Below are positions 1-64,000 of a stretch of DNA of 64,000 nucleotides, piece by piece. The translations under genes were made by a program, and so were the position numbers. The stretch's first letter is position 1, and each line of letters opens with the position of its first letter. A model generated the notes under the pieces. The model saw only the letters and a list, made by a program, of their open reading frames with translations. It made no database searches and was not told the origin of the DNA. The stretch is from Catenulispora sp. EB89 (GTDB lineage: Bacteria > Actinomycetota > Actinomycetes > Streptomycetales > Catenulisporaceae). The DNA lies in NCBI RefSeq assembly GCF_041261445.1, contig NZ_JBGCCU010000010.1:62001-126000 (forward strand). The letters run 5' to 3'.

Positions 1-489
1 GACTCGTTGGGCCTCGCCGCCGGACAGCGTCTTGGGCCAGTCCCCGGCGCGCGCGGCGATGCCGACCTCGTCGAGGTAGCGGGTGGCGAGTCCGCGGTCG
101 GGGCGGCCGGGCAGGCCGAGCACGACGTTGCGCCACACCCGCTTCCACGGCAGCAGCCGCGGCGCCTGGAACGCCACGGCCCGCTCGCGTGGCACGGTGA
201 CCTCGCCGGAGATCTCCGTGTCGAGGCCGCTGAGCACGCGCAGCAGGGTGGATTTGCCGCAGCCGCTGTGGCCGAGCAGGGCCACGAACTCCCCGGGGGC
301 GATGGTGAGGTCGAGCCCGTCGATGACGACGCGGCCGTCGAAGGCGCGAGTCAGGCCTCTGACGGTCACGGCGTTCGGCGCGGTGGCGGTGGTATTGGCG
401 TCGTTGGGGGCGGCGGCATTGGTGGCGGCGTCGGCGTCGGCGTCGCGGGTGTCGGGGGCGAGGATTTCGGCGCCGGTCACGGCGATCAC
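1..489 (-). CDS. ABC importer ATP-binding protein, nitrate/sulfonate/taurine type (partial)
   Basis: Energises import of an anion such as a sulfonate, taurine or nitrate at the cytoplasmic face of the membrane. The C-terminal part lies beyond the left edge. From the GTG start at 489, the first about 40 residues are a low-complexity Ala/Asp/Asn/Thr tail. The nucleotide-binding domain then shows a Walker A (GHSGCGKST), the Q-loop region (FQAPRLLPWKRV) and the signature LSGGEAQRV just inside the edge. The SsuB/TauB-like spacing and the phrase RLLPW are typical of this subfamily. Its start overlaps the permease stop by 4 bp (GTGA), so the two are translationally coupled. The substrate-binding protein is not in view and may lie to the left. 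The substrate assignment rests on family resemblance and on the leader peptide upstream. Confidence 0.9.
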   Translation of the reverse strand, partial: MIAVTGAEILAPDTRDADADAATNAAAPNDANTTATAPNAVTVRGLTRAFDGRVVIDGLDLTIAPGEFVALLGHSGCGKSTLLRVLSGLDTEISGEVTVPRERAVAFQAPRLLPWKRVWRNVVLGLPGRPDRGLATRYLDEVGIAARAGDWPKTLSGGEAQRV

Positions 490-1406
490 GCCCCCTCGAA
501 CGACGGGCGCCACGCCAGCACCTTGCCGCTGAGGACGCGCACGACCAGGTCGCACAGCAGCCCCAGGACCGCGTACGTCACGAGGCAGACCACGATGACG
601 TCGGTCTGGAAGAACTCCTCGGCGTTGTTCATCAGGTAGCCGATGCCGTTGGTGGCGTTGATCTGCTCGCCGAACACCAGCGCGAGCCACGCGCTGCCCA
701 GCGCGTAGCGCAGGCCGACCATCGCACCGGGCAGGGCGCCGGGCAGGATGACGTGCCGGACCAGGCCCCAGCGGTTCAGTCCCAGCGTCGAGCCCGCCTC
801 GACGAGCTGCGGGTCGACGGAGCGGATCCCGCCGTGGAGGTTGAAGTAGAGCGGGATCGCCACGCCGAGGGCGACGAGGGCGATCTTCGGGGCCTCGTCG
901 ATGCCGAACCAGATGATGAACAGCGGGATCAGCCCGACCCACGGGATGGTGCGGACCATGCCGACCGTCGCGTCCACGAGGTCTTCGCCGAGCCGGAACA
1001 GCCCGGCGACGAGCGCCAGGGCGACGGCGATGACCGCGCCGATCGCGAAGCCGATCACGACGCGCTGCCCGGAGGCGTAGATCGCGGAGGGCAGCTGGCC
1101 TTTCCGGACCAGTTCCCAGCCCTGCTTGAGCACGTCTTCCGGCGAGGCGAGGGTGGTGGCGGACAGCACGCCGGTCGCGCCGGCGACGTACCAGCCGAAC
1201 AGCACCAGCAGCGGCCCGAGCGCGCGGCGTGCGGGGCGGGGGACGCGCGGGCCGGGGCGGTGGCGGGCCGGGCGGATGGTGACCAGGTCACGCGCGGCCA
1301 GTGCGAGTGCTGGCGCCGGTGCCGGCACCAGTGCGTGTGCCAGTCCCGGCGCCGGTGCCGCGGTGGCTGCTTCGAGCTCTGCGATGTGCGGTGGGGCAGC
1401 GGTCAC
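486..1406 (-). CDS. ABC importer permease, nitrate/sulfonate/taurine type
   Basis: Membrane-spanning subunit of the importer whose ATPase follows. I take the GTG at 1406 as start because an AGGAGGT ribosome binding site sits at 1413-1419; the longer open frame upstream is not protein-like. The 306-residue protein has an Ala/Pro-rich N-terminal tail, one transmembrane segment (LGPLLVLFGWYVAG), then the BPD_transp_1 core. The EAA-loop-like stretch is EAGSTLGLNRWGLVRHVILP, followed by ALPGAMVGLRYALGSAWLALV. That is the usual architecture of SsuC/TauC-type permeases. It is cotranscribed with the ATPase (4-bp overlap) and lies 173 bp downstream of a short Cys-containing leader peptide, which suggests control by sulfur or cysteine supply. 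Confidence 0.9.
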   Translation of the reverse strand: MTAAPPHIAELEAATAAPAPGLAHALVPAPAPALALAARDLVTIRPARHRPGPRVPRPARRALGPLLVLFGWYVAGATGVLSATTLASPEDVLKQGWELVRKGQLPSAIYASGQRVVIGFAIGAVIAVALALVAGLFRLGEDLVDATVGMVRTIPWVGLIPLFIIWFGIDEAPKIALVALGVAIPLYFNLHGGIRSVDPQLVEAGSTLGLNRWGLVRHVILPGALPGAMVGLRYALGSAWLALVFGEQINATNGIGYLMNNAEEFFQTDVIVVCLVTYAVLGLLCDLVVRVLSGKVLAWRPSFEGA

Positions 1407-1579
1407 GGTTCTACCTCCTGGGGATCGGATGCGCGTCGTCGTCGCCGACGGGCAGGGTGCACGGTCCCGCGCGGCGTGCTGCCGGGCGGTTTCGGTCAGA
1501 CCGATGCGGACGTCGCGGACGCCGTGGGAGGTCGCGAGAGAAGTCGCAGAAAAGAGGAAGGGAGCGCGGAAAGCGAAGA

Positions 1580-1660
1580 TCAGCGCATACAGGTGCTGCC
1601 GGTGTACGTCATGTTGTCCACGACGTGCCGGCGGACCAGACGCCGGGTCCGATGCCTCAT
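1580..1660 (-). CDS. Short Cys-containing leader peptide upstream of the importer
   Basis: A 26-codon open frame from ATG at 1660 to TGA at 1580. The peptide begins MRHRTRRLVRRHVVD and ends STCMR: an Arg-rich front, an RRHVVD-like core and one Cys three residues from the end. This matches the pattern of short actinobacterial peptides annotated as putative leader peptides before sulfur-assimilation and sulfonate-transport genes (family knowledge). In such systems, slow translation of the Cys codon is thought to control the downstream genes. The leader ends 173 bp before the permease start, leaving room for an attenuator. The adjoining importer matches the usual genomic context. No experimental evidence is visible, and such a short frame could occur by chance, but the motif and position together argue against that. 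Confidence 0.68.
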   Translation of the reverse strand: MRHRTRRLVRRHVVDNMTYTGSTCMR

Positions 1661-1789
1661 GGTGCGTTAGTTTCACGGCGCTCGCGTGAGTTGTCAAACC
1701 ACTCACGCATGCTGAGATGCAGCGCTAACCTGGATGTTCACCACGAGAACGGTTCGCCGTTCGACGGAATCAGGGGGCGGACAGGCTCG

Positions 1790-2428
1790 ATGAGCGAAGC
1801 ATTCGTCACGCAGACGCGCAGCGGTGTGCGGGTGGGCGGCGAGGTGACCACCAAGGACTTGCGCCGGGCTGGATTCCCGTTCCGCTCCGGCCGGATCTGC
1901 CTGGACTTCGTCGCCACCGTGGCCAAGCGGCGCCTCGGCGACCGCGAACTCCTGCCGGGGCCGGACGAACTGCGCACCTGGTGCCGCGTCGCGGGACTGC
2001 CGGAACCGGAGGACGAGATCACCCCGGACCTCCTCGGCGGCGCCCACGCGCTCCGGGAAGCGCTCTACCGCCTGGCCCGGGCCCGCGTCGACGGCACCAC
2101 GCACCCGGCCGCGGACATCGAGACCGTCAACGCGGCGGCGGTCGCGGCGGCCGCGCCTCCGACGGCGCTGCTCGGCGCGGACGGGTTCACCGCAGTGCCC
2201 TGCGACGGCTCATCACTGGCCGGCATCCTCGCGCTGATCGCCCGTGACGCGATCGACCTTCTCACCGGCCCGTACGCGCTGCGGATCCGGGAGTGCACGG
2301 CGCACGACTGCTCGTTGTTCTTCGTCGACCGGTCGCGGCCGGGTTCGCGGCGCTGGTGCACGATGGCGTCGTGCGGGGAGAAGGCGAGTTCGGCGAAGTA
2401 CCGGCAGCGGCACCCCGGATACCACTGA
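1790..2428 (+). CDS. CGNR zinc-finger / ABATE-domain regulator
   Basis: A predicted DNA-binding regulator of 212 residues. Its N-terminal part (FRSGRICLDFVATVAKRRL, then a helical region to about residue 150) resembles the stress-induced ABATE domain. The C-terminal 40 residues carry the CGNR-type zinc finger, with four Cys ligands in the pattern C-x4-C-x14-C-x4-C (ECTAHDCSLFFVDRS, then WCTMASCGEKA). I choose ATG 1790 because a purine-rich GGGGGCGGA precedes it and the conserved ABATE start follows shortly after. It is divergent from the importer and its leader, with 129 bp between leader start and this start. It may regulate that importer, but nothing in the sequence proves the link. Confidence 0.87.
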   Translation: MSEAFVTQTRSGVRVGGEVTTKDLRRAGFPFRSGRICLDFVATVAKRRLGDRELLPGPDELRTWCRVAGLPEPEDEITPDLLGGAHALREALYRLARARVDGTTHPAADIETVNAAAVAAAAPPTALLGADGFTAVPCDGSSLAGILALIARDAIDLLTGPYALRIRECTAHDCSLFFVDRSRPGSRRWCTMASCGEKASSAKYRQRHPGYH

Positions 2429-2478
2429 GGCGGCGGGGGTTCGGCGGATTGCCGAGGTCTTGTGTGCAAACAGCTGAA

Positions 2479-2706
2479 TCAGTGGACGTCCGTCGGCCGG
2501 TGCGGAGTGACCGAGCGGCCGTCGGGGAGCAGTTCACCGGTGTCGTCGAAGGTGACGATGCCGTTGCACAGCAGCGACCAGCCCTGCTTCGGGTGCGTGG
2601 TGACGATGCTGGCCGCGTCGTGGTCCGGGGCCTGCGCCGGGGGGCAAGCGGGCTGGTGGGTGCAAGTCTGGTGTGGGGGAGCGGGTCTCCTGCTGGTCGT
2701 CTTCAT
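2479..2706 (-). CDS. DUF5999 family small protein
   Basis: A 75-residue protein of unknown function. The core CTHQPACPPAQAPDHDAAS, the segment HPKQGWSLLCNGIV and the ending TFDDTGELLPDGRSVTPHRP match the DUF5999 family common in streptomycetes, which is normally about 65-75 residues long. ATG 2706 is the only start that gives this length; the longer frame upstream crosses the AT-rich promoter region. Three Cys and several His could bind metal, but the family role is not known. It is divergently arranged with the cold-shock gene across a region that contains a 19-bp palindrome at 2833-2851. Confidence 0.82.
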   Translation of the reverse strand: MKTTSRRPAPPHQTCTHQPACPPAQAPDHDAASIVTTHPKQGWSLLCNGIVTFDDTGELLPDGRSVTPHRPTDVH

Positions 2707-2832
2707 GTCGGTTCTCGCCAGGGTCGGGGCGGCGTGGCCGCCGGTTCCATCCTCAGAGGTTACGGCTGCGGGGCGGGGGTGGTGCATCTTCGTGGGTGCT
2801 GTCGCGCCGGCCGGGGGGCCTCGTCCCAAGAT

Positions 2833-2851
2833 ATTAGGAAAGTTTACTAAT
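2833..2851. promoter_or_regulatory. 19-bp near-perfect palindrome, candidate operator
   Basis: ATTAGGAAAGTTTACTAAT reads almost the same on both strands (one mismatched pair), in the shared upstream region of the DUF5999 gene and the cold-shock gene. It is strikingly AT-rich against the local background. TTAGGAAA/TTTCCTAA-type elements occur upstream of secreted-hydrolase genes in streptomycetes, but I cannot name the binding protein. Confidence 0.45.
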
Positions 2852-2929
2852 GAATAGAGGCAATGGCGGCCGGTAACGTGTGGACCCGGGGGGCTCACCG
2901 GTGGCTGTCGAGGAATGTGGGTGGTCGGA

Positions 2930-3346
2930 GTGGCGAGGGGAACGATCGTTTCGTTCGATCGGATCAAGGGCTACGGGTTCGTGGCGCCGGATTCCGGAGG
3001 CGAAGATGTCTTCGTCCACGTGAACGATCTGCTGGACGACAAGAGCATGATCGTCGCGGGCCGGATCGTCGAGTTCACCCCGGACCAGGGCGATCGCGGG
3101 CCGAAGGCGTCCAACGTGACCGTGGTGTCCACGGAGCCGGCCCGCTTCCGGCCCGACGCCAGGCGCGCCGGGGCACCGGCCGACGACGGCGACGACATGT
3201 GCGACGTGCTGTCAGCGGCGGACCTGGAGCGCGACCTCACCGAGATCCTGCTCCGGACCGAACCGGCGCTGCTCGGATCGCAGATCCTTGACATCAGGAA
3301 GCGGGTCGTCGCGCTGGCGCAGTCGCACGGCTGGGCGGATCGCTGA
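2930..3346 (+). CDS. Cold-shock-domain protein with C-terminal extension
   Basis: A single-stranded nucleic-acid-binding protein of 138 residues. Residues 1-65 form a cold-shock domain: GTIVSFDRIKGYGFVAPDSG carries the RNP1-like KGYGFV, and EDVFVHVNDL carries RNP2-like DVFVHV. The remaining about 70 residues are acidic and helical, with the conserved ending (ILDIRKRVVALAQSHGW) seen in the longer actinobacterial members rather than in 67-residue CspA types. GTG 2930 gives the usual VARGTI start; an in-frame ATG at 2915 is the alternative. A strong hairpin follows at 3371-3401. It probably acts in transcription or translation control in the cytoplasm. Confidence 0.88.
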   Translation: MARGTIVSFDRIKGYGFVAPDSGGEDVFVHVNDLLDDKSMIVAGRIVEFTPDQGDRGPKASNVTVVSTEPARFRPDARRAGAPADDGDDMCDVLSAADLERDLTEILLRTEPALLGSQILDIRKRVVALAQSHGWADR

Positions 3347-3370
3347 CGGATCGCTGACCGCTGACAGAAC

Positions 3371-3401
3371 GGCGCCGCGGGTTCGTGAAACCCGTGGCGC
3401 C
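3371..3401 (+). terminator. Hairpin terminator after the cold-shock gene
   Basis: Arms GGCGCCGCGGGTT and AACCCGTGGCGCC pair over 13 bp with a single G-U wobble and a short loop, 24 bp after the stop codon. There is no T-run, as is common in high-GC actinobacteria. Confidence 0.75.
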
Positions 3402-3543
3402 CTTCGCCGGACCGGGCACCGCGACGGCGCCGGCCGCCGCGCTGACGCCGCTCGGCATCGGCGTCATGAGCAAGGGTGACTTGGTCGCCCTGCATCCGCA
3501 CGATCCCGGTCGCTGGTCCTGCCGGAGGCATCTCTGCCGGGAG

Positions 3544-4501
<958 letters not shown>

Positions 4502-4595
4502 GCACCGGTCGTCCTGGATTCTGCCGGGCGATCCCGGACGAGATGTGCGCCGTACCCGGACTGCCAAGACGACGCTCCTTGGGAGCTGATTCGTC

Positions 4596-4847
4596 GTGGA
4601 ACAGGTAGTGCAGATCATCGGTTCGATGCTCGTGTTGGCCGCGTTCGTGGCCGCGCAGAGGGGCTGGCTGAAGCAGCGATCAGCCCGCTATCTCCTTCTC
4701 AACTTCGTGGGCTCCACTGTGCTGACCGTCGCGGCTATAGCGGGCAGCCAGTGGGGATTCCTGCTGCTGGAAGGCGTCTGGGCACTGGTGTCGGGTGCGG
4801 GTCTGCTCGCGATGGTCCGTGGCTCAGGCGCCGACCTTCGCCAGTAG
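4596..4847 (+). CDS. CBU_0592-like small membrane protein
   Basis: An 83-residue integral membrane protein with three hydrophobic segments (IIGSMLVLAAFVAA, YLLLNFVGSTVLTVAAIAG, GFLLLEGVWALVSGAGLLAM). The RSARYLLLNFVGS junction and the length match the CBU_0592-like family, whose function is not established. The GTG start at 4596 follows GGGAG at 4581-4585. Its last 24 bases overlap the 3' end of the converging LysR gene. A short hairpin (CCAAG/CTTGG, 4564-4582) lies just before the ribosome binding site. I see no stronger sign of a riboswitch. Confidence 0.72.
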   Translation: MEQVVQIIGSMLVLAAFVAAQRGWLKQRSARYLLLNFVGSTVLTVAAIAGSQWGFLLLEGVWALVSGAGLLAMVRGSGADLRQ

Positions 4848-5687
4848 CGCCGCCGCGGCCTTGCCGGTCGGATCGGCCGTCACCGCCACGGTCTCCCAGA
4901 GCGGCACGTCCCCGGCCAGCGGGATGAACCGCACGCGGTCGGTCTTCACCGTGAACGACTGCGGGACCAGCGCGACGCCCAGGCCGAAGGAGACCAGGTC
5001 CAGCAGCGAGTGCACGTCCGAGGCCTCCAGCGCGACCCGGCGCTCGACGCCGGCCTCGGCCAGGACCCGGTCGGCCAGGTCGCGCGTTCCCCAGTCCGCG
5101 GTGAAGTCGACGAACCGCTCGTCGCCGAGGTCCTGGAGCTTGACCTCGTCGCAGTCGGCGAACCGGTGGTCCAGGGCACAGCCCAGGACCAGCGGCTCGC
5201 GGTCCAGCGCGCTGACCACGACCTCCTCCGGGATCTGCCGGGGCCGCGAGACGAAGGCGATGTCCAGGCTTCCGGTGCGGACCCGGTCGATCAGATCGCC
5301 GGAGCCGCCGTGGCGCAGGCTCACCTCCAGCCCGGGGTGCTCCCGCACGAACCCGGCCAGCAACGCGGGGACGTGCACCGCGTGCAGGCACTGCAACGAG
5401 CCGACCGACAGCGTGCCCCGCAGCAGCCCCCGCACCGCCGCGACCGCGCCCTTGGCGGCGTCGCCGGCCGCCAGCGTCTTGCGCGCCTCCACCAGCAGCG
5501 CCTGGCCCTCTGCGGTGAGCCGCACCTGGCGCGTGCTGCGCAGGAACAGCGGCGCGCCGAGCTCGCGCTCCAGCGACCGGATCGACGCCGACAGCCCGGA
5601 CTGGGCGATGTGCAGGCGCTTGGCCGCGCGGGTGAAATGGCAGTCCTCGGCGACGGCCACGAAGTGCTCGAGTTGGCGCAGTTCCAC
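4824..5687 (-). CDS. LysR-family transcriptional regulator
   Basis: A DNA-binding regulator with an N-terminal winged helix (ELRQLEHFVAVAEDCHFTRA and AQSGLSASIRSLERELG) and a C-terminal periplasmic-binding-like effector domain (residues about 90-287, e.g. GTLSVGSLQCLHAV and LDIAFVSRP). GTG 5687 gives the canonical short LysR N-terminus, with GGGGA six bases upstream. ATG codons at 5699 and 5720 are alternatives that add 4 or 11 residues. It is divergent from the aldo/keto reductase and Gfo/Idh genes, the usual arrangement for a LysR protein and its target, so it likely controls them in response to an unknown small molecule. Confidence 0.9.
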   Translation of the reverse strand: MELRQLEHFVAVAEDCHFTRAAKRLHIAQSGLSASIRSLERELGAPLFLRSTRQVRLTAEGQALLVEARKTLAAGDAAKGAVAAVRGLLRGTLSVGSLQCLHAVHVPALLAGFVREHPGLEVSLRHGGSGDLIDRVRTGSLDIAFVSRPRQIPEEVVVSALDREPLVLGCALDHRFADCDEVKLQDLGDERFVDFTADWGTRDLADRVLAEAGVERRVALEASDVHSLLDLVSFGLGVALVPQSFTVKTDRVRFIPLAGDVPLWETVAVTADPTGKAAAALLAKVGA

Positions 5688-5848
5688 GCCGGTCCCCATC
5701 TCATCAGCCACGGAAATCATCAGCCACGGAGCTCAGGAGCATTCAGCAGAGCCGGTGCTCAATGACATCGGGAACTCGTGTTGGACAGTACTAATTCCCG
5801 ATGGCGAGGCTTGAGGGGAAGCACAGCGACGCTGAACGACGCAGAGCG

Positions 5849-5891
5849 ACGCAGAACGAACGCGAGACGCAGAACGAACGCGAGACGCAGG
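5849..5891. repeat. 18-bp tandem repeat between LysR and aldo/keto reductase genes
   Basis: The unit ACGCAGAACGAACGCGAG occurs exactly twice (5849-5866, 5867-5884), then a partial third copy begins. It lies 19 bp upstream of the reductase start codon, where it could act as a repeated regulator site or as a spacer that has expanded by slippage. Confidence 0.8.
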
Positions 5892-5909
5892 ACCGGGAGA
5901 GGAACAGCC

Positions 5910-6770
5910 ATGAAGACCCGCCGCATCGGCGACACCGCCGTCAGCGCCATCGGGCTCGGCGGCATGCCGATGTCCATCGAGGGCCGCCCCGACGAGCAGC
6001 GCTCCGTCGCCACGATCCACGCCGCCCTCGAAGCCGGCGTCACGCTCATCGACACCGCCGACGCCTACCACCTGTTCGCCGACGAGGTCGGCCACAACGA
6101 GAGCCTGATCGCCCGCGCGCTGGCCTCCTACGGCGGCGACACCTCGGACGTGCTGGTCGCCACCAAGGGCGGACACCTGCGGCCCGGCGACGGCACCTGG
6201 ACGCAGGACGGTTCGCCCGCGTACCTGAAGCAGGCGTGCGAGGCCTCGCTGAAGCGGCTCGGCGTGGAGGCCATCGGGCTGTACCAGTTCCACCGGCCCG
6301 ACCCGAAGGTCCCGTACGAGGATTCGATCGGCGCCATCCGCGACCTGCTGGACGAGGGCAAGATCCGGCAGGCGGGCATCTCCAACGCGAGCACGCAGCA
6401 GATCCAGCTCGCCAACGAGATCCTGGGCGGCCGGCTGGTGAGCGTGCAGAACCAGTTCTCGCCGCGGTTCCGGAGCAGCGAGGAGGAGCTTCAGCTGTGC
6501 GCCGTGCTGGGGCTGGCGTTCCTGCCGTGGAGTCCGCTCGGCGGGATCTCGCAGGCCGCCGGGCTGGGCTCCCGGTTCGACGCGTTCGCCGAGGTGGGGG
6601 CCGCGCACGGGGTGAGCCCGCAGCAGGCGTGCCTGGCGTGGATGCTGGCCAAGGCGCCGGTCGTGATCCCGATCCCCGGGTCCTCGCGTCCGGAGACGAT
6701 CCGCGACTCGGTCGCGGCGGCGGATCTGGTGCTGTCGGCGGGGGAGTTCGCTCGGCTGGACGCTGTATGA
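5910..6770 (+). CDS. Aldo/keto reductase
   Basis: An NAD(P)H-dependent oxidoreductase of 286 residues acting on aldehydes or ketones in the cytosol. The catalytic tetrad is visible: Asp48 and Tyr53 (LIDTADAYHLF), Lys86 (LVATKGGHL) and His128 (LYQFHRPDP). The cofactor-binding end is present (VVIPIPGSSRPETIRDSVAA). The length is slightly short of the usual 300-330. ATG 5910 follows GGGAGAGGA. The stop overlaps the next ATG (ATGA), so it is cotranscribed and coupled with the Gfo/Idh oxidoreductase. The natural substrate is unknown. Confidence 0.93.
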   Translation: MKTRRIGDTAVSAIGLGGMPMSIEGRPDEQRSVATIHAALEAGVTLIDTADAYHLFADEVGHNESLIARALASYGGDTSDVLVATKGGHLRPGDGTWTQDGSPAYLKQACEASLKRLGVEAIGLYQFHRPDPKVPYEDSIGAIRDLLDEGKIRQAGISNASTQQIQLANEILGGRLVSVQNQFSPRFRSSEEELQLCAVLGLAFLPWSPLGGISQAAGLGSRFDAFAEVGAAHGVSPQQACLAWMLAKAPVVIPIPGSSRPETIRDSVAAADLVLSAGEFARLDAV

Positions 6771-7951
6771 GCGACCCGGCTGCCTCGGGCGCGCCGACTG
6801 CTGCGGCCGCGTCGGCCGTTCCGGCGGCCCTCGCGGTTCCGGCGGTTCCGGCTGTCCCGGCCGTCCCGGCGGCTCCGGTCACCTTCGGCATCGTCGGCCG
6901 CGGCTGGCGCGCGGACTTCTTCGCGCGCCTGGCCGCGCTGCTGCCCGAGCGGCTGACGCTGGTCGGCGCGGCGGTGCGGCGGGCCGACGCCGCGGAGGAG
7001 GTCGCGCGCCGGTGGAGCGTGCCGGCGTACCTCTCGCCCGCCGAGCTCATCGCGAAACAGCACCCTGACTTCGTGGTGGTCTGCGTGCCGTGGCCGGCGA
7101 CGCCGGAGATCACCGCGGCGCTCGTCGGCGACGGGGTCCGGGTGCTGGCCGAGACGCCGCCGGCGCCGGACGCCGACGGGCTGCGGGCGCTGTGGGCGCG
7201 GGTCGGCGGCCGGGAGATGGTGCAGGTGGCCGAGCAGTACCTGCTGCTGCCGGGGCACGCCGCGCGGCGCGAGCTCGTGCGCCGGGGCGTGATCGGGCAG
7301 CCGACCTCTGTTCAGGTCAGCTCCACGCACGGCTACCACGCCGTCTCGATGATCAGAGGCCTGCTGGGCGCGGGCTTCGGACCGGTCCGCGTCACCGCTT
7401 CCCAGTTCACCGCGCCGCTGCTGGACCCCCTGAACCGCGACGGCTGGACCGGTGAGGAGACCCCGAAGGACGCCGTCACCACGCTCGCGACGTTCGACTT
7501 CGGCGACGGCCGCTCGGGCCTGTACGACTTCACCGACAACCAGTGGCACAACCGCCTGCGGCTGCGCCGGATCCTGGTCCGCGGCAGCCTCGGCGAGCTC
7601 GCCGACGACACGGTCGTGCGCTGGGGCGGGCCGCGGACGGTGCTCAGGTCCACGATCGTGCGCTCGCAGCTGGGCCACGACCTGAACCTGGACGGCCACG
7701 ACACCGAGCACCTGTCGTTCGACGGCGACGTCGTCTGGCACAACCCGTTCGCCGGGCTGCGCCTGATGGACGAGGAGATCGCGATCGCGACCCTGCTGAC
7801 CGCGACCGCCGACTGGGCCCGGGACGCGGGACCGGCGCCGTATCCGCTGGCCGAGGCGTGCCAGGACCATCTGGTCTCGCTGGCCGTCGACCAAGCGGCG
7901 GCGACGGGATCGGGTGTCGTCACCGAGGTCGAGCCGTGGGGGAGCGTCTGA
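6767..7951 (+). CDS. Gfo/Idh/MocA-family oxidoreductase
   Basis: A predicted NAD(P)-dependent sugar or cyclitol dehydrogenase of 394 residues. After a 38-residue Ala/Pro/Val-rich tail (repeated VPAVPAVPA), a Rossmann start VTFGIVGRGWRADFF binds the cofactor. Next comes DFVVVCVPWPATPEI, and where classical members have the EKP motif this protein has LAETPPAPD, so the catalytic Lys is replaced. The C-terminal alpha/beta domain follows, with HGYHAVSMIRGLLG and HNPFAGLRLMDEEIA. The loss of the EKP Lys suggests altered chemistry or specificity. It is coupled by a 4-bp overlap to the aldo/keto reductase, so the pair probably acts on the same carbohydrate-like compound. Confidence 0.85.
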   Translation: MSDPAASGAPTAAAASAVPAALAVPAVPAVPAVPAAPVTFGIVGRGWRADFFARLAALLPERLTLVGAAVRRADAAEEVARRWSVPAYLSPAELIAKQHPDFVVVCVPWPATPEITAALVGDGVRVLAETPPAPDADGLRALWARVGGREMVQVAEQYLLLPGHAARRELVRRGVIGQPTSVQVSSTHGYHAVSMIRGLLGAGFGPVRVTASQFTAPLLDPLNRDGWTGEETPKDAVTTLATFDFGDGRSGLYDFTDNQWHNRLRLRRILVRGSLGELADDTVVRWGGPRTVLRSTIVRSQLGHDLNLDGHDTEHLSFDGDVVWHNPFAGLRLMDEEIAIATLLTATADWARDAGPAPYPLAEACQDHLVSLAVDQAAATGSGVVTEVEPWGSV

Positions 7952-8064
7952 AATCACGCTGGTAGGACGCTCGCGGCCGCCGCGTGACTGTTCTCTCCGT
8001 TTGCCGCATCCATCGCAGTCCATGAGGGTGGGAAGCAGTCCCTACGCGAAGGAGACGACGTCCG

Positions 8065-9525
8065 ATGACAGACGCGCAGCCCAACCCGACGACCACCGAC
8101 GCGGGGATCCCGGTCGCCAGCGACGAGCACTCGCTCACCGCCGGCCCGGACGGCCCGATCCTGCTGCACGACCACTACCTGATCGAGCAGATGGCCGGCT
8201 TCAACCGGGAACGCGTCCCCGAACGGCAGCCGCACGCCAAGGGCGGCGGCGCGTTCGGCCGGTTCGAGGTCACCGGGGACGTCAGCGCGTACACCAAGGC
8301 CGTCGTGTTCCAGCCGGGCACCACGACGGACCTGGTCGCGCGGTTCTCCACGGTCGCCGGGGAGCACGGCAGCCCGGACACCTGGCGGGACCCGCGCGGC
8401 TTCGCGCTGAAGTTCTACACCGCCGACGGCAACTACGACATGGTCGGGAACAACACCCCGGTGTTCTTCATCCGCGACCCGCTGAAGTTCCAGCACTTCA
8501 TCCGCTCGCAGAAGCGCCGCGCCGACAACAACCTGCGCGACCACGACATGCAGTGGGACTTCTGGACCCTGTCGCCGGAGTCGGCGCACCAGGTCACCTG
8601 GCTGATGGGGGACCGCGGCATCCCGCGCAGCTGGCGGCATATGAACGGGTATTCGAGCCATACCTACATGTGGGTCAACGCGGCCGGCGAGCAGTTCTGG
8701 GTGAAGTACCACTTCCTCACCGACCAGGGCGTCGAGTTCCTGCCCCAGGACGAGGCCGACCGGCTCGCCGGGTCGGACGGCGACTACCACGTCCGTGACC
8801 TCTGGACGGCGATCAGCGGCGGCGACCACCCGTCGTGGACGCTGAAGGTGCAGATCATGCCCTACGCGGACGCCGCCGGGTACCGCTTCAACCCCTTCGA
8901 CCTGACGAAGGTGTGGCCGCACAAGGACTACCCGCTGGTCGAGGTCGGCCGGATGACGCTGGACCGCAACCCGGTCGACTACCACTCGCAGATCGAGCAG
9001 CTGGCGGTCGAGCCGAGCAACCTGATCCCCGGCATCGGCCCGAGTCCGGACAAGATGCTGCTCGGCCGCATGTTCGCCTACCCCGACGCGCACCGCGCGC
9101 GCATCGGCGTGAACTACACCCAGCTGCCGGTCAACGCCCCGATCACCCCGCCGCACAACTACAGCACCGCCGGCCGCATGCGCTACCACTACGCCTCGGA
9201 CCCGGTCTACGCCCCGAACTCCAAGGGCGGCCCGCACGCCGACCCCGCGCGCTCCGCCGAACCCGCGGGCTGGCCGGTCGACGGCGAGATGGTGCGCGCC
9301 GCCGCCGCGCTGCACGCCGAGGACGACGACTGGGGGCAGGCCGGCACGCTGGTCCGGGAGGTGCTGGACGACGCCGCGCGGGAGCGGCTGGTCGGCAACG
9401 TGGTCGGGCATCTGCTGGACGGGGTGAGCGATCCGGTGCTGGAGCGCGCGTTCGAGTACTGGCGGAACGTGGACGCCGAGATCGGTCGGCGGATCGAGGA
9501 GGGCGTTCGGGCCGGGCGGAAGTGA
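8065..9525 (+). CDS. katA: Monofunctional haem catalase
   Basis: Converts hydrogen peroxide to water and oxygen in the cytosol. The 486-residue length is that of small-subunit (clade 3) catalases. Visible active-site residues are His57 ([12 protein letters not shown]), Asn130 ([13 protein letters not shown]) and the haem-ligand Tyr339 ([13 protein letters not shown]). Other catalase hallmarks are RGFALKFYT and the [15 protein letters not shown] stretch. ATG 8065 follows AAGGAGA. The C-terminus is complete. It is close in length to the vegetative catalase of streptomycetes, hence the symbol. No catalase regulator (Fur-like) lies next to it. Confidence 0.96.
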
Positions 9526-9667
9526 GCTGAGGCGCGGTCCGGCCGCTCACCCGTGCGCTGTCCGTCAGCAACGGGTGGCGGCCGTCGCCGCGCTGGTGCT
9601 GGTGCTGGTGCCTGCGCGATGCGACGCCGCCGAGCGCTGACATCCGCAAACCGTGGGGGGAATGGTC

Positions 9668-10996
9668 ATGGTCAAGAGATCGTGGTTTCGTGCCTTGATT
9701 CTCGCGCTGTGCGCAGTACTGCTCATCCCTGGACAAGCGTTCGCGACTCCAGGCGCGTTGCTGTGGGTGAATCCCACCAACGCTTCCCAGGCCGCCGTCG
9801 GGCCGACGGTCGTGAACGGCATCGCCTACTACGGCGAGGGCTCGGGCCCGCTCTCCGCCTGGAACGCCGCCACCGGCGCGCTGCTGTGGAGCTATCAGAT
9901 CCCCGGCCGGACCGGGATCAACGGTGCGCCGGCCGTCGCGGGCAACACGGTGTACGTCGGCGGGGTCGGCGGTTCCGTCGCCGCGCTGAACGCCACGACC
10001 GGCGCGGTCCAGTGGGTCAACGCGACCAACGCCTCTGAATCGGGCATCGGGCCGACGGTCGTGAACGGCATCGTGTACTACGGCTCCGGAAACGGTCCGA
10101 TGTACGCCTGGAATGCCACCACCGGCGCGCAGCTGTGGAGCTACCAGATCCCGGGTCGCAGCGGCATCGAAGGGGCGCCGACGGTCGTCGGCAACACCGT
10201 GTATCTGGGCGGGTTCGGCGGTTCGGTCGCGGCACTGAACGCCACGACCGGCGCCGTGCAGTGGGTCGCCGTGACCAACGCCTCCGAGACCGGGATCGGC
10301 CCGACAGTGGTCAACGGCGTGGTCTACTACGGTTCCGGAAGCGGCCCCATGCGTGCTTGGGACGCGACCACCGGCGCTCTGCTGTGGAGCTACCAGATCC
10401 CCGGCCGCACCGGGATCAACGGTGCGCCGACCATCGTGGGCGGCACGGTGTACCTGGGCGGCGTCGGCGGTTCCATCGCCGCGCTGAACGCCACGACCGG
10501 CGCGGTGCAGTGGGTCGACTCGACCAACGCATCTGAATCGGGCATCGGGCCGACGGTCGTCGGCGGCATCGCCTACTACGGCGAGGGCAGCGGGCCGCTG
10601 TACGCCTTTAACGCCGGCACCGGAGCACAGCTCTGGAACTACCAGATCCCCGGCCGCACCGGGATCAACGGATGGCCCGTCGTCGTCGGCACGACCGTCT
10701 ACGTCGGGGGCATCGGCGGCTCCATCGCCGCGGTGAACAGCGCCACCGGCACGGCCGCGTGGGTGGCGTCCACCAACGCCTCCGAATCCGGCATCGGACC
10801 CGTCGTCGTGAACGGCGACGCCTACTACGGCGAGGGCAGCGGCCCGCTGTACGCCTGGAACGCCGGCACCGGGGCCCTGCTCTGGAACTACCAGATCCCC
10901 GGCCGGACCGGCATCAACGGCGCGCCGGCCGTCGTCGGCAACGTCCTCTACGCCGGGGGCTGGGGCGGATCCATCGCCGCGCTCAGCACGGTGTGA
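9668..10996 (+). CDS. Secreted PQQ-like beta-propeller protein of five identical double-blade units
   Basis: A 442-residue exported protein. A signal peptide (MVKRSWFRALILALCAVLLI, ending before Ala-Thr-Pro) is followed at once by five units of 83 residues. Each unit has two PQQ-type blades. The first contains TNASESGIGPTVVNG, YYGEGSGP and AWNAATGALLW; the second contains SYQIPGRTGINGAP, TVYVGGVGGS and AALNATTGAVQWV. The units are nearly identical, and the DNA repeats with a 249-bp period (for example 9802 and 10051). Ten blades exceed the usual seven or eight. No dehydrogenase catalytic residues or haem site are seen, so a binding or structural role is more likely than PQQ catalysis. ATG 9668 lies after GGGGGGA; ATG 9662 is an alternative. 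Confidence 0.85.
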   Translation: MVKRSWFRALILALCAVLLIPGQAFATPGALLWVNPTNASQAAVGPTVVNGIAYYGEGSGPLSAWNAATGALLWSYQIPGRTGINGAPAVAGNTVYVGGVGGSVAALNATTGAVQWVNATNASESGIGPTVVNGIVYYGSGNGPMYAWNATTGAQLWSYQIPGRSGIEGAPTVVGNTVYLGGFGGSVAALNATTGAVQWVAVTNASETGIGPTVVNGVVYYGSGSGPMRAWDATTGALLWSYQIPGRTGINGAPTIVGGTVYLGGVGGSIAALNATTGAVQWVDSTNASESGIGPTVVGGIAYYGEGSGPLYAFNAGTGAQLWNYQIPGRTGINGWPVVVGTTVYVGGIGGSIAAVNSATGTAAWVASTNASESGIGPVVVNGDAYYGEGSGPLYAWNAGTGALLWNYQIPGRTGINGAPAVVGNVLYAGGWGGSIAALSTV

Positions 10997-11092
10997 GCGG
11001 GGAGCGCGCCGGGTGACCGGACACCGGCTCGTGGCGCCCTCGAACGGGTGGTGGTAGGGACAGGCGCAGCCTGGTTCGCTACGGTAGTGGAT

Positions 11093-11254
11093 ATGGCCGA
11101 AGCTGCTGTGGTGCGCCGACTGCCCGACCCGGACCCGCTCCTGGGCGCCGAGCCGATGCCCGACACCGTGTTCGAGGACCTGCTGGCCGACTCCGACGAC
11201 CGCAACGGCGAGGCCTACCAGGCCATCGCCGACGCCGAGGCCACCTGGTCGTGA
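11093..11254 (+). CDS. Small acidic protein, possible antitoxin
   Basis: A 53-residue acidic protein (MAEAAVVRRLPDPDPLLG and a DDRNGEAYQAIADAEATW ending). I do not recognise the family. It ends four bases before the GTG of the next gene, so they form a tight pair. Size, charge and order (small acidic protein first) suit an antitoxin for the Fic/Doc-like protein that follows. This is inference from arrangement only. Confidence 0.5.
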   Translation: MAEAAVVRRLPDPDPLLGAEPMPDTVFEDLLADSDDRNGEAYQAIADAEATWS

Positions 11255-11258
11255 CGTC

Positions 11259-11657
11259 GTGACCTTCCGGCTCACGCCCGAGCAGATCTGCCGCGTGAAC
11301 CAGGTCTGCGGGGGCGACGGCGTCCCGCGCGACCCGGCGATACTGCCCGTCGTGCTCTCCGTCGCCTACGGCGTCGTGTGGTCGCCGCGCACCCGCGGCT
11401 GGGAGCTGGAGTACCCCGACCCGCTGGACCGGGCCGTGCACCTGGTCATAGACCTGATCCGGTACCGCACCTTCGCGACCTCGAACACCACCACCGCGAT
11501 CCGGGTCGCCGACGTCCTGCTGGCCGCCGACGGCATCGTGCTCACGCTGGACCCCGAGCACGCCGCCCTGTGGGCCGAGCAGTGCGCGCACGACCACATG
11601 CGCGCACCGGCGTGGATGAAGCAGTGGCTCTCGCCGTGGATCAAGCGGCCCGAGTAG
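11259..11657 (+). CDS. Doc/Fic-like protein, possible toxin
   Basis: A 132-residue protein. Its middle part, FATSNTTTAIRVADVLLAAD, can be laid over the Doc/Fic active-site segment (HPFxxGNKRTA followed by a helix), keeping the Asn-Thr-x-x-Ala pattern and the hydrophobic helix. The catalytic His and the Gly of the motif are not present, so it is either a degenerate member or only a look-alike. Proteins of this size annotated as Fic-family toxin components occur in streptomycetes next to small partners. The N-terminus (MTFRLTPEQICRVNQVCGGD) resembles the substrate-flap start of Doc proteins. It is cotranscribed with the small acidic protein before it. Confidence 0.5.
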   Translation: MTFRLTPEQICRVNQVCGGDGVPRDPAILPVVLSVAYGVVWSPRTRGWELEYPDPLDRAVHLVIDLIRYRTFATSNTTTAIRVADVLLAADGIVLTLDPEHAALWAEQCAHDHMRAPAWMKQWLSPWIKRPE

Positions 11658-11712
11658 CGTCCCGGGCCGCATCCTTCAGAGCTCTGCGGATGCCTAGGGC
11701 TCTATAGATCCC

Positions 11713-13503
11713 TCAGAGCCCCAGGTTCCCGAAGATGCTCGTCTCGAAGGCGCAGACGGCGTAGGTGCTGTCGGCGTCGTACTGCTCGCTGTGGGAGTAG
11801 GAGCGCACGCTCGTGCCTGTGCTCTTCTGCAGGAAGTACGTGGTCCCCGGCGGCAGCGTGAACGACGTCTTCGGGTAGTCGATGCTGGTGTCGCTGCACG
11901 CGTTCTGCTGCCCTTCGGTATCGCTGCCATAGGCCTTGCAGCTGGAGCAGGCGTCGATGTTGATCGTGCCGGTGGCGGGGCCGGTGTAGAGGATCTGCAT
12001 CGGGTCGGGGCTGTCGTTCGCGATGGTGATGCTGACGCTTCCGCCGCTGGTGAGGGTGGGCACGACCTTGCCCGCGTCGGCGTCCTGCTGCGCGATCTGC
12101 GCGGCGATGCTGAACTTCTGCGCCAGCGCCTTGTTGGGGTCGTCGGGGTAGGTGCTGACGAAGGTGTCCATCGCGCTCTGGGCGTCGGGGAACTTGCCGT
12201 TCTTGTAGTCGGACACCGCGCAGTCGTAGCTGCCGGACTCGATGTCGCCGCCGTCGGTGGCGACGTCCTTCTTCAGGGCGTCGGAGACGGCGCCCGCGTT
12301 GCTGGTGAGCGCCTTGACCTGGGTCCCGAGCCCGGTGAGCGTGGCGGTGGCGGAGCACGGGTCGGATCCGGTGAGACCGCTGGCGGCCCCGCCGATCGCG
12401 GCGGCGACGGCGGGCTCGACCTTGCCGGCCTGCGCCGAGCTGGGGAACGTGGACAGCAGGAGGTTGAGGTCCTGCGCCGCCGTCGGGTCCGCGTTGGCGC
12501 CCAGGGCGCTCACGCCGCACTCGTAGAGCGAAGTGGCCAGCGGATCGTCGGGGGAGGCGGCCAGCGGCCCGAGGTCGCTCGTGCTGATCGTCGCGTCGGG
12601 CAGCGAGCGCAGGAACGTCAGCGGCTCGATCGCGCCGCAGTAGTCGTGGTTGCTGTAGGGGGCGCTGACGTGCTGGTAGAACGCGGCGAGCCGGGACGGC
12701 ACCTGCTTGGCGGCGCGCGACGTGCGGTGGTGGTCGAGCAGGTCCTGGTAGGTCCCCAGGGCTGTGAGGTACTCGGGCTCGGCGGTGGAGGACGACTGGG
12801 TCTCGGCCGTGGCGATGGTCGCGTCGGCCTGCGCCAGGCGGCTCAGCAGCATCCGCTGGACGGCCTCCTGGCGCGCGTTGTCGTACAGGATCGTCCCGCA
12901 GATCGGCACCACGAGCAGGACGATCGCCAGGCCGAAGGCCAGCTGCGGGCTCGCCGGCCAGATCAGTGTCCTGCGACGGCTGAGCACGGCGGCCCGGGCC
13001 GCGGCGAGGAGCAGGAACAGCAGGTAGATGACGACCACGGCGACCGGGACGCCGTTCGGCTTGGCGGGCAGGGCGATCAGGAGCAGCAGCCCGGTCGCGA
13101 GCCAGCACGCCAGCGCTCCCCGCCAGCGGCGGATCAGCACGTGGCCCAGGCCCAGGCCGCTGAGGTTCAGCAGCGCCGCGGCCGCGGCGCGCCACCGGTC
13201 CCCCGGCCCGAGGGGCGGGAGCGGCGGGGGCGCGACGGGCATGGGAATGGGCATGCCGGGCATGCCTGGCATGCCGGGCATGGGCGCGACGGGTGGCGCC
13301 GGCGGCAGGGACTCGGCGGGTTGAGCCGGCGGCGAGCCCAGGAAATGCGGCGGGATGTAAGCGGTCGGCCTGCTGGGCGTCGGCGTCGGCTGATCGGCCT
13401 GCGGCGTCTGACCGATGTGTGCCGGCTGGTCGATGTGCAGCGTCTGATCGGTCTGGGGCGGCTGCGGGCCCTCCCCGATACCGTCCCGCGGCTCCTCGGT
13501 CAT
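11713..13503 (-). CDS. Large membrane protein with Pro-rich N-terminus and extracytoplasmic domain
   Basis: A 596-residue protein I cannot assign to a family. The first about 110 residues are Pro/Gln/Met-rich and include a PMPGMPGMPGMPIPMP run. Three to four membrane segments follow (AALLNLSGLGLGHVLI, CWLATGLLLLIALPA, VVVIYLLFLLLAAARA, AFGLAIVLLVVPICGTILY). The remaining about 370 residues are Ala-rich and helical with spaced Cys (YCGAIEPL, YECGVSAL, DPCSATATL, YDCAVSDYK), like tetratricopeptide-type repeats with disulfides outside the membrane. The last about 100 residues form a beta-rich end (IDACSSCKAYGS, SFTLPPGTTYFLQ). ATG 13503 starts MTEEPRDG; the frame continues upstream without protein character. 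A cell-envelope sensing or scaffolding role is possible. Confidence 0.72.
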   Translation of the reverse strand: MTEEPRDGIGEGPQPPQTDQTLHIDQPAHIGQTPQADQPTPTPSRPTAYIPPHFLGSPPAQPAESLPPAPPVAPMPGMPGMPGMPIPMPVAPPPLPPLGPGDRWRAAAAALLNLSGLGLGHVLIRRWRGALACWLATGLLLLIALPAKPNGVPVAVVVIYLLFLLLAAARAAVLSRRRTLIWPASPQLAFGLAIVLLVVPICGTILYDNARQEAVQRMLLSRLAQADATIATAETQSSSTAEPEYLTALGTYQDLLDHHRTSRAAKQVPSRLAAFYQHVSAPYSNHDYCGAIEPLTFLRSLPDATISTSDLGPLAASPDDPLATSLYECGVSALGANADPTAAQDLNLLLSTFPSSAQAGKVEPAVAAAIGGAASGLTGSDPCSATATLTGLGTQVKALTSNAGAVSDALKKDVATDGGDIESGSYDCAVSDYKNGKFPDAQSAMDTFVSTYPDDPNKALAQKFSIAAQIAQQDADAGKVVPTLTSGGSVSITIANDSPDPMQILYTGPATGTINIDACSSCKAYGSDTEGQQNACSDTSIDYPKTSFTLPPGTTYFLQKSTGTSVRSYSHSEQYDADSTYAVCAFETSIFGNLGL

Positions 13504-13759
13504 ATCCACGCCCCCTGAATCTGTGTCCTGATAACGCCGTTGCCCGTGCCGCCGGCGCACTGCAAGTACACCGGTCCTCACCTGGCTCGGGCAATGTCGA
13601 AACGGTCTCGATGTCGCCGGAACCGGTGGTTTCCTGTTGCCAACGGCCCGCGCTCCGGACGCGGGGACGCTCGATCAGCGGCCCGCAGCCTCTCTGTCAC
13701 CGGCGGTCGATACATTCCTTGCGCCCGAGCAGCAGACCTCCAGGAGCGGAGCGGATCTC

Positions 13760-14632
13760 ATGACATCGACAGCGCCTTCGGCGACGGAACCCGGCGCGTG
13801 GGACGCCACCCTCGGCCAGGCCTTCCAGCTGCTCCTCGGCGGAAAGCCGGAGGAGGACCCCGCCGCCGTGTACGCGGTCTACTACGCCGACGACTCCATC
13901 GACGAGTTCTTGTTCCCCAACACCTGGGCCACACCCGAGGGCCTGGCCGACCCCGAGCCCGCGGACCTGCCATTCCCGGGCGCCGACGAGTACCCGTTCT
14001 CCCCGGCGATGTGGCGGATCGACTTCAGCGAGTCGCTGTTCCACTTCGACGGCCAACTCCTCGACGCGACAGGCCCCTGGGGCGAGGACGGCCACAAGAG
14101 CCCGCGCCCCTTCAGCGACGACTTCGTCGCCGACCTCCAAGCCGCCGCGATCGAAGGCGCCACCGACCTGACCCTACGCGGCGCGGACCTGGCCCCGCTC
14201 CTCGCCCGCCACGCCGTCGACCTGACCCACGAGCGCGCCACACAGCTCAACTCCTGGCTGACCATCCTGTTCCGAGTGGCGACCGACGGCACCCTCGCCC
14301 ACGCGATGCAGGCCGCGACCTACACCAACCAAGGCCCCGACCACCTGGTGCCCTTCGACGACGAAGGCTACGTCGACACCGCCGAGCCCCGCTGGGAGGA
14401 GGCGCTGAGCGCACTCCCGCACCCCGCCCTCCGCGACCACCTCCGCATGCTCTGCCTCGACGCCGACGGCGCCCGCTGCTGCGGCGCCTACTACTGCGGC
14501 ACCGAGAGGTGGCCTGTGGGTACTTACGTCCTGGACGAGATCGGCAGCTCCCTGATCGCCGGCTGGGAGTTCGGCGAATCGCAGGCCGGGACTGCCGTGG
14601 TGCGGCTGCCGAGCGGGGCGGACGCGGGCTGA
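13760..14632 (+). CDS. Hypothetical protein
   Basis: A 290-residue cytosolic protein I do not recognise. It is acidic and rich in aromatic residues in its first half (YAVYYADDSIDEFLFPNTW, FSPAMWRIDFSESLFHFDG), then helical (LAPLLARHAVDLTHERATQL). It ends with a Cys-containing stretch, CLDADGARCCGAYYCG, whose four Cys could form a metal site. ATG 13760 follows GGAGCGGA; upstream in-frame residues look non-coding. It is divergent from the large membrane protein gene. No further context is informative. Confidence 0.6.
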   Translation: MTSTAPSATEPGAWDATLGQAFQLLLGGKPEEDPAAVYAVYYADDSIDEFLFPNTWATPEGLADPEPADLPFPGADEYPFSPAMWRIDFSESLFHFDGQLLDATGPWGEDGHKSPRPFSDDFVADLQAAAIEGATDLTLRGADLAPLLARHAVDLTHERATQLNSWLTILFRVATDGTLAHAMQAATYTNQGPDHLVPFDDEGYVDTAEPRWEEALSALPHPALRDHLRMLCLDADGARCCGAYYCGTERWPVGTYVLDEIGSSLIAGWEFGESQAGTAVVRLPSGADAG

Positions 14633-14689
14633 GCTGGGGGACAGGCGATTTTTGCGGCCTCGCGGGGGACGCAGTTTGGTGGAGCGCCG

Positions 14690-15190
14690 CTGGTTGCGCT
14701 GGCGGCTAGCGGGCACGCCCATGCGCCAGCTCGGGCTGGCGGCGGGCACGGGCACGACCGGGCACCGGCTCGCGCTGGCGGCTGGCGGCGAGAACGGGAC
14801 GGCCACGCACCGGTGCGTGCTGGAGGTCGGGGGGAGTGAGGGCACGACCATGCTGGTGGCTGGTGGCTGGTGGCTGGCGGTGAGCGCCAGCGCGTGCTGG
14901 TGGCCGGCGGCGGCTATGGGCACGACCATGCACAGGCTTGCGCTCGCGGCGGGCACGACCGGGCACAGGCTTGAGCTGGCGGCTGGCGGTGGGCGCCAGC
15001 TCGGGCTGGCGGCGAGCACGGGCACGGCCATGCACCGGCTCGCATTGGCGGCCGGCACGACCGGGCGCCGGCTTGAGCTGGCGGCTGGCGGTGGGCGCCA
15101 GCGCGTGCTGGTGGCCGGCGGCGAGAACGGGACGGCCAGGCACCGGCGCGCGCTGGTGGTCGGGGCAGCGACCATGCTGCGGTGCGGTGT
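14690..15190. repeat. Degenerate tandem repeat field of about 100-bp units
   Basis: About 500 bp built from shuffled copies of GGCACGACCGGGCACCGGCT-like and GAGCTGGCGGCTGGCGGTGG-like modules. The clearest pair starts at 14952 and 15054, a 102-bp period; another relative starts at 14751. Because the period is near a multiple of three, both strands stay open, but the translations (LALAAGTTGHRL-type or PPAASSSRRP-type) look like low complexity rather than protein. Nothing else supports a gene between 14633 and 15280. Confidence 0.8.
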
Positions 15191-15280
15191 CTTCCGGCGG
15201 CTAGTGGCTGGCGTCGGCGGCGCGGCAATCGGGCCGGTGTGGCCAGGCTGCCGGCGTCGGCGAGCACACATCGGATCTGA

Positions 15281-15853
15281 TCACCAGGTCTTCTCCGGCA
15301 TCGTCGGCGGGTCCTGCCCGACGAGCCCGTCGAGCGCCTCCCGGAGCAAGTCGGCGTGGCCGACGTGCCGGGCGTACTCGTCGTGCAGGTCGGCCGCGAT
15401 CCGGCGCAGGTTCGGTCGCGCGCCGTCCTCGCCGGTCGTGAACTCGGCGAGCTGATCCAGCCCGCCGTCCCGGGCCAGCGCCGCGGCCATTGCCGTGCGC
15501 GAGTGCTCGGCGGCGGTGCTCCACAGTGCGTACAGGGCCTCGGGCGCGTCGTCGGCCGCGGTGCGCCAGGCCCAGTCGGGGTCGCTGTGGTCGGCCACGT
15601 TCAGGGGCGGGCCGGGCGCCTCGCCCGTGAAGTCGATCGTGTAGCGCTCCTCGACGAGGGCCAGGTGCTTGAGGAGGCCGCCGAGTGTCATTCGCGACGG
15701 TGGTAGGGGCCGGTTCAGTGCGGCTGCGTCGAGGCCGGCGCACTTCCAGGCGAGTTGGGCGCGGGAGCGGTCGAGCAGGTACAGCACTGTCTCGATCTCG
15801 CTGGCGGTCATCGGCGGTTCGGTGACGGTCGCCGGCGTGGGGTGTTCGGTCAT
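15281..15853 (-). CDS. DinB-family protein (DUF664 type)
   Basis: A 190-residue four-helix-bundle protein, probably a metal-dependent thiol S-transferase or a relative. The ASEIETVLYLLDRSRAQLAW helix, the GGLLKHLALVEERYTIDF segment with its metal-site His, and the closing RHVGHADLLREALDGLVG (two His in the third metal position) are typical of the DUF664/DinB_2 group. In actinobacteria many relatives use mycothiol as cofactor. ATG 15853 gives MTEHPTPAT; longer starts are unlikely. It is divergent from the WYL regulator, with 91 bp between the starts, so it may be that regulator's target. Confidence 0.85.
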   Translation of the reverse strand: MTEHPTPATVTEPPMTASEIETVLYLLDRSRAQLAWKCAGLDAAALNRPLPPSRMTLGGLLKHLALVEERYTIDFTGEAPGPPLNVADHSDPDWAWRTAADDAPEALYALWSTAAEHSRTAMAAALARDGGLDQLAEFTTGEDGARPNLRRIAADLHDEYARHVGHADLLREALDGLVGQDPPTMPEKTW

Positions 15854-15944
15854 GCGCGCTACCGTAGGACCGATTCCTGACGTTTTCCGTCCGGGATATC
15901 GGCGTCGCTGCGAGATTTCGCGCGCGAGATTCAAGGAGAGGCGA

Positions 15945-16901
15945 GTGCCCCCTGAGGCGAGCCCGCTGGCCCGGGCCCTGCTAGCGCTCGAGCTCATCCA
16001 GGCGCGCCCCGGCATCACCGCCGGTCAGCTGGCGGCCGACCTGGGTGTGTCGGAACGCGCCGTCCGCCGCGGCATCGGTACGCTGCGCGACGCCGGCGTC
16101 CCGATCGAGTCCCGAAGCGGACCCTACGGCGGTTACCACGCCGGCCGCGGCCTGCGGCTGCCGCCCCTGACCTTCACCGCGGCCGAGGCCTTGAGCCTGG
16201 TCATGGCGGCGCTCGATGGCCACCACGACGCCGCCGACCCCGCCGGGCTGGTCGGCCGCGCCCTCGGCAAGATCACCCGAGCGCTGCCCGAGCAGGTCGC
16301 CGTGCGTGCCGAAGCCGTCCGGCAGGCCACCGCGGCCGCGCCCGACCGCACCGCCGCCCGCCCCGACCCGGACACCGTCACCGCCCTCGTCCAGGCCTGC
16401 TCACAGACCCGGCGCACCCGCCTGGCGTACCGGTCCGAGGCCGGCCGGCACCGGGACATCGACGTCGACCCCTGGGCCGTCGTCGTCCGTCACGCCCGCT
16501 GGTACCTCCTGTGCTGGTCGCACACCTCCGACGCCCGCCGCGCGTACCGCGTCGACCGCATCCAGACGGTCGAACTGCTCCACACCGCCTTCGACCCGCC
16601 GCCCGCCGATCTCGATCCCGTCGCGGCGTTGGAGGAGCACCTGGCCGCCGGCTGGAAATACCCCACCGAGCTGGTCATCCAGGCGCCGATCGAGGAGGTG
16701 GCGGCACAGTGCCCGCGGGTCCTGGGCACGCTGCACCCCCTCGACCCTGACTCCTGCCGGCTCACCGGCACGACGGGCAACCCCTACTGGTACGTCCAGC
16801 AGCTCACTGCGATCCCGGTGCCGTACCGGATCGTCGGCGGCCCCGAGCTCCGCCACGTCGCGCATGAGCTGGGCCAACGCCTGATCGCCGCCACAGCCTG
16901 A
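15945..16901 (+). CDS. WYL-domain (YafY-type) transcriptional regulator
   Basis: A 318-residue DNA-binding protein. The N-terminal helix-turn-helix is visible in LALELIQARPGITAGQLAAD and GVSERAVRRGIGTLRDAGVP, with the GPYGGYHAGRGLRLPPLTF link typical of YafY proteins. A WYL domain follows (residues about 150-240: RLAYRSEAGRHRDIDVDPW, ARWYLLCWSHTSDARRAYRV), then the WCX C-terminal extension. WYL domains bind nucleic acids or small ligands. GTG 15945 is chosen for the AAGGAGAG at 15933-15940; ATG options upstream lack that signal. It lies divergent to the DinB gene and convergent to the TetR gene. Confidence 0.9.
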   Translation: MPPEASPLARALLALELIQARPGITAGQLAADLGVSERAVRRGIGTLRDAGVPIESRSGPYGGYHAGRGLRLPPLTFTAAEALSLVMAALDGHHDAADPAGLVGRALGKITRALPEQVAVRAEAVRQATAAAPDRTAARPDPDTVTALVQACSQTRRTRLAYRSEAGRHRDIDVDPWAVVVRHARWYLLCWSHTSDARRAYRVDRIQTVELLHTAFDPPPADLDPVAALEEHLAAGWKYPTELVIQAPIEEVAAQCPRVLGTLHPLDPDSCRLTGTTGNPYWYVQQLTAIPVPYRIVGGPELRHVAHELGQRLIAATA

Positions 16902-16907
16902 AATCCG

Positions 16908-16929
16908 GGATCCGGGCTAGCCGGGATCC
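16908..16929. terminator. Palindromic hairpin between convergent regulator genes
   Basis: GGATCC and GGCTAGCC segments form a 22-bp inverted repeat with one mismatched pair per arm. It sits in the 31-bp gap between the WYL gene stop and the TetR gene stop, so it can serve as a two-way terminator. Confidence 0.55.
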
Positions 16930-16932
16930 GGG

Positions 16933-17574
16933 CTATCCGGCCGTCGTATCGACGGCGTCTTCGCTCTCCCGAGCCGCGCCGGCGATCGCATTGTCGATGA
17001 GCACGGCGGCGATGGCGGCGGCCGTAGGAAAGGATTCGGCGTTCAAAACCAAGGTGCGAGCCGCCGCGCCGTCAAGCAGGAGCGCAAGCTGTTCGCCGAG
17101 CCGCTCGGGGTCGGCGGCCCCGGCCTCGCGGGCGGTTTCGGCCAGTCGCCCGGCGATGGCCGCCTTGTACTCGCGTGCGTATTGGGCCGCGGGGTGTTCG
17201 GGGTCGTGGAGTTCGACGGCCGCCGCGATGTACGGGCACATCGGCGTCAGCTCCTCCGTCCCGGACGCGGGCAGCTCGAATGCGGCGAGCAGCCGTTCGC
17301 GGGGCGTGAGATCGGTCCGGTTGAACACCGAGGGCATGACGTCGGGATCGAACTGCCGCAGGTACTCGGAGACGAGTTCGTCCTTTCCGGCGAAGTGCTG
17401 ATAGGCCGTCCGCTTCGAGACCTGGGCCATCGCGCACAGTTCGTCCATCCCGGTGCGGTTGATGCCCTGATCGCGGAACAGTTGCCGGGACGCGGTAACG
17501 ATGCGCTCGCGTGCGCCCCGGCCCCGGCGTCGGCCCTGGGGGCCCTTCTCCAACTCCTCCGTGCCCACTTCCAT
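16933..17574 (-). CDS. TetR-family transcriptional regulator
   Basis: A 213-residue repressor. The N-terminal helix-turn-helix reads ARERIVTASRQLFRDQGINR, then MDELCAMAQVSKRTAYQHFA and GKDELVSEYL. The C-terminal domain, with Cys in PMCPYIAAAVELHDPEHP, is a ligand-binding helical bundle. It is divergent from the SDR gene over a 139-bp gap that contains three copies of the site GTGTACATAAC, its likely operator, implying control of both itself and the SDR. The inducer is unknown. Confidence 0.92.
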   Translation of the reverse strand: MEVGTEELEKGPQGRRRGRGARERIVTASRQLFRDQGINRTGMDELCAMAQVSKRTAYQHFAGKDELVSEYLRQFDPDVMPSVFNRTDLTPRERLLAAFELPASGTEELTPMCPYIAAAVELHDPEHPAAQYAREYKAAIAGRLAETAREAGAADPERLGEQLALLLDGAAARTLVLNAESFPTAAAIAAVLIDNAIAGAARESEDAVDTTAG

Positions 17575-17606
17575 GTCCTCAGTCTAGCGCCGCCGGGTAC
17601 GGATCG

Positions 17607-17672
17607 GTGTACATAACTTGCGTCCCCGGTCGACTCCTCGATACGTTAAGTACACAGCCCGGTGTACATAAC
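17607..17672. promoter_or_regulatory. Three copies of GTGTACATAAC: likely TetR operators
   Basis: The element appears at 17607-17617 and 17662-17672 in direct orientation. An inverted copy with one change (GTTAAGTACAC) lies at 17645-17655. The last two form an inverted repeat with a 6-bp centre. All lie between the divergent TetR and SDR starts, where promoters for both must be. Confidence 0.75.
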
Positions 17673-17713
17673 ATCCGCGCTGCTCCGAATACCCGTCGTT
17701 CAATGGAGTGACC

Positions 17714-18448
17714 ATGGGAAAGCTCGATGGCAAGGTAGCGGTGATCACCGGCGGATCGACCGGCATGGCGCTGGCCGGCGCCCGGCTGTTCGTCGAAGAG
17801 GGGGCGCACGTCTTCATCCAGGGTCGGCGCCAGGACGCGCTCGACGAAGCCGTCGCGCTGATCGGCCGGAACGTGACCGCCGTGCAGGGCGACGCGGCCG
17901 ACCTCGACGACCTCGACCGCCTCTACGAGACGGTCGGGAAGGAGAAAGGCTCGATCGACGTCCTCTGGGCGAGCGCCGGAACGGGGGAGCAGGCCAGGCT
18001 CGGCGAGATCACCGAAGCCCAGTTCCACGACGCCTTCTCGCTCAACGCACGCGGCACGCTGTTCACCGTGCAGAAGGCGCTGCCGCTGCTCAACGACGGC
18101 GCCTCGATCTTCATGACCGGCTCGAACGCCTCACTCCGGGGCTTCCCCGGCTGGAGCGTGTACGCCGGCAGCAAAGCCGTCCAGCAGGCTTGGGCCCGCG
18201 TCTGGCTCAACGAGCTCAAGGACCGCCGCATCCGCGTGAACGTGCTCACCCCCGGCCAGGTCGCCACCGCCAAGCAGGAAGAGCTCTTCGACGAGGCGAC
18301 CAAGAAAGCGTTCGAATCCCTGATCCCGCGCGGAGAGATGGGCCGCCCGGAAGAGATCGCGACCGTCGCGCTGTTCCTCGCCTCCGACGACTCCAGCTAC
18401 GTCAACGGCATGGAACTGGTCACCGACGGCGGCACCACCGTCATTTGA
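17714..18448 (+). CDS. Short-chain dehydrogenase/reductase
   Basis: A 244-residue classical SDR using NAD(P). The cofactor motif reads VAVITGGSTGMALAGARLFV, which has Ala-Leu where most members have Gly-Ile. The LWASAGTG strand corresponds to NNAG. The catalytic Ser, Tyr and Lys are found in FMTGSNASLRG and YAGSKAVQQ. The RIRVNVLTPGQVATAKQEEL and DGGTTVI ends are typical. ATG 17714 follows TGGAG. It is probably repressed by the divergent TetR protein through the sites at 17607-17672. The substrate is unknown; in such pairs the SDR often detoxifies a reactive carbonyl or quinone that is also the inducer. Confidence 0.92.
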   Translation: MGKLDGKVAVITGGSTGMALAGARLFVEEGAHVFIQGRRQDALDEAVALIGRNVTAVQGDAADLDDLDRLYETVGKEKGSIDVLWASAGTGEQARLGEITEAQFHDAFSLNARGTLFTVQKALPLLNDGASIFMTGSNASLRGFPGWSVYAGSKAVQQAWARVWLNELKDRRIRVNVLTPGQVATAKQEELFDEATKKAFESLIPRGEMGRPEEIATVALFLASDDSSYVNGMELVTDGGTTVI

Positions 18449-18497
18449 ACCGAACTGAACCGCACCGCACCGAACCGAAGGCAGGGGCACGTCCCGT

Positions 18498-18532
18498 GGC
18501 CGGAAAGCCTTCACAGCGAAGGCTTTCCGGCC
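18498..18532. terminator. Strong two-way terminator
   Basis: GGCCGGAAAGCCTTC and GAAGGCTTTCCGGCC pair perfectly over 15 bp around the loop ACAGC, between the converging SDR and GH2 genes. An ACCGAA-type short repeat precedes it at 18448-18480. Confidence 0.9.
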
Positions 18533-18557
18533 AGAAGCAGAGCCAAGCCCCGCGAGA

Positions 18558-21500
18558 TCAGGCCTTAGCCGTCACCCGCTGCGTGTTGTACCCCTCGACC
18601 AGCAGCTCCGGCTTCCCCGAAGGCAGCGCACTCTCCGGGAAGGAAACGGAAAGCGTGCGCGACTCACCGGGCAGCAGCCAGAGATAGTTGTCCTCATAAA
18701 GCGTCGGCAGCACGCGCTCACCGGAGTGCGAGTCCAGCAGCGACAGCCGCACCATGGCCGCGACCGACGAGCCGTGGTTGCGAACGGTCGCGGTCGCCTG
18801 CCGACGCCCGTCACCGCTGCTCTTCGTGCCGCTGATCGAGGCGGCGATCCGCGTCTGCTGCGCCGCGTTCAACGCCTGCATCGCAGACGGCGCGTTGTAT
18901 CGCCAGTACGTGTTCTCCGACAGCGTGTGGCCGGCGGCGTCCTGCAGTGTCAGACGCAGCAAGTGCAGATCCGGCAGCGCGCCACCGAACGGCACGACGA
19001 ACGCCTTCGCACTGTCCGCCGCCTTGACATCAATCGCAGAGCTCTGCGTCGCCCCGAGCTGCCGCCCGGACAGGTCGTAGAGCCGGGCCGAGACCGTCGC
19101 GCCGGGCAGCGCGGCGGGCGTGTGGTTCAGCGCGACGACCTGCCAGTCGACCGGATCGGCCTGCACGTGAACCGGTTCGCACGCGCTGCGCGCCCCGTAG
19201 TACATCCCGTTGACGTCGAAGTCGTAGTCATACGTCTGCCACACGGTGCTGTGCCACGCCGGGTGCGACATCCACAGCATCAGTCCACTGGCATCCGCCC
19301 ACAGGTTCGCGTTCCAGGCCTCGAACATCGCCCGGGCGTTCTCGTAGTTGACGAACTGCGCCTTGCGCGTGAAGTCGGCGAGGTTGTCCGAGGGCTGCAA
19401 GCGGGCCTCGATGGCGGCCACGTACTGCCCCGGCGCCTGGTTCCCGTACTGACTCCAGTCGTGGTAGTACCACGGACCGCCGATCGGCCACGCGGGCTCG
19501 TCCCCGGCCATGTTCTGCATGCTCTGCGCCGTGGACACGACCGGCATGCCGATCTCGGTGTGGAAGCCGAAACTACGGCTGCCGTACGTCGTCGGATCGA
19601 AGTACCGCGCCGGCTCCACCCAGTTGTACGGACCGCCGCCGGTGATGTTCCCGCCCGCCGAATTGCTCTGGTAGAGCGTGCCGGGCGCGCCGTTCGTGAC
19701 GGCCGTCCGCATGCCCGCGTCGATGGCCTGCGGCGGGTTCCCCTCGTTCGCGCCGCACCAGATGACGATGCTCGGGTGGATGCGGTAGCGCAGCACCGTG
19801 TCGGCGGCGAGGGTGTTGAACGCGTCGTGGTCCGGCGGGTCCATGCCCCACGCGTTCGGGAAGTCGTTCCAGACCAGCAGCCCGAACTCGTCGCAGGCCG
19901 CGAAGAACTCCTCGCGGTCGCTGGAGGCGACCCAGTTGCGGATCATCGTGAAGTTCATGTCGCGGTGCATCCGGACCGCCGCGTCCATCCGCTCGGCGGG
20001 CATCCGGCGCAGCAGTTCGTCGAAGCCCCAGTTCCCGCCTCGACACAGTACCCTGACACCGTTCACGCTGATCTTCAACGACTCCGGCGCGAGGCCGACC
20101 GTCTTGACGTCCGTCCACGCCGAGCCGTCGTCGGAGACCTGGACCACGTACGTCTTCGGATACGCCGCCTCCCACAGGATCGCCACCTTGTCGAAGGTGC
20201 GCGCCGATCCGAGGTCGACCTGGATCCACTGGGCGTCGGCGTAGGAAGAGGACCAGCGGGTGCCGCTGTCGCCGTCGGTGGCGTTGACCGCCGGGTTGGA
20301 CGGGTCCTCGCTCGACGCTGTCGTCGGCTGGTGCAGGGCCAGGTCCGTGCCGGGCACGGCGCTGTTCAATACCGACAGCGTCCAGAGCGAGTTGCCCCAA
20401 CTGGTCTCACGCAGGCCGCAGTTGATCCGCACGTAGCGGCCGGACACGGCGGGGAACGACTCGACGTCCAGGCTCGCGTCGCCGCCGTTGAACGGCAGCG
20501 GGACCGCGGTGTTGTCCACACTGGCCGCGTCGGTCCACGTCGTGCCGTCCACCGAGACCTGCACGCCGTAGGTGCGCGCGTACGCCTGCTCCCAGGTGAC
20601 GGCGACCTGGTCGAAGGCCTGCGCGGAGCCCAGATCGACCTGGATCCACTGGCCGTCCGCGTAGTCGGACGACCAGCGCGTGCCGGCGTCGCCGTCGGTG
20701 ACGTTGGCGGCCGGGTTGGAGGGGTCCTGGCTCGACGCTGTCGCCGGCTTGTGCACCGCCAGGTCGGTGCCGGGTGTGGCGCTGTTCAGGACGGCCAGCG
20801 TCCAGATGGAGAAGCCCCAACCGGTCGCGCGCGCCTCGCAGTTGATCCGCACGTAGCGCGCCTGCTGCGCTCCCAGCTGCACGGTCTGGGTGTAGGCGTC
20901 TGGCGTGGCGACAAAGGGCAGCGGGGTCTTGTATTCGTAGTCGAACTGCCGGATGCCGAAGCGGGTCGTGCGCTGGTCGCTGGTCTGGCCGTCGACCGCG
21001 ACGGTCAGCGACAGGTCGTGCAGCTTCGCCTCGCCGTAGCCGTTGGGCCACCACAGCTGCGGATTGTGCAGCTTCAGTTGGGGGAACGCGGCCGGTGCGA
21101 ACGTGACGTCGAGGCTCTGACCCGCCGCAACCGTGACGGTCTGCGCGATCCGGACGCCGTCGAAGGACGCTGTCACGGTCGCGCTGCGCGCGGCGGAGGC
21201 GGCGTTGCGCACGGGGACCACGACGGTCAGCTCGGCGCTGGAAGTGTCGGGCAGCGCGGGCAGCGCCGTGTCCACGCGCGGGTCGCCGACCAGCACGTCC
21301 CCGGTGGCGCGCAGCCGCACGTGGTTCCAGATGCCGCTGGCCCGGTCGCGGACGGCCGGCATCCAGTCCCAGCCCGAGACCGACAGGTAGGTGGGGGAGT
21401 TCTGGTTCATCATCTGCGCGCCGGCGTCGACCCACGACTGCCCGGCCGTGCCCTTGTCGCCGGGGCTGCCCGGGACGGGCATCGGGGTGATCTTCACCGC

Positions 21501-22688
21501 GAGCGACTGCGGTCCGGGGACCAGGTGCGAGGTGACGTCGATCGCGGCGCGGGCGTACGGGTAGGTGAGGCTGCCTACTTGGGTGCCGTTGAGGAAGACG
21601 TCGGCGTGGTGGTTGACGCCGTCGAACTCCAGCAAGATCCGTCGGCCGGTGCCCGCGCCGGTGCCGGTGCCGGCGTTGAGGCCGTGCGGGAGGGCGAAGT
21701 CGCGCTTGTACCACCAGGAGTGGCGCGAGAGCGCTTCGGGGATCCGCAGGTTGTCGAACCCCGCGACCGGATCGGGCAGGTGCCCCTGCTCGACGAGCGA
21801 GGCCAGGACGGTGCCCGGGACGGTGGCCGGCAGCCATCCGCCGGTGTCGACGGTCGGCTGCGACAGGGCGGTTCCGTCGCCCGGGGCCCAGTCGTCCATC
21901 GTCAGGACCCAGCCGGATTCCAGCGGCACCGTGCCGTCGGCGGCGACTTTCAGGTCCGGGGCGTGGTGGTCGTGCCGGCCCCAGTCGGTCCAGCCGGTGG
22001 CGTGCGGGCGGGGGCCGGGGGCGGTGCCGTAGACCTCGAAACCGTTGAGGCCGAGCGGGTTCGCGTCGGAGCGCTTGGTCGCCGTGAGCCGGATCCAGCG
22101 TGCTGAGACCGGGGTGGCCAGATCGATCTGCACGGTGCCGCCGGTGCCCGACGAGGTCTGGTACACGCTCGTCCACGACTTCTTGTCCGAGGAGACCTCG
22201 ACCTGGAACGCCACCGCGTAGCTGGAGAGCAGTTCCTGTCCGGTGGTGCCGTCGGACCAGTTGCCCGAGGTCGGCTTGACGAACACCGGGTCGCCCGCGG
22301 CGGCCTCGAAGGTCAGGTGGACCGACGTCACCTGGCAGACCGACTGCAGATCGACCGATATCCACTGCGGATCGCCGGTCGCGGCGCGCCAGCCGGTGCC
22401 CCGGACTCCGGCGGAGGACACCCGGTCGACGGCGAAGGCGCCGGGGGTGGGTGCGTAGTCCGTGGAGGAGACCTCGACCGGGCGGTACAGGGCCAGTTCG
22501 CCGGGCGTCGGCGTCGGGCGCGACGCGTTCACCGACTGGGCCGCGGTGCCGGCGGCGGTGGGGTCGGCGGCCGCGAATCCGGTGGCGGGGAAGGCGGCGT
22601 CGAGCGAGAAGCCCGCCAACAGCGACGCCCCTGCGGTGATGACGCTCCGCCGCGAAGCGTGGAAGGGCTGATCGGCCTGTGGTGCCAT
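18558..22688 (-). CDS. Secreted GH2 glycoside hydrolase with N-terminal and internally nested discoidin domains
   Basis: A 1376-residue exported hydrolase of the GH2 beta-mannosidase / exo-beta-glucosaminidase type. Residues 1-40 carry a twin-arginine-like signal (SRRSVITAGASLLAGFSLD). A discoidin (CBM32-like) domain spans about 64-222 and the GH2 sugar-binding and jelly-roll parts about 235-585. The catalytic barrel starts at VNGVRVLCRGGNWGFDELLR (875-894), with acid/base Glu982 (WCGANEGNPP) and nucleophile Glu1045 (GFHTEIGMPV). Between the beta-sandwich end (FGIRQFDYEY, 577-586) and the barrel start lie two more discoidin-type units repeating every 140 residues (RYVRINC at 611 and 751). It is divergent from a LacI regulator and flanked by its operator, hence induced by a sugar. 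The exact glycan is uncertain. Confidence 0.9.
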   Translation of the reverse strand: MAPQADQPFHASRRSVITAGASLLAGFSLDAAFPATGFAAADPTAAGTAAQSVNASRPTPTPGELALYRPVEVSSTDYAPTPGAFAVDRVSSAGVRGTGWRAATGDPQWISVDLQSVCQVTSVHLTFEAAAGDPVFVKPTSGNWSDGTTGQELLSSYAVAFQVEVSSDKKSWTSVYQTSSGTGGTVQIDLATPVSARWIRLTATKRSDANPLGLNGFEVYGTAPGPRPHATGWTDWGRHDHHAPDLKVAADGTVPLESGWVLTMDDWAPGDGTALSQPTVDTGGWLPATVPGTVLASLVEQGHLPDPVAGFDNLRIPEALSRHSWWYKRDFALPHGLNAGTGTGAGTGRRILLEFDGVNHHADVFLNGTQVGSLTYPYARAAIDVTSHLVPGPQSLAVKITPMPVPGSPGDKGTAGQSWVDAGAQMMNQNSPTYLSVSGWDWMPAVRDRASGIWNHVRLRATGDVLVGDPRVDTALPALPDTSSAELTVVVPVRNAASAARSATVTASFDGVRIAQTVTVAAGQSLDVTFAPAAFPQLKLHNPQLWWPNGYGEAKLHDLSLTVAVDGQTSDQRTTRFGIRQFDYEYKTPLPFVATPDAYTQTVQLGAQQARYVRINCEARATGWGFSIWTLAVLNSATPGTDLAVHKPATASSQDPSNPAANVTDGDAGTRWSSDYADGQWIQVDLGSAQAFDQVAVTWEQAYARTYGVQVSVDGTTWTDAASVDNTAVPLPFNGGDASLDVESFPAVSGRYVRINCGLRETSWGNSLWTLSVLNSAVPGTDLALHQPTTASSEDPSNPAVNATDGDSGTRWSSSYADAQWIQVDLGSARTFDKVAILWEAAYPKTYVVQVSDDGSAWTDVKTVGLAPESLKISVNGVRVLCRGGNWGFDELLRRMPAERMDAAVRMHRDMNFTMIRNWVASSDREEFFAACDEFGLLVWNDFPNAWGMDPPDHDAFNTLAADTVLRYRIHPSIVIWCGANEGNPPQAIDAGMRTAVTNGAPGTLYQSNSAGGNITGGGPYNWVEPARYFDPTTYGSRSFGFHTEIGMPVVSTAQSMQNMAGDEPAWPIGGPWYYHDWSQYGNQAPGQYVAAIEARLQPSDNLADFTRKAQFVNYENARAMFEAWNANLWADASGLMLWMSHPAWHSTVWQTYDYDFDVNGMYYGARSACEPVHVQADPVDWQVVALNHTPAALPGATVSARLYDLSGRQLGATQSSAIDVKAADSAKAFVVPFGGALPDLHLLRLTLQDAAGHTLSENTYWRYNAPSAMQALNAAQQTRIAASISGTKSSGDGRRQATATVRNHGSSVAAMVRLSLLDSHSGERVLPTLYEDNYLWLLPGESRTLSVSFPESALPSGKPELLVEGYNTQRVTAKA

Positions 22689-22717
22689 GTACGGACGTCC
22701 ATTCTCGAGGGTCGAAT

Positions 22718-22729
22718 GACAACGTTGTC
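22718..22729. promoter_or_regulatory. LacI-type operator GACAACGTTGTC, GH2 side
   Basis: A perfect 12-bp palindrome 30 bp upstream of the GH2 start codon, where it would block transcription of that gene. It is identical to the copy at 23977 and matches the copy at 22887 at 11 of 12 positions. Confidence 0.88.
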
Positions 22730-22886
22730 GCCGCGTGAGGGGGATTTAACTAGGGCGTCGAGTCCAGTGTCAAGGTTCCCCTTTGACTCCGGTCGCCGGT
22801 GTTAGAGGTTTGACGTGCAGGTTCTCCGGCGAGGAGCGGATAGTTACGGAACTCCACGCACGAGGCGGAGCCCTTGAGGCGAACCT

Positions 22887-22898
22887 GACAACGTTATC
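22887..22898. promoter_or_regulatory. LacI-type operator GACAACGTTATC, LacI side
   Basis: One change from the perfect palindrome. It lies 46 bp upstream of the lacI-type start, so the regulator probably controls itself. The 169-bp distance to the GH2-side site would permit looping. Confidence 0.82.
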
Positions 22899-22943
22899 GG
22901 AGCCGTCCGGCTACCCTGGTGCCACAACCGAAGCCAAGAAGGG

Positions 22944-23978
22944 GTGGTCCAGGTGCGGCAGGACACGTCGGAGCCGTCGGCACGGCCCACGATGAAGGAC
23001 GTCGCGACGGCCGCCGGGGTCGGGCTCAAGACGGTCTCGCGGGTGGTCAACGACGAGGCCGGGGTCACCGCGGCGACGGCGGCGCGGGTGCGCGAGGCGA
23101 TCGAGCAGCTCGGGTTCCGCCGCAACGACGGGGCGCGGATGCTGCGGCAGGGGAGCCGTACCAGCAGTGTGGGGCTGGTCCTGGAGGATCTGGCCGACCC
23201 GTTCTACGCGCAGCTGAGCCGGGCCGTGGAGGAGGTCGCGCGGTCTCAGGGCTCGCTGATGCTGGCCGGGTCCTCGGACGAGGACCCGGGGCGTGAGCGG
23301 GAGCTGACGCTGGACTTCTGCGCGCGGCGCGTGGACGGGCTGATCATCGTCCCGACAGCCGCCGACCACGCTTGGCTGGCTCCGGAGCTGGCGGCCGGCA
23401 CGGCGATGGTGAGCGTCGACCGGCCCGCGACCGGGCTGGACGTGGACACCGTGCTGTCCGACAACCTCGGGGGCACCGTCACCGGGGTCGACCACCTGAT
23501 CCGGCAGGGACATCGGCGCATCGGCTTCCTGGGGGACTCGCCGGACATCTACACCGCCTCCGAGCGCCTGTCCGGCTACCGCCAGGCGATGGCCAAGGCC
23601 GGCTACGGCGTGCGCGAAGGCTGGGTCGAGATGGGCAAGCCGGACCCGGTGGGCATCAGTCTGACGCTGGACCGCATGCTGTCCGGCCCGGACGCGGTCA
23701 GCGCCCTGATGTGCGGGAACAGCCGCATCACGGTCGCGGTGCTGCGCGCCCTGGCCGCCGGCGACCGGCGGGCGGCCGTCGTCGGGTTCGACGACTTCGA
23801 GCTGGCCGACATGCTGCCGACGCCGGTGACCGTGGTGGCGCAGGACCCGGTCCTGCTGGGACGGATGGCCGCCGAGTTGCTGTTCCGGCGGATGCGCGGG
23901 GAGCGGGGGAAGGTGCAGCGGCTGCAGGTGCCCACGCGGCTGATTCCTCGGGGGTCCGGGGAGATCGCGGACCGCTGA
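22944..23978 (+). CDS. LacI-family transcriptional regulator
   Basis: A 344-residue sugar-responsive repressor. The helix-turn-helix is TMKDVATAAGVGLKTVSRVV, with the hinge helix following at NDGARMLRQGSR. The periplasmic-binding-like effector domain starts at SSVGLVLEDLADPFYAQLSR and includes VGFDDFELADMLPTPVTVVA. GTG 22944 is the first start; a GTG three codons later is equally near the AAGAAGGGG signal. It is divergent from the secreted GH2 hydrolase, with matched palindromes on both sides and a third across its own stop codon. It likely represses the hydrolase until a breakdown sugar is present. Confidence 0.93.
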   Translation: MVQVRQDTSEPSARPTMKDVATAAGVGLKTVSRVVNDEAGVTAATAARVREAIEQLGFRRNDGARMLRQGSRTSSVGLVLEDLADPFYAQLSRAVEEVARSQGSLMLAGSSDEDPGRERELTLDFCARRVDGLIIVPTAADHAWLAPELAAGTAMVSVDRPATGLDVDTVLSDNLGGTVTGVDHLIRQGHRRIGFLGDSPDIYTASERLSGYRQAMAKAGYGVREGWVEMGKPDPVGISLTLDRMLSGPDAVSALMCGNSRITVAVLRALAAGDRRAAVVGFDDFELADMLPTPVTVVAQDPVLLGRMAAELLFRRMRGERGKVQRLQVPTRLIPRGSGEIADR

Positions 23979-23988
23979 CAACGTTGTC
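23977..23988. promoter_or_regulatory. Third GACAACGTTGTC operator, overlapping the LacI stop codon
   Basis: The perfect palindrome begins inside the TGA stop of the lacI-type gene. It could be an auxiliary looping site for the two upstream operators, or control a promoter for the next gene. Confidence 0.75.
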
Positions 23989-24154
23989 CATGGCTGCTGC
24001 CGGACGCACTGTCGACCGGTCGTCGACGAACCATCCTCGCCGGTCTCCATCACCACCCAGCCGGCGTCGACACCGGACACGTTCAGGTCGCAACCTTCGT
24101 CAAGGTTGCTGAGCAGAGCGAAGGCTGTGGGTGCGGCCCCCTAACGTGCAGCCC

Positions 24155-24757
24155 ATGTCGAACACCACACACCCCGAACCGATCCTCCCGACCCCCGACG
24201 AGGAGGAACGCCTCTGGGCGCTCATCGAGCAGGCCTGGTCCGGGGCCGACGAATCCGTGAACGCGGCCCGCCACGCCCTGGCCACTCGCCCGCCGGTGCC
24301 GCGTGCCGCCGAAACCGGCGCCGACCACCACGACGACCACGACGACCACGACGACTTGCTGGGCGGTCAGCTCATGGCCACCGTCGACGCCGCCGGCGAC
24401 GCCTTCATCCAGCGGCTCCGCGACCTCGCCGCCGAGCTCTCCTCACCGGAGCTCACCGCGCTCGACCGTGTCGTCGAGCGCAAGCTCTACGACCTCGACC
24501 GCGAGGAGGTCCACGACGTCACCGACGGATCCGACGACGGCTTCCTCTACGCCCGCGGCTTCATCCTCGCCGTCGGCCGTGATTACCACGCCGCCGTCGA
24601 TGCCGATCCACGGCTGGCCGTGCTGGACGCTGACTTCGAGGGCATGTGCTACCTGTTCGCACACGTCCACGAGAAGAAGTTCGGGGCCTGGCCGGAGACC
24701 GGCTCCGGGATCAGCCGGGAGACCTGCGGGAACCCGGCCGGATGGCCCACCGACTGA
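24155..24757 (+). CDS. DUF4240-like protein with a His/Asp repeat
   Basis: A 200-residue cytosolic protein. The end of the protein (DDGFLYARGFILAVGRDYHA, then EGMCYLFAHVHEKKFG) and the ERLWALIEQAW start match DUF4240, whose function is unknown. An inserted HHDDHDDHDD run (residues about 57-66) is encoded by a 9-bp tandem repeat and could bind divalent metal or be a slippage product. ATG 24155 is the best start (MSNTTHPEP). The SARP promoter repeats begin 13 bp after its stop. Confidence 0.72.
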   Translation: MSNTTHPEPILPTPDEEERLWALIEQAWSGADESVNAARHALATRPPVPRAAETGADHHDDHDDHDDLLGGQLMATVDAAGDAFIQRLRDLAAELSSPELTALDRVVERKLYDLDREEVHDVTDGSDDGFLYARGFILAVGRDYHAAVDADPRLAVLDADFEGMCYLFAHVHEKKFGAWPETGSGISRETCGNPAGWPTD

Positions 24758-24770
24758 GACCGCCGAATCG

Positions 24771-24802
24771 GTAAGCGATCTGTAAGCGCCCTCCCGTAGC
24801 GT
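24771..24802 (+). promoter_or_regulatory. SARP-type promoter: 11-bp direct repeats of GTAAGCG with -10 element
   Basis: GTAAGCG at 24771-24777 and again at 24782-24788 (11-bp pitch, one helical turn). Eight bases on is a -10-like TAGCGT (24797-24802). This is the known layout of SARP/AfsR binding sites (family knowledge). The same arrangement recurs at 27886-27917. Confidence 0.8.
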
Positions 24803-24879
24803 CCGAACCGTGGTCTGTGCACGGGGCAGACCACATCTTTGCGTACGCCCTGACACCAGGCTTATGACAAACTGCGGTC

Positions 24880-27813
24880 GTGAGGGTGTACTTCGGCGTG
24901 CTCGGGCCGCTGCGGGTCGAGGTCGAGGTTGAAAACGGCGGCGGGCAGCACTCTGCCGCGGGTCCCGAGCGCCTGCCGCGATCGCCGGTGCTCAAGGGCC
25001 TGCTCGGGGTCCTGCTGCTGGCCGAGGGGCAGCGGCTCAGTGCCGGGCGGCTGCTGGACCTGGTCTGGGCCGACCAGGCCACGCAGGTCGGGCTCGGCGC
25101 GCTGCAGACCGGGGTCTCCCGCCTGCGGAGCTGGCTCGGGACGTTCGAGGACCCTGGCCTCGTCCTGGACTTCGACGGCAGCGGCTACAGTCTGCGCCTG
25201 CCTCCCGAGGCGGTCGACCTCGGCCGGTTCCGGCGGGCGGTGGCGCGCGGGGACCTCAACGCTGCGGTCGCGCTCCGGCGCGGGCCGGTGTTCGCCGACG
25301 CGGTGCGGGTGAGCCATACCGACCCACTGCTGCGCACCGTCGAGGAGGACGTCCGCGCCGCGGTGCTGGCCTGGGCCCAGGCGTCGCTCGCGGACGGGAG
25401 TCCGGAGGCCGCCCTGCCGCACCTGGACGCGCTGGCCCGGGACACCCCGCTCGACGAGCCGGTGCAGGCCGCGCGGATGCGGCTGCTGGCCGCCGACGGC
25501 CGGCCGGCCGAGGCGCTGCGGCTCTTCCAGGCGCTGCGGCAGCAGGTTGTCGACGAGCTCGGGGTGGAGCCCGGGGCCCAGGTGCGGGAGGCGTACTCCG
25601 AAGTCCTGGCCCTGGACGGCGACGTGCAGAACGTGGCGCCGCGGCCGCTCCCCGTCCCGGCCCAGCTGCCGCCCGACGCCGCGGCGTTCGTCGGGCGCGA
25701 GCGCGGGACGGTGCGGATCCGCCAGGCCCTGGCCGCCGGGCGCCTCCCGGTGATCGCCGGCATGGGCGGGATCGGCAAGACCGCGCTGGCCGTGCGCCTG
25801 GCCAACCAGGCCCGCGCCGACTTCCCCGACGGCCAGCTCTACGTCGACCTGCGCGGAGCCGGCACCGACCCCGCCGACCCGGGCCTGGTCCTGAGCGGGT
25901 TCCTGCGCGCGCTCGGGGTCGAGCCCGGGCAGATCCCGGAGACGCCGGTCGACCGCTCCGCGCTCTACCGCAGCGTCCTGTCCGGCCGTCGGATCCTGGT
26001 CGTCCTGGACAACGCCGCCGACGAGCAGCAGGTCCGGCCGCTGCTGCCCGGCGCGGCGGGCGCGGCCGGCTCGTCGGGTGCCGCGGCGCTCGTGACCAGC
26101 CGTACCGCGCTCACCGCCCTGGACAACTCAGAGCTCGTCGACCTGTCCGTACTGTCCCCGGCCTCGGCGCTGGCGCTGCTGGAACGGCTGGTCGGTGCCG
26201 AGCGGGTGGCCGCCGAACCCGAGGCCGCCGCCGAGATCCTGCGCGCCTGCGACCACATCCCGCTCGCGGTCCGGGTGGTCGGGGCCCGGCTCGCCGGCCG
26301 GCCGCGCTGGAGCCTGGCCCGGATGGCCGCGCTGGTCCGCGACGAGCGGGACCGGCTGGACCAGCTACAGGTCGGCGACCTGGCGATCCGGGCCAGCTTC
26401 GGGCTCAGCTACGACCGGCTGCCGGCGCCGGCGCGCCGGCTGTTCCGGCTCCTGGGCCTGCTCGACGTCCCCGACTTCGCCTCCTGGGCCGCCGCCGCGG
26501 TCGCCGACCTCGGGCTCGACGAGGCCGAGCGGCACCTGGAGTCGCTGGTCGACGCCCACCTGCTGGAGGTCGCCGGCGTCGAACCGCGGCTGCGCTACCG
26601 GTTCCACGACCTGGTCCGCCTCTACGCCCGCGAGCAGTCCGACGCCGAGGACGGCGCCGCGTACCAGCTGGCCGCCGTGGTCCGCGCGGTCGGCGGCTGG
26701 CTGTGGTTCGCCGAGCGGGCCGCCGACCGGATCCCAGGACCCTGTTACGCCCCGATCCACGGCTCCGCCCCGCGCCGGCCGTTTCCCGGCGTGTCCGGCG
26801 CGCTCCTGGCCGACTCGCTGGCCTGGTTCGACACCGAGCGGCCGGCGCTGCTGGCGATCACCCGGCAGGCCTGCGCGCTGAACCTGGTGTCGGCGGCGTG
26901 GGACCTGGCGGCCTGCCAGGAGAAGCACAACGACGTCCGTGGGTTCTACGACGAGTGGCAGACCGTCGACCTCGCGGTCCGCGAACTGTGCCGGGCGGCC
27001 GGCGACCGGCTCGGCGCGGCCGTGCTGACCCGCGGCCTGATCGAGGTGACGACCTGGACCGGGCCCGACGACGGCAGCCAGACCATGGTCGTCCTGCACG
27101 AGCGGGCCATGCGGCTGTTCGCGGAGTTCGAGGCGCTCGGCGTCGACCGCGGCGCCGCCGACGCCCTGGTGATGGCGGCCTGGAGTCTGGTCGCCCAGGG
27201 CCGGCTGCCGGAAGCGCTGGCCGTGGCGGGGGACGCCCTGGCCCGCGCGGAGAAGAGCGAGCACCCCGGCGGCCGGGCGCGCGCCCACCAGATCATCGCG
27301 ATCGCGCGCAGCGAGGACGACGACCTCGGCCTGGCCATCGAGCATCTGTCGCAGGCCCTGGAGATCGCCAGGGCTCTGGGTAACACCCGCTTCGAGGCCG
27401 CTGCGGCCCAGTTCCTCGGCGCGGCCTACTGCCGCGTCGGCGACGGCGAGCGCGGCGAGGACCTGCTGATCCGCGCGATGGTGATGGCCCGGGCCTTCGA
27501 CGACCGCTACACCGAGACCTTCTCCCTGCTGTACCTGGCGAAGTACTACGCGGCGATCGGCGATTCGCGGGCCAGGGCGGCCGTGGAGACCGCCGAAGCG
27601 ATCAGCCGCCGCAACAAGATGAGCCACCATCTCGCCGACGCGCTGCTCGTCCTGGGCCGCCTTGATCTGGCGGCCGGCGATCCGGTCGCGGCCGTGGCGC
27701 ACCTGGAGGAGTCCGTCGAGCTGTGGCGGCGGCGCGGCTGGGGATCGTTCCTCGCCGAGGCGCAGGAAGCGCTCGAGACCGCTCGCGCCGCGGCCGCCAC
27801 CACAGCCGGCTGA
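24880..27813 (+). CDS. SARP/AfsR-type regulator with ATPase and TPR domains
   Basis: A 977-residue transcriptional activator of the AfsR build. Residues 1-108 are an OmpR-like winged helix; 110-250 are the bacterial transcriptional activator domain (GRPAEALRLFQALRQQVVDE and LGVEPGAQVREAYSEVLA). An NB-ARC-type ATPase follows, with Walker A GMGGIGKT at 294-301 and Walker B RILVVLDNAAD at 371-381. The C-terminal half is tetratricopeptide-like helices for signal or partner binding. Start GTG 24880 has no strong ribosome binding site. The 11-bp direct repeats upstream suggest autoactivation; the same repeats precede the next gene, its likely target. Confidence 0.93.
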   Translation: MRVYFGVLGPLRVEVEVENGGGQHSAAGPERLPRSPVLKGLLGVLLLAEGQRLSAGRLLDLVWADQATQVGLGALQTGVSRLRSWLGTFEDPGLVLDFDGSGYSLRLPPEAVDLGRFRRAVARGDLNAAVALRRGPVFADAVRVSHTDPLLRTVEEDVRAAVLAWAQASLADGSPEAALPHLDALARDTPLDEPVQAARMRLLAADGRPAEALRLFQALRQQVVDELGVEPGAQVREAYSEVLALDGDVQNVAPRPLPVPAQLPPDAAAFVGRERGTVRIRQALAAGRLPVIAGMGGIGKTALAVRLANQARADFPDGQLYVDLRGAGTDPADPGLVLSGFLRALGVEPGQIPETPVDRSALYRSVLSGRRILVVLDNAADEQQVRPLLPGAAGAAGSSGAAALVTSRTALTALDNSELVDLSVLSPASALALLERLVGAERVAAEPEAAAEILRACDHIPLAVRVVGARLAGRPRWSLARMAALVRDERDRLDQLQVGDLAIRASFGLSYDRLPAPARRLFRLLGLLDVPDFASWAAAAVADLGLDEAERHLESLVDAHLLEVAGVEPRLRYRFHDLVRLYAREQSDAEDGAAYQLAAVVRAVGGWLWFAERAADRIPGPCYAPIHGSAPRRPFPGVSGALLADSLAWFDTERPALLAITRQACALNLVSAAWDLAACQEKHNDVRGFYDEWQTVDLAVRELCRAAGDRLGAAVLTRGLIEVTTWTGPDDGSQTMVVLHERAMRLFAEFEALGVDRGAADALVMAAWSLVAQGRLPEALAVAGDALARAEKSEHPGGRARAHQIIAIARSEDDDLGLAIEHLSQALEIARALGNTRFEAAAAQFLGAAYCRVGDGERGEDLLIRAMVMARAFDDRYTETFSLLYLAKYYAAIGDSRARAAVETAEAISRRNKMSHHLADALLVLGRLDLAAGDPVAAVAHLEESVELWRRRGWGSFLAEAQEALETARAAAATTAG

Positions 27814-27885
27814 GCCGCTGAAGTCGACGCCGAAGCCCTTGCGGCAGGCGCCGAAAGCACGCGGCACGCGCACCGTGGCCGATCA

Positions 27886-27917
27886 GTAAGCAATCCGTAA
27901 GCGCTTGTTCGTACTTT
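27886..27917 (+). promoter_or_regulatory. Second SARP-type promoter, upstream of the lytic fusion gene
   Basis: GTAAGCA at 27886-27892 and GTAAGCG at 27897-27903, again 11 bp apart, followed after exactly 8 bases by TACTTT (27912-27917). Layout and sequence match the site before the SARP gene. The start codon of the fusion gene is 62 bp further on. Confidence 0.82.
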
Positions 27918-27978
27918 GTCTTCAGGACCCTGCGGGGACAGGGTCCTGCCTGCTTGCGATGCCACCCGTAAGGAAGAC

Positions 27979-30513
27979 ATGAACAAGAACGGAAACCGGC
28001 GCGGATGGGCGCGGGCTCTGGGGTTGTGGCTGGCCGCCGCGCTCCTGGGCCTCGCGGCGCCGCTTCTCGCGCCGACCGCCGCCTCGGCCGACGGGCCGCC
28101 GACGGGTAACGAGAAACCCGTGCTCCTGCTGCACGGCTACGAGCTGTTCTCCGGCCCGGACTGCGGTGCGCAGGACATGTGGGGCCCGGCGATCGACCTG
28201 TTCCACCAGTGGGGGTGGAAGGGCCAGATCCACACCATGGCCTACTACACCAGCGACACGAACTGCACCGACCGGTTCGCCAGCGGCGACGGCACGCAGT
28301 CGATCAACGACCTGGGCCGCCAGCTCGCCTGGTACATCTACAACCACGACGCCGCGTGGGGCGGCGGCCAGGTGGCCGTCGTCGCGCACTCCATGGGCGG
28401 CCTGATCATCCGGGACGCGATCGGCGGGACCCGCACCCACCGCTCCGGCTACCCGCCGTCGATCCCGGTCGACAACGTGGTCACCCTCGGCACGCCGCAC
28501 CAGGGCACGCTCTGGGCGACCAGCCAGGAGTGCCGGGTCAGCCACGCGGCCAGCTGGAGCAACGAGTGCTTCCAGATGATCCCGGGCTCGGACTTCCTCA
28601 ACGGCCTGCCGGTGGACTCCGGCGAGGACACGAAGTGGGCCGCGATCGGCGCGGTCGAGGACGGGGTCGTCGGCGGCGACTCGGCGGTCGGCCTGTCGGT
28701 GGCCAGCCCGCAGATCCGCTTCGACGACAAGCAGAACCTGGGCCACAGCGAGCTGCACGACGGCGGCAACTCGCGCACCAGCGGCTGGACCGCGCAGTTC
28801 TCCTACGACGGCGGCCGGACCTGGAACGACCAGTACACCGGCTCGCCACTGCTGGAGGCGTTCCTCATGGCCCAGCGCGACCCGGGCAAGTTCACGCCCC
28901 CGCCGCCCCCGCCGCCGAACGACTGCAGCGCGCACGGCACGCCGACGTCCGCGGCCGCCGGCGCCGCGATCGCCGCGGCCTGCTCCCAGGAGAAGGCGGG
29001 GACCTGGTACACGTGGGGCGGCGGCCACGGCTCCGCACCCGGCCCCACCTACGGGATGGTCGACGCCACCGACCCGGTCCGCAGCAAGAACGACCCCTAC
29101 CGGATCGGCTTCGACTGCTCGGGCCTGGTGCGCTGGGCCTGGTCGCAGGCCGTCGGCTACGACGTCATGGGCGACAGCACCGCGGCCGGCATCTTCAGCA
29201 TGCCCGGTCAGCGGCTGGGCACCGACACCTCGGCGCTCCAGCCTGGCGACCTCGTGTTCTGGGGCGTCTCGAACGTGCACCACGTGGCCGTCTACCTCGG
29301 CGCCGGAAAGATCGTCGAGGCGCGGGAGTCGGACACGCACGTGATGGTGTCGGACCTGACCAGCCACGACATGTCCGACTACGCCGGCGGCCTGCGCTTC
29401 GCGGCCGGCGGCACCGGCGGCGGGAACCACATGACGTGGGGCTCGAACGTCAACGTGCGCTCGACGCCGTCGGTCGGCGGCTCGGTCGTCGTCAGCTTCC
29501 CGGGGCCGACACCGATCACCGTGGACTGCCAGAAGCACGCGGAGTCGGTGACCGCCGAGGGCGTCACCAACGACGTGTGGGCGCACCTGTCCGACTACAA
29601 CGGCTGGGTCTCCAACATCTACATCAAGGGCGGCTACTGGCTGGACGGCGTGCCCGACTGCGGCGGGAGCGGCGGCTCGGGCGAGCACTCGACGTGGGGG
29701 ACGAGTGTGAACGTCCGCTCCCAGCCGTCGGCCTCGGCCTCGGTGCTCACCTCCTTCGCCGGACCGACCGCGATCCACATCGACTGCCAGAAGCACGCCG
29801 AGTCGGTGACCGCGGCCGGTGTCACGAACGACGCCTGGGCGCACCTGCCCGACGTCAACGGCTGGGTGTCCAACATCTTCGTCAAGGGCGCGGCCTGGCT
29901 CGACGGCGTGCCGGACTGCGGCGGCGGCACCTCGGCCGGCTCCTACAGCTCCTGGGGCACGTTCGTGAACCTGCACGCGCACCCCTCCGCCGGGTCCGAC
30001 GTCAAGGCGACGCTGGCCGGGCCGACGACGGTCAAGATCGGCTGCCAGAAGCACGCCGAGTCGGTGACCGCCGAGGGCATCACCAACGACGCCTGGTCCT
30101 ACCTGCCGGACTACAAGGCCTGGGTGAGCAACATCTACATCAAGGGCGCGGCCTGGCTCGACGGGATCATGGACTGCACCAAGCCGCCGGCGCTCGACCC
30201 GGACACCGGCGGCGGCACCAGCACCGGCACCGACGGGCAGTGGAGCACCTGGGGGACGAACGTCAACCTGCACTCCCACCCCCGCACCGACAGCAGCACG
30301 GTCACCACGCTGGCCGGCCCGACGACGGTGCAGATCGGCTGCCAGAAGCACGCCGGCGCGGTGACGGCGGAGGGCGTCAGCAACGACGCCTGGTCGTACC
30401 TGCCGGCGTACAAGGCGTGGGTGAGCAACATCTACGTCAAGGGCGGGGCCTGGCTCGACGGGGTCATCGACTGCACCGTGCCGCCCGCGCTGGATCCCGA
30501 GACACAGACCTGA
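27979..30513 (+). CDS. Secreted lipase + NlpC/P60 peptidase + four SH3-like repeats fusion
   Basis: An 844-residue exported protein. The signal peptide is residues 1-38 (ALGLWLAAALLGLAAPLLAP). Residues about 45-300 form an alpha/beta-hydrolase of lipase type, with oxyanion start LLLHGYELF and nucleophile Ser138 in VVAHSMGGLI. A PPPPPPP linker (307-313) leads to an NlpC/P60 cell-wall peptidase domain (about 325-475), with Cys380 (GFDCSGLVRWAW) and His435 (VHHVAVYLG). Four related SH3-like modules of about 85-95 residues follow, each with a WGxxVNxxxxP start, a CQKHAESVTAEGV-type middle and a WVSNIYIKGxxWLDG end, with paired Cys. ATG 27979 follows AGGAAG. It is preceded by SARP-type repeats and lies directly downstream of the SARP gene. 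It probably attacks lipid and peptidoglycan outside the cell. Confidence 0.9.
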   Translation: MNKNGNRRGWARALGLWLAAALLGLAAPLLAPTAASADGPPTGNEKPVLLLHGYELFSGPDCGAQDMWGPAIDLFHQWGWKGQIHTMAYYTSDTNCTDRFASGDGTQSINDLGRQLAWYIYNHDAAWGGGQVAVVAHSMGGLIIRDAIGGTRTHRSGYPPSIPVDNVVTLGTPHQGTLWATSQECRVSHAASWSNECFQMIPGSDFLNGLPVDSGEDTKWAAIGAVEDGVVGGDSAVGLSVASPQIRFDDKQNLGHSELHDGGNSRTSGWTAQFSYDGGRTWNDQYTGSPLLEAFLMAQRDPGKFTPPPPPPPNDCSAHGTPTSAAAGAAIAAACSQEKAGTWYTWGGGHGSAPGPTYGMVDATDPVRSKNDPYRIGFDCSGLVRWAWSQAVGYDVMGDSTAAGIFSMPGQRLGTDTSALQPGDLVFWGVSNVHHVAVYLGAGKIVEARESDTHVMVSDLTSHDMSDYAGGLRFAAGGTGGGNHMTWGSNVNVRSTPSVGGSVVVSFPGPTPITVDCQKHAESVTAEGVTNDVWAHLSDYNGWVSNIYIKGGYWLDGVPDCGGSGGSGEHSTWGTSVNVRSQPSASASVLTSFAGPTAIHIDCQKHAESVTAAGVTNDAWAHLPDVNGWVSNIFVKGAAWLDGVPDCGGGTSAGSYSSWGTFVNLHAHPSAGSDVKATLAGPTTVKIGCQKHAESVTAEGITNDAWSYLPDYKAWVSNIYIKGAAWLDGIMDCTKPPALDPDTGGGTSTGTDGQWSTWGTNVNLHSHPRTDSSTVTTLAGPTTVQIGCQKHAGAVTAEGVSNDAWSYLPAYKAWVSNIYVKGGAWLDGVIDCTVPPALDPETQT

Positions 30514-30588
30514 GATGCGGTGTTCGTCATGGTCTCGACTGACTGACTGACTTCAGTGACTGACTCGACCGATTTTGAGGAGAATCCT

Positions 30589-30687
30589 ATGCGAAATCAC
30601 ATAAGCACCGCGGCGGCCTTGTCTGCTCCGAGGCCCCGAACGCGGCCTGTCCGCCCTACGGTCAGAGCCCGGGTCCGGTGCATTTGA
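30589..30687 (+). other. Short open frame with a good ribosome binding site
   Basis: ATG 30589 is preceded by TGAGGAGAATCCT (GAGGAG seven bases away) and opens a 32-codon frame, MRNHISTAAALSAPRP then Arg/Val/Pro-rich, ending RVRCI. It could be a leader or small basic peptide. No family is recognised, and chance cannot be excluded. Confidence 0.3.
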
Positions 30688-30727
30688 TCGTCTTGACGCC
30701 GGGGCGCCACGCTTCCTGTCCCTGATC

Positions 30728-30790
30728 CCACCGGGTTCCTTTCCCGGTGGCCCGCGGGGCCCGATCGCCGAGGGGGCGGTCGGGCCCCGC
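30728..30790 (+). terminator. Two tandem hairpins
   Basis: CCACCGGG/CCCGGTGG (30728-30750) is followed by a 16-bp stem, GCGGGGCCCGATCGCC against GGCGGTCGGGCCCCGC (30754-30790, one wobble). They isolate the AT-rich promoter downstream from read-through. Confidence 0.75.
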
Positions 30791-30997
30791 AGGGCGCGTG
30801 GAGCCCGACGCCGCTGGCATCGGTGTCGTTTGTCGAACGCGGCGCCCGATCCAGCACCGCGGTCAGCAGACCGCACCGGTAATTCCTTGGCTTATATAGG
30901 CATCAAAAGGCATAGCGACGTTATAGTCGGCCACCTTAATGCTTTTGAGTGAACCAATAGCCTTTGTTTCCTTTTGCCCTGGTTATCATCGTCGCTC

Positions 30998-32188
30998 GTG
31001 ACGAATGGTCAGGGCGTGATCGTCCTCGGTGCCGGCCCGGCGGGACTGGTGTCGGCCAACATCCTGAACGACGCCGGGGTCGACTGCGTGGTCCTCGAAC
31101 GCGCCGACCGCGAGCACGTGCGGACCCGGGCCCGGGCCGGGTACCTGGCCCCGAACACGGTGCGGATCCTGGAGCGGCACGGCCTGGCCGAGGGGGTGCG
31201 GCGGCGCGGACGGACGCACGGCGTCTGCGAGTTCCGCACCGAGACGACGCGCTTCCGCCTGGAGTACGAAGGGCTCGGCTCCGGGGAGCCGCACACCGTC
31301 TACCCGCAGCAGGACCTGGTCGCCGATCTCCTTGCCCGGTACGCCGAACGCGGGGGGCGGATCGTGTTCGGTATCGAGGCGCAGGCCGTCCGGGGTGCCG
31401 ACGGAACGCGGCCCGAAGTGCTGGCGCACGATCCGGACGGGATGCCGGTCACCTGGTCGGCGCGCTACGTCGCGGGCTGCGACGGCCGGCACGGGGCGGC
31501 GCGGCGCTCCATCCCGCCGGGCGCCGTCCGGCGGCACCGCGTGGACCACGGGGTGTCGTGGCTGGGGCTGCTCGCCGAGGCGCCGCCGAGCCTGGACGCC
31601 GTGGGCTACGGCGTGCACGGCCGTGGCTTCGCCGGGCACATGGCCCGCAGCGCCGACGTCACCCGGTACTACCTCCAGTGCGAGCGCGGCGCCGGCCCGG
31701 AGGCGTGGTCGCCGGACCGGATCTGGCAGGAGCTGTCCGTGCGCCTCGGCGCCGACCGGTTCGGACCGCTGAACCGCGGGCCGATCGTGCAGCGCGCCGT
31801 CGTCGACCTCGAGTCCGACGTCCTGGAGCCGCTGCGGTACGGATCGCTGCTGCTGGCCGGCGACGCGGCGAGCCTGATCAGCCCTTCGGCGGCCAAGGGT
31901 GCGAACCTCGCGGTGCTGGAGGCGGAGCTCCTGGCCGAGGCGATTGTCGCAGACCTCGTACATGGTGATCCCGAGCCGCTGGAACGGTATTCGCACCGCT
32001 GCCTGGAGCGCATCTGGCGAGCCCAGGAGTTCTCCGGATGGATGGTCCGGCTGCTGCACGGAACCGCCGGCGCCGACGGTCTCGGCGCGGACGGCTTCAC
32101 CAATGCCCTGCGATACTCGCGGCTGGAATCGCTGCGCACCTCACGGAGCCACCAGGACTGGTTCGCCGAGAACTATGTAGGCGTCTGA
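30998..32188 (+). CDS. PobA-like flavin monooxygenase (aromatic hydroxylase)
   Basis: A 396-residue FAD enzyme, the same length as 4-hydroxybenzoate 3-monooxygenase and colinear with it. It has GAGPAGLVSANIL, RTRARAGYLAPNTVRILERH, TVYPQQDLVADLL, AGCDGRHGAARRSIP, WLGLLAEAPP, RYYLQCERG, GDAASLISPSAAKGANLA, and the ending LERIWRAQEFSGWM and WFAENYVGV. It would add a hydroxyl next to a phenol using NAD(P)H and oxygen. Canonical PobA has GDAAHIVPPTGAKG where this protein has GDAASLISPSAAKG, so several positions lining the flavin and substrate pocket differ; a biosynthetic substrate is possible. GTG 30998 gives the expected N-terminus. A methyltransferase gene follows 87 bp downstream. Confidence 0.88.
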   Translation: MTNGQGVIVLGAGPAGLVSANILNDAGVDCVVLERADREHVRTRARAGYLAPNTVRILERHGLAEGVRRRGRTHGVCEFRTETTRFRLEYEGLGSGEPHTVYPQQDLVADLLARYAERGGRIVFGIEAQAVRGADGTRPEVLAHDPDGMPVTWSARYVAGCDGRHGAARRSIPPGAVRRHRVDHGVSWLGLLAEAPPSLDAVGYGVHGRGFAGHMARSADVTRYYLQCERGAGPEAWSPDRIWQELSVRLGADRFGPLNRGPIVQRAVVDLESDVLEPLRYGSLLLAGDAASLISPSAAKGANLAVLEAELLAEAIVADLVHGDPEPLERYSHRCLERIWRAQEFSGWMVRLLHGTAGADGLGADGFTNALRYSRLESLRTSRSHQDWFAENYVGV

Positions 32189-32275
32189 GCGCTCCCCCCC
32201 AATCTCCTGAAGAACACGCGCGTCCAAGGCGGACGCGCGATCCGCGCAACCCCAGAAACGAGGAAGCGTCCTTTC

Positions 32276-34072
32276 ATGCTGACCGCCTTTCCCGACACGG
32301 CCCACCTGCGCACGACGGCCGATCTCGTCCGCGACCAGGACACCGCGTCGCTGTTGGCACTGCTCCTGCCCGGGCTCGACGGATCGGAACTGCGGTCGCT
32401 CACCGAGCGCTGCCGCTTCACCCACGCCGCGGTCCTGGTCTTCCCGCCGGACTGGGAAACGCTGCACGCCGAACTGGCGGCGTGCGGTCTGGCCGCCGAC
32501 GTCGATCCCACGCCCAGCGTCGTGGTCAAGGAGCGGCTGGCGGCCCGGCACCGCCGCGACCCGGCCGCCCTCGACGTCCGGATCCTGCGTCCGCCGGTCC
32601 GGGGCCGCGGCGGCGAGCCCCGGACGGTCGAGGTGTTCGCGCTGCCGGTGCCGCCCGGTTCCGGCCTGGCGGAGGTCGCGGACGTCGAGCGGGCCCGGCA
32701 GCACGAGGCGCACGTGGCGTTCGACGTGGACCGCGCCGATCCGCTGCTGCTGACCGGCTTGCGCGCGATCCTGATGCGGCACGGCGCCACCCCGGACGGC
32801 GGCGGCTACAACCTGCACGAGAACGGCACGGTGTTCTACTTCGCCACGCCGCCCGATTCCAGGTCGGGCCATCGGCGGATGGAGCTCTACGCGAGCGGCG
32901 ACTTCCGGGACGTGCTGGCCGTCCACCTGGTCGAGCAGCAGGCGGACCAGGATGCTGAGAAGCTGCTGCGCTTGATGACCGGGGCGTGGACCACCCAGGC
33001 GTTGGCCGCGTTCGCCGAACTGGGAGTCCCGGACGCCCTGGATACCGAGCTCGGGACCGAGCTCGACGTCCTGGCCAAGCAGACCGGGCTGCACGCCGAC
33101 AGCCTGAACCGGCTGCTGCGGTATCTGGCGATGATGGGGGTGGTGCGCCGGGACGCCGGGAGCGGCGGTGGCGGCGACGGGATCGACGGCAGCAGCGGTG
33201 ACGGCGGCAGCGATGGCAGCGGCAGCGACGGCAGTGACGGCAGTGGCGACGGCGGCAGCTGGCGGCTCACCAGATTGGGCGCCCTGCTGCGCGCCGACGA
33301 CTCGCACTCGATGCGGTCCCTGGCCCTGATGTACGCTGGCACCTTCTACCAGTCCTTCACCGGCCTGACCCACACCGTCCGCACCGGCCGGGACGGTTTC
33401 GAGCACGTCTTCGGCACCCACCACTTCGAGCACTTCGCCCGGCACCCCGGCCTCACGGACCTGTTCCAGCAGTCGATGGCCGCCAGCGCGCTGATGTTCG
33501 ACCCGGTCGCGGACCACCCGGTGTTCGCCGCCGCCGTGGCGAACGCCGCCGCGCGCAGGCGCCCGGCCACCGTCGTGGACGTGGCCGGCGGCACCGGCGC
33601 GCTGCTCGGCCGGATCCTGACCGCGCATCCCGCGCTGCGCGGCGCGCTGCTGGAACGGCCGCACGTGGTGCCGGCCGCCCGGCAGGCGATGCAGGCCGCA
33701 GGGTGCGCGGACCGGTGCGGGTACCACGTCGGCGACTTCGCGGACGTGCCCGCCGGCGCCGACGTCTACCTGCTGTCCCGGGTGCTGCACGACTGGGACG
33801 ACGAGCGCTGCCGGGAGATCCTGCGGCACTGCGCGAAGGCCATGCCGGAGCACGCCGATCTGCTCGTCCTGGAGCGGGTGCTCCCGGTCGGGACGGTGCC
33901 GTCGTTGGCCGGCTCCTGGGACCTGCACATGCTGTGCAACGTGGGCGGCCGCGAGCGCCACACCGGCCACTACGCGCGGCTGCTGAGCGAAGCAGGGCTC
34001 GAACTCGTCGCGCATTCGCCGCTGCCGCTGGAAGGACGCCTGCTGCACGCGCGTAAGGCATCCCGCGCGTAA
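32276..34072 (+). CDS. O-methyltransferase with unrecognised N-terminal domain
   Basis: A 598-residue two-part protein. Residues about 1-225 form a domain I do not recognise (RFTHAAVLVFPPDWETLHAE, YNLHENGTVFYFATPPDS). From about 226 a plant-type O-methyltransferase follows: dimerisation helices (LLRLMTGAWTTQALAAFAEL), SAM motif VVDVAGGTGALLGRIL, LLERPHVVPAA, and the catalytic region LSRVLHDWDDERCREIL with the His that acts as base. A 34-residue Gly/Ser/Asp run (about 293-326) has expanded in the winged-helix region. The gene follows the PobA-like hydroxylase, so the pair probably hydroxylates and then methylates an aromatic compound, as in vanillate-type or antibiotic building blocks. Confidence 0.85.
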   Translation: MLTAFPDTAHLRTTADLVRDQDTASLLALLLPGLDGSELRSLTERCRFTHAAVLVFPPDWETLHAELAACGLAADVDPTPSVVVKERLAARHRRDPAALDVRILRPPVRGRGGEPRTVEVFALPVPPGSGLAEVADVERARQHEAHVAFDVDRADPLLLTGLRAILMRHGATPDGGGYNLHENGTVFYFATPPDSRSGHRRMELYASGDFRDVLAVHLVEQQADQDAEKLLRLMTGAWTTQALAAFAELGVPDALDTELGTELDVLAKQTGLHADSLNRLLRYLAMMGVVRRDAGSGGGGDGIDGSSGDGGSDGSGSDGSDGSGDGGSWRLTRLGALLRADDSHSMRSLALMYAGTFYQSFTGLTHTVRTGRDGFEHVFGTHHFEHFARHPGLTDLFQQSMAASALMFDPVADHPVFAAAVANAAARRRPATVVDVAGGTGALLGRILTAHPALRGALLERPHVVPAARQAMQAAGCADRCGYHVGDFADVPAGADVYLLSRVLHDWDDERCREILRHCAKAMPEHADLLVLERVLPVGTVPSLAGSWDLHMLCNVGGRERHTGHYARLLSEAGLELVAHSPLPLEGRLLHARKASRA

Positions 34073-34215
34073 GGCATCCGTGTAAGGAGGCTCGGCAGCG
34101 CGAGGACCGGGCCCTGCGAGGTGCTGCCGGCGAGGTGCTGCCGTTGGGGTGAAGGCGCGCGCCAGGACGGCGTGTTGGTGCCGACCTGGCACGTCGCCGA
34201 GCCCACAGTCCTTGC

Positions 34216-35100
34216 ATGACACGTATGCGACCGGCCGGACGGCGGTTCAGGACCACCGCGCTGGCACTTGCCGGAACGATTCTGCTCACCGTGGCGACGG
34301 CCCCGGCCACCCAGGCGGCCGGGGCCGTCCGCACCGCTTCGCCGACCGGGTTCACGATCCCGTTCACGGGACCGTCCCGGTATCTGCCCTTGGCGCCGAC
34401 CGAGACGACCGTCGCCTCCCAGCTCCACCAGGCGATCGGGCAGCAGGCGGCTGACGTGCTCGCCGCGCGGATCGGGCTGCGGAGGTCGACGTCCTTCACC
34501 GAGCAGCAGTACCTGGAGTTCATCGCCGGCCAGGGTGTCGGCGGGGATCCGGTGCCCGCCGCGTTGGTGGACGCGAGCGTGAAGATCCTCACCAACACCA
34601 CCGGGCATCCGCTGTACTCCGTCGTCAACGGCGTGCTCACGCCGACAGTGCTGGCCAGCTACGGCCTGTTCGTGACCAAGGACGGCTGGCTGGAGAGCCC
34701 GGCCTACCGGACCGCCCCCACCCGGTTGGTGAACACGGTGATCGCGCCCGGCGGCTACATGGGCCGGTGGATGCGGGCCAACGGCGCGACGTCCTCCCTG
34801 ATCGCGCTCTACCGGTCGGCGTACCTGGTGGAGGCCGCGTTCGGCTTCGTGTGCCAGCAGATCTCCGGCGAGGCCCAGCTGGCGCCCAACACGAAGAACG
34901 GGACGTCGGTGGACGTCGGCATGTCGATGGCCCCGGCGCTGTGGCTGACCAACTTCGCCCGCATCTACACGCTCAACCCGGCGCTCGCGGCGGAGATGCC
35001 CGCGGGGTGGGCGCCGATCCCCGCCACGGTGGCCGCCGCGATCCTGACCAGCCCCACCGGCCGCGTCCGGTACAGCGATTACGCGTCCGCCCTGCAGTAA
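34216..35100 (+). CDS. Secreted hypothetical protein
   Basis: A 294-residue exported protein with a clear signal peptide (RFRTTALALAGTILLTVATA, then AQAAGA-like cleavage near residue 36). The mature part has no motif I can name. It is helix-rich and hydrophobic with conserved-looking stretches (YLEFIAGQGVGGDPVPAALV, YRTAPTRLVNTVIAPGGYMG, FARIYTLNPALAAEMPAGW) and a single Cys. It might be an envelope-associated or lipid-binding protein. It is monocistronic, with a terminator at 35139-35169 after it. Confidence 0.68.
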   Translation: MTRMRPAGRRFRTTALALAGTILLTVATAPATQAAGAVRTASPTGFTIPFTGPSRYLPLAPTETTVASQLHQAIGQQAADVLAARIGLRRSTSFTEQQYLEFIAGQGVGGDPVPAALVDASVKILTNTTGHPLYSVVNGVLTPTVLASYGLFVTKDGWLESPAYRTAPTRLVNTVIAPGGYMGRWMRANGATSSLIALYRSAYLVEAAFGFVCQQISGEAQLAPNTKNGTSVDVGMSMAPALWLTNFARIYTLNPALAAEMPAGWAPIPATVAAAILTSPTGRVRYSDYASALQ

Positions 35101-35138
35101 CCGCGGAGTCGCCGGGGGCGCACCACATCGAGAACACG

Positions 35139-35169
35139 AAGCCCTGGTCAGCCTGGCTGCCAGGGCTTT
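35139..35169 (+). terminator. Hairpin terminator with short T tail
   Basis: AAGCCCTGG and CCAGGGCTT form a 9-bp stem followed by TTTC, 39 bp after the secreted protein stop. A second small AAACCC/GGGTTT hairpin lies at about 35213-35226. Confidence 0.7.
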
Positions 35170-35264
35170 CGTCATGGCCGCCGCCGGTTCGGCGGCCGGG
35201 GGAAACCGTGAGAAACCCGTGGGTTTTCGGGCAACGGTACTATCGCGCGTCGTAATTCACGCCA

Positions 35265-35293
35265 TTGACCCTCCGGGTCCGCGCTGCTACGTT
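35265..35293 (+). promoter_or_regulatory. Sigma-70-like promoter for the S53 peptidase
   Basis: TTGACC (35265-35270), then 17 bases, then TACGTT (35288-35293), close to the housekeeping consensus of high-GC actinobacteria. It lies 408 bp upstream of the peptidase start, so a long leader is implied. Confidence 0.55.
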
Positions 35294-35558
35294 CCGTTTA
35301 AATACGAACCCTGCGATACCTGAGGGTCGGGCACCGCGCCGGCGAGGACCGCCACGGGCCTGGCCCTTCCCCGTAGGTCCGTATCCCCACATCACCGCCG
35401 GTCCGCCGGCGGTTCCTTCGGGACGCCCGGAAAGCATCGCGAGTCCGCCGGGACGCCGGCGTGCCGGAAAACGGCGAGCGGTGTTCGAAGGCGCGCCCCC
35501 CGACCTCGCCGCCGGACCCGCCGACACCGGTGTCGGATTCCCGCCGGAGCACGCCCGT

Positions 35559-35600
35559 GCCGCACGCCGCACATCGCACGCCGCACGCCGCACGCCGCAC
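35559..35600. repeat. Six tandem copies of the 7-mer GCCGCAC
   Basis: Five perfect copies and one variant (ATCGCAC in third place) run head to tail in the leader of the peptidase transcript. A 7-bp unit changes frame every copy, which argues against coding. Confidence 0.85.
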
Positions 35601-35700
35601 GCTCCGCGGTCCGTCCGCGGCCGCTTCGAACTCGTCACACCGCACCGCGGCCCGGCCACCAGCCCGGTCGTCCCCCAGATTCATCTCTCGGAGGATCTCA

Positions 35701-36879
35701 GTGACAGCTCGTATCAGACTTCTGTTCTCGCTGCTCGCCGCGCTACTGCTCGCCACCGCCGCCGTGCCGGCGTTCGCCGACGCGAACACCTCGGCGGGGA
35801 CCGCCCCGGCCGGGGCCGCCTCGGCCGCGGCCACCACCTTCGCGCACCCGCTGTTCGTGGCCGGACACGCCGCGCCCGGCGCGCACCCGGCCCTGGTCCC
35901 GTCCGGCTACGGCCCGGCCGACCTGCAGTCCGCGTACAAGCTGCCGTCGAGCACCCGGGGCGCGGGCCAGACCGTGGCCATCGTCGACGCCTACAACGAC
36001 CCGACCGCCGAGGCCGACCTCGCCGTCTACCGGTCCACGTACGGCCTGTCGGCGTGCACCTCGGCCAGCGGCTGCTTCCGGAAGGTGAACCAGAGCGGCG
36101 GGACCAGCTACCCGCCGACCGACGCCGGCTGGGCCACTGAGATATCCCTGGACCTGGACATGGTCTCGGCGGTCTGTCCGCAGTGCCACATCCTGCTGGT
36201 CGAGGCCACTTCGGCCTCGTACGCCAACCTGGGCGCGGCGGTGAACGAGGCGGCGGCGCTGCACGCCAGCACGATCTCCAACAGCTACGGCGGCAGCGAC
36301 CTGCCCGACACCTCGGCGCCGTACTACAACCACCCCGGCATCATGATCACCGCCAGCTCCGGCGACGGCGGCTACGGCGTGGAGTTCCCGGCGTCCTCGC
36401 GCTACGTCACCGCGGTCGGCGGCACCTCGCTGACCCGCGCCTCGAACGCCCGCGGCTGGACCGAGACCGCGTGGTCCGGCGCCGGCTCCGGCTGCTCGGC
36501 CTACAACCCGGCGCTGAGCGGCCAGGCCCCCTACGGCACCGGCTGCCCCCGGCGCGCCGTGGCCGACGTCTCGGCCGTGGCCGACCCGGCGACCGGCGTC
36601 GCGGTCTACGACACCACCCCCTACGGCGGCCGCAGCGGCTGGCAGGTCTACGGCGGCACCTCGGTGGCCTCCCCGATCATCGCCTCGGTGTACGCGCTGG
36701 CCGGCAACGCCGCCACGATCAACAACAACTACCCCTACACCCACGACTCCGCGAGCACCTTCTTCGACGTCACGACCGGTTCCAACGGCACGTGCTCGCC
36801 GACCCAGCTGTGCCACGCGCGCGTCGGCTGGGACGGCCCGACCGGGCTGGGGACGCCGAACGGTGTCGGCGGGTTCTGA
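35701..36879 (+). CDS. Secreted S53-family (sedolisin-type) serine peptidase
   Basis: A 392-residue exported acid peptidase lacking the long activation pro-domain. GTG 35701 follows GGAGGA; the signal peptide is LLFSLLAALLLATAAVPAFA. The mature enzyme shows the sedolisin order: YGPADLQSAYKLPS, QTVAIVDAYNDPTAEADLAV, the catalytic Glu/Asp pair in GWATEISLDLDMVSAVCP, the oxyanion Asp region TASSGDGGYGVEFPA, and the catalytic Ser in YGGTSVASPIIAS. The C-terminal GWDGPTGLGTPNG corresponds to the calcium-site region. Such enzymes digest protein at low pH, which fits growth in acid soil. Two extra Cys pairs (CTSASGCF, CPQCH) may form disulfides. It is monocistronic behind a long leader. Confidence 0.93.
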   Translation: MTARIRLLFSLLAALLLATAAVPAFADANTSAGTAPAGAASAAATTFAHPLFVAGHAAPGAHPALVPSGYGPADLQSAYKLPSSTRGAGQTVAIVDAYNDPTAEADLAVYRSTYGLSACTSASGCFRKVNQSGGTSYPPTDAGWATEISLDLDMVSAVCPQCHILLVEATSASYANLGAAVNEAAALHASTISNSYGGSDLPDTSAPYYNHPGIMITASSGDGGYGVEFPASSRYVTAVGGTSLTRASNARGWTETAWSGAGSGCSAYNPALSGQAPYGTGCPRRAVADVSAVADPATGVAVYDTTPYGGRSGWQVYGGTSVASPIIASVYALAGNAATINNNYPYTHDSASTFFDVTTGSNGTCSPTQLCHARVGWDGPTGLGTPNGVGGF

Positions 36880-37077
36880 TTCGCTCGCTCTGATTCGCAA
36901 GTTCTGATTCGCATGCCCTGATTCGCACGGCACTTGCCGGCGAACAGTGAGCGGCGTGGCGACGGTATCCCTTGCCGTCACCACGCCGTTCGGCTTTCAG
37001 CGCGCGGTGCGCGCGGTCCTTCGCAGATTTTCAGGCCGGCCACAGAACCGAACGCCGGCCCGAGGACTCTAGGAGAT

Positions 37078-37623
37078 GTGGAAGACGACATCGAAAGCTC
37101 AGGTCGCACCCGCGGGTTCAACCGCGAGGAAACCGACGCCGATTTCACGGCGTTCGTCGCGGCGAACGGTGGACGTCTGATCCACATTGCCGAGCTGATC
37201 AGCGGTGAACCGCACCGCGCCGCGGATCTCGCGCAGGCGGCGCTGGAGAAGGCGTACCGGCGGTGGAACCGCATCCGCTCGGACGATCCCATGGCGTACG
37301 TCCGGAAGATCCTCGTCAACCAGCACAAGACGTGGTGGAGCCGGGACCGGGAGCGGCCCGGCACCGTGCCGGAGCACGTCACGGCGCACGACTTCGCGCA
37401 CGAGCACTCGCAGCGGACGGTCGTGCTGGGTGCGCTGGCCACGCTCACCAAACGGGAGCGGCACGTCGTGGTCCTGCGCTACTACGCGGATCTCAGCGAG
37501 GCCCAGACGGCCGCGGAACTGGGCATCGCCCCGGGCACGGTGAAGAGCACGATGCACCGGGCGCTCATGAAACTGCGGGGCTCGGAAATCCTGACACTGA
37601 AGTACTCGGACCGGGAGAGCTGA
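37078..37623 (+). CDS. SigE-family RNA polymerase sigma factor
   Basis: A 181-residue group-4 sigma factor. Region 2 is seen in FTAFVAANGGRLIHIAELIS, the AADLAQAALEKAYRRWNRI helix and PMAYVRKILVNQHKTWW. Region 4 is TLTKRERHVVVLRYYADLSE with the helix-turn-helix ETAAELGIAPGTVKSTMHRAL-like stretch. This form is typical of the actinobacterial SigE family. GTG 37078 directly follows AGGAG. The next gene starts three bases after its stop and encodes a membrane protein of the anti-sigma kind, so this sigma factor probably answers an envelope signal. Confidence 0.92.
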   Translation: MEDDIESSGRTRGFNREETDADFTAFVAANGGRLIHIAELISGEPHRAADLAQAALEKAYRRWNRIRSDDPMAYVRKILVNQHKTWWSRDRERPGTVPEHVTAHDFAHEHSQRTVVLGALATLTKRERHVVVLRYYADLSEAQTAAELGIAPGTVKSTMHRALMKLRGSEILTLKYSDRES

Positions 37624-37626
37624 CTC

Positions 37627-38400
37627 ATGGAAACCGAAGAAGAGAACGCCGTCATCGCGGCGTTGGACTACCGCGACGAGTACAACCCGACGCTTTCCGC
37701 CGCAGCCGTCATCGCCGGTGCGCGGCGGAAGCAGACCAGGGCCCGGCTGACGTTGTCCGGCGCGGCGCTGGCGACCATCGGCGTGGCGGCGGGTGCCGTA
37801 CTGGCGGTCGGAGGGACGAACGGATCGGGTTCCGCAGCCGGGGCAACGGCCGTCGGGAAGAACGCCGACCCGGCCGGCGGCCTGCACTCGCCGGTCATCA
37901 AGTTGGCGACCGGTCAGCGCTTCACCGTGCCCGGTTCATCCGGCGCGACCGTGTGGTTCACGGACAAGCAGATCTGTGTCGACTACACCGACAGCACCTT
38001 GTTCAAGACCGGAGGCTGCACGTCCGACCAGGTTTTCGACTGGGGCGACCCCTACCCGCCGTCGGCCGGCAACGTGGCGGGTCTCAAGCCCGGGCCTCTC
38101 CATGTCGTGGGCAACAGCATCGTGGCTGCTCCCGGGACGGACGGCAACGCCTACGGAATGACGCTCGCCGCGGTGAAGCCGACGCTCGCCACCGTCACCG
38201 GCGGCGACGGCGAGACCCACGTCGCCACGATCGTCGAGGCGGCGTCGGGCCAGCTCGGCCTGGTGTTCTTCACGCCGGGAGCCGCCATCGCCGCCCCGGG
38301 CAAGTCATCGCCGGAGCCCATAAAGGTCGTACTCTCCACGAACGGCAGGACGCTCTGCACGATCGACCTCGGCTCGCCCGACAAGTACTCGTCTTGCTGA
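37627..38400 (+). CDS. Membrane-anchored partner of the sigma factor, possible anti-sigma
   Basis: A 257-residue single-pass membrane protein. The cytosolic N-terminus of about 38 residues (EENAVIAALDYRDEYNPTLS) is short for an anti-sigma domain. One transmembrane segment follows (LTLSGAALATIGVAAGAVLA), then an extracytoplasmic beta-rich domain with four Cys (KQICVDYTDS, KTGGCTSDQV, RTLCTIDL, and the terminal YSSC). There is no zinc anti-sigma HxxxCxxC motif. Tight linkage to the sigma gene (3 bp) argues for a regulatory pair; I cannot identify the signal. The sigma factor probably activates its own operon. Confidence 0.75.
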   Translation: METEEENAVIAALDYRDEYNPTLSAAAVIAGARRKQTRARLTLSGAALATIGVAAGAVLAVGGTNGSGSAAGATAVGKNADPAGGLHSPVIKLATGQRFTVPGSSGATVWFTDKQICVDYTDSTLFKTGGCTSDQVFDWGDPYPPSAGNVAGLKPGPLHVVGNSIVAAPGTDGNAYGMTLAAVKPTLATVTGGDGETHVATIVEAASGQLGLVFFTPGAAIAAPGKSSPEPIKVVLSTNGRTLCTIDLGSPDKYSSC

Positions 38401-38714
38401 AGGAGCCGATGGCTTCTCGCCGCGAACTCGACTCCCGGCGAGGCTTCACCCCTCGGTGTTTCCCCAGGGTTTCGGCCGTGCTCCCATCGCCTGCGAGGTC
38501 GTGACACGGTCCTGCCTGGCGCTGTGACGCGACCATCGGAGTTTTCCCGACGTTCGCGGGGATCCATTGGCAAGGCCATACGACGCCTGTGAAGATGTGG
38601 GCGCCAGCGCGGGGCGGTGGACGGCGTCTCCACCTCGGGCGGGCGCGATGACGCCGTCGCGCTCGGCAGTGCCGTGCTCATTCACAGGAGCTAGACCTAC
38701 TCGGGCAAGGGGTC
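38401..38714. other. Intergenic region, nothing recognised
   Basis: 314 bp between the sigma partner gene and the alcohol dehydrogenase. I see no coding frame with convincing composition, no strong hairpin and no repeats. A promoter for the dehydrogenase must lie here but is not evident. Confidence 0.6.
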
Positions 38715-39797
38715 ATGATGCGTGCAGCAGTCCTGTTCAAGATCGGCGGCGAGGCCCTGGAGGTGCGCGACGACGTCTCCGTCGTCGGCCCCGGGCCCGG
38801 CGAGGTCCGGATCCGGGTGCGGGCCACCGGGGTGTGCCACTCGGACCTGTCGGCGATGACCGGGGTGCTGCGCCAGCCCGCGCCCTTCGTGCCCGGCCAC
38901 GAGGGCGCCGGGGACGTGGTCGCGGTCGGCGAGGGCGTCACGCGGGTGGCGGTCGGGGACCGCGTCATCGTGTGCTGGAACCCGTCGTGCGGCGAGTGCT
39001 CCTTCTGCCGCGGCGGCCAGGGCAACCTGTGCGTGAACATCTTCGTCGGCATGATGTTCGAGCCGCACTTCCGGATCGACGGCGCCGAGGTCTACGGCTT
39101 CGCCGGCAACGGCACGTTCGCCGAGGAGATGGTGGTGCCGTGGCAGTGCGCGGTGAAGGTCCCCGATGACGTGCCGTACGAGATCGCGGCGCTGATCGGC
39201 TGCGGCGTGACCACCGGTGTCGGCGCGGTGTTCAACACCGCGCAGGTGCAGCCGGGCTCCTCGGTCGCGGTGATCGGCGCCGGCGGCGTCGGGATCAGCG
39301 TGATCCAGGGCGCGCGCATCGCCGGGGCCGCCGAGATCGTCGCCATCGACCCGGTGGAGAGCAAGCACAAGGCCGCGCTGAGCTTCGGCGCCACCCGGGC
39401 CGTCAAGCCCGAGGAGGTCAACGCGGCCAAGGCCGAGGTGACCGGCGGGGCCGGCTTCGACTACGTCTTCGAAGTGGTCGGCCAGTCGGCGCTGGTGAAG
39501 CAGGCCTACGGCCTGGCCCGCCGCGGCGGCACCGTCACGGTCGTCGGCGCCGGCAAGAACAAGGACCGGGTCGAGTTCGACATGTTCCAGCTCTTCTCCG
39601 AGAACAAGAAGATCCTCGGCTCCTACTACGGCGGCGCCGACCCTCGCCGCGAGTACGACCGGATGATCGCGCTGTGGCGCGCCGGCCGGCTGGACCTGGA
39701 AAGCATGATCACCGCCCGGCTCAAGCTCGACGAGGTCAACCAGGCGCTGGACCTGATGCGGACCGGCGAGGCGATCCGGACGATCATCGAGGTCTGA
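38715..39797 (+). CDS. Zinc-dependent alcohol dehydrogenase, MDR superfamily
   Basis: A 360-residue NAD(P)-linked dehydrogenase. Catalytic zinc ligands are Cys and His in ATGVCHSDLSAMTG and the His of PGHEGAGDV. The structural zinc lobe CGECSFCRGGQGNLC has all four Cys. The cofactor motif is VAVIGAGGVGISVIQGARI. The CGVTTGVGAVFNTA stretch is characteristic of the class III-like group that includes mycothiol- or glutathione-dependent formaldehyde dehydrogenases and NDMA-dependent alcohol dehydrogenases. ATG 38715 and ATG 38718 are adjacent, and either may be used. It stands alone, so its alcohol substrate cannot be fixed from context. Confidence 0.92.
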   Translation: MMRAAVLFKIGGEALEVRDDVSVVGPGPGEVRIRVRATGVCHSDLSAMTGVLRQPAPFVPGHEGAGDVVAVGEGVTRVAVGDRVIVCWNPSCGECSFCRGGQGNLCVNIFVGMMFEPHFRIDGAEVYGFAGNGTFAEEMVVPWQCAVKVPDDVPYEIAALIGCGVTTGVGAVFNTAQVQPGSSVAVIGAGGVGISVIQGARIAGAAEIVAIDPVESKHKAALSFGATRAVKPEEVNAAKAEVTGGAGFDYVFEVVGQSALVKQAYGLARRGGTVTVVGAGKNKDRVEFDMFQLFSENKKILGSYYGGADPRREYDRMIALWRAGRLDLESMITARLKLDEVNQALDLMRTGEAIRTIIEV

Positions 39798-40250
39798 TCC
39801 GCCCCGTAAATCTTCTGAGAATCTTCTGACGCCCCCGTGCCGCGATCGTCGCCGGCCCGGGGGCGTCCGTGTGCCCGCTGAGTCGCCCGAAACGACGTCG
39901 GAGACAAGACCCATGAGAATAGTCGTGCGATCCCGTTGATCCACGATCTCTTTTGTGTGACAGCGATCGAAAAGAAATCACGCGAGAGCGGTTGACGGAC
40001 GGCCCGAGCGTTTCCATACTCTGACCCAACCGGCGTTTCGGAAACGTTTCCGGAATCGCCCGTCCGTCACCCACTCACGCACTCGTGCAGCGCCGCACGG
40101 CGGGGGAGTGGGCGCTCAGCCGATCCGCGCGGTGTTCCTGCGCGCTGATCGCCGCGTCGCCGAGTACCGGGCTCCGGCCCAGGTCCCGGGCATCGCCATG
40201 TCAGGTTCCGGATTCACGGTTCATGCTCGCCAGCTCCGAGGAGAGTGCCC
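39798..40250. other. Intergenic region upstream of the beta-1,3-glucanase
   Basis: 453 bp with no convincing gene. The only clear feature is the GGAAACGTTTCC-centred palindrome at 40039-40052. The ribosome binding site GAGGAGAG at 40238-40245 serves the glucanase. Confidence 0.65.
40039..40052. promoter_or_regulatory. Palindromic LacI-type operator upstream of the glucanase pair
   Basis: CGGAAACGTTTCCG is a perfect 14-bp palindrome with the CG centre typical of LacI-family sites, about 200 bp before the GH64 gene. It differs from the GACAACGTTGTC sites near 22.7-24 kb, so a different LacI protein, not encoded nearby, would bind. Confidence 0.6.
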
Positions 40251-41921
40251 ATGACGGTCAGCCGCAGAAAGTTCCTTGCCTCCTCAGCATTCGTGGGAGG
40301 TGCCGCGCTCCTCGGCGGCGTCGGTGTCGACGTGGTGGGCTCGCGCGCTTCGGCCGCCACCGCGTCCACGCTGTCGGTCGCGCTGAAGAACAACACAACC
40401 TCGAACACCGTCTACGCGTTCGTGACCGGGCAGGCGATCAGCAACAACGCCCTGGTTCTGCTCGAATCGGACGGGCATACCCTGTACTACCCCGCTTCGC
40501 CGAGCTCGACCGGCACCCCGCTGGGTGCGAACTGCGCGATTCCGCTGGGCGGACCGGGCTCGACGACCACCATCACCATCCCGCAGCTCGCCGGCGGCCG
40601 GGTGTGGTTCTCGATCGGCAGCCCGCTCACCTTCCTGCTCAACCCGGGCCCGGCCCTGGTCGAGCCGTCGGTGAGCAACCCGTCCGATCCGAACATCAAT
40701 CTGCGGTGGGACTTCTGCGAGTTCACCTTCAACACCTCGCAGCTGTACGCGGACATCTCCTACGTGGACTTCGTCTCCATCCCGATCGGCATCAGCCTGA
40801 CCGACACGTCGGGCGCCGTGCAGAACGTCACCGGGATTCCGGCCGGCGGCCTGGACACCGTGTGCTCCGGCCTGATCGCGCAGCACAACGCCGACGGCGC
40901 CGGTTGGAACCAGCTCATCGTCACCTCGGGCGGGTCGAATCTGCGGGCCCTGAGTCCGAACAACGGGATCGTGATGAACTCCTCGTTGTTCTCCGGCTAC
41001 TTCCAGCCCTACATCGACCAGGTCTGGTCCAAGTACCAGAGCACGTCGCTGACGGTCGACACGCAGGCTTCGTGGGGCAGCGTGACCGGGCAGGTCTCCG
41101 GCGGCGTGCTGAACTTCCCCGGCCTCGTCAGCTACGCGCAGCCGGCGGCAAAGGACATCTTCAGCTGTAGCACCGGGCCCTTCGCCAACACCGCCGGCGA
41201 GATCGGCGCCGTGTCCGCGCGCCTGTGTGCGGCGTTCAATCGCAGCACCCTGCTGATCGATACCAACCAGCCGGACGGCGAGAACGTCTCGACGTTCTAT
41301 CAGAACACGATCACCAACCACTACTCCCGGATCGTGCACGCGGCCAACACCGACGGCCTCGGCTATGCGTTCCCGTACGACGACGTCGTGGGCAACAACG
41401 CCAACCAGTCCGGCTACGTCGCCTCGGGCAGCCCGGCGCTGTGGACGATCACGGTCGGCGGCGGTGGCGGCACTCCGCCGCCACCGCACACGGTCACCGT
41501 CACCTCGCCGGGCAACCAGACCAGCACCGTCGGCGCGTCGGCGAATCTGCAGATCAGCGGCACCGACTCCAGCGGCGGCTCGCTCACCTTCACCGCCGCC
41601 GGTCTGCCGCCGGGCGCGAGCATCAGCGCGGCGGGACTGATCACCGGCACGCTGAGCACCGCGGGCACCTTCACCACGACCGTCACCGCGACCGATTCCA
41701 GCGGGGCCTCGGGCAGCGCCTCGTTCACCTGGACGGTCGGCTCCGGCGGCTCGGGCGGCGGCTGCGCCGGCGTTCCGGCCTGGAGCGCGACGACCTCGTA
41801 CGTCCCCGGCAACCAGGTGACGTACGCGGGCACCCTGTGGACCTCCACCTGGTACTCCACGGACGCGGTGCCCAACGCCCCGCAGTCGTGGGCCGTGTGG
41901 AAGAACTCCGGGGCCTGCTGA
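40251..41921 (+). CDS. Secreted GH64 beta-1,3-glucanase with Ig-like and CBM5/12 domains
   Basis: A 556-residue exported laminaripentaose-type endo-glucanase. A twin-arginine signal (SRRKFLASSAFVGGAALLGG) ends near residue 36. Residues about 40-400 are the GH64 domain: LSVALKNNTTSNTVYAFVTG, LRWDFCEFTFN, YADISYVDFVSIPIGISL, and NHYSRIVHAANTDGLGYAFP. A Gly/Pro linker leads to a putative Ig domain (LTFTAAGLPPGASISAAGL). The protein ends in a CBM5/12-type chitin-binding module (WSATTSYVPGNQVTYAGTLW, YSTDAVPNAPQSWAVWK) flanked by a Cys pair. It degrades fungal or yeast wall beta-1,3-glucan; the chitin-binding tail fits fungal walls. The GH55-like gene follows 92 bp on. Confidence 0.92.
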   Translation: MTVSRRKFLASSAFVGGAALLGGVGVDVVGSRASAATASTLSVALKNNTTSNTVYAFVTGQAISNNALVLLESDGHTLYYPASPSSTGTPLGANCAIPLGGPGSTTTITIPQLAGGRVWFSIGSPLTFLLNPGPALVEPSVSNPSDPNINLRWDFCEFTFNTSQLYADISYVDFVSIPIGISLTDTSGAVQNVTGIPAGGLDTVCSGLIAQHNADGAGWNQLIVTSGGSNLRALSPNNGIVMNSSLFSGYFQPYIDQVWSKYQSTSLTVDTQASWGSVTGQVSGGVLNFPGLVSYAQPAAKDIFSCSTGPFANTAGEIGAVSARLCAAFNRSTLLIDTNQPDGENVSTFYQNTITNHYSRIVHAANTDGLGYAFPYDDVVGNNANQSGYVASGSPALWTITVGGGGGTPPPPHTVTVTSPGNQTSTVGASANLQISGTDSSGGSLTFTAAGLPPGASISAAGLITGTLSTAGTFTTTVTATDSSGASGSASFTWTVGSGGSGGGCAGVPAWSATTSYVPGNQVTYAGTLWTSTWYSTDAVPNAPQSWAVWKNSGAC

Positions 41922-42013
41922 CCAGCCGCATGAGGCGGCGCGGGTGTGCTCGCCCTGATACGCATCCGCGCCGTGTCCAGCGGAAAACGCCACATCGACA
42001 CTGAGGATCGTCC

Positions 42014-44416
42014 ATGCCATTCAAAGACGCATTGAGCCGTCACGTACGGCAGCGGGCCGGCGCGATCGCGGCGGTCTGCGCCCTCGCCCTGGCCGGCCTG
42101 GCGGCCGCCGCGACGACGTCGACGGCGGCGTCGGCCGGCGCCCCGGCGGCCACCGCGAATCTCGTCCAGAACCCCGGATTCGAGTCCGGGACGCTCGCGC
42201 CCTGGTCCTGCTCGGCCGGAGACGCTTCCGTGGTCACCAGCCCGGTGCACTCCGGTTCCCACGCCCTGCTCGCCACGCCGACGAACAGCGACGACGCGCA
42301 GTGCTCGCAGGCGGTGAGCGTGCAGCCGAACTCGGCTTACACGCTGACCGCCTGGGTCGAGGGCAGCTACGTCTACCTCGGCGATACCGGAACCGGCACG
42401 AGCGATACCAGCAACTGGACGAGCAGCAGCTCGTGGACCCAGCTGAGCACCAGCTTCACCACCGGCGCGGCCACCACGAGCGTCACCGTCTGGCTGCACG
42501 GCTGGTACGGCCAGGGCAACTACTCGGCGGACGACGTCACGCTGTCCGGCCCGGGCGGTCCGACCTCCGGGCCGAGCACCCCGACCTCGCCCACGTCTCC
42601 GTCAACGTCTCCCTCCACGTCGCCGTCGACGTCTCCCTCGACCTCTCCGTCGTCGAGCCCGTCCGGCACGCCGCCTCCGCCGACGGGCGGCGGACTGGGC
42701 CCGAACGTGATCGTGATCAGCCCGAGCGAGTCGGTCAGCTCGATCGCGAGCACCTTGAACGCCCTGGGCACGCAGCAGGCCCCGAACCAGTTCGGCAACC
42801 AGCGCTACGAGATCCTGTTCCAGCCGGGCACCTACGGCTCCACCGCGGCGCCGTTGGACTTCCAGCTCGGGTACTACGAGAGCGTCGAGGGCCTGGGCCA
42901 GAACCCGGGCCAGGTCGTGATCAACGGAACGATCGACTCCTGGAACCAGTGCACCAACGGCGCGCTGAACCAGTGCTACGCCACGAACAACTTCTGGCGC
43001 TCGATCTCGAACCTGACCATCAACGTCACCGGCCTGACCGGCTGCAACGCCGGTGAGGACGTCTGGGCCGCGTCGCAGGCCTCGCCGATGCGCCGGGTCG
43101 TGGTCAACGGCAACCTGACGCTGATGGACTACTGCGGCGGGACGCCGGGCTGGTCCAGCGGCGGTTTCATCGCCGACTCCCAGCTCAACGGCACCATCGA
43201 GAACGGCTCACAACAGCAGTACCTGGTGCGCAACACCACCATCGGCAGCTGGACCAACGGCGTGTGGAACCAGGTGTTCAGCGGCGACCCCGGCGCTCCG
43301 GCGCAGAGCTTCGGCACCACGCCGGTGTCAGCCGGCGGACCGCAGCCGTACACGACGCTCGGCACCAGCCCGACCACCGAGGAGGCCCCGTACCTCTACA
43401 CCGACTCCGCCGGCAACTACAACGTGTTCGTCCCCTCACTGCGGACCAACACCAGCGGTCCGACGTGGACCAACGGCAACACCCCCGGCACCTCGCTGTC
43501 GCTCAACACGTTCTACGTCATCGACGCGTCGAGCACCGTCAGCCAGATCAACGCGGCACTGGCAGCAGGCGACAACCTGCTGTTCACCCCCGGCGTCTAC
43601 AGCTACAACCAGACGATCAACGTCACCAGGGCCGACACCAAGATCGTCGGTCTCGGGTTCGCGACGCTGGTCCCCAGCGCCGGCCAGACCACGATGAACG
43701 TGGCCGACGTCAACGGCGTCAACGTCTCCGGGCTGATCTTCGACGCCGGACCGACCACCTCCCCGACCCTGCTGACCGTCGGCACCCAGGGCTCGACCAC
43801 CGGCCACGCCGGTGACCCGGTCACCGTGGACGACGTGTTCTTCCGCGTCGGCGGCGCCACCGCCGGATCGGTCACCGACGCGTTCATCGACAACAGCAAC
43901 AACTCGATCCTGGACAACATCTGGTCCTGGCGCGCCGACCACGGCGCCGGCTCCAACTCCTGGACCACCGACACCGCGGCGACCGGCCTGACCGTCAACG
44001 GCAACAATGTCACGGCCTACGGTCTGGCCGTCGAGCACTACCAGCAATACGAGACCGTCTGGAACGGCCAGGGCGGCACCGTCATCTTCTTCCAGAACGA
44101 GAACCCCTACGACGTGCCGAACCAGGCATCCTGGATGGCCACCCCGAGCCAGAACGGCTATCCGGCGTTCTACATCCCGAACAATGTCACCACGTTCCAG
44201 GGCTACGGCATGGGCGTCTACTCCAACTTCACCGCAGGACCGCCAATCGAGAGCGCGATGGCCATCCAGGCCCCGAACACCTCCGGTGTCGCGTTCCACG
44301 ACCTCCTGACCGTGTGGCTCAACAACTACGGAGGCATCCAATCGGTGATCAACGGGACGGGCGCGGCTGTCAGCTCCGGGAACGCGGGACCGGTGAACGT
44401 GGTCTCGTACCCGTGA
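42014..44416 (+). CDS. Secreted GH55-like beta-helix protein with CBM and Ser/Thr/Pro linker
   Basis: An 800-residue exported protein. The signal peptide is AGAIAAVCALALAGLAAAAT. Residues about 46-177 form a CBM4/9-like jelly roll (LVQNPGFESGTLAPWSCSAG to YSADDVTLSG). A TSPSTSPSTSP-type linker (about 180-222) follows, then a double right-handed beta-helix domain (228-800): NQRYEILFQPGTYGS, YESVEGLGQNPGQVVINGT, FWRSISNLTINV, GVWNQVFSG, VVGLG-like repeats and WRADHGAGSNSW. Relatives in streptomycetes are often labelled adenylyl cyclase or coagulation factor 5/8; the fold and setting point instead to a GH55-like beta-1,3-glucanase. It follows the GH64 gene and probably shares its transcript. A strong terminator ends the unit. 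Confidence 0.82.
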   Translation: MPFKDALSRHVRQRAGAIAAVCALALAGLAAAATTSTAASAGAPAATANLVQNPGFESGTLAPWSCSAGDASVVTSPVHSGSHALLATPTNSDDAQCSQAVSVQPNSAYTLTAWVEGSYVYLGDTGTGTSDTSNWTSSSSWTQLSTSFTTGAATTSVTVWLHGWYGQGNYSADDVTLSGPGGPTSGPSTPTSPTSPSTSPSTSPSTSPSTSPSSSPSGTPPPPTGGGLGPNVIVISPSESVSSIASTLNALGTQQAPNQFGNQRYEILFQPGTYGSTAAPLDFQLGYYESVEGLGQNPGQVVINGTIDSWNQCTNGALNQCYATNNFWRSISNLTINVTGLTGCNAGEDVWAASQASPMRRVVVNGNLTLMDYCGGTPGWSSGGFIADSQLNGTIENGSQQQYLVRNTTIGSWTNGVWNQVFSGDPGAPAQSFGTTPVSAGGPQPYTTLGTSPTTEEAPYLYTDSAGNYNVFVPSLRTNTSGPTWTNGNTPGTSLSLNTFYVIDASSTVSQINAALAAGDNLLFTPGVYSYNQTINVTRADTKIVGLGFATLVPSAGQTTMNVADVNGVNVSGLIFDAGPTTSPTLLTVGTQGSTTGHAGDPVTVDDVFFRVGGATAGSVTDAFIDNSNNSILDNIWSWRADHGAGSNSWTTDTAATGLTVNGNNVTAYGLAVEHYQQYETVWNGQGGTVIFFQNENPYDVPNQASWMATPSQNGYPAFYIPNNVTTFQGYGMGVYSNFTAGPPIESAMAIQAPNTSGVAFHDLLTVWLNNYGGIQSVINGTGAAVSSGNAGPVNVVSYP

Positions 44417-44427
44417 GGTAGGTAGGC

Positions 44428-44464
44428 GGTGGCTCGTACCTTCCAGGGGAGGGTACGAGCCACC
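44428..44464. terminator. Perfect 13-bp-stem terminator after the glucanase pair
   Basis: GGTGGCTCGTACC and GGTACGAGCCACC pair without mismatch around an 11-base loop, starting 12 bases after the stop codon. Confidence 0.9.
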
Positions 44465-44584
44465 GGGTCGTTCGCGTTCGACAACCGCAGTCCGGAACCG
44501 CCGACGAATCCGACACGCGCAGCGTGCGGTGCGGCCCGGAGCAGGCGAAGATCGGTCTTCTCATCGGATGGAGGTCCGACCGCG

Positions 44585-45871
44585 ATGCCGTCAACGCCGA
44601 TCACGCCGATCACGCCCGGCGTACTGGGCCGCTTCGTCCACGCGGAAGAGGAACGCCTCGCCGAACGCCCGCGGACTCTCCCGTTCACCGTCGAGGAGTA
44701 CAGGTCGCGCCTCGACCGGCTGCGCGCGCGGATGGCAGCCGACGGGATCGACACCTTGATCCTCACCTCGCCCGACGCCCTGTGCTGGCTGACCGGCTAC
44801 AGCGGGCGCTGGTACCGATCGCACAGCAGCACCCGCTTCCCTTCCGTGCACTGCGCGGTCGTCCACCTCGGCCACGACCGGCTGTTCTTCGTCGAATCGC
44901 CCGCGCACGAGATGCTGGTGCGCCTGACCACCTGGGTGGACGACTTCGTCGGTGCGCCCGAGTCCTTGGACGGCCCCGACGCCTCTCCAGAGGAGTTCGC
45001 CGCCTTCCTCGGGCGGGAACTCGCGTCGCGGGGTTGGGCGAAGGGAAGGGTCGGAGTCGAGCGCTGGAGCAGCGTCCCCAACCCCGCCGGCATGCGGGCG
45101 ATCGAGGCACAGCTCGCCGGGCGGGGCTGCACGGTCCTCGACGCCTCCCTGACCATCCGGTCGGTGCGGCGGTTGAAGTCCGCGGCCGAGATCTCCGTGA
45201 TCGAACAGGCTCAGAGCGCGTGCGACGCCGGACTGCGTGAGCTGCATCGACAGGCCAGGCCGGGAATGACAGAGCTCGAAGCCTGGGGAGCCTACATGGC
45301 TGGCGTGATCGCGGCCGGCGGAGAGCCGACCGCCATGCACGAGACCGTCGCCGCCGGTCCGCCGATGCCGTTGCTGCACGGAGTGAGCACCCGCCGCCCG
45401 ATCGGGCCGGGGGAGTACTTCCACGCCGACGTCGCCGCCGCCGTGCACCACTACCACGCGCGGGCCACCCGCCCCTTCACCATGGGGCCTGCCTCAGGAC
45501 CGGTCACCCGGCTCTCGCAGATCATCGCCGGAGCCCACGACGTGCTGCTCCAGATGGCGCGCGTCGGCCTGCCGTTCCGCCAGCTGCACAAAGCGTTCCG
45601 GGACTACTTCGCCGCCGAAGGCCTCGGCGAGGAGGGCATCGAAGGGTGGGCCGGCGGCTACGAACTCGGCGTCTCCTTCCCGCCCGACTGGGTCGGAGAG
45701 TTCTGCTGGGACAGCTCCGACGACCGCACCGAGGCCGTGATCGAGGCCGGGCTGGTCACGAACTTCGAGAGCTGCGCCCACCTGGCGATGGTCGACACCG
45801 TCGTGTTCGAAGACACCGGGGCCAGGCTCCTGTGCTCCCTTCCCCGTCAGGCGCTGGATATCACCGCGTAG
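44585..45871 (+). CDS. M24-family hydrolase, creatinase / ectoine-hydrolase-like
   Basis: A 428-residue pita-bread hydrolase. The N-terminal creatinase domain is TVEEYRSRLDRLRARMAADG with ILTSPDALCWLTGYSGRWY. The C-terminal M24 domain starts at LKSAAEISVIEQAQSACDAG and includes AHDVLLQMARVGLPFRQLHK and GYELGVSFPPDWVGEF. Peptidase members bind two metals through Asp, Asp, His, Glu, Glu. Here the second Asp position reads VAAAVHHYHARATRPF, and the His of GHxxG is Tyr, so dinuclear metal binding is unlikely. This favours a creatinase or ectoine-hydrolase type of C-N cleavage. Start ATG 44585. It converges on the PucR gene with an 11-bp overlap. Confidence 0.85.
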   Translation: MPSTPITPITPGVLGRFVHAEEERLAERPRTLPFTVEEYRSRLDRLRARMAADGIDTLILTSPDALCWLTGYSGRWYRSHSSTRFPSVHCAVVHLGHDRLFFVESPAHEMLVRLTTWVDDFVGAPESLDGPDASPEEFAAFLGRELASRGWAKGRVGVERWSSVPNPAGMRAIEAQLAGRGCTVLDASLTIRSVRRLKSAAEISVIEQAQSACDAGLRELHRQARPGMTELEAWGAYMAGVIAAGGEPTAMHETVAAGPPMPLLHGVSTRRPIGPGEYFHADVAAAVHHYHARATRPFTMGPASGPVTRLSQIIAGAHDVLLQMARVGLPFRQLHKAFRDYFAAEGLGEEGIEGWAGGYELGVSFPPDWVGEFCWDSSDDRTEAVIEAGLVTNFESCAHLAMVDTVVFEDTGARLLCSLPRQALDITA

Positions 45872-47084
45872 CCGTGCGGTGCGCGCTGTTGATCCGCGTC
45901 AGCTTCAGCGCCAGGTGCAGCGTCAACCGGTCCAGGCCGTCGTCCAGGTTCAGCCCGGTGACGGCCTCCACTCTTTTCAGCCGGTGGTACATCGTCGTGC
46001 GGTGGACGTGCAGCGCGTCGGCCGAGGCGGCGACGTCGCCGGCCCGGTCCAGGAACTCCTCCGCGCTGGTGGCCAGCAGATCGTTGGCCGGATCCGCGAG
46101 CAGGTCCCGGACGCCGGGGAACGGCAGCTCCTCGGCGAGCTGGTCGAAGTCCACGCGCAGCAGCATCGCGAACGGCCCCAGCGCCGACCACGACGCCACG
46201 TCGCCGAACATCGGCAGCAGGAGCGCGGCGCGGACCGCCGTCGCGGCCTGGCGGTGGGCGTCGGCGACCGATTCCAGGCCGGGCCGGGCGGCACTGACCC
46301 CGACCGCGCACCGGCGCCCCGGGCCGGCCAGCTCGGTGAAGCGGGCCCGGATCCGGTCGGCGACGTCGCGGGCGGCACCCTCGCGCGGCGGCCGGGCCGA
46401 GCCCAGGACGATCACCGCCCGGCGGTGCTGGAGCAGGGTCAGGAACGTCGCCGGAGGCTGCCGGCGCTGGACGTGCTCGACCGCGGTCTCCAGCGCCAGG
46501 GAGCTGTCCCGGTCGGACTCGCCGTCGATCTCCACGGCGAGCACGACCACGGTGGCGCTCGCGGACAGCAGCCCGTCGCTCTGGATCTCCTCGGCGGCGC
46601 GGCGGCGGTCCTCGGCGTCGGGCGAGAGCAGGTTCCGCAGCGCGGCCTCGGCCACGGACCGTTCGCGCTCGTGCAGCAGCATGCGGCGGTAGAGGATCAC
46701 GCCGATGGTCTCCGCGGCGTCCACGGCGGTCTGGACGGTGCTGTCGGCAAGGTCTCGGTCGGCGTCGATGAGCCAGAGGAAGCCCAGCAGGACTCCGTGA
46801 CAGCGGACCGGGACGCACAGGCGGGGCAGGAGGCCGAAGTCGGAGTCGGGGTGCCCTCCGATGCGGCCCGGCGCGGTCCAGTCGGCGATGCCGTGCCCCA
46901 GCACCCAGCGTTGCAGGTGGTGCGGGATCTCGCGGTCCAGGACCGAGCGGATCCGGATGGGGTCCTCGTCGCCGAAGTGCTTGCTGGCCGCGATCAGCCG
47001 GATCGCCTGGTCGTCGACGGCGACCGAGCGGCCGAGCCGCACCGCGAGCGCGTCCACCACCGACTGGACGTCGTCCCCGGCCAT
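45861..47084 (-). CDS. PucR-family transcriptional regulator
   Basis: A 407-residue regulator. A GAF-like sensor occupies about 20-130 (LLPRLCVPVRCHGVLLGFLW), then a middle GGDEF-like region (CAVGVSAARPGLESVADAHR), and the PucR C-terminal helix-turn-helix (AASADALHVHRTTMYHRLKR and VEAVTGLNLDDGLDRLTLHL). Such proteins often govern purine, amine or amino-acid catabolism. ATG 47084 follows GGCAGGAGG. It is divergent from the sarcosine-oxidase-like gene (155-bp gap) and convergent with the creatinase-like gene, so both are its likely targets. A TTCGCCG 7-mer repeat lies just upstream of its start (47101-47125). Confidence 0.9.
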   Translation of the reverse strand: MAGDDVQSVVDALAVRLGRSVAVDDQAIRLIAASKHFGDEDPIRIRSVLDREIPHHLQRWVLGHGIADWTAPGRIGGHPDSDFGLLPRLCVPVRCHGVLLGFLWLIDADRDLADSTVQTAVDAAETIGVILYRRMLLHERERSVAEAALRNLLSPDAEDRRRAAEEIQSDGLLSASATVVVLAVEIDGESDRDSSLALETAVEHVQRRQPPATFLTLLQHRRAVIVLGSARPPREGAARDVADRIRARFTELAGPGRRCAVGVSAARPGLESVADAHRQAATAVRAALLLPMFGDVASWSALGPFAMLLRVDFDQLAEELPFPGVRDLLADPANDLLATSAEEFLDRAGDVAASADALHVHRTTMYHRLKRVEAVTGLNLDDGLDRLTLHLALKLTRINSAHRTATR

Positions 47085-47100
47085 CGTCCCGCCTCCTGCC

Positions 47101-47125
47101 GTTCGCCGTTCGCCGTTCGCCGTTG
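47101..47125. repeat. 7-bp tandem repeat in the PucR/oxidase divergent promoter
   Basis: GTTCGCC three times in a row, then a GTT remnant. It overlaps the region just upstream of the PucR ribosome binding site and may affect its translation or reflect slippage. Confidence 0.75.
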
Positions 47126-47239
47126 GGCCATCATCCTCACCCGGATCGGCTCCGCGATCAACAGTTGTCGCGGGTTTTCCGCGCATACGTGCTACAGCTG
47201 TCGGTAGGGCGGCCCGTGCGTTCCCCAGATCATGGAGGC

Positions 47240-48421
47240 ATGGAGGAGTCATACAGCCACATCGTCGTCGGGGCCGGGGCGCTGGGGACGGCGACCGCCT
47301 ACCGGCTGGCCCGGGGCGGCGCGCGCCGGGTCCTGGTCATCGAGCAGTTCGCCCTGGGCCACGGTTTCGGCGCGTCGGAGGACCACTCCCGGATCATCCG
47401 CCACACCTATCACGCCGCCAAGTACGCGACGCTGACGCAGGCGGCGTACGACGCCTGGGCCGAGGTCGAGGAGGAGAGCGGCGTCCGCCTCGTGCACAAG
47501 ACCGGCGGCCTGGACCTCGCGGTGTCCGGGACCGAGGCCGCCGAGGTGGAACTGCGCAACTATCGCGCGGCGATGGACGTCTCGGGGGTCGGCTACGAGG
47601 TCCTGGACGCCGTCGAGATCCGCAAGCGCTGGCCGCAGTGGCGGATCGGCGACGATGTCGAAGGGCTCTACCAGGCCGACGGCGGGATCCTGGACATCCG
47701 CAAGGCGAACGCGGTGCACATCGCCCTGGCCCGTGCGCTCGGCGTCGAGTTCCTGCCCGAGACCGCCGTCACGGATCTGATTTCGACGGACAGCCACGTC
47801 ACCGTGGTCACCGACCGGGGCCGCTTCACGGCCGAGTCGGTGGTGCTGGCCGTCGCCTCCTGGACCCCGAACCTGCTGCCCCGGCTCGGGATCCACTGGC
47901 CGATCAGCCTGAGCCAGGAGCAGGTGTGCTACTTCGTGCCGTCGGTGCTGCGGGACTTCGCGATGGAGCGGTTCCCGGTGTGGATCTGGCACGCCGAACA
48001 AGTCTGGTACGGGTTCCCGATGTACGGCGAGACGGCGATCAAGGTGGCGCGGGACCTCAGCGGCCGGTTCGTCACGTGGGACACCCGGTCTTACGTGCCG
48101 GATCCGGCGGAGACCGCGAGAGTCGCGGAGTTCATCGCAGAGCTGATGCCCACCGGCGCCGGACCAGAGCTGCTGAGCAAGACCTGCGTCTACGACATGC
48201 CGCCGGACCGGGACTTCGTCCTGGACGTGCTGCCCGGCCACCCGCGGATCGCCATCGGCATCGGCTCCGGCCACGCCGGCAAGTTCGCCGCCCTGATCGG
48301 GCAGATCCTCGCCGACCTGGCCACGACCGGGAGCACGCCGTACCCGATCGATGCTTTCCGGGCCGACCGGCCGGCGCTCACCGATCCGGGGTTCGAGCCG
48401 GCCTTCCGGCTGGTCGGGTGA
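47240..48421 (+). CDS. Monomeric sarcosine-oxidase-like flavoenzyme
   Basis: A 393-residue FAD amine oxidase, the usual length of monomeric sarcosine oxidase (MSOX) and its relatives. The dinucleotide motif is HIVVGAGALGTATAYRLARG; SEDHSRIIRHTYHA and the LSKTCVYDMPPDRDFVLD segment match MSOX. Cys316 in that segment sits where MSOX attaches FAD covalently. GIGSGHAGKFAALIGQILAD closes the FAD site. It would oxidise the N-methyl or N-alkyl group of a secondary amine such as sarcosine, or N-methyltryptophan in related enzymes, giving peroxide. ATG 47240 lies after a GGAGG. It is divergent from the PucR regulator. Confidence 0.9.
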   Translation: MEESYSHIVVGAGALGTATAYRLARGGARRVLVIEQFALGHGFGASEDHSRIIRHTYHAAKYATLTQAAYDAWAEVEEESGVRLVHKTGGLDLAVSGTEAAEVELRNYRAAMDVSGVGYEVLDAVEIRKRWPQWRIGDDVEGLYQADGGILDIRKANAVHIALARALGVEFLPETAVTDLISTDSHVTVVTDRGRFTAESVVLAVASWTPNLLPRLGIHWPISLSQEQVCYFVPSVLRDFAMERFPVWIWHAEQVWYGFPMYGETAIKVARDLSGRFVTWDTRSYVPDPAETARVAEFIAELMPTGAGPELLSKTCVYDMPPDRDFVLDVLPGHPRIAIGIGSGHAGKFAALIGQILADLATTGSTPYPIDAFRADRPALTDPGFEPAFRLVG

Positions 48422-48430
48422 GCTGAACGG

Positions 48431-48568
48431 TCAGACCCGGTCCGGCTCGACGAAGAACCAGTGCTCGACGATCCGGCCGTCGACGACGCGGACCAGGTCC
48501 ATGCCGCGGGTCTCGGTGCCGCCGGAGCCCGGGGCGCCGTTGAGCCGGTAGAGGTTGGCGACCCATTC
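48431..48568 (-). pseudogene. C-terminal remnant of a SnoaL/NTF2-like protein
   Basis: In frame with TGA at 48431, the minus strand reads EWVANLYRLNGAPGSGG, then DLVRVVDGRIVEHWFFVEPD. This is the final beta-strand pair of a SnoaL-like fold (the DGRIVEHW motif). The first about 80-90 residues are absent; the homology stops at about 48568, where the truncated TetR gene begins on the other strand. The two remnants share one junction, as expected after a deletion that removed a divergent promoter region. Confidence 0.7.
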
Positions 48569-49122
48569 GCGCCGACGCCGCACGCAACCGCGAACGGCTG
48601 CTCACGGCCGCCGACAGCGTGCTGAGCAGCCATGGCGCGGCCGCTTCGCTGGACGAGATCGCCCGGCTCGCGGGCGTCGGCAACGCCACGCTCTACCGGC
48701 ACTTCCCGACCCGGGCGCGGCCGATCGAGGCCGTGTACGAGCAGCGGATCGGCGAGCTCTGCGACAGCGCCCGGGACCTCTCGGCGGCCCCGGACCCGGG
48801 TGCGGCCCTGACGACGTGGCTGCGCGCCGTCGCAGCGCACGTCGCCACCAGCCGCCTGCTCCGGGAGGCGTTCCTCGCCGACCATCCGGGTCCCGCCGAC
48901 GTCGAGCCGCCCCAGGCGACCGCGTGGCACGAGGCGTTGTACGAGGCCGCCGCGCCGCTGCTGTCCCGGGCCCAGGACGCCGGCGCCGCACGGCCCGACA
49001 TCGGCATCGCGGAGTTGCTCATGTTCCTGACCGCCGCCACCCGCACCGCCCCGCAGTCCGCAGACCGCGCTGTGGAGCTGCTGATGGAGGGCGTGCTCCC
49101 GCGATCTGTTCCGGCAGCCTGA
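48568..49122 (+). pseudogene. TetR-family regulator lacking its start codon
   Basis: The protein-like frame reads ADAARNRERLLTAADSVLSS, then LDEIARLAGVGNATLYRHFP, a complete TetR helix-turn-helix, and runs to a normal end at 49122 (about 183 residues). Upstream of that, the same frame has no ATG, GTG or TTG back to the stop at 48541. The first available start, GTG 48619, would remove the first helix of the DNA-binding domain. Its 5' end abuts the SnoaL-like remnant. It is probably inactive, or expressed as a truncated protein without DNA binding. Confidence 0.7.
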
Positions 49123-49143
49123 GCCCACCGCTATGGTGTGCCG

Positions 49144-49788
49144 ATGAGCACGAAGACAGGCATCGAACTCGGCGCGGAGGCTGCCCGCCGCCTGCGGCGG
49201 TGGGGTGCGGCCGAGTGCGAGATCGAGCCGGGCCTGACCGACGAGGAGTTCGCCCGGATCGAGGACGAGTTCGGGTTCCGGTTCGCCGACGACCACCGGG
49301 CGTTTCTCGCCGCCGGCCTGCCGGTCAGCGTGCCGTACGACGACCCGCCCGGCGTCCTGCGGGCCTGGGCCGAGCCGTGGCCGGACTGGCGTGACGGCGA
49401 CCGTGCGGCGTTGCGCAGGCAGGTGGCCTGGCCGCTTGAGTGCGTGGAGAACTACGTCGAGCACTACGGATTCTGGCTTGAGGAATGGGGTCCACGGCCG
49501 GAGGCTCTGGAAGACGCGCTGTCGGTGGCTCGGAAGGAGTTGGCCGAGGTCCCGGTGCTGGTGCCTGTGTACGCGCATCGCTTCCTGCCGGCCGGCCGCG
49601 GCACCCACGGCCATCCGGTCCTGTCCGTCTACCACACCGACACCATCTACTACGGCGCCGACCTGGCCGAATGGGTCCTAGCCGAATTCGCGGACGAGGG
49701 TGCGGACGAGGGTGCGGACGAGCCGGCCCCGGACCGCGTGCCCGAGTCTCCGCAGGCGACGGTGCGGTTCTGGCGGGACGTGCTGTAG
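49144..49788 (+). CDS. SMI1/KNR4-like protein
   Basis: A 214-residue cytosolic protein. The start (GLTDEEFARIEDEFGFRFAD, DHRAFLAAGLPV) is the SMI1/KNR4 (SUKH) pattern, and the later PVLVPVYAHRFLPAG, HPVLSVYHTDTIYYG and LAEWVLAEF extend it. SUKH-type proteins are often immunity or partner proteins of toxins, but single copies of this kind are common in streptomycetes with no toxin nearby, as here. A GADEGADE repeat lies near the C-terminus. ATG 49144 is two codons after a GTG that could also start. Confidence 0.82.
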   Translation: MSTKTGIELGAEAARRLRRWGAAECEIEPGLTDEEFARIEDEFGFRFADDHRAFLAAGLPVSVPYDDPPGVLRAWAEPWPDWRDGDRAALRRQVAWPLECVENYVEHYGFWLEEWGPRPEALEDALSVARKELAEVPVLVPVYAHRFLPAGRGTHGHPVLSVYHTDTIYYGADLAEWVLAEFADEGADEGADEPAPDRVPESPQATVRFWRDVL

Positions 49789-49806
49789 TCCGGCGGGCTC
49801 AGACCT

Positions 49807-49836
49807 TTGCCATTGCCATTGCCATTGCCATTGTCA
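49807..49836. repeat. Hexamer repeat TTGCCA x4
   Basis: Four perfect copies and one variant (TTGTCA, which contains the reverse-strand stop codon of the S9 peptidase) lie between the converging SMI1-like and S9 peptidase genes. Loss or gain of units would not alter the peptidase frame. Confidence 0.85.
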
Positions 49837-51780
49837 GTCGTCCGCCAGATGCCGATCGAAGAACTCGAGCATGCGGACGCTGAGGTCGATCAAGGCCGGT
49901 CGCTGCCGCACCCCGTGTCCCTCCTCCGGGTAGATCACCAGAGTGCTCTCGCGGCCGTGCTCGACCAGCGCGCGGTGGAATATCGCGGCCTGCTCCGGCG
50001 GGGTCGCGAGGTCCTTCGCGCCGGCGACGAGCAGGACCGGCGTCCGGACCTGCGCGGCCAGATACAGCGGGCTGCGGAGGCGGTAGTCCGAGGCCGGATC
50101 GGACGGGTCGCCGGTCAGGCACAGGCGGTCGAAGCCGGGGAGGTTGGAGGCGAAGTGCTGGCTGACCCAGTCGGTCACCGGCGAGCGGATCACCGCGGCG
50201 GCGAAGCGGTCTGAGGTCGCCACCAGCCACGCCGACATGAAGCCGCCGTAGCTGTTGCCGGTGACGCCGATCCGCCGCGGGTCGACGCGGCCGGCCGCGA
50301 CGAGCGCGTCGACGCCCGCCAGGATGTCGGTGGCGTCGGCGCCGCCCATGTCGTGCAGCCCCGCGCGGACGAAGTCCTGGCCGCGCCCGATGCCGCCGCG
50401 CATGTTGGGGTGCAGCACGGCGTAGCCGTGCGCGGCCAGCAGCGGCGTCAGCGGAAAGTGCATCGACCACTCGTCGCGCCAGGCCCACACCGGGCCGCCG
50501 TGGAGGTGGACGACCAGCGGATGCGGGCCGGGCCCGGACGGGGTGACCAGGATGCCCTCGATCGTGCGGCCGTCCGGCCCCTGCCACGCCACCGGTTCGG
50601 ACGTGCCGCCGGCGGCGGCCAGATACCGCGAGCCCGCGTGCGCCAGGGACAGCCGGCGTTCCGCGGCGCCGTCCGCGCCGAGCGTCGCGACGGCGCGCGG
50701 CTGTCCGTAGCCGTGGGCGACCAGGGCCGTCGTGCCCCCGGACGCGGCCAGGTCGGGCAGCAGGTCGCCGCAGGTCTGCGACGTCCGCCACAGGGTCCGG
50801 CACGCTCCCGAGGAGACCGTGTACTCGCCGATCACCGTGTCCAGGCCGTGCAGCGCGGCGAACAACACATGGTCGTCGTCCGTCCAGATCTGGGCCGTGA
50901 TGTCGTCCCCGAATTCGGTGACGCCTCCGGTGGCCACGTCGACGACCGTGAGGCGCCCGGCGTACAGGCCGCGGTCGCTCATCCAACCCGCCACCGCCGA
51001 GACCAGCGTGCCTGACGGATTCGCCGCCGGGATGCCGATCTGGGCCTCCGGTCGCAGAACACTGCGCAGCCGGCCGGAGGCGACGTCCAGGACGGCCAAC
51101 TCGGCGCCGTACCAGTCCGACTCGGTGGGCCCTTCCGACGCCACGCACACCACGGACCCGGGCCCGGCCCACGCCGCCTGCCAGACCGTGGTCCCGGACG
51201 GCGAAACGCAGGTCGCCTCGGAGCCCGCGAGCTCCACCAGCCATACGCGGCGCCCGCCGGACGGGGATCCGGCTCCGGAGACCTCAGGCAGCCAGCTGGG
51301 CAGCGAGGCGTCCCCCGGTAGATAGCCCGAGCCGTGGACGTCCGACCGGGACGCGCCGGGCTCGGCCGAGCAGACCGACAAGGCCCCGCCGTCCGGGCGC
51401 CACCCGATGCTCTCGGGGAACCCGGGCACCGCATAGCGCGCTTCGACCACCAGCTCAGAACTCCCGACGACGATCTCGCCTTCCGGACCGGCGCCGATCC
51501 AGGCCAGCCGCCGACCGTCCGGCGACCAGCACGGCGCGCTGCCCTCCGGCGCGGTGTCGAGACCGCCGAGCAGCGCACCGGAGTCGAGGTCGAGCACCGC
51601 GATCCGCCGGACCGGCTCAGCCTCCCCCTTCGCCGTCACCAAAGCAGTGAACGCGACCGCCCGGCCGTCAGGCGACACGGCCAGCTCGACCGCGTTGTCC
51701 AGGTCGCCGTCCCGGCCCTCGACCCGGTCGAAGAACTCGGCGACAGTGTCAGCCCGCTTCATCGTCATCCCGTTCGTCAT
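49834..51780 (-). CDS. S9-family (prolyl-oligopeptidase-type) serine peptidase
   Basis: A 648-residue cytosolic peptidase with an N-terminal beta-propeller (residues about 30-390, blades such as APCWSPDGRRLAWIGAG) and a C-terminal alpha/beta-hydrolase. The catalytic triad is Ser510 (VTGNSYGGFMSAW), Asp590 (VAGAKDLATPP) and His622 (YPEEGHGVR). The HLHGGPVWAWRDEW oxyanion region fits the acylaminoacyl-peptidase subgroup. ATG 51780 starts two bases after the stop of the FAD oxidoreductase; an ATG five codons on is an alternative. It is the last gene of the eight-gene import and oxidation operon and probably cleaves short peptides or acyl-amino acids taken up by that transporter. Confidence 0.92.
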   Translation of the reverse strand: MTNGMTMKRADTVAEFFDRVEGRDGDLDNAVELAVSPDGRAVAFTALVTAKGEAEPVRRIAVLDLDSGALLGGLDTAPEGSAPCWSPDGRRLAWIGAGPEGEIVVGSSELVVEARYAVPGFPESIGWRPDGGALSVCSAEPGASRSDVHGSGYLPGDASLPSWLPEVSGAGSPSGGRRVWLVELAGSEATCVSPSGTTVWQAAWAGPGSVVCVASEGPTESDWYGAELAVLDVASGRLRSVLRPEAQIGIPAANPSGTLVSAVAGWMSDRGLYAGRLTVVDVATGGVTEFGDDITAQIWTDDDHVLFAALHGLDTVIGEYTVSSGACRTLWRTSQTCGDLLPDLAASGGTTALVAHGYGQPRAVATLGADGAAERRLSLAHAGSRYLAAAGGTSEPVAWQGPDGRTIEGILVTPSGPGPHPLVVHLHGGPVWAWRDEWSMHFPLTPLLAAHGYAVLHPNMRGGIGRGQDFVRAGLHDMGGADATDILAGVDALVAAGRVDPRRIGVTGNSYGGFMSAWLVATSDRFAAAVIRSPVTDWVSQHFASNLPGFDRLCLTGDPSDPASDYRLRSPLYLAAQVRTPVLLVAGAKDLATPPEQAAIFHRALVEHGRESTLVIYPEEGHGVRQRPALIDLSVRMLEFFDRHLADD

Positions 51781-51782
51781 CC

Positions 51783-53018
51783 CTATCGCCGAGCCGGCAT
51801 CGCTTCGAGCACGGCCTTCTCCGTCGCGAAGTCCTCCGGCGCGAACCGGTCGAGCCGGTAGGACGACGGGTCCACCCAGTCCGATCCGCCGTCCAGCACC
51901 ACTTCCGCCAGCAACCGCCCGAGCCCCGGACCGTGCGTGACCCCGGCCTCGTTGTCACCGGTGAGGACGTGCAGCCCCTCGACGCCCGGCACCGGACCGG
52001 CGAGGAACTTCCGGTCCGGCGTCATGCACGGAATCCCCTGAAGCCACCACGACATCGAGATGTCGTGCGCCGGCACCAGAGCCCGCAGCTTCGGCACCAG
52101 CGCCTTGTCGAGCCGTTCGACCAGCTCTGGGAAACCCGGCCGGCTTGTGACACCCACCGCGCTGCCCATCTCGTACGACGGCGCGTACCCGTCGCCGTTG
52201 CCCCAGGTGAGGCCGCCGCGATGCTCCCGGACCCAGAGCCCGTACAGGTCCGGGACCATGAGGGTCGGCATCGTGCCCGGCACCCCGGACGGCGGGGACA
52301 CCACCCGCGTCGCCACCATCCGCAGCAGCGGCACCCGCCACCCGACCGCCGCCAGCAGTTCGTTCGTCCATGCCCCGCACGCCAGCACCACCTTCGGCGC
52401 GTGGATGTCCCCGGCATCGGTGCGCACCCCGGCCACGGCGCCGTCGCTCACGAGCAGCTCGGTGACCCGGGTCCGTTCCCTGAGCTCGCCGCCGAGCTCG
52501 GCGACCCGCGCGGCGAGCGCCCGGGTGGCGCGCCCCGCGCTGATCTGGATCCCGCCGGGGTGCAGAGCACCGCCGAAGACCGCCTCCGCCGGAACGACGC
52601 CGCCGGTCACCTCGGCCACCTGGGCCGGGGACACCTCACGCGTCCCGGCCGGGGCCAGCCGGTGCCCGACGACCGGCTCGACCCAGCTCTTCCAGCCCTC
52701 CTCGGTGGTGGCCAGGTAGAGGTTGCCGTTGACCTTGCACTCGACGGTGGGGTCGGCCTCGGCCAGCGACCGGTAGAAGTCGATGCCGTACTGCTCCAGG
52801 GCGAGCTCGGTCTCGGTCAAGAAGTGCGCGTATCCGGCTGCCCACAGGCCGACGAAGCCCGCCCCGGCGCCCGAGGTGGCCGCCGCCGAGGTCCCGGCCT
52901 CGACCACCACGACCCGGCCCGCGCCGCGGGTGAGCAGATGGTGGGCCACCGACGTGCCGAGCACGCCCGCCCCCACGACGATGACGTCGGCGACCTCGTA
53001 GTCGGAGTGGTCAGACAT
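51783..53018 (-). CDS. DAO-family FAD-dependent oxidoreductase
   Basis: A 411-residue flavoenzyme of the D-amino-acid oxidase / sarcosine-dehydrogenase superfamily. The FAD motif is DVIVVGAGVLGTSVAHHLLT, followed by VVVEAGTSAAATSGAGAGFV. Substrate-domain features include LHPGGIQISAGRATRALA and VVLACGAWTNELLAAVGW. The ending MTPDRKFLAGPVPGVEG and THGPGLGRLLAEVVLDG closes the FAD site. It lacks the Cys used for 8-alpha-cysteinyl FAD in MSOX. It likely dehydrogenates a secondary or tertiary amine, or an amino acid released by the upstream enzymes. ATG 53018 follows GAAGAGG. It sits 52 bp after the Rieske gene and 2 bp before the peptidase gene. Confidence 0.9.
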   Translation of the reverse strand: MSDHSDYEVADVIVVGAGVLGTSVAHHLLTRGAGRVVVVEAGTSAAATSGAGAGFVGLWAAGYAHFLTETELALEQYGIDFYRSLAEADPTVECKVNGNLYLATTEEGWKSWVEPVVGHRLAPAGTREVSPAQVAEVTGGVVPAEAVFGGALHPGGIQISAGRATRALAARVAELGGELRERTRVTELLVSDGAVAGVRTDAGDIHAPKVVLACGAWTNELLAAVGWRVPLLRMVATRVVSPPSGVPGTMPTLMVPDLYGLWVREHRGGLTWGNGDGYAPSYEMGSAVGVTSRPGFPELVERLDKALVPKLRALVPAHDISMSWWLQGIPCMTPDRKFLAGPVPGVEGLHVLTGDNEAGVTHGPGLGRLLAEVVLDGGSDWVDPSSYRLDRFAPEDFATEKAVLEAMPARR

Positions 53019-53070
53019 CAGTACCTCTTCTTCGTGTCGTCGGTTCGTCGTCGGTCGAGGTTCCAAGGTT

Positions 53071-54225
53071 CTAAAGTCCGGCGTCGGCCAGGAGCTGCGC
53101 GTAAGCCCGGTAGAAGTCCAGGACGGAAGCCTCGTCGGCGGCCAGCGGCCCCGGCACGTACGACTGCGACCTGACACCCAGCTGCGCGCGCTCGCACAGT
53201 TTCCAGTCCTGCCGGTTGGTCTGGTCCCAGACCTTGATGAGGTTGTCGACGTCGTAGTCCGTGCCGGCCTCGGCGGAAGGGTGGACGAGCCAGCTGACCC
53301 GCACCTTGGTGCTGCCGAGCCCGTCGGGGGAGTCCGTCAGGATGATCGCGTAGTCAGGGCTGCACACCACCGCGACCGTCGGCTTCAGGTGGATCGCGAC
53401 GGTGTACGGCTCGCGCCCGGCGGCGAACTCGCCGAGCAGCTTGGCGACCGCCGGCCGGCCGTCCACGGTCAGCGACACCGCGTCGGACCGCAGCGGCAGC
53501 TTCGCGTACTGCACGCGCCGGTCGTCGCTGCGCTGGACGTCGCACTCCCGCCAGTCGGGCTCGTTGATCGAGGCGAGGTCGAAGGCCTTCAGGAACTCGG
53601 GGTGGTTCGCCATGCAGTGGTAGCACTCCTGGGCGTTCTCCCAGACCAGCTTCCAGTTCGCCGCGACCAGGTAGTCCTCGGTGTGCGCGACCCGCGCCTC
53701 GGCCAGCGCGAACGGCGCGACGACGGCCTCGCCGTCGGCGAACAGGGCACCGACGCCCGGCCCGGGGTCGGCGGCGAGGTTGACGAAGACCAGGCCCTGC
53801 CAGACCTCGACGGCCACGGTCGGCAGCGGATGCTCCGCCGGATCGAAGTCCTTGCCCATCCTGGGCGCGCCGAGCAACGACCCGTCCAGGCGGTAAGTCC
53901 ACTGGTGGTAGGGGCACACGAAGCGCCGTGCGCTGCCGCAGCCCTCATCGACCAGGCGCGCGCCGCGGTGGCGGCACACGTTGTAGAACGCTGAGATCGT
54001 CTCGTCGTTGCCGCGCGCGACGATGACGCTCTCGTCGCCGCTGGCCACGGTCAGGTACTGTCCCGGCCGGGCGATCTCCGACACGTGGCCGGCGTACAGC
54101 CAGCTGCGCTGGAACACTGCGGCGAGTTCGGCCTCGTACAGCTCCGGCGAGGTGTAGAGCTCGCGGGGCATGCCGGTGCGGGCGGCGATGTGCTGCTGGA
54201 CGGTTTCGCTATAGGCGGCGGTCAT
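53071..54225 (-). CDS. Rieske non-haem iron oxygenase, alpha subunit
   Basis: A 384-residue oxygenase like glycine betaine demethylase, choline monooxygenase and other ring-hydroxylating enzymes. The Rieske cluster ligands are Cys84/His86 (YNVCRHRGARL) and Cys104/His107 (FVCPYHQW). The mononuclear iron site is in NAQECYHCMANHPEF, with His203, His208 and the bridging Glu200 in the position usually held by Asp or Glu. With a reductase partner it would hydroxylate an N-methyl group or a ring carbon. No reductase or ferredoxin gene lies in the operon, so electrons must come from elsewhere. Its start overlaps the hydrolase stop (ATGA), with CAGGAG upstream. Confidence 0.93.
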   Translation of the reverse strand: MTAAYSETVQQHIAARTGMPRELYTSPELYEAELAAVFQRSWLYAGHVSEIARPGQYLTVASGDESVIVARGNDETISAFYNVCRHRGARLVDEGCGSARRFVCPYHQWTYRLDGSLLGAPRMGKDFDPAEHPLPTVAVEVWQGLVFVNLAADPGPGVGALFADGEAVVAPFALAEARVAHTEDYLVAANWKLVWENAQECYHCMANHPEFLKAFDLASINEPDWRECDVQRSDDRRVQYAKLPLRSDAVSLTVDGRPAVAKLLGEFAAGREPYTVAIHLKPTVAVVCSPDYAIILTDSPDGLGSTKVRVSWLVHPSAEAGTDYDVDNLIKVWDQTNRQDWKLCERAQLGVRSQSYVPGPLAADEASVLDFYRAYAQLLADAGL

Positions 54226-55160
54226 TTTTGGTCTCCTGACTCTTCTTCTGCACTGAGCGGCCAGCCGTCCAGGAACGCGCGGATGAGGGCGAGATAGCAG
54301 TCGGCGTTGGCGGCCTCGAAGATGGTGTGGCCGTTGTGGTTCAGGGTCAGCCACTCCGCGCCGGGGATGCCTTCGGCCATGACGCGGTTGGTGGAAGCGT
54401 CGGACATGTCCCGGCCGCCGTGGACGACCAGAGTCGGGACGGCGATCTCGGCCAGGCGCGCCTCGACGTCCCAGTCGCGCAGCGCGCCGTCGGCGAACCA
54501 GAGCCGGTAGCCCCACAGCCCGCGGCCCGCCGGGCCGGGGGACAGGGCCTCGGCCGTGGCCAGTTCGGCGGCGTCCATGTCCCCTTCCGTCGCGAAGCGT
54601 GCGAGCCAGCGCGTGACGGCCGACCGGTACGCCGGCGCATCGTGGTCGCCGAGCATGTCGGCGGTGATCGCGGCGGCCGTCTCGGACGCCGACAGGGTCG
54701 CGCGGAGCTGGTCCAGGAAGCCGATGGTGATCCGCGCGGTGCTGGCCGCCGTGTTGGACAGCACGAGCCGGTCAGCTCGGGCGGGGCGGTCCAGGACGTA
54801 CTGAAGCGCCAGCATCCCGCCCCAGGAATGGCCCAGGATCTCGGTCCCGCCGAGCCCGCCGCCGGGCCGGTCGCCGAGCTCGGCGGCGAAGTACCGGCGG
54901 ACGGCTTCGACGTCCGCGGCCGCGCCTCGGACCGTCCACTCGTACTCCGGGCCCGGGACGTCGGACTTCCCCGTCCCGAGCTGGTCGAAGGTGACCACGG
55001 TGCGGTCGGCGCCGGCCAACCGGTGCAGCGGATCCAGGTACCCGCCGCCGTCGCCGCCGGGGCCGCCGTGCAGCCCGATCAGCAGCCGTCCGCCGCTGCC
55101 GGAAACCGTGCAGGACAACCGGAATCCCTCATCCGTGGTGACACTCACGTTCCTTCTCAC
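54222..55160 (-). CDS. Alpha/beta-hydrolase, proline-iminopeptidase-like
   Basis: A 312-residue hydrolase. The order LLIGLHGGPGGDGGGYLDPL, VVTFDQLGTGKSD, nucleophile Ser112 in ILGHSWGGMLALQY, then VVHGGRDMSDASTN with the acid and LNHNGHTIFE with the catalytic His is that of proline iminopeptidases and related amidases. It would remove an N-terminal Pro or split an amide. GTG 55160 overlaps the ATPase stop by 4 bp (GTGA) and has GGAGGAG upstream; GTG 55148 is an alternative. It is coupled in turn to the Rieske gene. In this operon it probably acts on the imported compound before oxidation. Confidence 0.9.
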   Translation of the reverse strand: MRRNVSVTTDEGFRLSCTVSGSGGRLLIGLHGGPGGDGGGYLDPLHRLAGADRTVVTFDQLGTGKSDVPGPEYEWTVRGAAADVEAVRRYFAAELGDRPGGGLGGTEILGHSWGGMLALQYVLDRPARADRLVLSNTAASTARITIGFLDQLRATLSASETAAAITADMLGDHDAPAYRSAVTRWLARFATEGDMDAAELATAEALSPGPAGRGLWGYRLWFADGALRDWDVEARLAEIAVPTLVVHGGRDMSDASTNRVMAEGIPGAEWLTLNHNGHTIFEAANADCYLALIRAFLDGWPLSAEEESGDQK

Positions 55161-57034
55161 GGCTCTCCTCCGGGGTGCCGGGCCAGCGTCGGCGCGGCGG
55201 CGATCAGCCGCCGGGTGTAAGGGTGCTGCGGCGCTCGCAGGATCTGCCCGGTCGGGCCGCTCTCGCAGACCAGACCGTGTTCCAGCACCAGGACCCGGTC
55301 GGCGGCGACCGCGACGACGCCGATGTCGTGGGTGATGAGCAGCACCGCCACGCCGAGGTCGGCGCGCAGGCTCGCCAGCACCTCGATGATCGCCGCCTGT
55401 ACCGAGACGTCCAGAGCCGAGGTGACCTCGTCGCAGACCAGCACGTCGGGCCGGGCGGCCAGGGCGCGGGCGATGGCGACGCGCTGGCGCTCGCCGCCGG
55501 AGAGCTGGTGCGGGAAGCGGTCCGCCAGCCGGGCGGGCAGCCGTACCCGCTCCAGCAGCGCGGGGACCTCCGCCCGGGCGTCGGCCGCGGACAGGCCGCG
55601 CAGCACGCGGCCGGGGCGCGCGAGGTCTTCGCCGATGCGGCGCCGGGGGTTGAGCGACTGGAACGGGTTCTGGAAGACGTACTGGATGCCGCGCCGCTGC
55701 TCGACGGTGCGCTTGCGGATCCGGTCGGCGAGCTCCGTCCCGGCCAGGGTGATCGTCCCGGCCTCCGGGCGGTGCAGACCGACCAGGCAGCGCGCGATCG
55801 TCGACTTGCCGCTGCCGGACTCCCCGACCAGGGCCACGCACTCGCCGGCCGCGACGTCGAAGGTGATGTCCTCGGCCGCGACGACGGTTTCGGCGCGGCC
55901 CCGGTGCGTGGCGCGCAGTCCGGTGACGCTCAACGCCGCCGCCCGGGCCGCTGCCTCCTTGTGGGAGCCCAGCGCCGGACCGGCCTCGACCGGCGGTGTG
56001 GCGGCGTGGTGCAGGCAGCGGACCAGGTGTCGGCCGCCGGGGGCGAGGGTGGGGTCGACGGCGGGGTCGAGGTCGATAAGCTCCGGGCCCGGGCCCGGGC
56101 CCGGGCCGGGGCCGAGGTCGATCAGCTCCGGCAGCGCCTCGACACAGGCGTCGGTCTGCTGCGGGCAGCGCGGCGCGAAGGGGCATCCGGTCGGCCGGTC
56201 CTCGACGCCGAGCGCGGTGCCCTCCATCGGGACCAGGGCGGTCGGCTGCCGGTGGTTCGGGATCGACTGGATCAGGCCCCTGGTATATGGATGCCGCGGG
56301 TTGTTCAGCAGGTCCGCGGTCGGCCCTTCCTCCACCACGCGCCCCGCGTACATGACGGCCATCCGGTCGGCGATCTGCGAGACGACGGCCAGGTCGTGCG
56401 AGACGTAGACGATGGAGACGCCGCGCTCCTCCCGCAGCCGTCGTACTTCCCGCAGCACGCTCTGCTGCGTCACGACGTCGAGCCCGGTGGTCGGCTCGTC
56501 CATGACCACGACCGGTGGTTCGCAGCCCAGCGCCATCGCGATGGTGACCCGCTGCTGCTGTCCGCCGGACAGCTGGTGCGGCAGGCGGCGGGCGAAGGCG
56601 TCCGTGTCCGGCAGGTCGACCGCCGCCAGCAGTCCTCTGATCCGCGACGTCCCCTCAACGCCGCGGGTCCTGATCACGTCGCCGATCGAAGCGCCGATCC
56701 GTAGCGACGGGTTGAGCGCCGGCCCCGCGTCCTGCGGGACGTACGAGATCAGCCGTCCCCGCACCTCGCGCAACGCACTCTCGGACAGGCCGAGCAGGGA
56801 TTCGCCGTCGACCTCGACCTCGCCGCCGGCGATCCGGGCGCCGCGTGCGGCGTAGCCGAGCAGCGCCAGCGCCATGGTGGTCTTCCCGCTCCCGGACTCG
56901 CCGACGATGCCGAGCGTCTGTCCGTGCTCCAGTGCCAGGTCGACACCGCCGACGATCTCCGCGCCGGCGGCGGTCTGGATCCGCAGGTCCCGGACGGTGA
57001 GGATGGGAGCGCCGTCAACCGCTGGTCCGCTCAT
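55157..57034 (-). CDS. Fused double ATPase of a peptide-type ABC importer
   Basis: A 625-residue protein combining DppD- and DppF-like ATPases, which are usually separate. The first half has Walker A GESGSGKTT, signature QLSGGQQQRV and Walker B VVVMDEPTTGLD, then the peptide-transporter C-terminal Cys region GCPFAPRCPQQTDACVEALP that may bind an iron-sulfur cluster. The second half has GESGSGKST, QLSGGERQRV and LVCDEVTSALD. A Gly-Pro run between two ELIDL copies separates the halves. Start ATG 57034 overlaps the permease stop by 4 bp. It powers uptake of peptides, opines or similar cations. Confidence 0.95.
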   Translation of the reverse strand: MSGPAVDGAPILTVRDLRIQTAAGAEIVGGVDLALEHGQTLGIVGESGSGKTTMALALLGYAARGARIAGGEVEVDGESLLGLSESALREVRGRLISYVPQDAGPALNPSLRIGASIGDVIRTRGVEGTSRIRGLLAAVDLPDTDAFARRLPHQLSGGQQQRVTIAMALGCEPPVVVMDEPTTGLDVVTQQSVLREVRRLREERGVSIVYVSHDLAVVSQIADRMAVMYAGRVVEEGPTADLLNNPRHPYTRGLIQSIPNHRQPTALVPMEGTALGVEDRPTGCPFAPRCPQQTDACVEALPELIDLGPGPGPGPGPELIDLDPAVDPTLAPGGRHLVRCLHHAATPPVEAGPALGSHKEAAARAAALSVTGLRATHRGRAETVVAAEDITFDVAAGECVALVGESGSGKSTIARCLVGLHRPEAGTITLAGTELADRIRKRTVEQRRGIQYVFQNPFQSLNPRRRIGEDLARPGRVLRGLSAADARAEVPALLERVRLPARLADRFPHQLSGGERQRVAIARALAARPDVLVCDEVTSALDVSVQAAIIEVLASLRADLGVAVLLITHDIGVVAVAADRVLVLEHGLVCESGPTGQILRAPQHPYTRRLIAAAPTLARHPGGEP

Positions 57035-57870
57035 CGGTCTCCTCCGGACATGTCGTCGCCGAGCAGGTTGATCGCGAGCGTCAGCACGCCCAGCAGGGCG
57101 GCCGGGATGAGCATCGCCGACGGGTTCAGCGCGGCGCCGCCGCGGTTCTCCGAGACCATCAGGCCCCAGTCCGCCGCCGGCGGTTGCAGCCCCAGCCCGA
57201 GGAAGTTGACGCTGGCGATCAGCAGCACCGACCAGGTGAACCGCAGCCCGATGTCGGCGGCCAGGGTGCGCGAGATGTTCGGCAGGATCTCTCTGCGCAG
57301 CACGGAGAAGGTGCTCTCGCCCCGGGCCACCGCAGCCTCGACGTAACCGCGCACCGACTGCTCCAGCGCGGCGGTTTTGACGATGCGTGCGATCGGCGGC
57401 AGCTGGACCACCGCGCTGGCGATCACCACCGAGCCGATGCCGCGTCCGGCGGCGGTCGCCAGCAGCAGCAGGAACACCAGAGCGGGGAAGGACAGCAGGA
57501 CGTCCACGGCCCGCATCAGGACGCTGTCCAGCCACGACCGCGAGTAGCCGGCCACCAGGCCGATCGTCAGGCCGCCGGCATAGGCCAGCAGCGTCGCCAG
57601 GCCCGAGTACAGCAGGACGCTGCGTCCGCCGCTCAGGACCCGGGAGAGCACGTCGCGGCCCAGGAAGTCGGCGCCCAGCGGGAGCCGGCCGCTGGGCGGC
57701 GTGTAGGGCGCGGCCAGCGTCCGGTTCGGGTCGTGCGGCGCGAACCAGGTCCCGGTCAGGGCGATCAGGACCACCAGGAGCAGCAGCGCCAGCCCGACGC
57801 GTCCGGAGACGGTCCTGGGTATCACCCGAGTCACCACCCGAGTCCTGACCTGAGTCGTCCGGCTGCTCAT
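57031..57870 (-). CDS. Peptide-type ABC permease, DppC/OppC-like
   Basis: A 279-residue membrane protein with the N-terminal OppC signature (segment VGLALLLLVVLIALTG, then FAPHDPNRTLAAPYTPPSG and GADFLGRDVLSRVLSGGR). The BPD_transp_1 domain follows; the EAAVARGESTFSVLRREILP stretch is its ATPase-contact loop. Start ATG 57870 overlaps the preceding permease stop by 4 bp. It forms the channel with the DppB-like subunit. No unusual features. Confidence 0.94.
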   Translation of the reverse strand: MSSRTTQVRTRVVTRVIPRTVSGRVGLALLLLVVLIALTGTWFAPHDPNRTLAAPYTPPSGRLPLGADFLGRDVLSRVLSGGRSVLLYSGLATLLAYAGGLTIGLVAGYSRSWLDSVLMRAVDVLLSFPALVFLLLLATAAGRGIGSVVIASAVVQLPPIARIVKTAALEQSVRGYVEAAVARGESTFSVLRREILPNISRTLAADIGLRFTWSVLLIASVNFLGLGLQPPAADWGLMVSENRGGAALNPSAMLIPAALLGVLTLAINLLGDDMSGGDR

Positions 57871-58913
57871 GCGGCACCGGTCCGCAGCTTGGGCACCGCC
57901 GCCATCACCGCGAGGTCCGCGACGATCGTGGTGGCGATGTAGAAGGCCGCCAGCAGCATGGTCACCGACTGGACCTCCGTGTTGTCGTGGATGCTGACCG
58001 CGTCGACCAGCTCCTTGCCGATACCGGGGTAGCCGAACAGGTACTCGACGATCAGCAGGCCGCCGACGAGGTACTGCGCAACGAGCGCGAAGACCTGGAT
58101 GCTCGGCGCGATCGCGTTGCGCAGCGCGTACCGGCGCACGACCCGGCCCTCGGCGATGCCGTTGAGCCGCGCCACCGCCACCGTGTCGGCGCCCAGCGCC
58201 TCCAGCATTCCGGCCCGGACCATCCGCGCCGCCGGTCCCGCCGTCACCCCGACCAGCGTCAGCACCGGGAGCACCAGCACGGACGGAGTGGCCAGCGGGC
58301 TGCTGCCCGGAGCCACGACCGACACCGGCGGCAGCACGTCCAGCCAGCCGAAGAAGACGGCCAGCAGCACGGTGCCGAGCACGAACTCCGGCAGCGCCGA
58401 GGGCACCAGGGTCGTCACCGAGATCAGGTGGTCCTGCCAGCGTCCGGCGCGCAGCGCCGAATACACGCCGAGCAGCACCGAGACCACGGCGATCGGGACG
58501 AACGCGCACAGCGCCAGGACCGCCGAGTCGCCGAGCTTTCCGGAGACCTGGCTCCAGACGCTGACCTGGCCGCCGGAGGCGAATCCGGCGGCGGAGTCGC
58601 CGAGGTCGCCGTGCAGCAGCCCGGTCAGCCAGTGCCAGTACTGGACCGGGATCGACTGGTCCAGACCCATGCGGTGCCGCAGGTCGGCCAGCGCCTGGCC
58701 GTTGGCCTGCTTGCCGAGGACGGCGCTCGCGGCGTCGCCGGGCAGCACCGAGGCCGCGGCGAAGACCAGGACGGACAGGACCAGCAGCGTGACCACGCCG
58801 GCGGCGACGCGCCGGAGCGCCATCCGGGCCAGCGGGTGCGACGACAGGAATCCAGATCGTGTCAGGGGCCCGTGGGCCGTGCGGCTCGGAGAGCCTGGCG
58901 GTCGGCGGCTCAT
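57867..58913 (-). CDS. Peptide-type ABC permease, DppB/OppB-like
   Basis: A 348-residue permease, the second channel subunit. After a 28-residue polar tail it shows the OppB start (VTLLVLSVLVFAAASVLPGD), LRHRMGLDQSIPVQYWHWL with GLLHGDLGDS, and the loop EALGADTVAVARLNGIAEGR with VVRRYALRNAIAPSIQ. YLVGGLLIVEYLFGYPGIGK is a family hallmark. Its start overlaps the binding-protein stop by 4 bp. It has the standard six-segment layout. Confidence 0.94.
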   Translation of the reverse strand: MSRRPPGSPSRTAHGPLTRSGFLSSHPLARMALRRVAAGVVTLLVLSVLVFAAASVLPGDAASAVLGKQANGQALADLRHRMGLDQSIPVQYWHWLTGLLHGDLGDSAAGFASGGQVSVWSQVSGKLGDSAVLALCAFVPIAVVSVLLGVYSALRAGRWQDHLISVTTLVPSALPEFVLGTVLLAVFFGWLDVLPPVSVVAPGSSPLATPSVLVLPVLTLVGVTAGPAARMVRAGMLEALGADTVAVARLNGIAEGRVVRRYALRNAIAPSIQVFALVAQYLVGGLLIVEYLFGYPGIGKELVDAVSIHDNTEVQSVTMLLAAFYIATTIVADLAVMAAVPKLRTGAA

Positions 58914-60496
58914 GCGACGAAGTACGCTTCCGCGAGCGAGGTCGGCAGCCCCAGGTTCTGGGACACCCCGGGCACGATGCCGCCGACCTTCTTCGAGGCG
59001 GCGTCGAGGTTGTCGCAGTTGCCCCACCAGATGTAGCCGCCGCTGTCGTATTGCTCCTGCTGGACGGCGTCCCACGCCATCCGTGCCGAGGCGTCGTCGG
59101 GTGCGGATACTCCGGCGTTGATCAGGTCGGCGGTGTGCTGGCTCGTCCAGTGGGTCTCGTTGCCGGGCGCGCCCTTCAACAGCGCCGTCTGGTAGAACGA
59201 GCCCAGGCTCGTGATCCCCTGCCAGACGGTCTGCGCGAACGGCATGGTCAGGTAGTCGCGGGTCGGGTCGAAGTAGGCGTCCGGGTCGACCTGCGAGATC
59301 CGCACGGTGACACCGGCGTCTTTGGCCTGCTGCTGGAAGAGCGTAGCGGCCTCGACCATCCCGGGTGCCGCCGCTGAGGTCTGGAGCCGCAGGGTCAGGC
59401 CCGAGGCGTGCCCGGCCTGCGCGAGCAGGTCCTTGGCCTTGGCGAGGTCGCGGGTGCGCTGCGGCAGGGCGACGTCGTAGTACGGCAGGGCCCTGCCGTA
59501 CAGGTCGTTGGCCACGGTGCCGAATCCGTTGAGGGCGACATCGACCAGTTGCTGGCGGTCGACCAGCAGCCGCAGCGCCTGACGGATGCGCGGATCGGTG
59601 AACGGCTCCTGATCGATGGCCGTGTAGAAGGCTTGTGCGGTGAGCCCGGGACTGCGCAGCAGCCAGAAGTCCTCGGAGATCGAGGACTTGGCCTGCGCGT
59701 ACGGCAGCTGGGCCATCACGTCGGTCTGCCCGCTCAGCAGGGCGTTGAGACGAGCGGTGTCGTCCTTCAGGGAGAGCAGCCGGAGCTCGTCCACGTACGG
59801 CTTGCCGGTGTCCCAGTAGACCGGATTGCGCTTGCAGACGCTCTGCTGACCCTGGTCGAGCGAGACGAAGGTGAACGGTCCGGTCCCGATCGGCTTGGTG
59901 AAGTCCTTCGCGCCGGCCTGGACGATCCACGCCAGCGCGATGGTCTCGGGGAACCGCGTGTCGGGGCTCTTGAGCGGCACCACGACCGTGTTCGGGTCCT
60001 TCTTCCAGACCTTCGCGGTGTCGACGTTGGCCACCGCGGGTCCCAGTCCGCTGCCGGGCGTCTCCATCCATTGGAGGGAGTAGATGACGTCGTCGGCGGT
60101 GAACGGCTTCCCGTCGTGCCAGGCGACGCCCGGCCGCAGTTCGAAGGTCCAGGCCGAGCCGGAGGCGTCCGAGGTCCAGGACGTCGCCAGCGCCGGCCGT
60201 AGCCGCATGTCCGGCCCGTAGGTGATCAGCGGATCGAACACGGCGCAGGTCATGGCGACGTTGATGAGTGCGGAGGAGGCGGCCGAGGGGTCGAACGACT
60301 CGCCCTTGCCGGCCCCCACCATCCCGATGCGCAACGTCCCGCCGGGCTTGGGCGCGCCGGTCGGTGCCGCGGTGCTCTGGGCCATGGACGGCTGCCGCCC
60401 GCACCCGGCGAGCGAGGACGCGCCCAGGCCGAGCATGAGCCCGGCAGCGGACGCGTCGCGAAGGAAGCTACGTCGTGAGTAACTGGTTCCGGTCAC
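58910..60496 (-). CDS. Peptide-type ABC substrate-binding lipoprotein (SBP family 5)
   Basis: A 528-residue exported binding protein. The signal has twin arginines and a lipobox: SRRSFLRDASAAGLMLGLGA, then LAGCG. The mature protein carries the SBP_bac_5 signature LRPALATSWTSDASGSAWTF and ELRPGVAWHDGKPFTADDVI. Lipid attachment is expected at the Cys of LAGC. GTG 60496 gives a suitable signal length and follows GCGGGAG; in-frame starts further up are possible. It is the first gene of the operon, 112 bp downstream of a perfect 22-bp palindrome. It sets the substrate range of the importer, which I cannot deduce from sequence. Confidence 0.93.
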   Translation of the reverse strand: MTGTSYSRRSFLRDASAAGLMLGLGASSLAGCGRQPSMAQSTAAPTGAPKPGGTLRIGMVGAGKGESFDPSAASSALINVAMTCAVFDPLITYGPDMRLRPALATSWTSDASGSAWTFELRPGVAWHDGKPFTADDVIYSLQWMETPGSGLGPAVANVDTAKVWKKDPNTVVVPLKSPDTRFPETIALAWIVQAGAKDFTKPIGTGPFTFVSLDQGQQSVCKRNPVYWDTGKPYVDELRLLSLKDDTARLNALLSGQTDVMAQLPYAQAKSSISEDFWLLRSPGLTAQAFYTAIDQEPFTDPRIRQALRLLVDRQQLVDVALNGFGTVANDLYGRALPYYDVALPQRTRDLAKAKDLLAQAGHASGLTLRLQTSAAAPGMVEAATLFQQQAKDAGVTVRISQVDPDAYFDPTRDYLTMPFAQTVWQGITSLGSFYQTALLKGAPGNETHWTSQHTADLINAGVSAPDDASARMAWDAVQQEQYDSGGYIWWGNCDNLDAASKKVGGIVPGVSQNLGLPTSLAEAYFVA

Positions 60497-60831
60497 AGCC
60501 GACTCCCGCAGAGTGTCGGTTCGGGAAACATTGGTGCTGCTGACGCCGCAAGTGTCGCAACGCGCCGCTGACCTGCGCACGCATCAAGGGCTGCGAGATC
60601 AAGAAGTTCACCGCTACAGCTGTAGCGGTGGCGGCGGTGGTGGCCGTGGTCGGAGACGGTGATGGCACAGCTGGAACGCGGTCTTAGCGTCAGTCACGGC
60701 GCCCAGGCGCAGCTGGATCGCGTCGTCCGCGACGCGCAAGAGGCGCGCTACCTGCGCTACGCCACCCGGATGACCACCAAAGTGGTGCCGCGCAGCCTTG
60801 CCGCGGCCGCCTCGCACGCGATACTGGGGCG
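60497..60831. other. Intergenic region upstream of the import operon
   Basis: 335 bp. It holds the 22-bp palindrome at 60609-60630 and a GGCGGTGG-type low-complexity run. A plus-strand frame (ATG 60662 to 60871, 69 codons, GGAGACGG before it) looks partly protein-like (LERGLSVSHGAQAQLDRVV) but overlaps the phosphotransferase start, so I do not call it a gene. Confidence 0.6.
60609..60630. promoter_or_regulatory. Perfect 22-bp palindrome, candidate operator of the import/oxidation operon
   Basis: The sequence centred on ACAGCTGT with arms CACCGCT and AGCGGTG is fully self-complementary over 22 bp. It sits 113 bp before the binding-protein start, on the promoter side of the operon. GntR or TetR dimers bind sites of this size. 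No regulator gene lies next to it. Confidence 0.7.
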
Positions 60832-61803
60832 ATGGTGTCCGAGGAGTTGCGTCAGGTGGCGGCGGCGCTAGGCGATTCGGTGGTCGGGGCGCGGGTCTTG
60901 GCCGGCGGGTTCTCCCATGAGACCTCGTTGCTCACGCTGGCCGGCGGTCAGGTCGTCGTCCGACTCGGCGCCGCCGATCATGGCATCGAGGCCGCGGTCA
61001 TGGATGCTGCTCGGCCGCACGTTCCCGTTCCCCAAGTGTTCAAGGTCCTCGACGCCGGGTCGATGGACGGCAGCGCCCGGTCGGCCATGGTGCTGGAGTA
61101 CGTGACCGGGACGCCGCTGAGCGAGGTGCTCGGCGGTGCCGGGACCGGTGCCGGGAGCGATGCCGAGACCGACGCCGGGGAGTTGGAACGGCTCGGCGCC
61201 GAGGTCGGGCGGGTCGCCGCTCGTCTTTCCTCGGTGCGGTTCGGCCGGCCTGGGTTCTTCGCCGATGCCCGGCTGGGCGTCACGCCGGGTCCCTCGTGGT
61301 CGCAGCAGCTCCCCGAGTTCGCCGAGCAGTGCATGACGGCCACGGCCGAGGAGCGGTTGGACGCGGACACGCGCACGTCCTGGGCTGAGCTCTGCTCGAT
61401 CCACGCCCCGGCCCTGGTCGGCGTCGACGACCAGGCCCGCCTGGTCCACTCCGACCTGAACCCCAAGAACATCCTGGTCACCCGCGCCCGCGGCGGTTGG
61501 CGGGTCGACGCGATCCTGGACTGGGAGTTCAGCTTCTCCGGATCTCCGTATGCTGACGCCGCCAACATGGTCAGGTTCCGCGCCGACACCCCCGGCCCGT
61601 TCCGAGCCGGTTTCCGCGCGGCGTTCGCCGACCACCTGCCCGCCGACCTGCGGGCCGGCGACGACTGGCTCTTCCTCGGGCGGGTCATGGACATGTTCGC
61701 CCTCAGTGATCTGGTGACCCGCCCCGCCGGGCATCGCGTCGCCGACCAGGCGGCACAAGAGATCCGCCGCTGGGTTGCCCACGGAGTGCCCGACTCCTGG
61801 TGA
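60832..61803 (+). CDS. Aminoglycoside-phosphotransferase-fold kinase
   Basis: A 323-residue protein with the APH / choline-kinase fold. The glycine-rich region is ARVLAGGFSHETSLLTLAGG, with VVVRLG as the ATP Lys strand altered to Arg. The catalytic loop is LVHSDLNPKNILV (Asp and Asn), and the metal Asp is in VDAILDWEFSFSGSPYADA. Such enzymes phosphorylate hydroxyls of antibiotics or small metabolites, and most in soil actinobacteria have no known drug target. The Lys-to-Arg change in the N-lobe is worth noting. ATG 60832 lacks a strong ribosome binding site. A methyltransferase gene follows after 58 bp. Confidence 0.87.
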   Translation: MVSEELRQVAAALGDSVVGARVLAGGFSHETSLLTLAGGQVVVRLGAADHGIEAAVMDAARPHVPVPQVFKVLDAGSMDGSARSAMVLEYVTGTPLSEVLGGAGTGAGSDAETDAGELERLGAEVGRVAARLSSVRFGRPGFFADARLGVTPGPSWSQQLPEFAEQCMTATAEERLDADTRTSWAELCSIHAPALVGVDDQARLVHSDLNPKNILVTRARGGWRVDAILDWEFSFSGSPYADAANMVRFRADTPGPFRAGFRAAFADHLPADLRAGDDWLFLGRVMDMFALSDLVTRPAGHRVADQAAQEIRRWVAHGVPDSW

Positions 61804-61861
61804 GGCTTCGGCGGGAGAAAGTCTGTGGACGCTGCCACAGCCGGGCGGAAACAGTAGGCGC

Positions 61862-62626
61862 ATGGAGAGCGATAGCCGGCGGAACCGGATCGCGTGGGAA
61901 GCCGCGTCGGAGAAGCACGTCCTCGAATACCAAGAACATCTGGCCCAAGCCAGGGACGAGTGCTCGCTGTTCGCCGCCGAACTGGACCTGCTGCGGCCCA
62001 TTTTGGCGACCCCGCCCGACGTCGTTCATCTACAGAGCGGCCACGGCCTCGACGACATCGCCCTGGTCAAGGCTGGCGCGCGCCAGGTCATCGGCGTCGA
62101 CTTCAGCCAGGTCGCGGCGACGGCGGCGCAACGGCGCGCGGACGAGCTGGGCGCGGCCTGCCACTACGTGGTCGCGGAGCTGCCGGGCGCGCCGCTGCGC
62201 GACGCCTGCGCAGACCTCGTCTACACCGGCAAAGGGGCGCTGATCTGGCTCCCGGACCTGCGCGCGTGGGCCGCGGACGTCGCGCGCGTACTGCGCCCCT
62301 CAGGGCACCTGTTCGTCTACGAGGCGCACCCGGCCGTGCCCCTGTGGACCTGGGACGAGGACGAGCCCCGGATCCGCCCCGACCGCGGCTACTTCGCACG
62401 CTCGCACGTCAACGACACGTTCCCGGCCCACGGAGCGGTCGAGTCGCAGGCCACCCTGGCGGAGATCATCAACGCGGTACTCTCCGCCGGCCTGGAACTA
62501 CTGCACGTCGCAGAGTACGCCGAACCCTTCTGGCGCCCCGACCACGTCGCCGCGGCGGCATGGGAAGGCCGGCTCCCGAACGCTTTCTCGCTGCTCGCGC
62601 GCCGGAGGCCCGAAGCGATCGGGTAA
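61862..62626 (+). CDS. SAM-dependent class I methyltransferase
   Basis: A 254-residue methyltransferase. The SAM site reads VVHLQSGHGLDDIALVKAGA with VIGVDFSQVAATAAQRRAD; usual members have a GxGxG motif here, but this one has QSGHGLDD. DLVYTGKGALIWLPDLRAWA and VARVLRPSGHLFVYEAHP continue the fold. The remaining C-terminal half (SHVNDTFPAHGAVESQATLA, LHVAEYAEPFWRPDHVAAAA) fits the ubiE/type-11 group. The substrate is unknown. ATG 61862 is chosen over an upstream frame inside the previous gene's end. Confidence 0.87.
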   Translation: MESDSRRNRIAWEAASEKHVLEYQEHLAQARDECSLFAAELDLLRPILATPPDVVHLQSGHGLDDIALVKAGARQVIGVDFSQVAATAAQRRADELGAACHYVVAELPGAPLRDACADLVYTGKGALIWLPDLRAWAADVARVLRPSGHLFVYEAHPAVPLWTWDEDEPRIRPDRGYFARSHVNDTFPAHGAVESQATLAEIINAVLSAGLELLHVAEYAEPFWRPDHVAAAAWEGRLPNAFSLLARRRPEAIG

Positions 62627-62783
62627 CTACCGCCGCGACCAGGTCGCCGCTCAGATCGCCGCCCAGGTCGCCAGGTGATGCCCGGCGACCGCGGCGAACT
62701 CGGGGGAGCGCTCGTGGAAGGGCTGGAACGAGATCACGACCTGCGCCGGCGCCGGAGGCCCGAACCGGCGTGGCGCCGAACCG

Positions 62784-63257
62784 TCACGTACCGCTGATCG
62801 GGACTGTCACGCGCGATGTCTGTCCGGCGCGGGGCACGGTGACGGTCAGCACGCCGTCGGCCAGATCGGCACGGACGTCTTCGCGGTCCGCGTCGGCCGG
62901 AAGCGTCGTGCGGTACGCGAAGCTCCCCGCCCGGGCCGCCAGGTAGCTGCTTCCCCCCGCCGCGGCCTCGTCCAGGTCGCCACGAACACACAGCTGGTGG
63001 CCTTCGACCTCGACGAGGATGTGGTCGCGCGGGATCCCGGGCAGCTCCACCCGGACCCGATAGGTGTCCGCGGTCTCGTTCTCCTCAACCGTGGGCGTCC
63101 AGCGTGTGCCGTGCGCTCGGCCCCCGGTGGCCCGCTCGGCCCATCTGCCGAGGCGGTCCACCAGCTCTTCGAGCTCTGCCGGCGGACCCCAGGGCAGGCC
63201 CCAGGTCCGGTCCGATCGTTCTTCGCCTCCGGGATCACGGGAAAAGGGTGAGTTCAT
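62784..63257 (-). CDS. Hsp20 / alpha-crystallin small heat-shock protein
   Basis: A 157-residue ATP-independent chaperone that holds unfolding proteins in the cytosol. The N-terminal arm (MNSPFSRDPGGEERSDRTWG) is hydrophilic. The alpha-crystallin domain runs from about 53 (TPTVEENETADTYRVRVELP) through GIPRDHILVEVEGHQLCVRG and SFAYRTTLPADADREDVRAD to LADGVLTVTVPRAG. The C-terminal I-x-I/V-type anchor is present as VTVPISG. ATG 63257 follows AAGGAGAAG. A short membrane-peptide gene lies 84 bp upstream on the same strand. No HspR or CIRCE-type site was recognised. Confidence 0.93.
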   Translation of the reverse strand: MNSPFSRDPGGEERSDRTWGLPWGPPAELEELVDRLGRWAERATGGRAHGTRWTPTVEENETADTYRVRVELPGIPRDHILVEVEGHQLCVRGDLDEAAAGGSSYLAARAGSFAYRTTLPADADREDVRADLADGVLTVTVPRAGQTSRVTVPISGT

Positions 63258-63341
63258 GGTGCTTCTCCTTTACCACTGACAATCTTCACTGCATCCGCCT
63301 TATGGCCGGAGCAGTAGTCGCCGAACAACCGCAGGTGCGTC

Positions 63342-63416
63342 TTATCCGCGCCGCAGGAACATGACCACCACGACGATGAGGAGAACGAGGACAACTGTGC
63401 CGGCTCCGATATACAT
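63342..63416 (-). CDS. 24-residue single-pass membrane peptide
   Basis: ATG 63416 to TAA 63342, with AAGGAG six bases before the start. The peptide is MYIGAGTVVLVLLIVVVVMF plus LRRG: one membrane segment with a basic end on the cytosolic side. Tiny proteins of this make-up are frequent in actinobacteria and are usually missed. It lies 84 bp upstream of the Hsp20 gene on the same strand and may share its transcript, perhaps as an envelope-stress component. The clean membrane segment and the strong ribosome binding site argue for a real gene. Confidence 0.6.
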   Translation of the reverse strand: MYIGAGTVVLVLLIVVVVMFLRRG

Positions 63417-63547
63417 AAGTGACTCCTTCGAAGATGGATAGCGTTCGGTCATACGACGGTTGGTGTGTCGCCGGGTCCGCATACCCACGTTCGGAAAATG
63501 AAACAAACAATCGATGTTTTCTGAGCCGGTCTCTCGAACGGGCCGCT

Positions 63548-64000
63548 TTACGACGCGCGCTCCGTGGGCTCCACGCGTTCCGCGAGGAAGGGCATCGAAG
63601 CCTCGTAGGCGCGCTCGATCCGTTCCCGCACCAGGCCCAGCCCGCGCCGCCCGTAGCGGGGCCGCAGATCGGCGGCCGAGTCCGGGGCGCCGGTGGGCAG
63701 CACGAGGACGTCCACACCGGCCACGGGATTGCTCAGCGCGGGCACGTACCGGTGCCGGCGAGCGATCTCGAACGCGACCACGGCGACCTCCCGCGGCGTG
63801 CGCGGGGCCTGCAGCGGCTGGTCGATGGGGCCGACGTGCAGCACGTAGACGGTGCGGGCGCCGGAGGCCAGGGCCCGGCCGACCGGGACGCCGTCCACCA
63901 GCCCGCCGTCCAGGAAGTGCTCGCCGCCGACCAGGACCGCCGGCAGCAGACCCGGTACGGCGGAGGAGGCCAGGACGGCTTCGACCAGCGGGCCCCGCGT
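63548..64000 (-). CDS. Patatin-like phospholipase (partial)
   Basis: The C-terminal 150 residues of a lipid acyl hydrolase; the N-terminal part with the GxSxG nucleophile is beyond the right edge. The visible end shows PLVEAVLASSAVPGLLPAVL, then the patatin Asp in LDGGLVDGVPVGRALASGA, which completes the Ser-Asp dyad. RTVYVLHVGPIDQPLQAPRT and the helical tail follow. It would cleave acyl chains from membrane lipids or related esters. The next gene on this strand is the small membrane peptide, 131 bp downstream. Confidence 0.85.
   Translation of the reverse strand, partial: TRGPLVEAVLASSAVPGLLPAVLVGGEHFLDGGLVDGVPVGRALASGARTVYVLHVGPIDQPLQAPRTPREVAVVAFEIARRHRYVPALSNPVAGVDVLVLPTGAPDSAADLRPRYGRRGLGLVRERIERAYEASMPFLAERVEPTERAS

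Follow-up and report, generated by a model that had tools for sequence, protein, structure and literature searches.

The SARP gene and the secreted fusion gene

The window, by which we mean the whole stretch of 64,000 nucleotides of Catenulispora sp. EB89 DNA that was analysed, carries on its forward strand two adjoining genes, one for a large SARP regulator of 977 amino acids (24880..27813) and one for a secreted fusion protein of 844 amino acids counted from the ATG at 27979 (27979..30513). The regulator is made up of an OmpR-type wHTH, BTAD, NB-ARC and TPR (Pfam and alignment with AfsR), and the fusion of a signal-like N terminus (by eye), a DUF676/Lipase_2-type alpha/beta hydrolase, NlpC/P60 and SH3-like repeats (Pfam), so that both genes are what an earlier note on this DNA had taken them for.

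The regulator has the domain order of the SARP family, an OmpR-type wHTH followed by a BTAD, the latter with E 1.3e-19 and above its cutoff. Trans_reg_C was found at E 4.8e-05 and 23.8 bits, under its cutoff of 26.2, and the SARP orthologue of genome G013 clears the Pfam cutoffs for both Trans_reg_C and BTAD. NB-ARC (NOD) and TPR follow the SARP domain, as in large SARPs of the AfsR type, and residues 5-951 of the 977 align with AfsR (PDB 8k60, E 2e-102). When AfsR residues 27 to about 712 were used as query against 54 locus sequences, the best match was L050 (53% over 707 columns) and the window SARP was absent from the best 15 of the 54, so it is not the closest match of AfsR; on this comparison of 54 sequences it is a paralogue of AfsR and not its orthologue. 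Excerpts of PMC10936776 describe two adjacent SARP protomers of AfsR, bound to 11-bp repeats that overlap the -35 and holding sigma region 4, and an inhibitory NOD/TPR part whose inhibition is lifted by ATP. With the contact residues and the list of highly conserved ones taken from these excerpts and mapped by hand, the window SARP shares 6 of the 12 DNA-contact residues of AfsR; the base-contacting T88 and R92 are both kept (T77 and R81 here), and 3 of the six contact residues termed highly conserved differ (AfsR Q48, P79 and K95 are V37, T68 and S84).

The NlpC/P60 domain of the fusion protein was found with a Pfam E value of 2.4e-16 and aligns with RipA and relatives, its catalytic residues being read by eye, and the alpha/beta hydrolase exceeds two cutoffs (DUF676 29.4 vs 20.3, Lipase_2 21.9 vs 20.3), a domain match from which a lipase role is predicted. 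The fusion of C. rubra (L043), 91% identical over its full length, has a lipase-like N-terminal part as well; in G005 the NlpC/P60-SH3 part is joined to a cutinase-like N-terminal part, and an NlpC/P60-SH3 relative in Streptomyces acidiscabies gave no Pfam match ahead of NlpC/P60. This comparison of N-terminal parts took in L043, L044 and L046; further relatives of the fusion lie in S. niveiscabiei, G010 and G011. At the loci of the fusion relatives (L044-L048) the GTAAGC pair described below was found in no copy at 0-1 mismatches and in four at 2 mismatches (L044 has two of these, L045 and L046 a single one each). A SARP match was absent from L044-L047, and L048 (G011) has one of 31% about 9 kb away.

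Downstream of the fusion gene, behind a GACTGACT-like repeat run, lies a 32-aa frame, MRNHISTAAALSAPRPRTRPVRPTVRARVRCI (window positions 30589-30687), which is kept in C. rubra (L043:12229) with a GTG start and is possibly a leader or a small protein.

A repeat box at three promoters

A motif scan found direct repeats 5' of both genes. Site A, in front of the SARP gene, has its two repeats at 24771..24788 (+) and, 8 bp 3' of the second repeat, the -10-like TAGCGT at 24797..24802 (+), so that the full layout (24771-24802) reads GTAAGCG-ATCT-GTAAGCG-CCCTCCCG-TAGCGT. Site B, in front of the fusion gene, has its repeats at 27886..27903 (+) and the -10-like TACTTT, again at 8 bp, at 27912..27917 (+), and reads GTAAGCA-ATCC-GTAAGCG-CTTGTTCG-TACTTT (27886-27917). 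The two sites are alike in their order of heptamer, 4 bp, heptamer, 8 bp and TANNNT, with a repeat pitch of 11 bp, and this common build is the one that the earlier note had described. Its reading as the established SARP layout agrees with the rule given in excerpts of PMC10936776, which is direct repeats 11 or 22 bp apart with the 3' repeat 8 bp from the -10; three promoters follow this rule, the third of which is treated below.

It is clear from a scan of the whole 11,900,167-bp genome that the box is rare. Exact GTAAGCN5GTAAGC occurs twice, at sites A and B, and not at all in a backward-read control, the composition-based expectation being 0.47 per genome for the repeats alone and 0.0015 when TANNNT is included; no crowd of unrelated matches with the 11-bp pitch and 8 bp to a -10 came up. 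When the full layout, which has 15 fixed bases, was allowed up to 2 mismatches at these, the genome still gave sites A and B only (control 0). For the bare 6-5-6 motif at up to 2 mismatches there were 207 matches vs 296 in the control, which is no better than chance. Within the window itself 3 matches at up to 2 mismatches were seen, a number reached by 12 of 100 shuffles, and the strength of the observation therefore lies in the exactness of the repeats and in the whole-genome scope.

The genome is rich in SARP/NB-ARC relatives (83 matching stretches), and SARP-like ORFs with a minimum length of 200 aa, 59 in all, were found in 53 of 54 regions; removal of the C. rubra copy, of second occurrences of a gene and of ORFs that lay 300 nt or less from the end of a locus left 56. 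When the SARP layout was required, a convincing self site together with a copy at a neighbouring promoter was found, among the 54 regions, only in the window and at the corresponding locus of C. rubra. Among the paralogues, L058, L063, L076 and L079 have clear repeats of their own, and none of 10 paralogue repeats tested further had a convincing second promoter in its own locus. L071 and L074 were considered as further private codes and rejected, their words being GC-rich and the other copies unconvincing, and so was an enrichment of exact 11-bp repeats at the paralogues (11 of 56 have them at 11 bp, and over pitches of 7-20 bp the counts range from 6 to 21 of 56); a private repeat code as a general rule for the paralogues was not reached. 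As a separate observation, L076 has three TGACGT repeats at 11-bp pitch (about 11630-11652, -) before another SARP-like gene, and the genome has one other copy of this repeat, which lies between two reading frames that converge on it.

The earlier note had derived a single effector and a two-gene regulon from sites A and B, and this part of it is contradicted by a third promoter with the same repeats, present in the window genome (G000) and in C. rubra. The site was first seen in C. rubra (G008:C197:1356-1387), with 2 mismatches and just 5' of the gene for a 131-aa secreted protein. When 14 genomes of the family were scanned with up to 2 mismatches allowed, there were 16 matches vs 23 in the control, so that a single match means little; 4 of the 10 two-mismatch matches were fetched, plus those of G012 and G013, and among the 4 the match from C. 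rubra alone could be tied to the SARP system. In the window genome the site lies on a contig other than the window's (G000:C39:70729) and precedes a 140-aa secreted protein, the promoter being GAAAGCG-ATCT-GTAAGTG-CCCGCATA-CACACT-6 nt-ATG with 8 bp between box and -10; the C. rubra promoter is GAAAGCG-ATCT-GTAAGCG-CCCGCGAT-CACACT-6 nt-ATG. Compared in blocks of 10 bases, the two genomes match at 1 to 5 of 10 positions upstream of the box, and at 10 and 9 of 10 in the box blocks. The -10 is of the CANNNT type, as is that of afsS, CACTGT (PMC10936776, excerpts), and its short distance from the ATG suggests that the mRNA of the small protein is probably leaderless.

A protein search found orthologues of the small protein in 3 of 10 genomes of the genus, namely C. 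rubra, G000 (C39, 88%) and G005 (76%). The best SARP match of G005 is 45% identical, and its counterpart promoter, GACGGCG-ATTT-GAGGCCG-CCCGCGAT-CACACT-6 nt-ATG, is devoid of the box repeats: 7 of the 18 box positions differ from C. rubra and the next 14 bases are identical. The small protein gave no Pfam match, bears a weak resemblance to the fusion's SH3 repeats (E 0.007 in one BLASTP comparison) and could be modelled with low confidence only (mean pLDDT 45).

For the size of the regulon a degenerate pattern drawn from the known sites, GWAAGYRAWCYGTAAGYG-N8-YANNNT, was run against 14 genomes of the family, with up to 3 mismatches allowed. It gave 3 sites at 0 mismatches in G000, with none at 1-2 and one at 3, and 3 sites at 0 mismatches and no other in C. 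rubra, where "0 mismatches" holds partly by construction because the pattern was built from sites that it counts. Elsewhere there was one site at 0 mismatches in G012, one at 1 in G013 and one at 2 in G010, and no site at 0-2 mismatches in G005, G006, G007, G009 or G011; in total 9 of the 25 matches lay at 0-2 mismatches and 16 at 3, vs 5 control matches. The small dedicated regulon of the earlier note stands as to its smallness, with three sites at 0-2 mismatches in each of G000 and C. rubra, and falls as to its two genes. The site counts further suggest that this SARP controls no antibiotic cluster.

The G010 match (L139:9100, +) has GTTAGCG/GTAAGCG/GTTAGCG at 11-bp pitch before the gene of a secreted protein, ricin-B-like by eye, and a SARP match is absent from this locus. 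An order-wide scan at up to 1 mismatch gave matches in 12 of 391 genomes, with two per genome only in G000 and C. rubra; 8 of the 14 matches lay outside Catenulispora vs 7 control matches over the 391 genomes, which makes most of the outside matches probably due to chance. The matches in G207 and G384 lie in a common conserved stretch and may be real sites of another system. L148 and L149, from two genomes of another family of the order (f2), have GTAAGCGACTCGTAAGCA in common, also in a conserved stretch.

These counts bear on the alternative that weaker or differently spaced sites (22-bp pitch, degenerate) add many targets to the regulon, possibly including a biosynthetic cluster. We regard this as rather unlikely. 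In its favour, SARPs also use 22-bp repeats (PMC10936776, excerpts) and the window motif was scanned at 11-bp pitch, AfsR has several targets besides afsS (PMC4415409, excerpts), and genes for an FAD-binding protein (Pfam) and a methyltransferase-like protein (by eye) lie downstream in the window. The degenerate pattern, however, found no further site at 0-2 mismatches in G000 or C. rubra, and at the one-mismatch places of the bare motif, 7 of 8 of which fall within open frames of high GC3 and 120 codons or more, a TANNNT or CANNNT stood at the right distance in 0 of 8.

Conservation of the sites and of the leaders

In C. rubra (DSM 44948, G008) site A is identical and site B has one mismatch. 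At the SARP promoter the window genome and C. rubra have alignable sequence from about 6 bp before the first repeat to past the start codon; at the fusion promoter the alignment extends upstream of the box and the leader downstream is conserved too, so that the box is not distinct there. The self site is present on the SARP promoter in all three genomes that have the SARP or its DNA-binding part (G000, G008 and G013), and the fusion and small-protein promoters bear the box in two species only. In G013 the DNA-binding part has its orthologue (85% over residues 2-273) in a 290-aa ORF without NB-ARC/TPR (L137:9043-9915, -) beside a cyclophilin-like gene; the self site of this ORF is kept with one mismatch, and a fusion orthologue was not found in this genome. 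The 290-aa ORF is apparently a natural small SARP derived from a large one.

Both leaders in the window carry an inverted repeat near the expected 5' end of the mRNA, with 8-bp perfect arms in the SARP leader (24810..24834, +) and 10-bp perfect arms in the fusion leader (27923..27948, +). The two hairpins differ in sequence and both lie shortly 3' of the -10. The arms of the SARP-leader hairpin are kept in C. rubra and G013, with one arm base altered in G012, and one arm base of the fusion-leader hairpin is changed from C to T in C. rubra. In random 40-nt windows of the loci perfect inverted repeats turned up at rates of 142/20000 (8-bp arms) and 25/20000 (10-bp arms), low enough to make hairpins in 2 of 2 leaders notable, though they were seen after the fact. 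RNA folding gave z-scores of -1.41 and -2.72 for the two window leaders and -1.72 for that of G013, in which the hairpin is the centroid fold and not the best fold. The leader hairpins may stabilise the mRNA.

G012 has a self-type site, together with part of the leader, next to the corresponding cyclophilin gene (Pfam), and a SARP orthologue was looked for in this genome and not found. This remnant fits a lost SARP gene and also counts against a strict link between regulator and site, since a site without its SARP may have outlived the regulator or may serve another one. That the repeats are read by another regulator, either one of about 50 SARP-like paralogues or one of the PhoP type, and that the window SARP is itself a target, is in our view improbable. 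A global regulator of the PhoP type would be expected to have many more sites. The G012 site and the large number of relatives (83 stretches, 56 ORFs) speak for such a reader, as does the build of the PHO boxes, which are likewise two 11-nt direct repeats, and the sharing of promoters by AfsR and PhoP (PMC4415409, excerpts). Against it, the species with the SARP have 3 degenerate-pattern sites each and the five genomes without any at 0-2 mismatches also hold many related-protein candidates (49 to 107, at a first look), and SARP-less G005 is without the third site. It is very improbable indeed that one promoter was simply copied onto the other with no regulatory meaning, as the same order of parts and the adjoining genes might suggest, since outside the box and the -10 the two promoters differ, hairpin arms included, the third and unlinked promoter has the box, and the boxes are conserved in C. 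rubra.

A putative private regulon of an AfsR-type SARP

Judged from the sequences, it is quite likely that an AfsR-type SARP paralogue activates itself and two secreted-protein genes via a rare private box. In the course of events that we infer for gating, binding and activation, the NB-ARC/TPR part would, by analogy with AfsR, gate the activity of the SARP, and in the active state two adjacent SARP domains would occupy the pair of repeats that forms the box (consensus as in the pattern above), with a weak -10 (TANNNT or CANNNT) 8 bp further downstream, and would bring in the housekeeping RNA polymerase, again as in AfsR. The targets would be the SARP's own promoter, which would give positive feedback, the adjacent secreted lipase/NlpC-P60/SH3 fusion and the unlinked small secreted protein. 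What the SARP switches on would be a few secreted proteins, which probably act on the wall or on polymers, and not an antibiotic cluster.

Large actinobacterial genomes have dozens of large SARPs with mostly unknown targets. In Streptomyces coelicolor afsS adjoins afsR, and the small pathway-specific SARPs ActII-ORF4, DnrI and RedD are without NB-ARC/TPR and control antibiotic clusters. A lipase gene activated by a large ATP-binding regulator that is encoded next to it is found in Streptomyces (LipR/lipA), but LipR is a LuxR-type (LAL) regulator and the window regulator a SARP. EmbR of Mycobacterium has a link to cell-wall genes, and an FHA domain where the window SARP has NB-ARC/TPR. It aligns (2fez, 2ff4) with the SARP part over residues 2-243.

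AfsR/afsS resembles the present system in its large SARP with NOD/NB-ARC and TPR and in its 11-bp repeats 8 bp from a weak -10 (PMC10936776, excerpts), whereas the repeat sequence in the window differs and the place of the small regulator AfsS as target is putatively taken by the SARP gene itself and by genes of secreted proteins. ActII-ORF4, DnrI and RedD are alike in their direct repeats and the spacing to the -10 (PMC10936776, excerpts), but in the window genome no cluster is tied to the box. A SARP regulon of a lipase or of secreted NlpC proteins was not found in the open-licence PMC literature.

The SARP layout itself is already known, and the point of interest is the small, non-antibiotic regulon: large SARPs are usually read as antibiotic regulators, and here there are three promoters defined by their sequence, two of which belong to secreted proteins. 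G005, with the target gene present and the regulator and box absent, is a natural contrast, and together with the three-promoter set it makes the recognition code and the role of NB-ARC/TPR directly testable. As a tentative generalisation, which we hold possible though doubtful, the SARP-NB-ARC regulators of Catenulispora may not be mainly antibiotic switches; each may recognise a repeat code of its own and control a very small regulon that amplifies itself and that would in the present case consist of secreted wall-acting proteins, with unlinked targets that come and go with gain or loss of the 22-bp box. If this is true, loss of NB-ARC/TPR, as in G013, would yield a constitutive small SARP.
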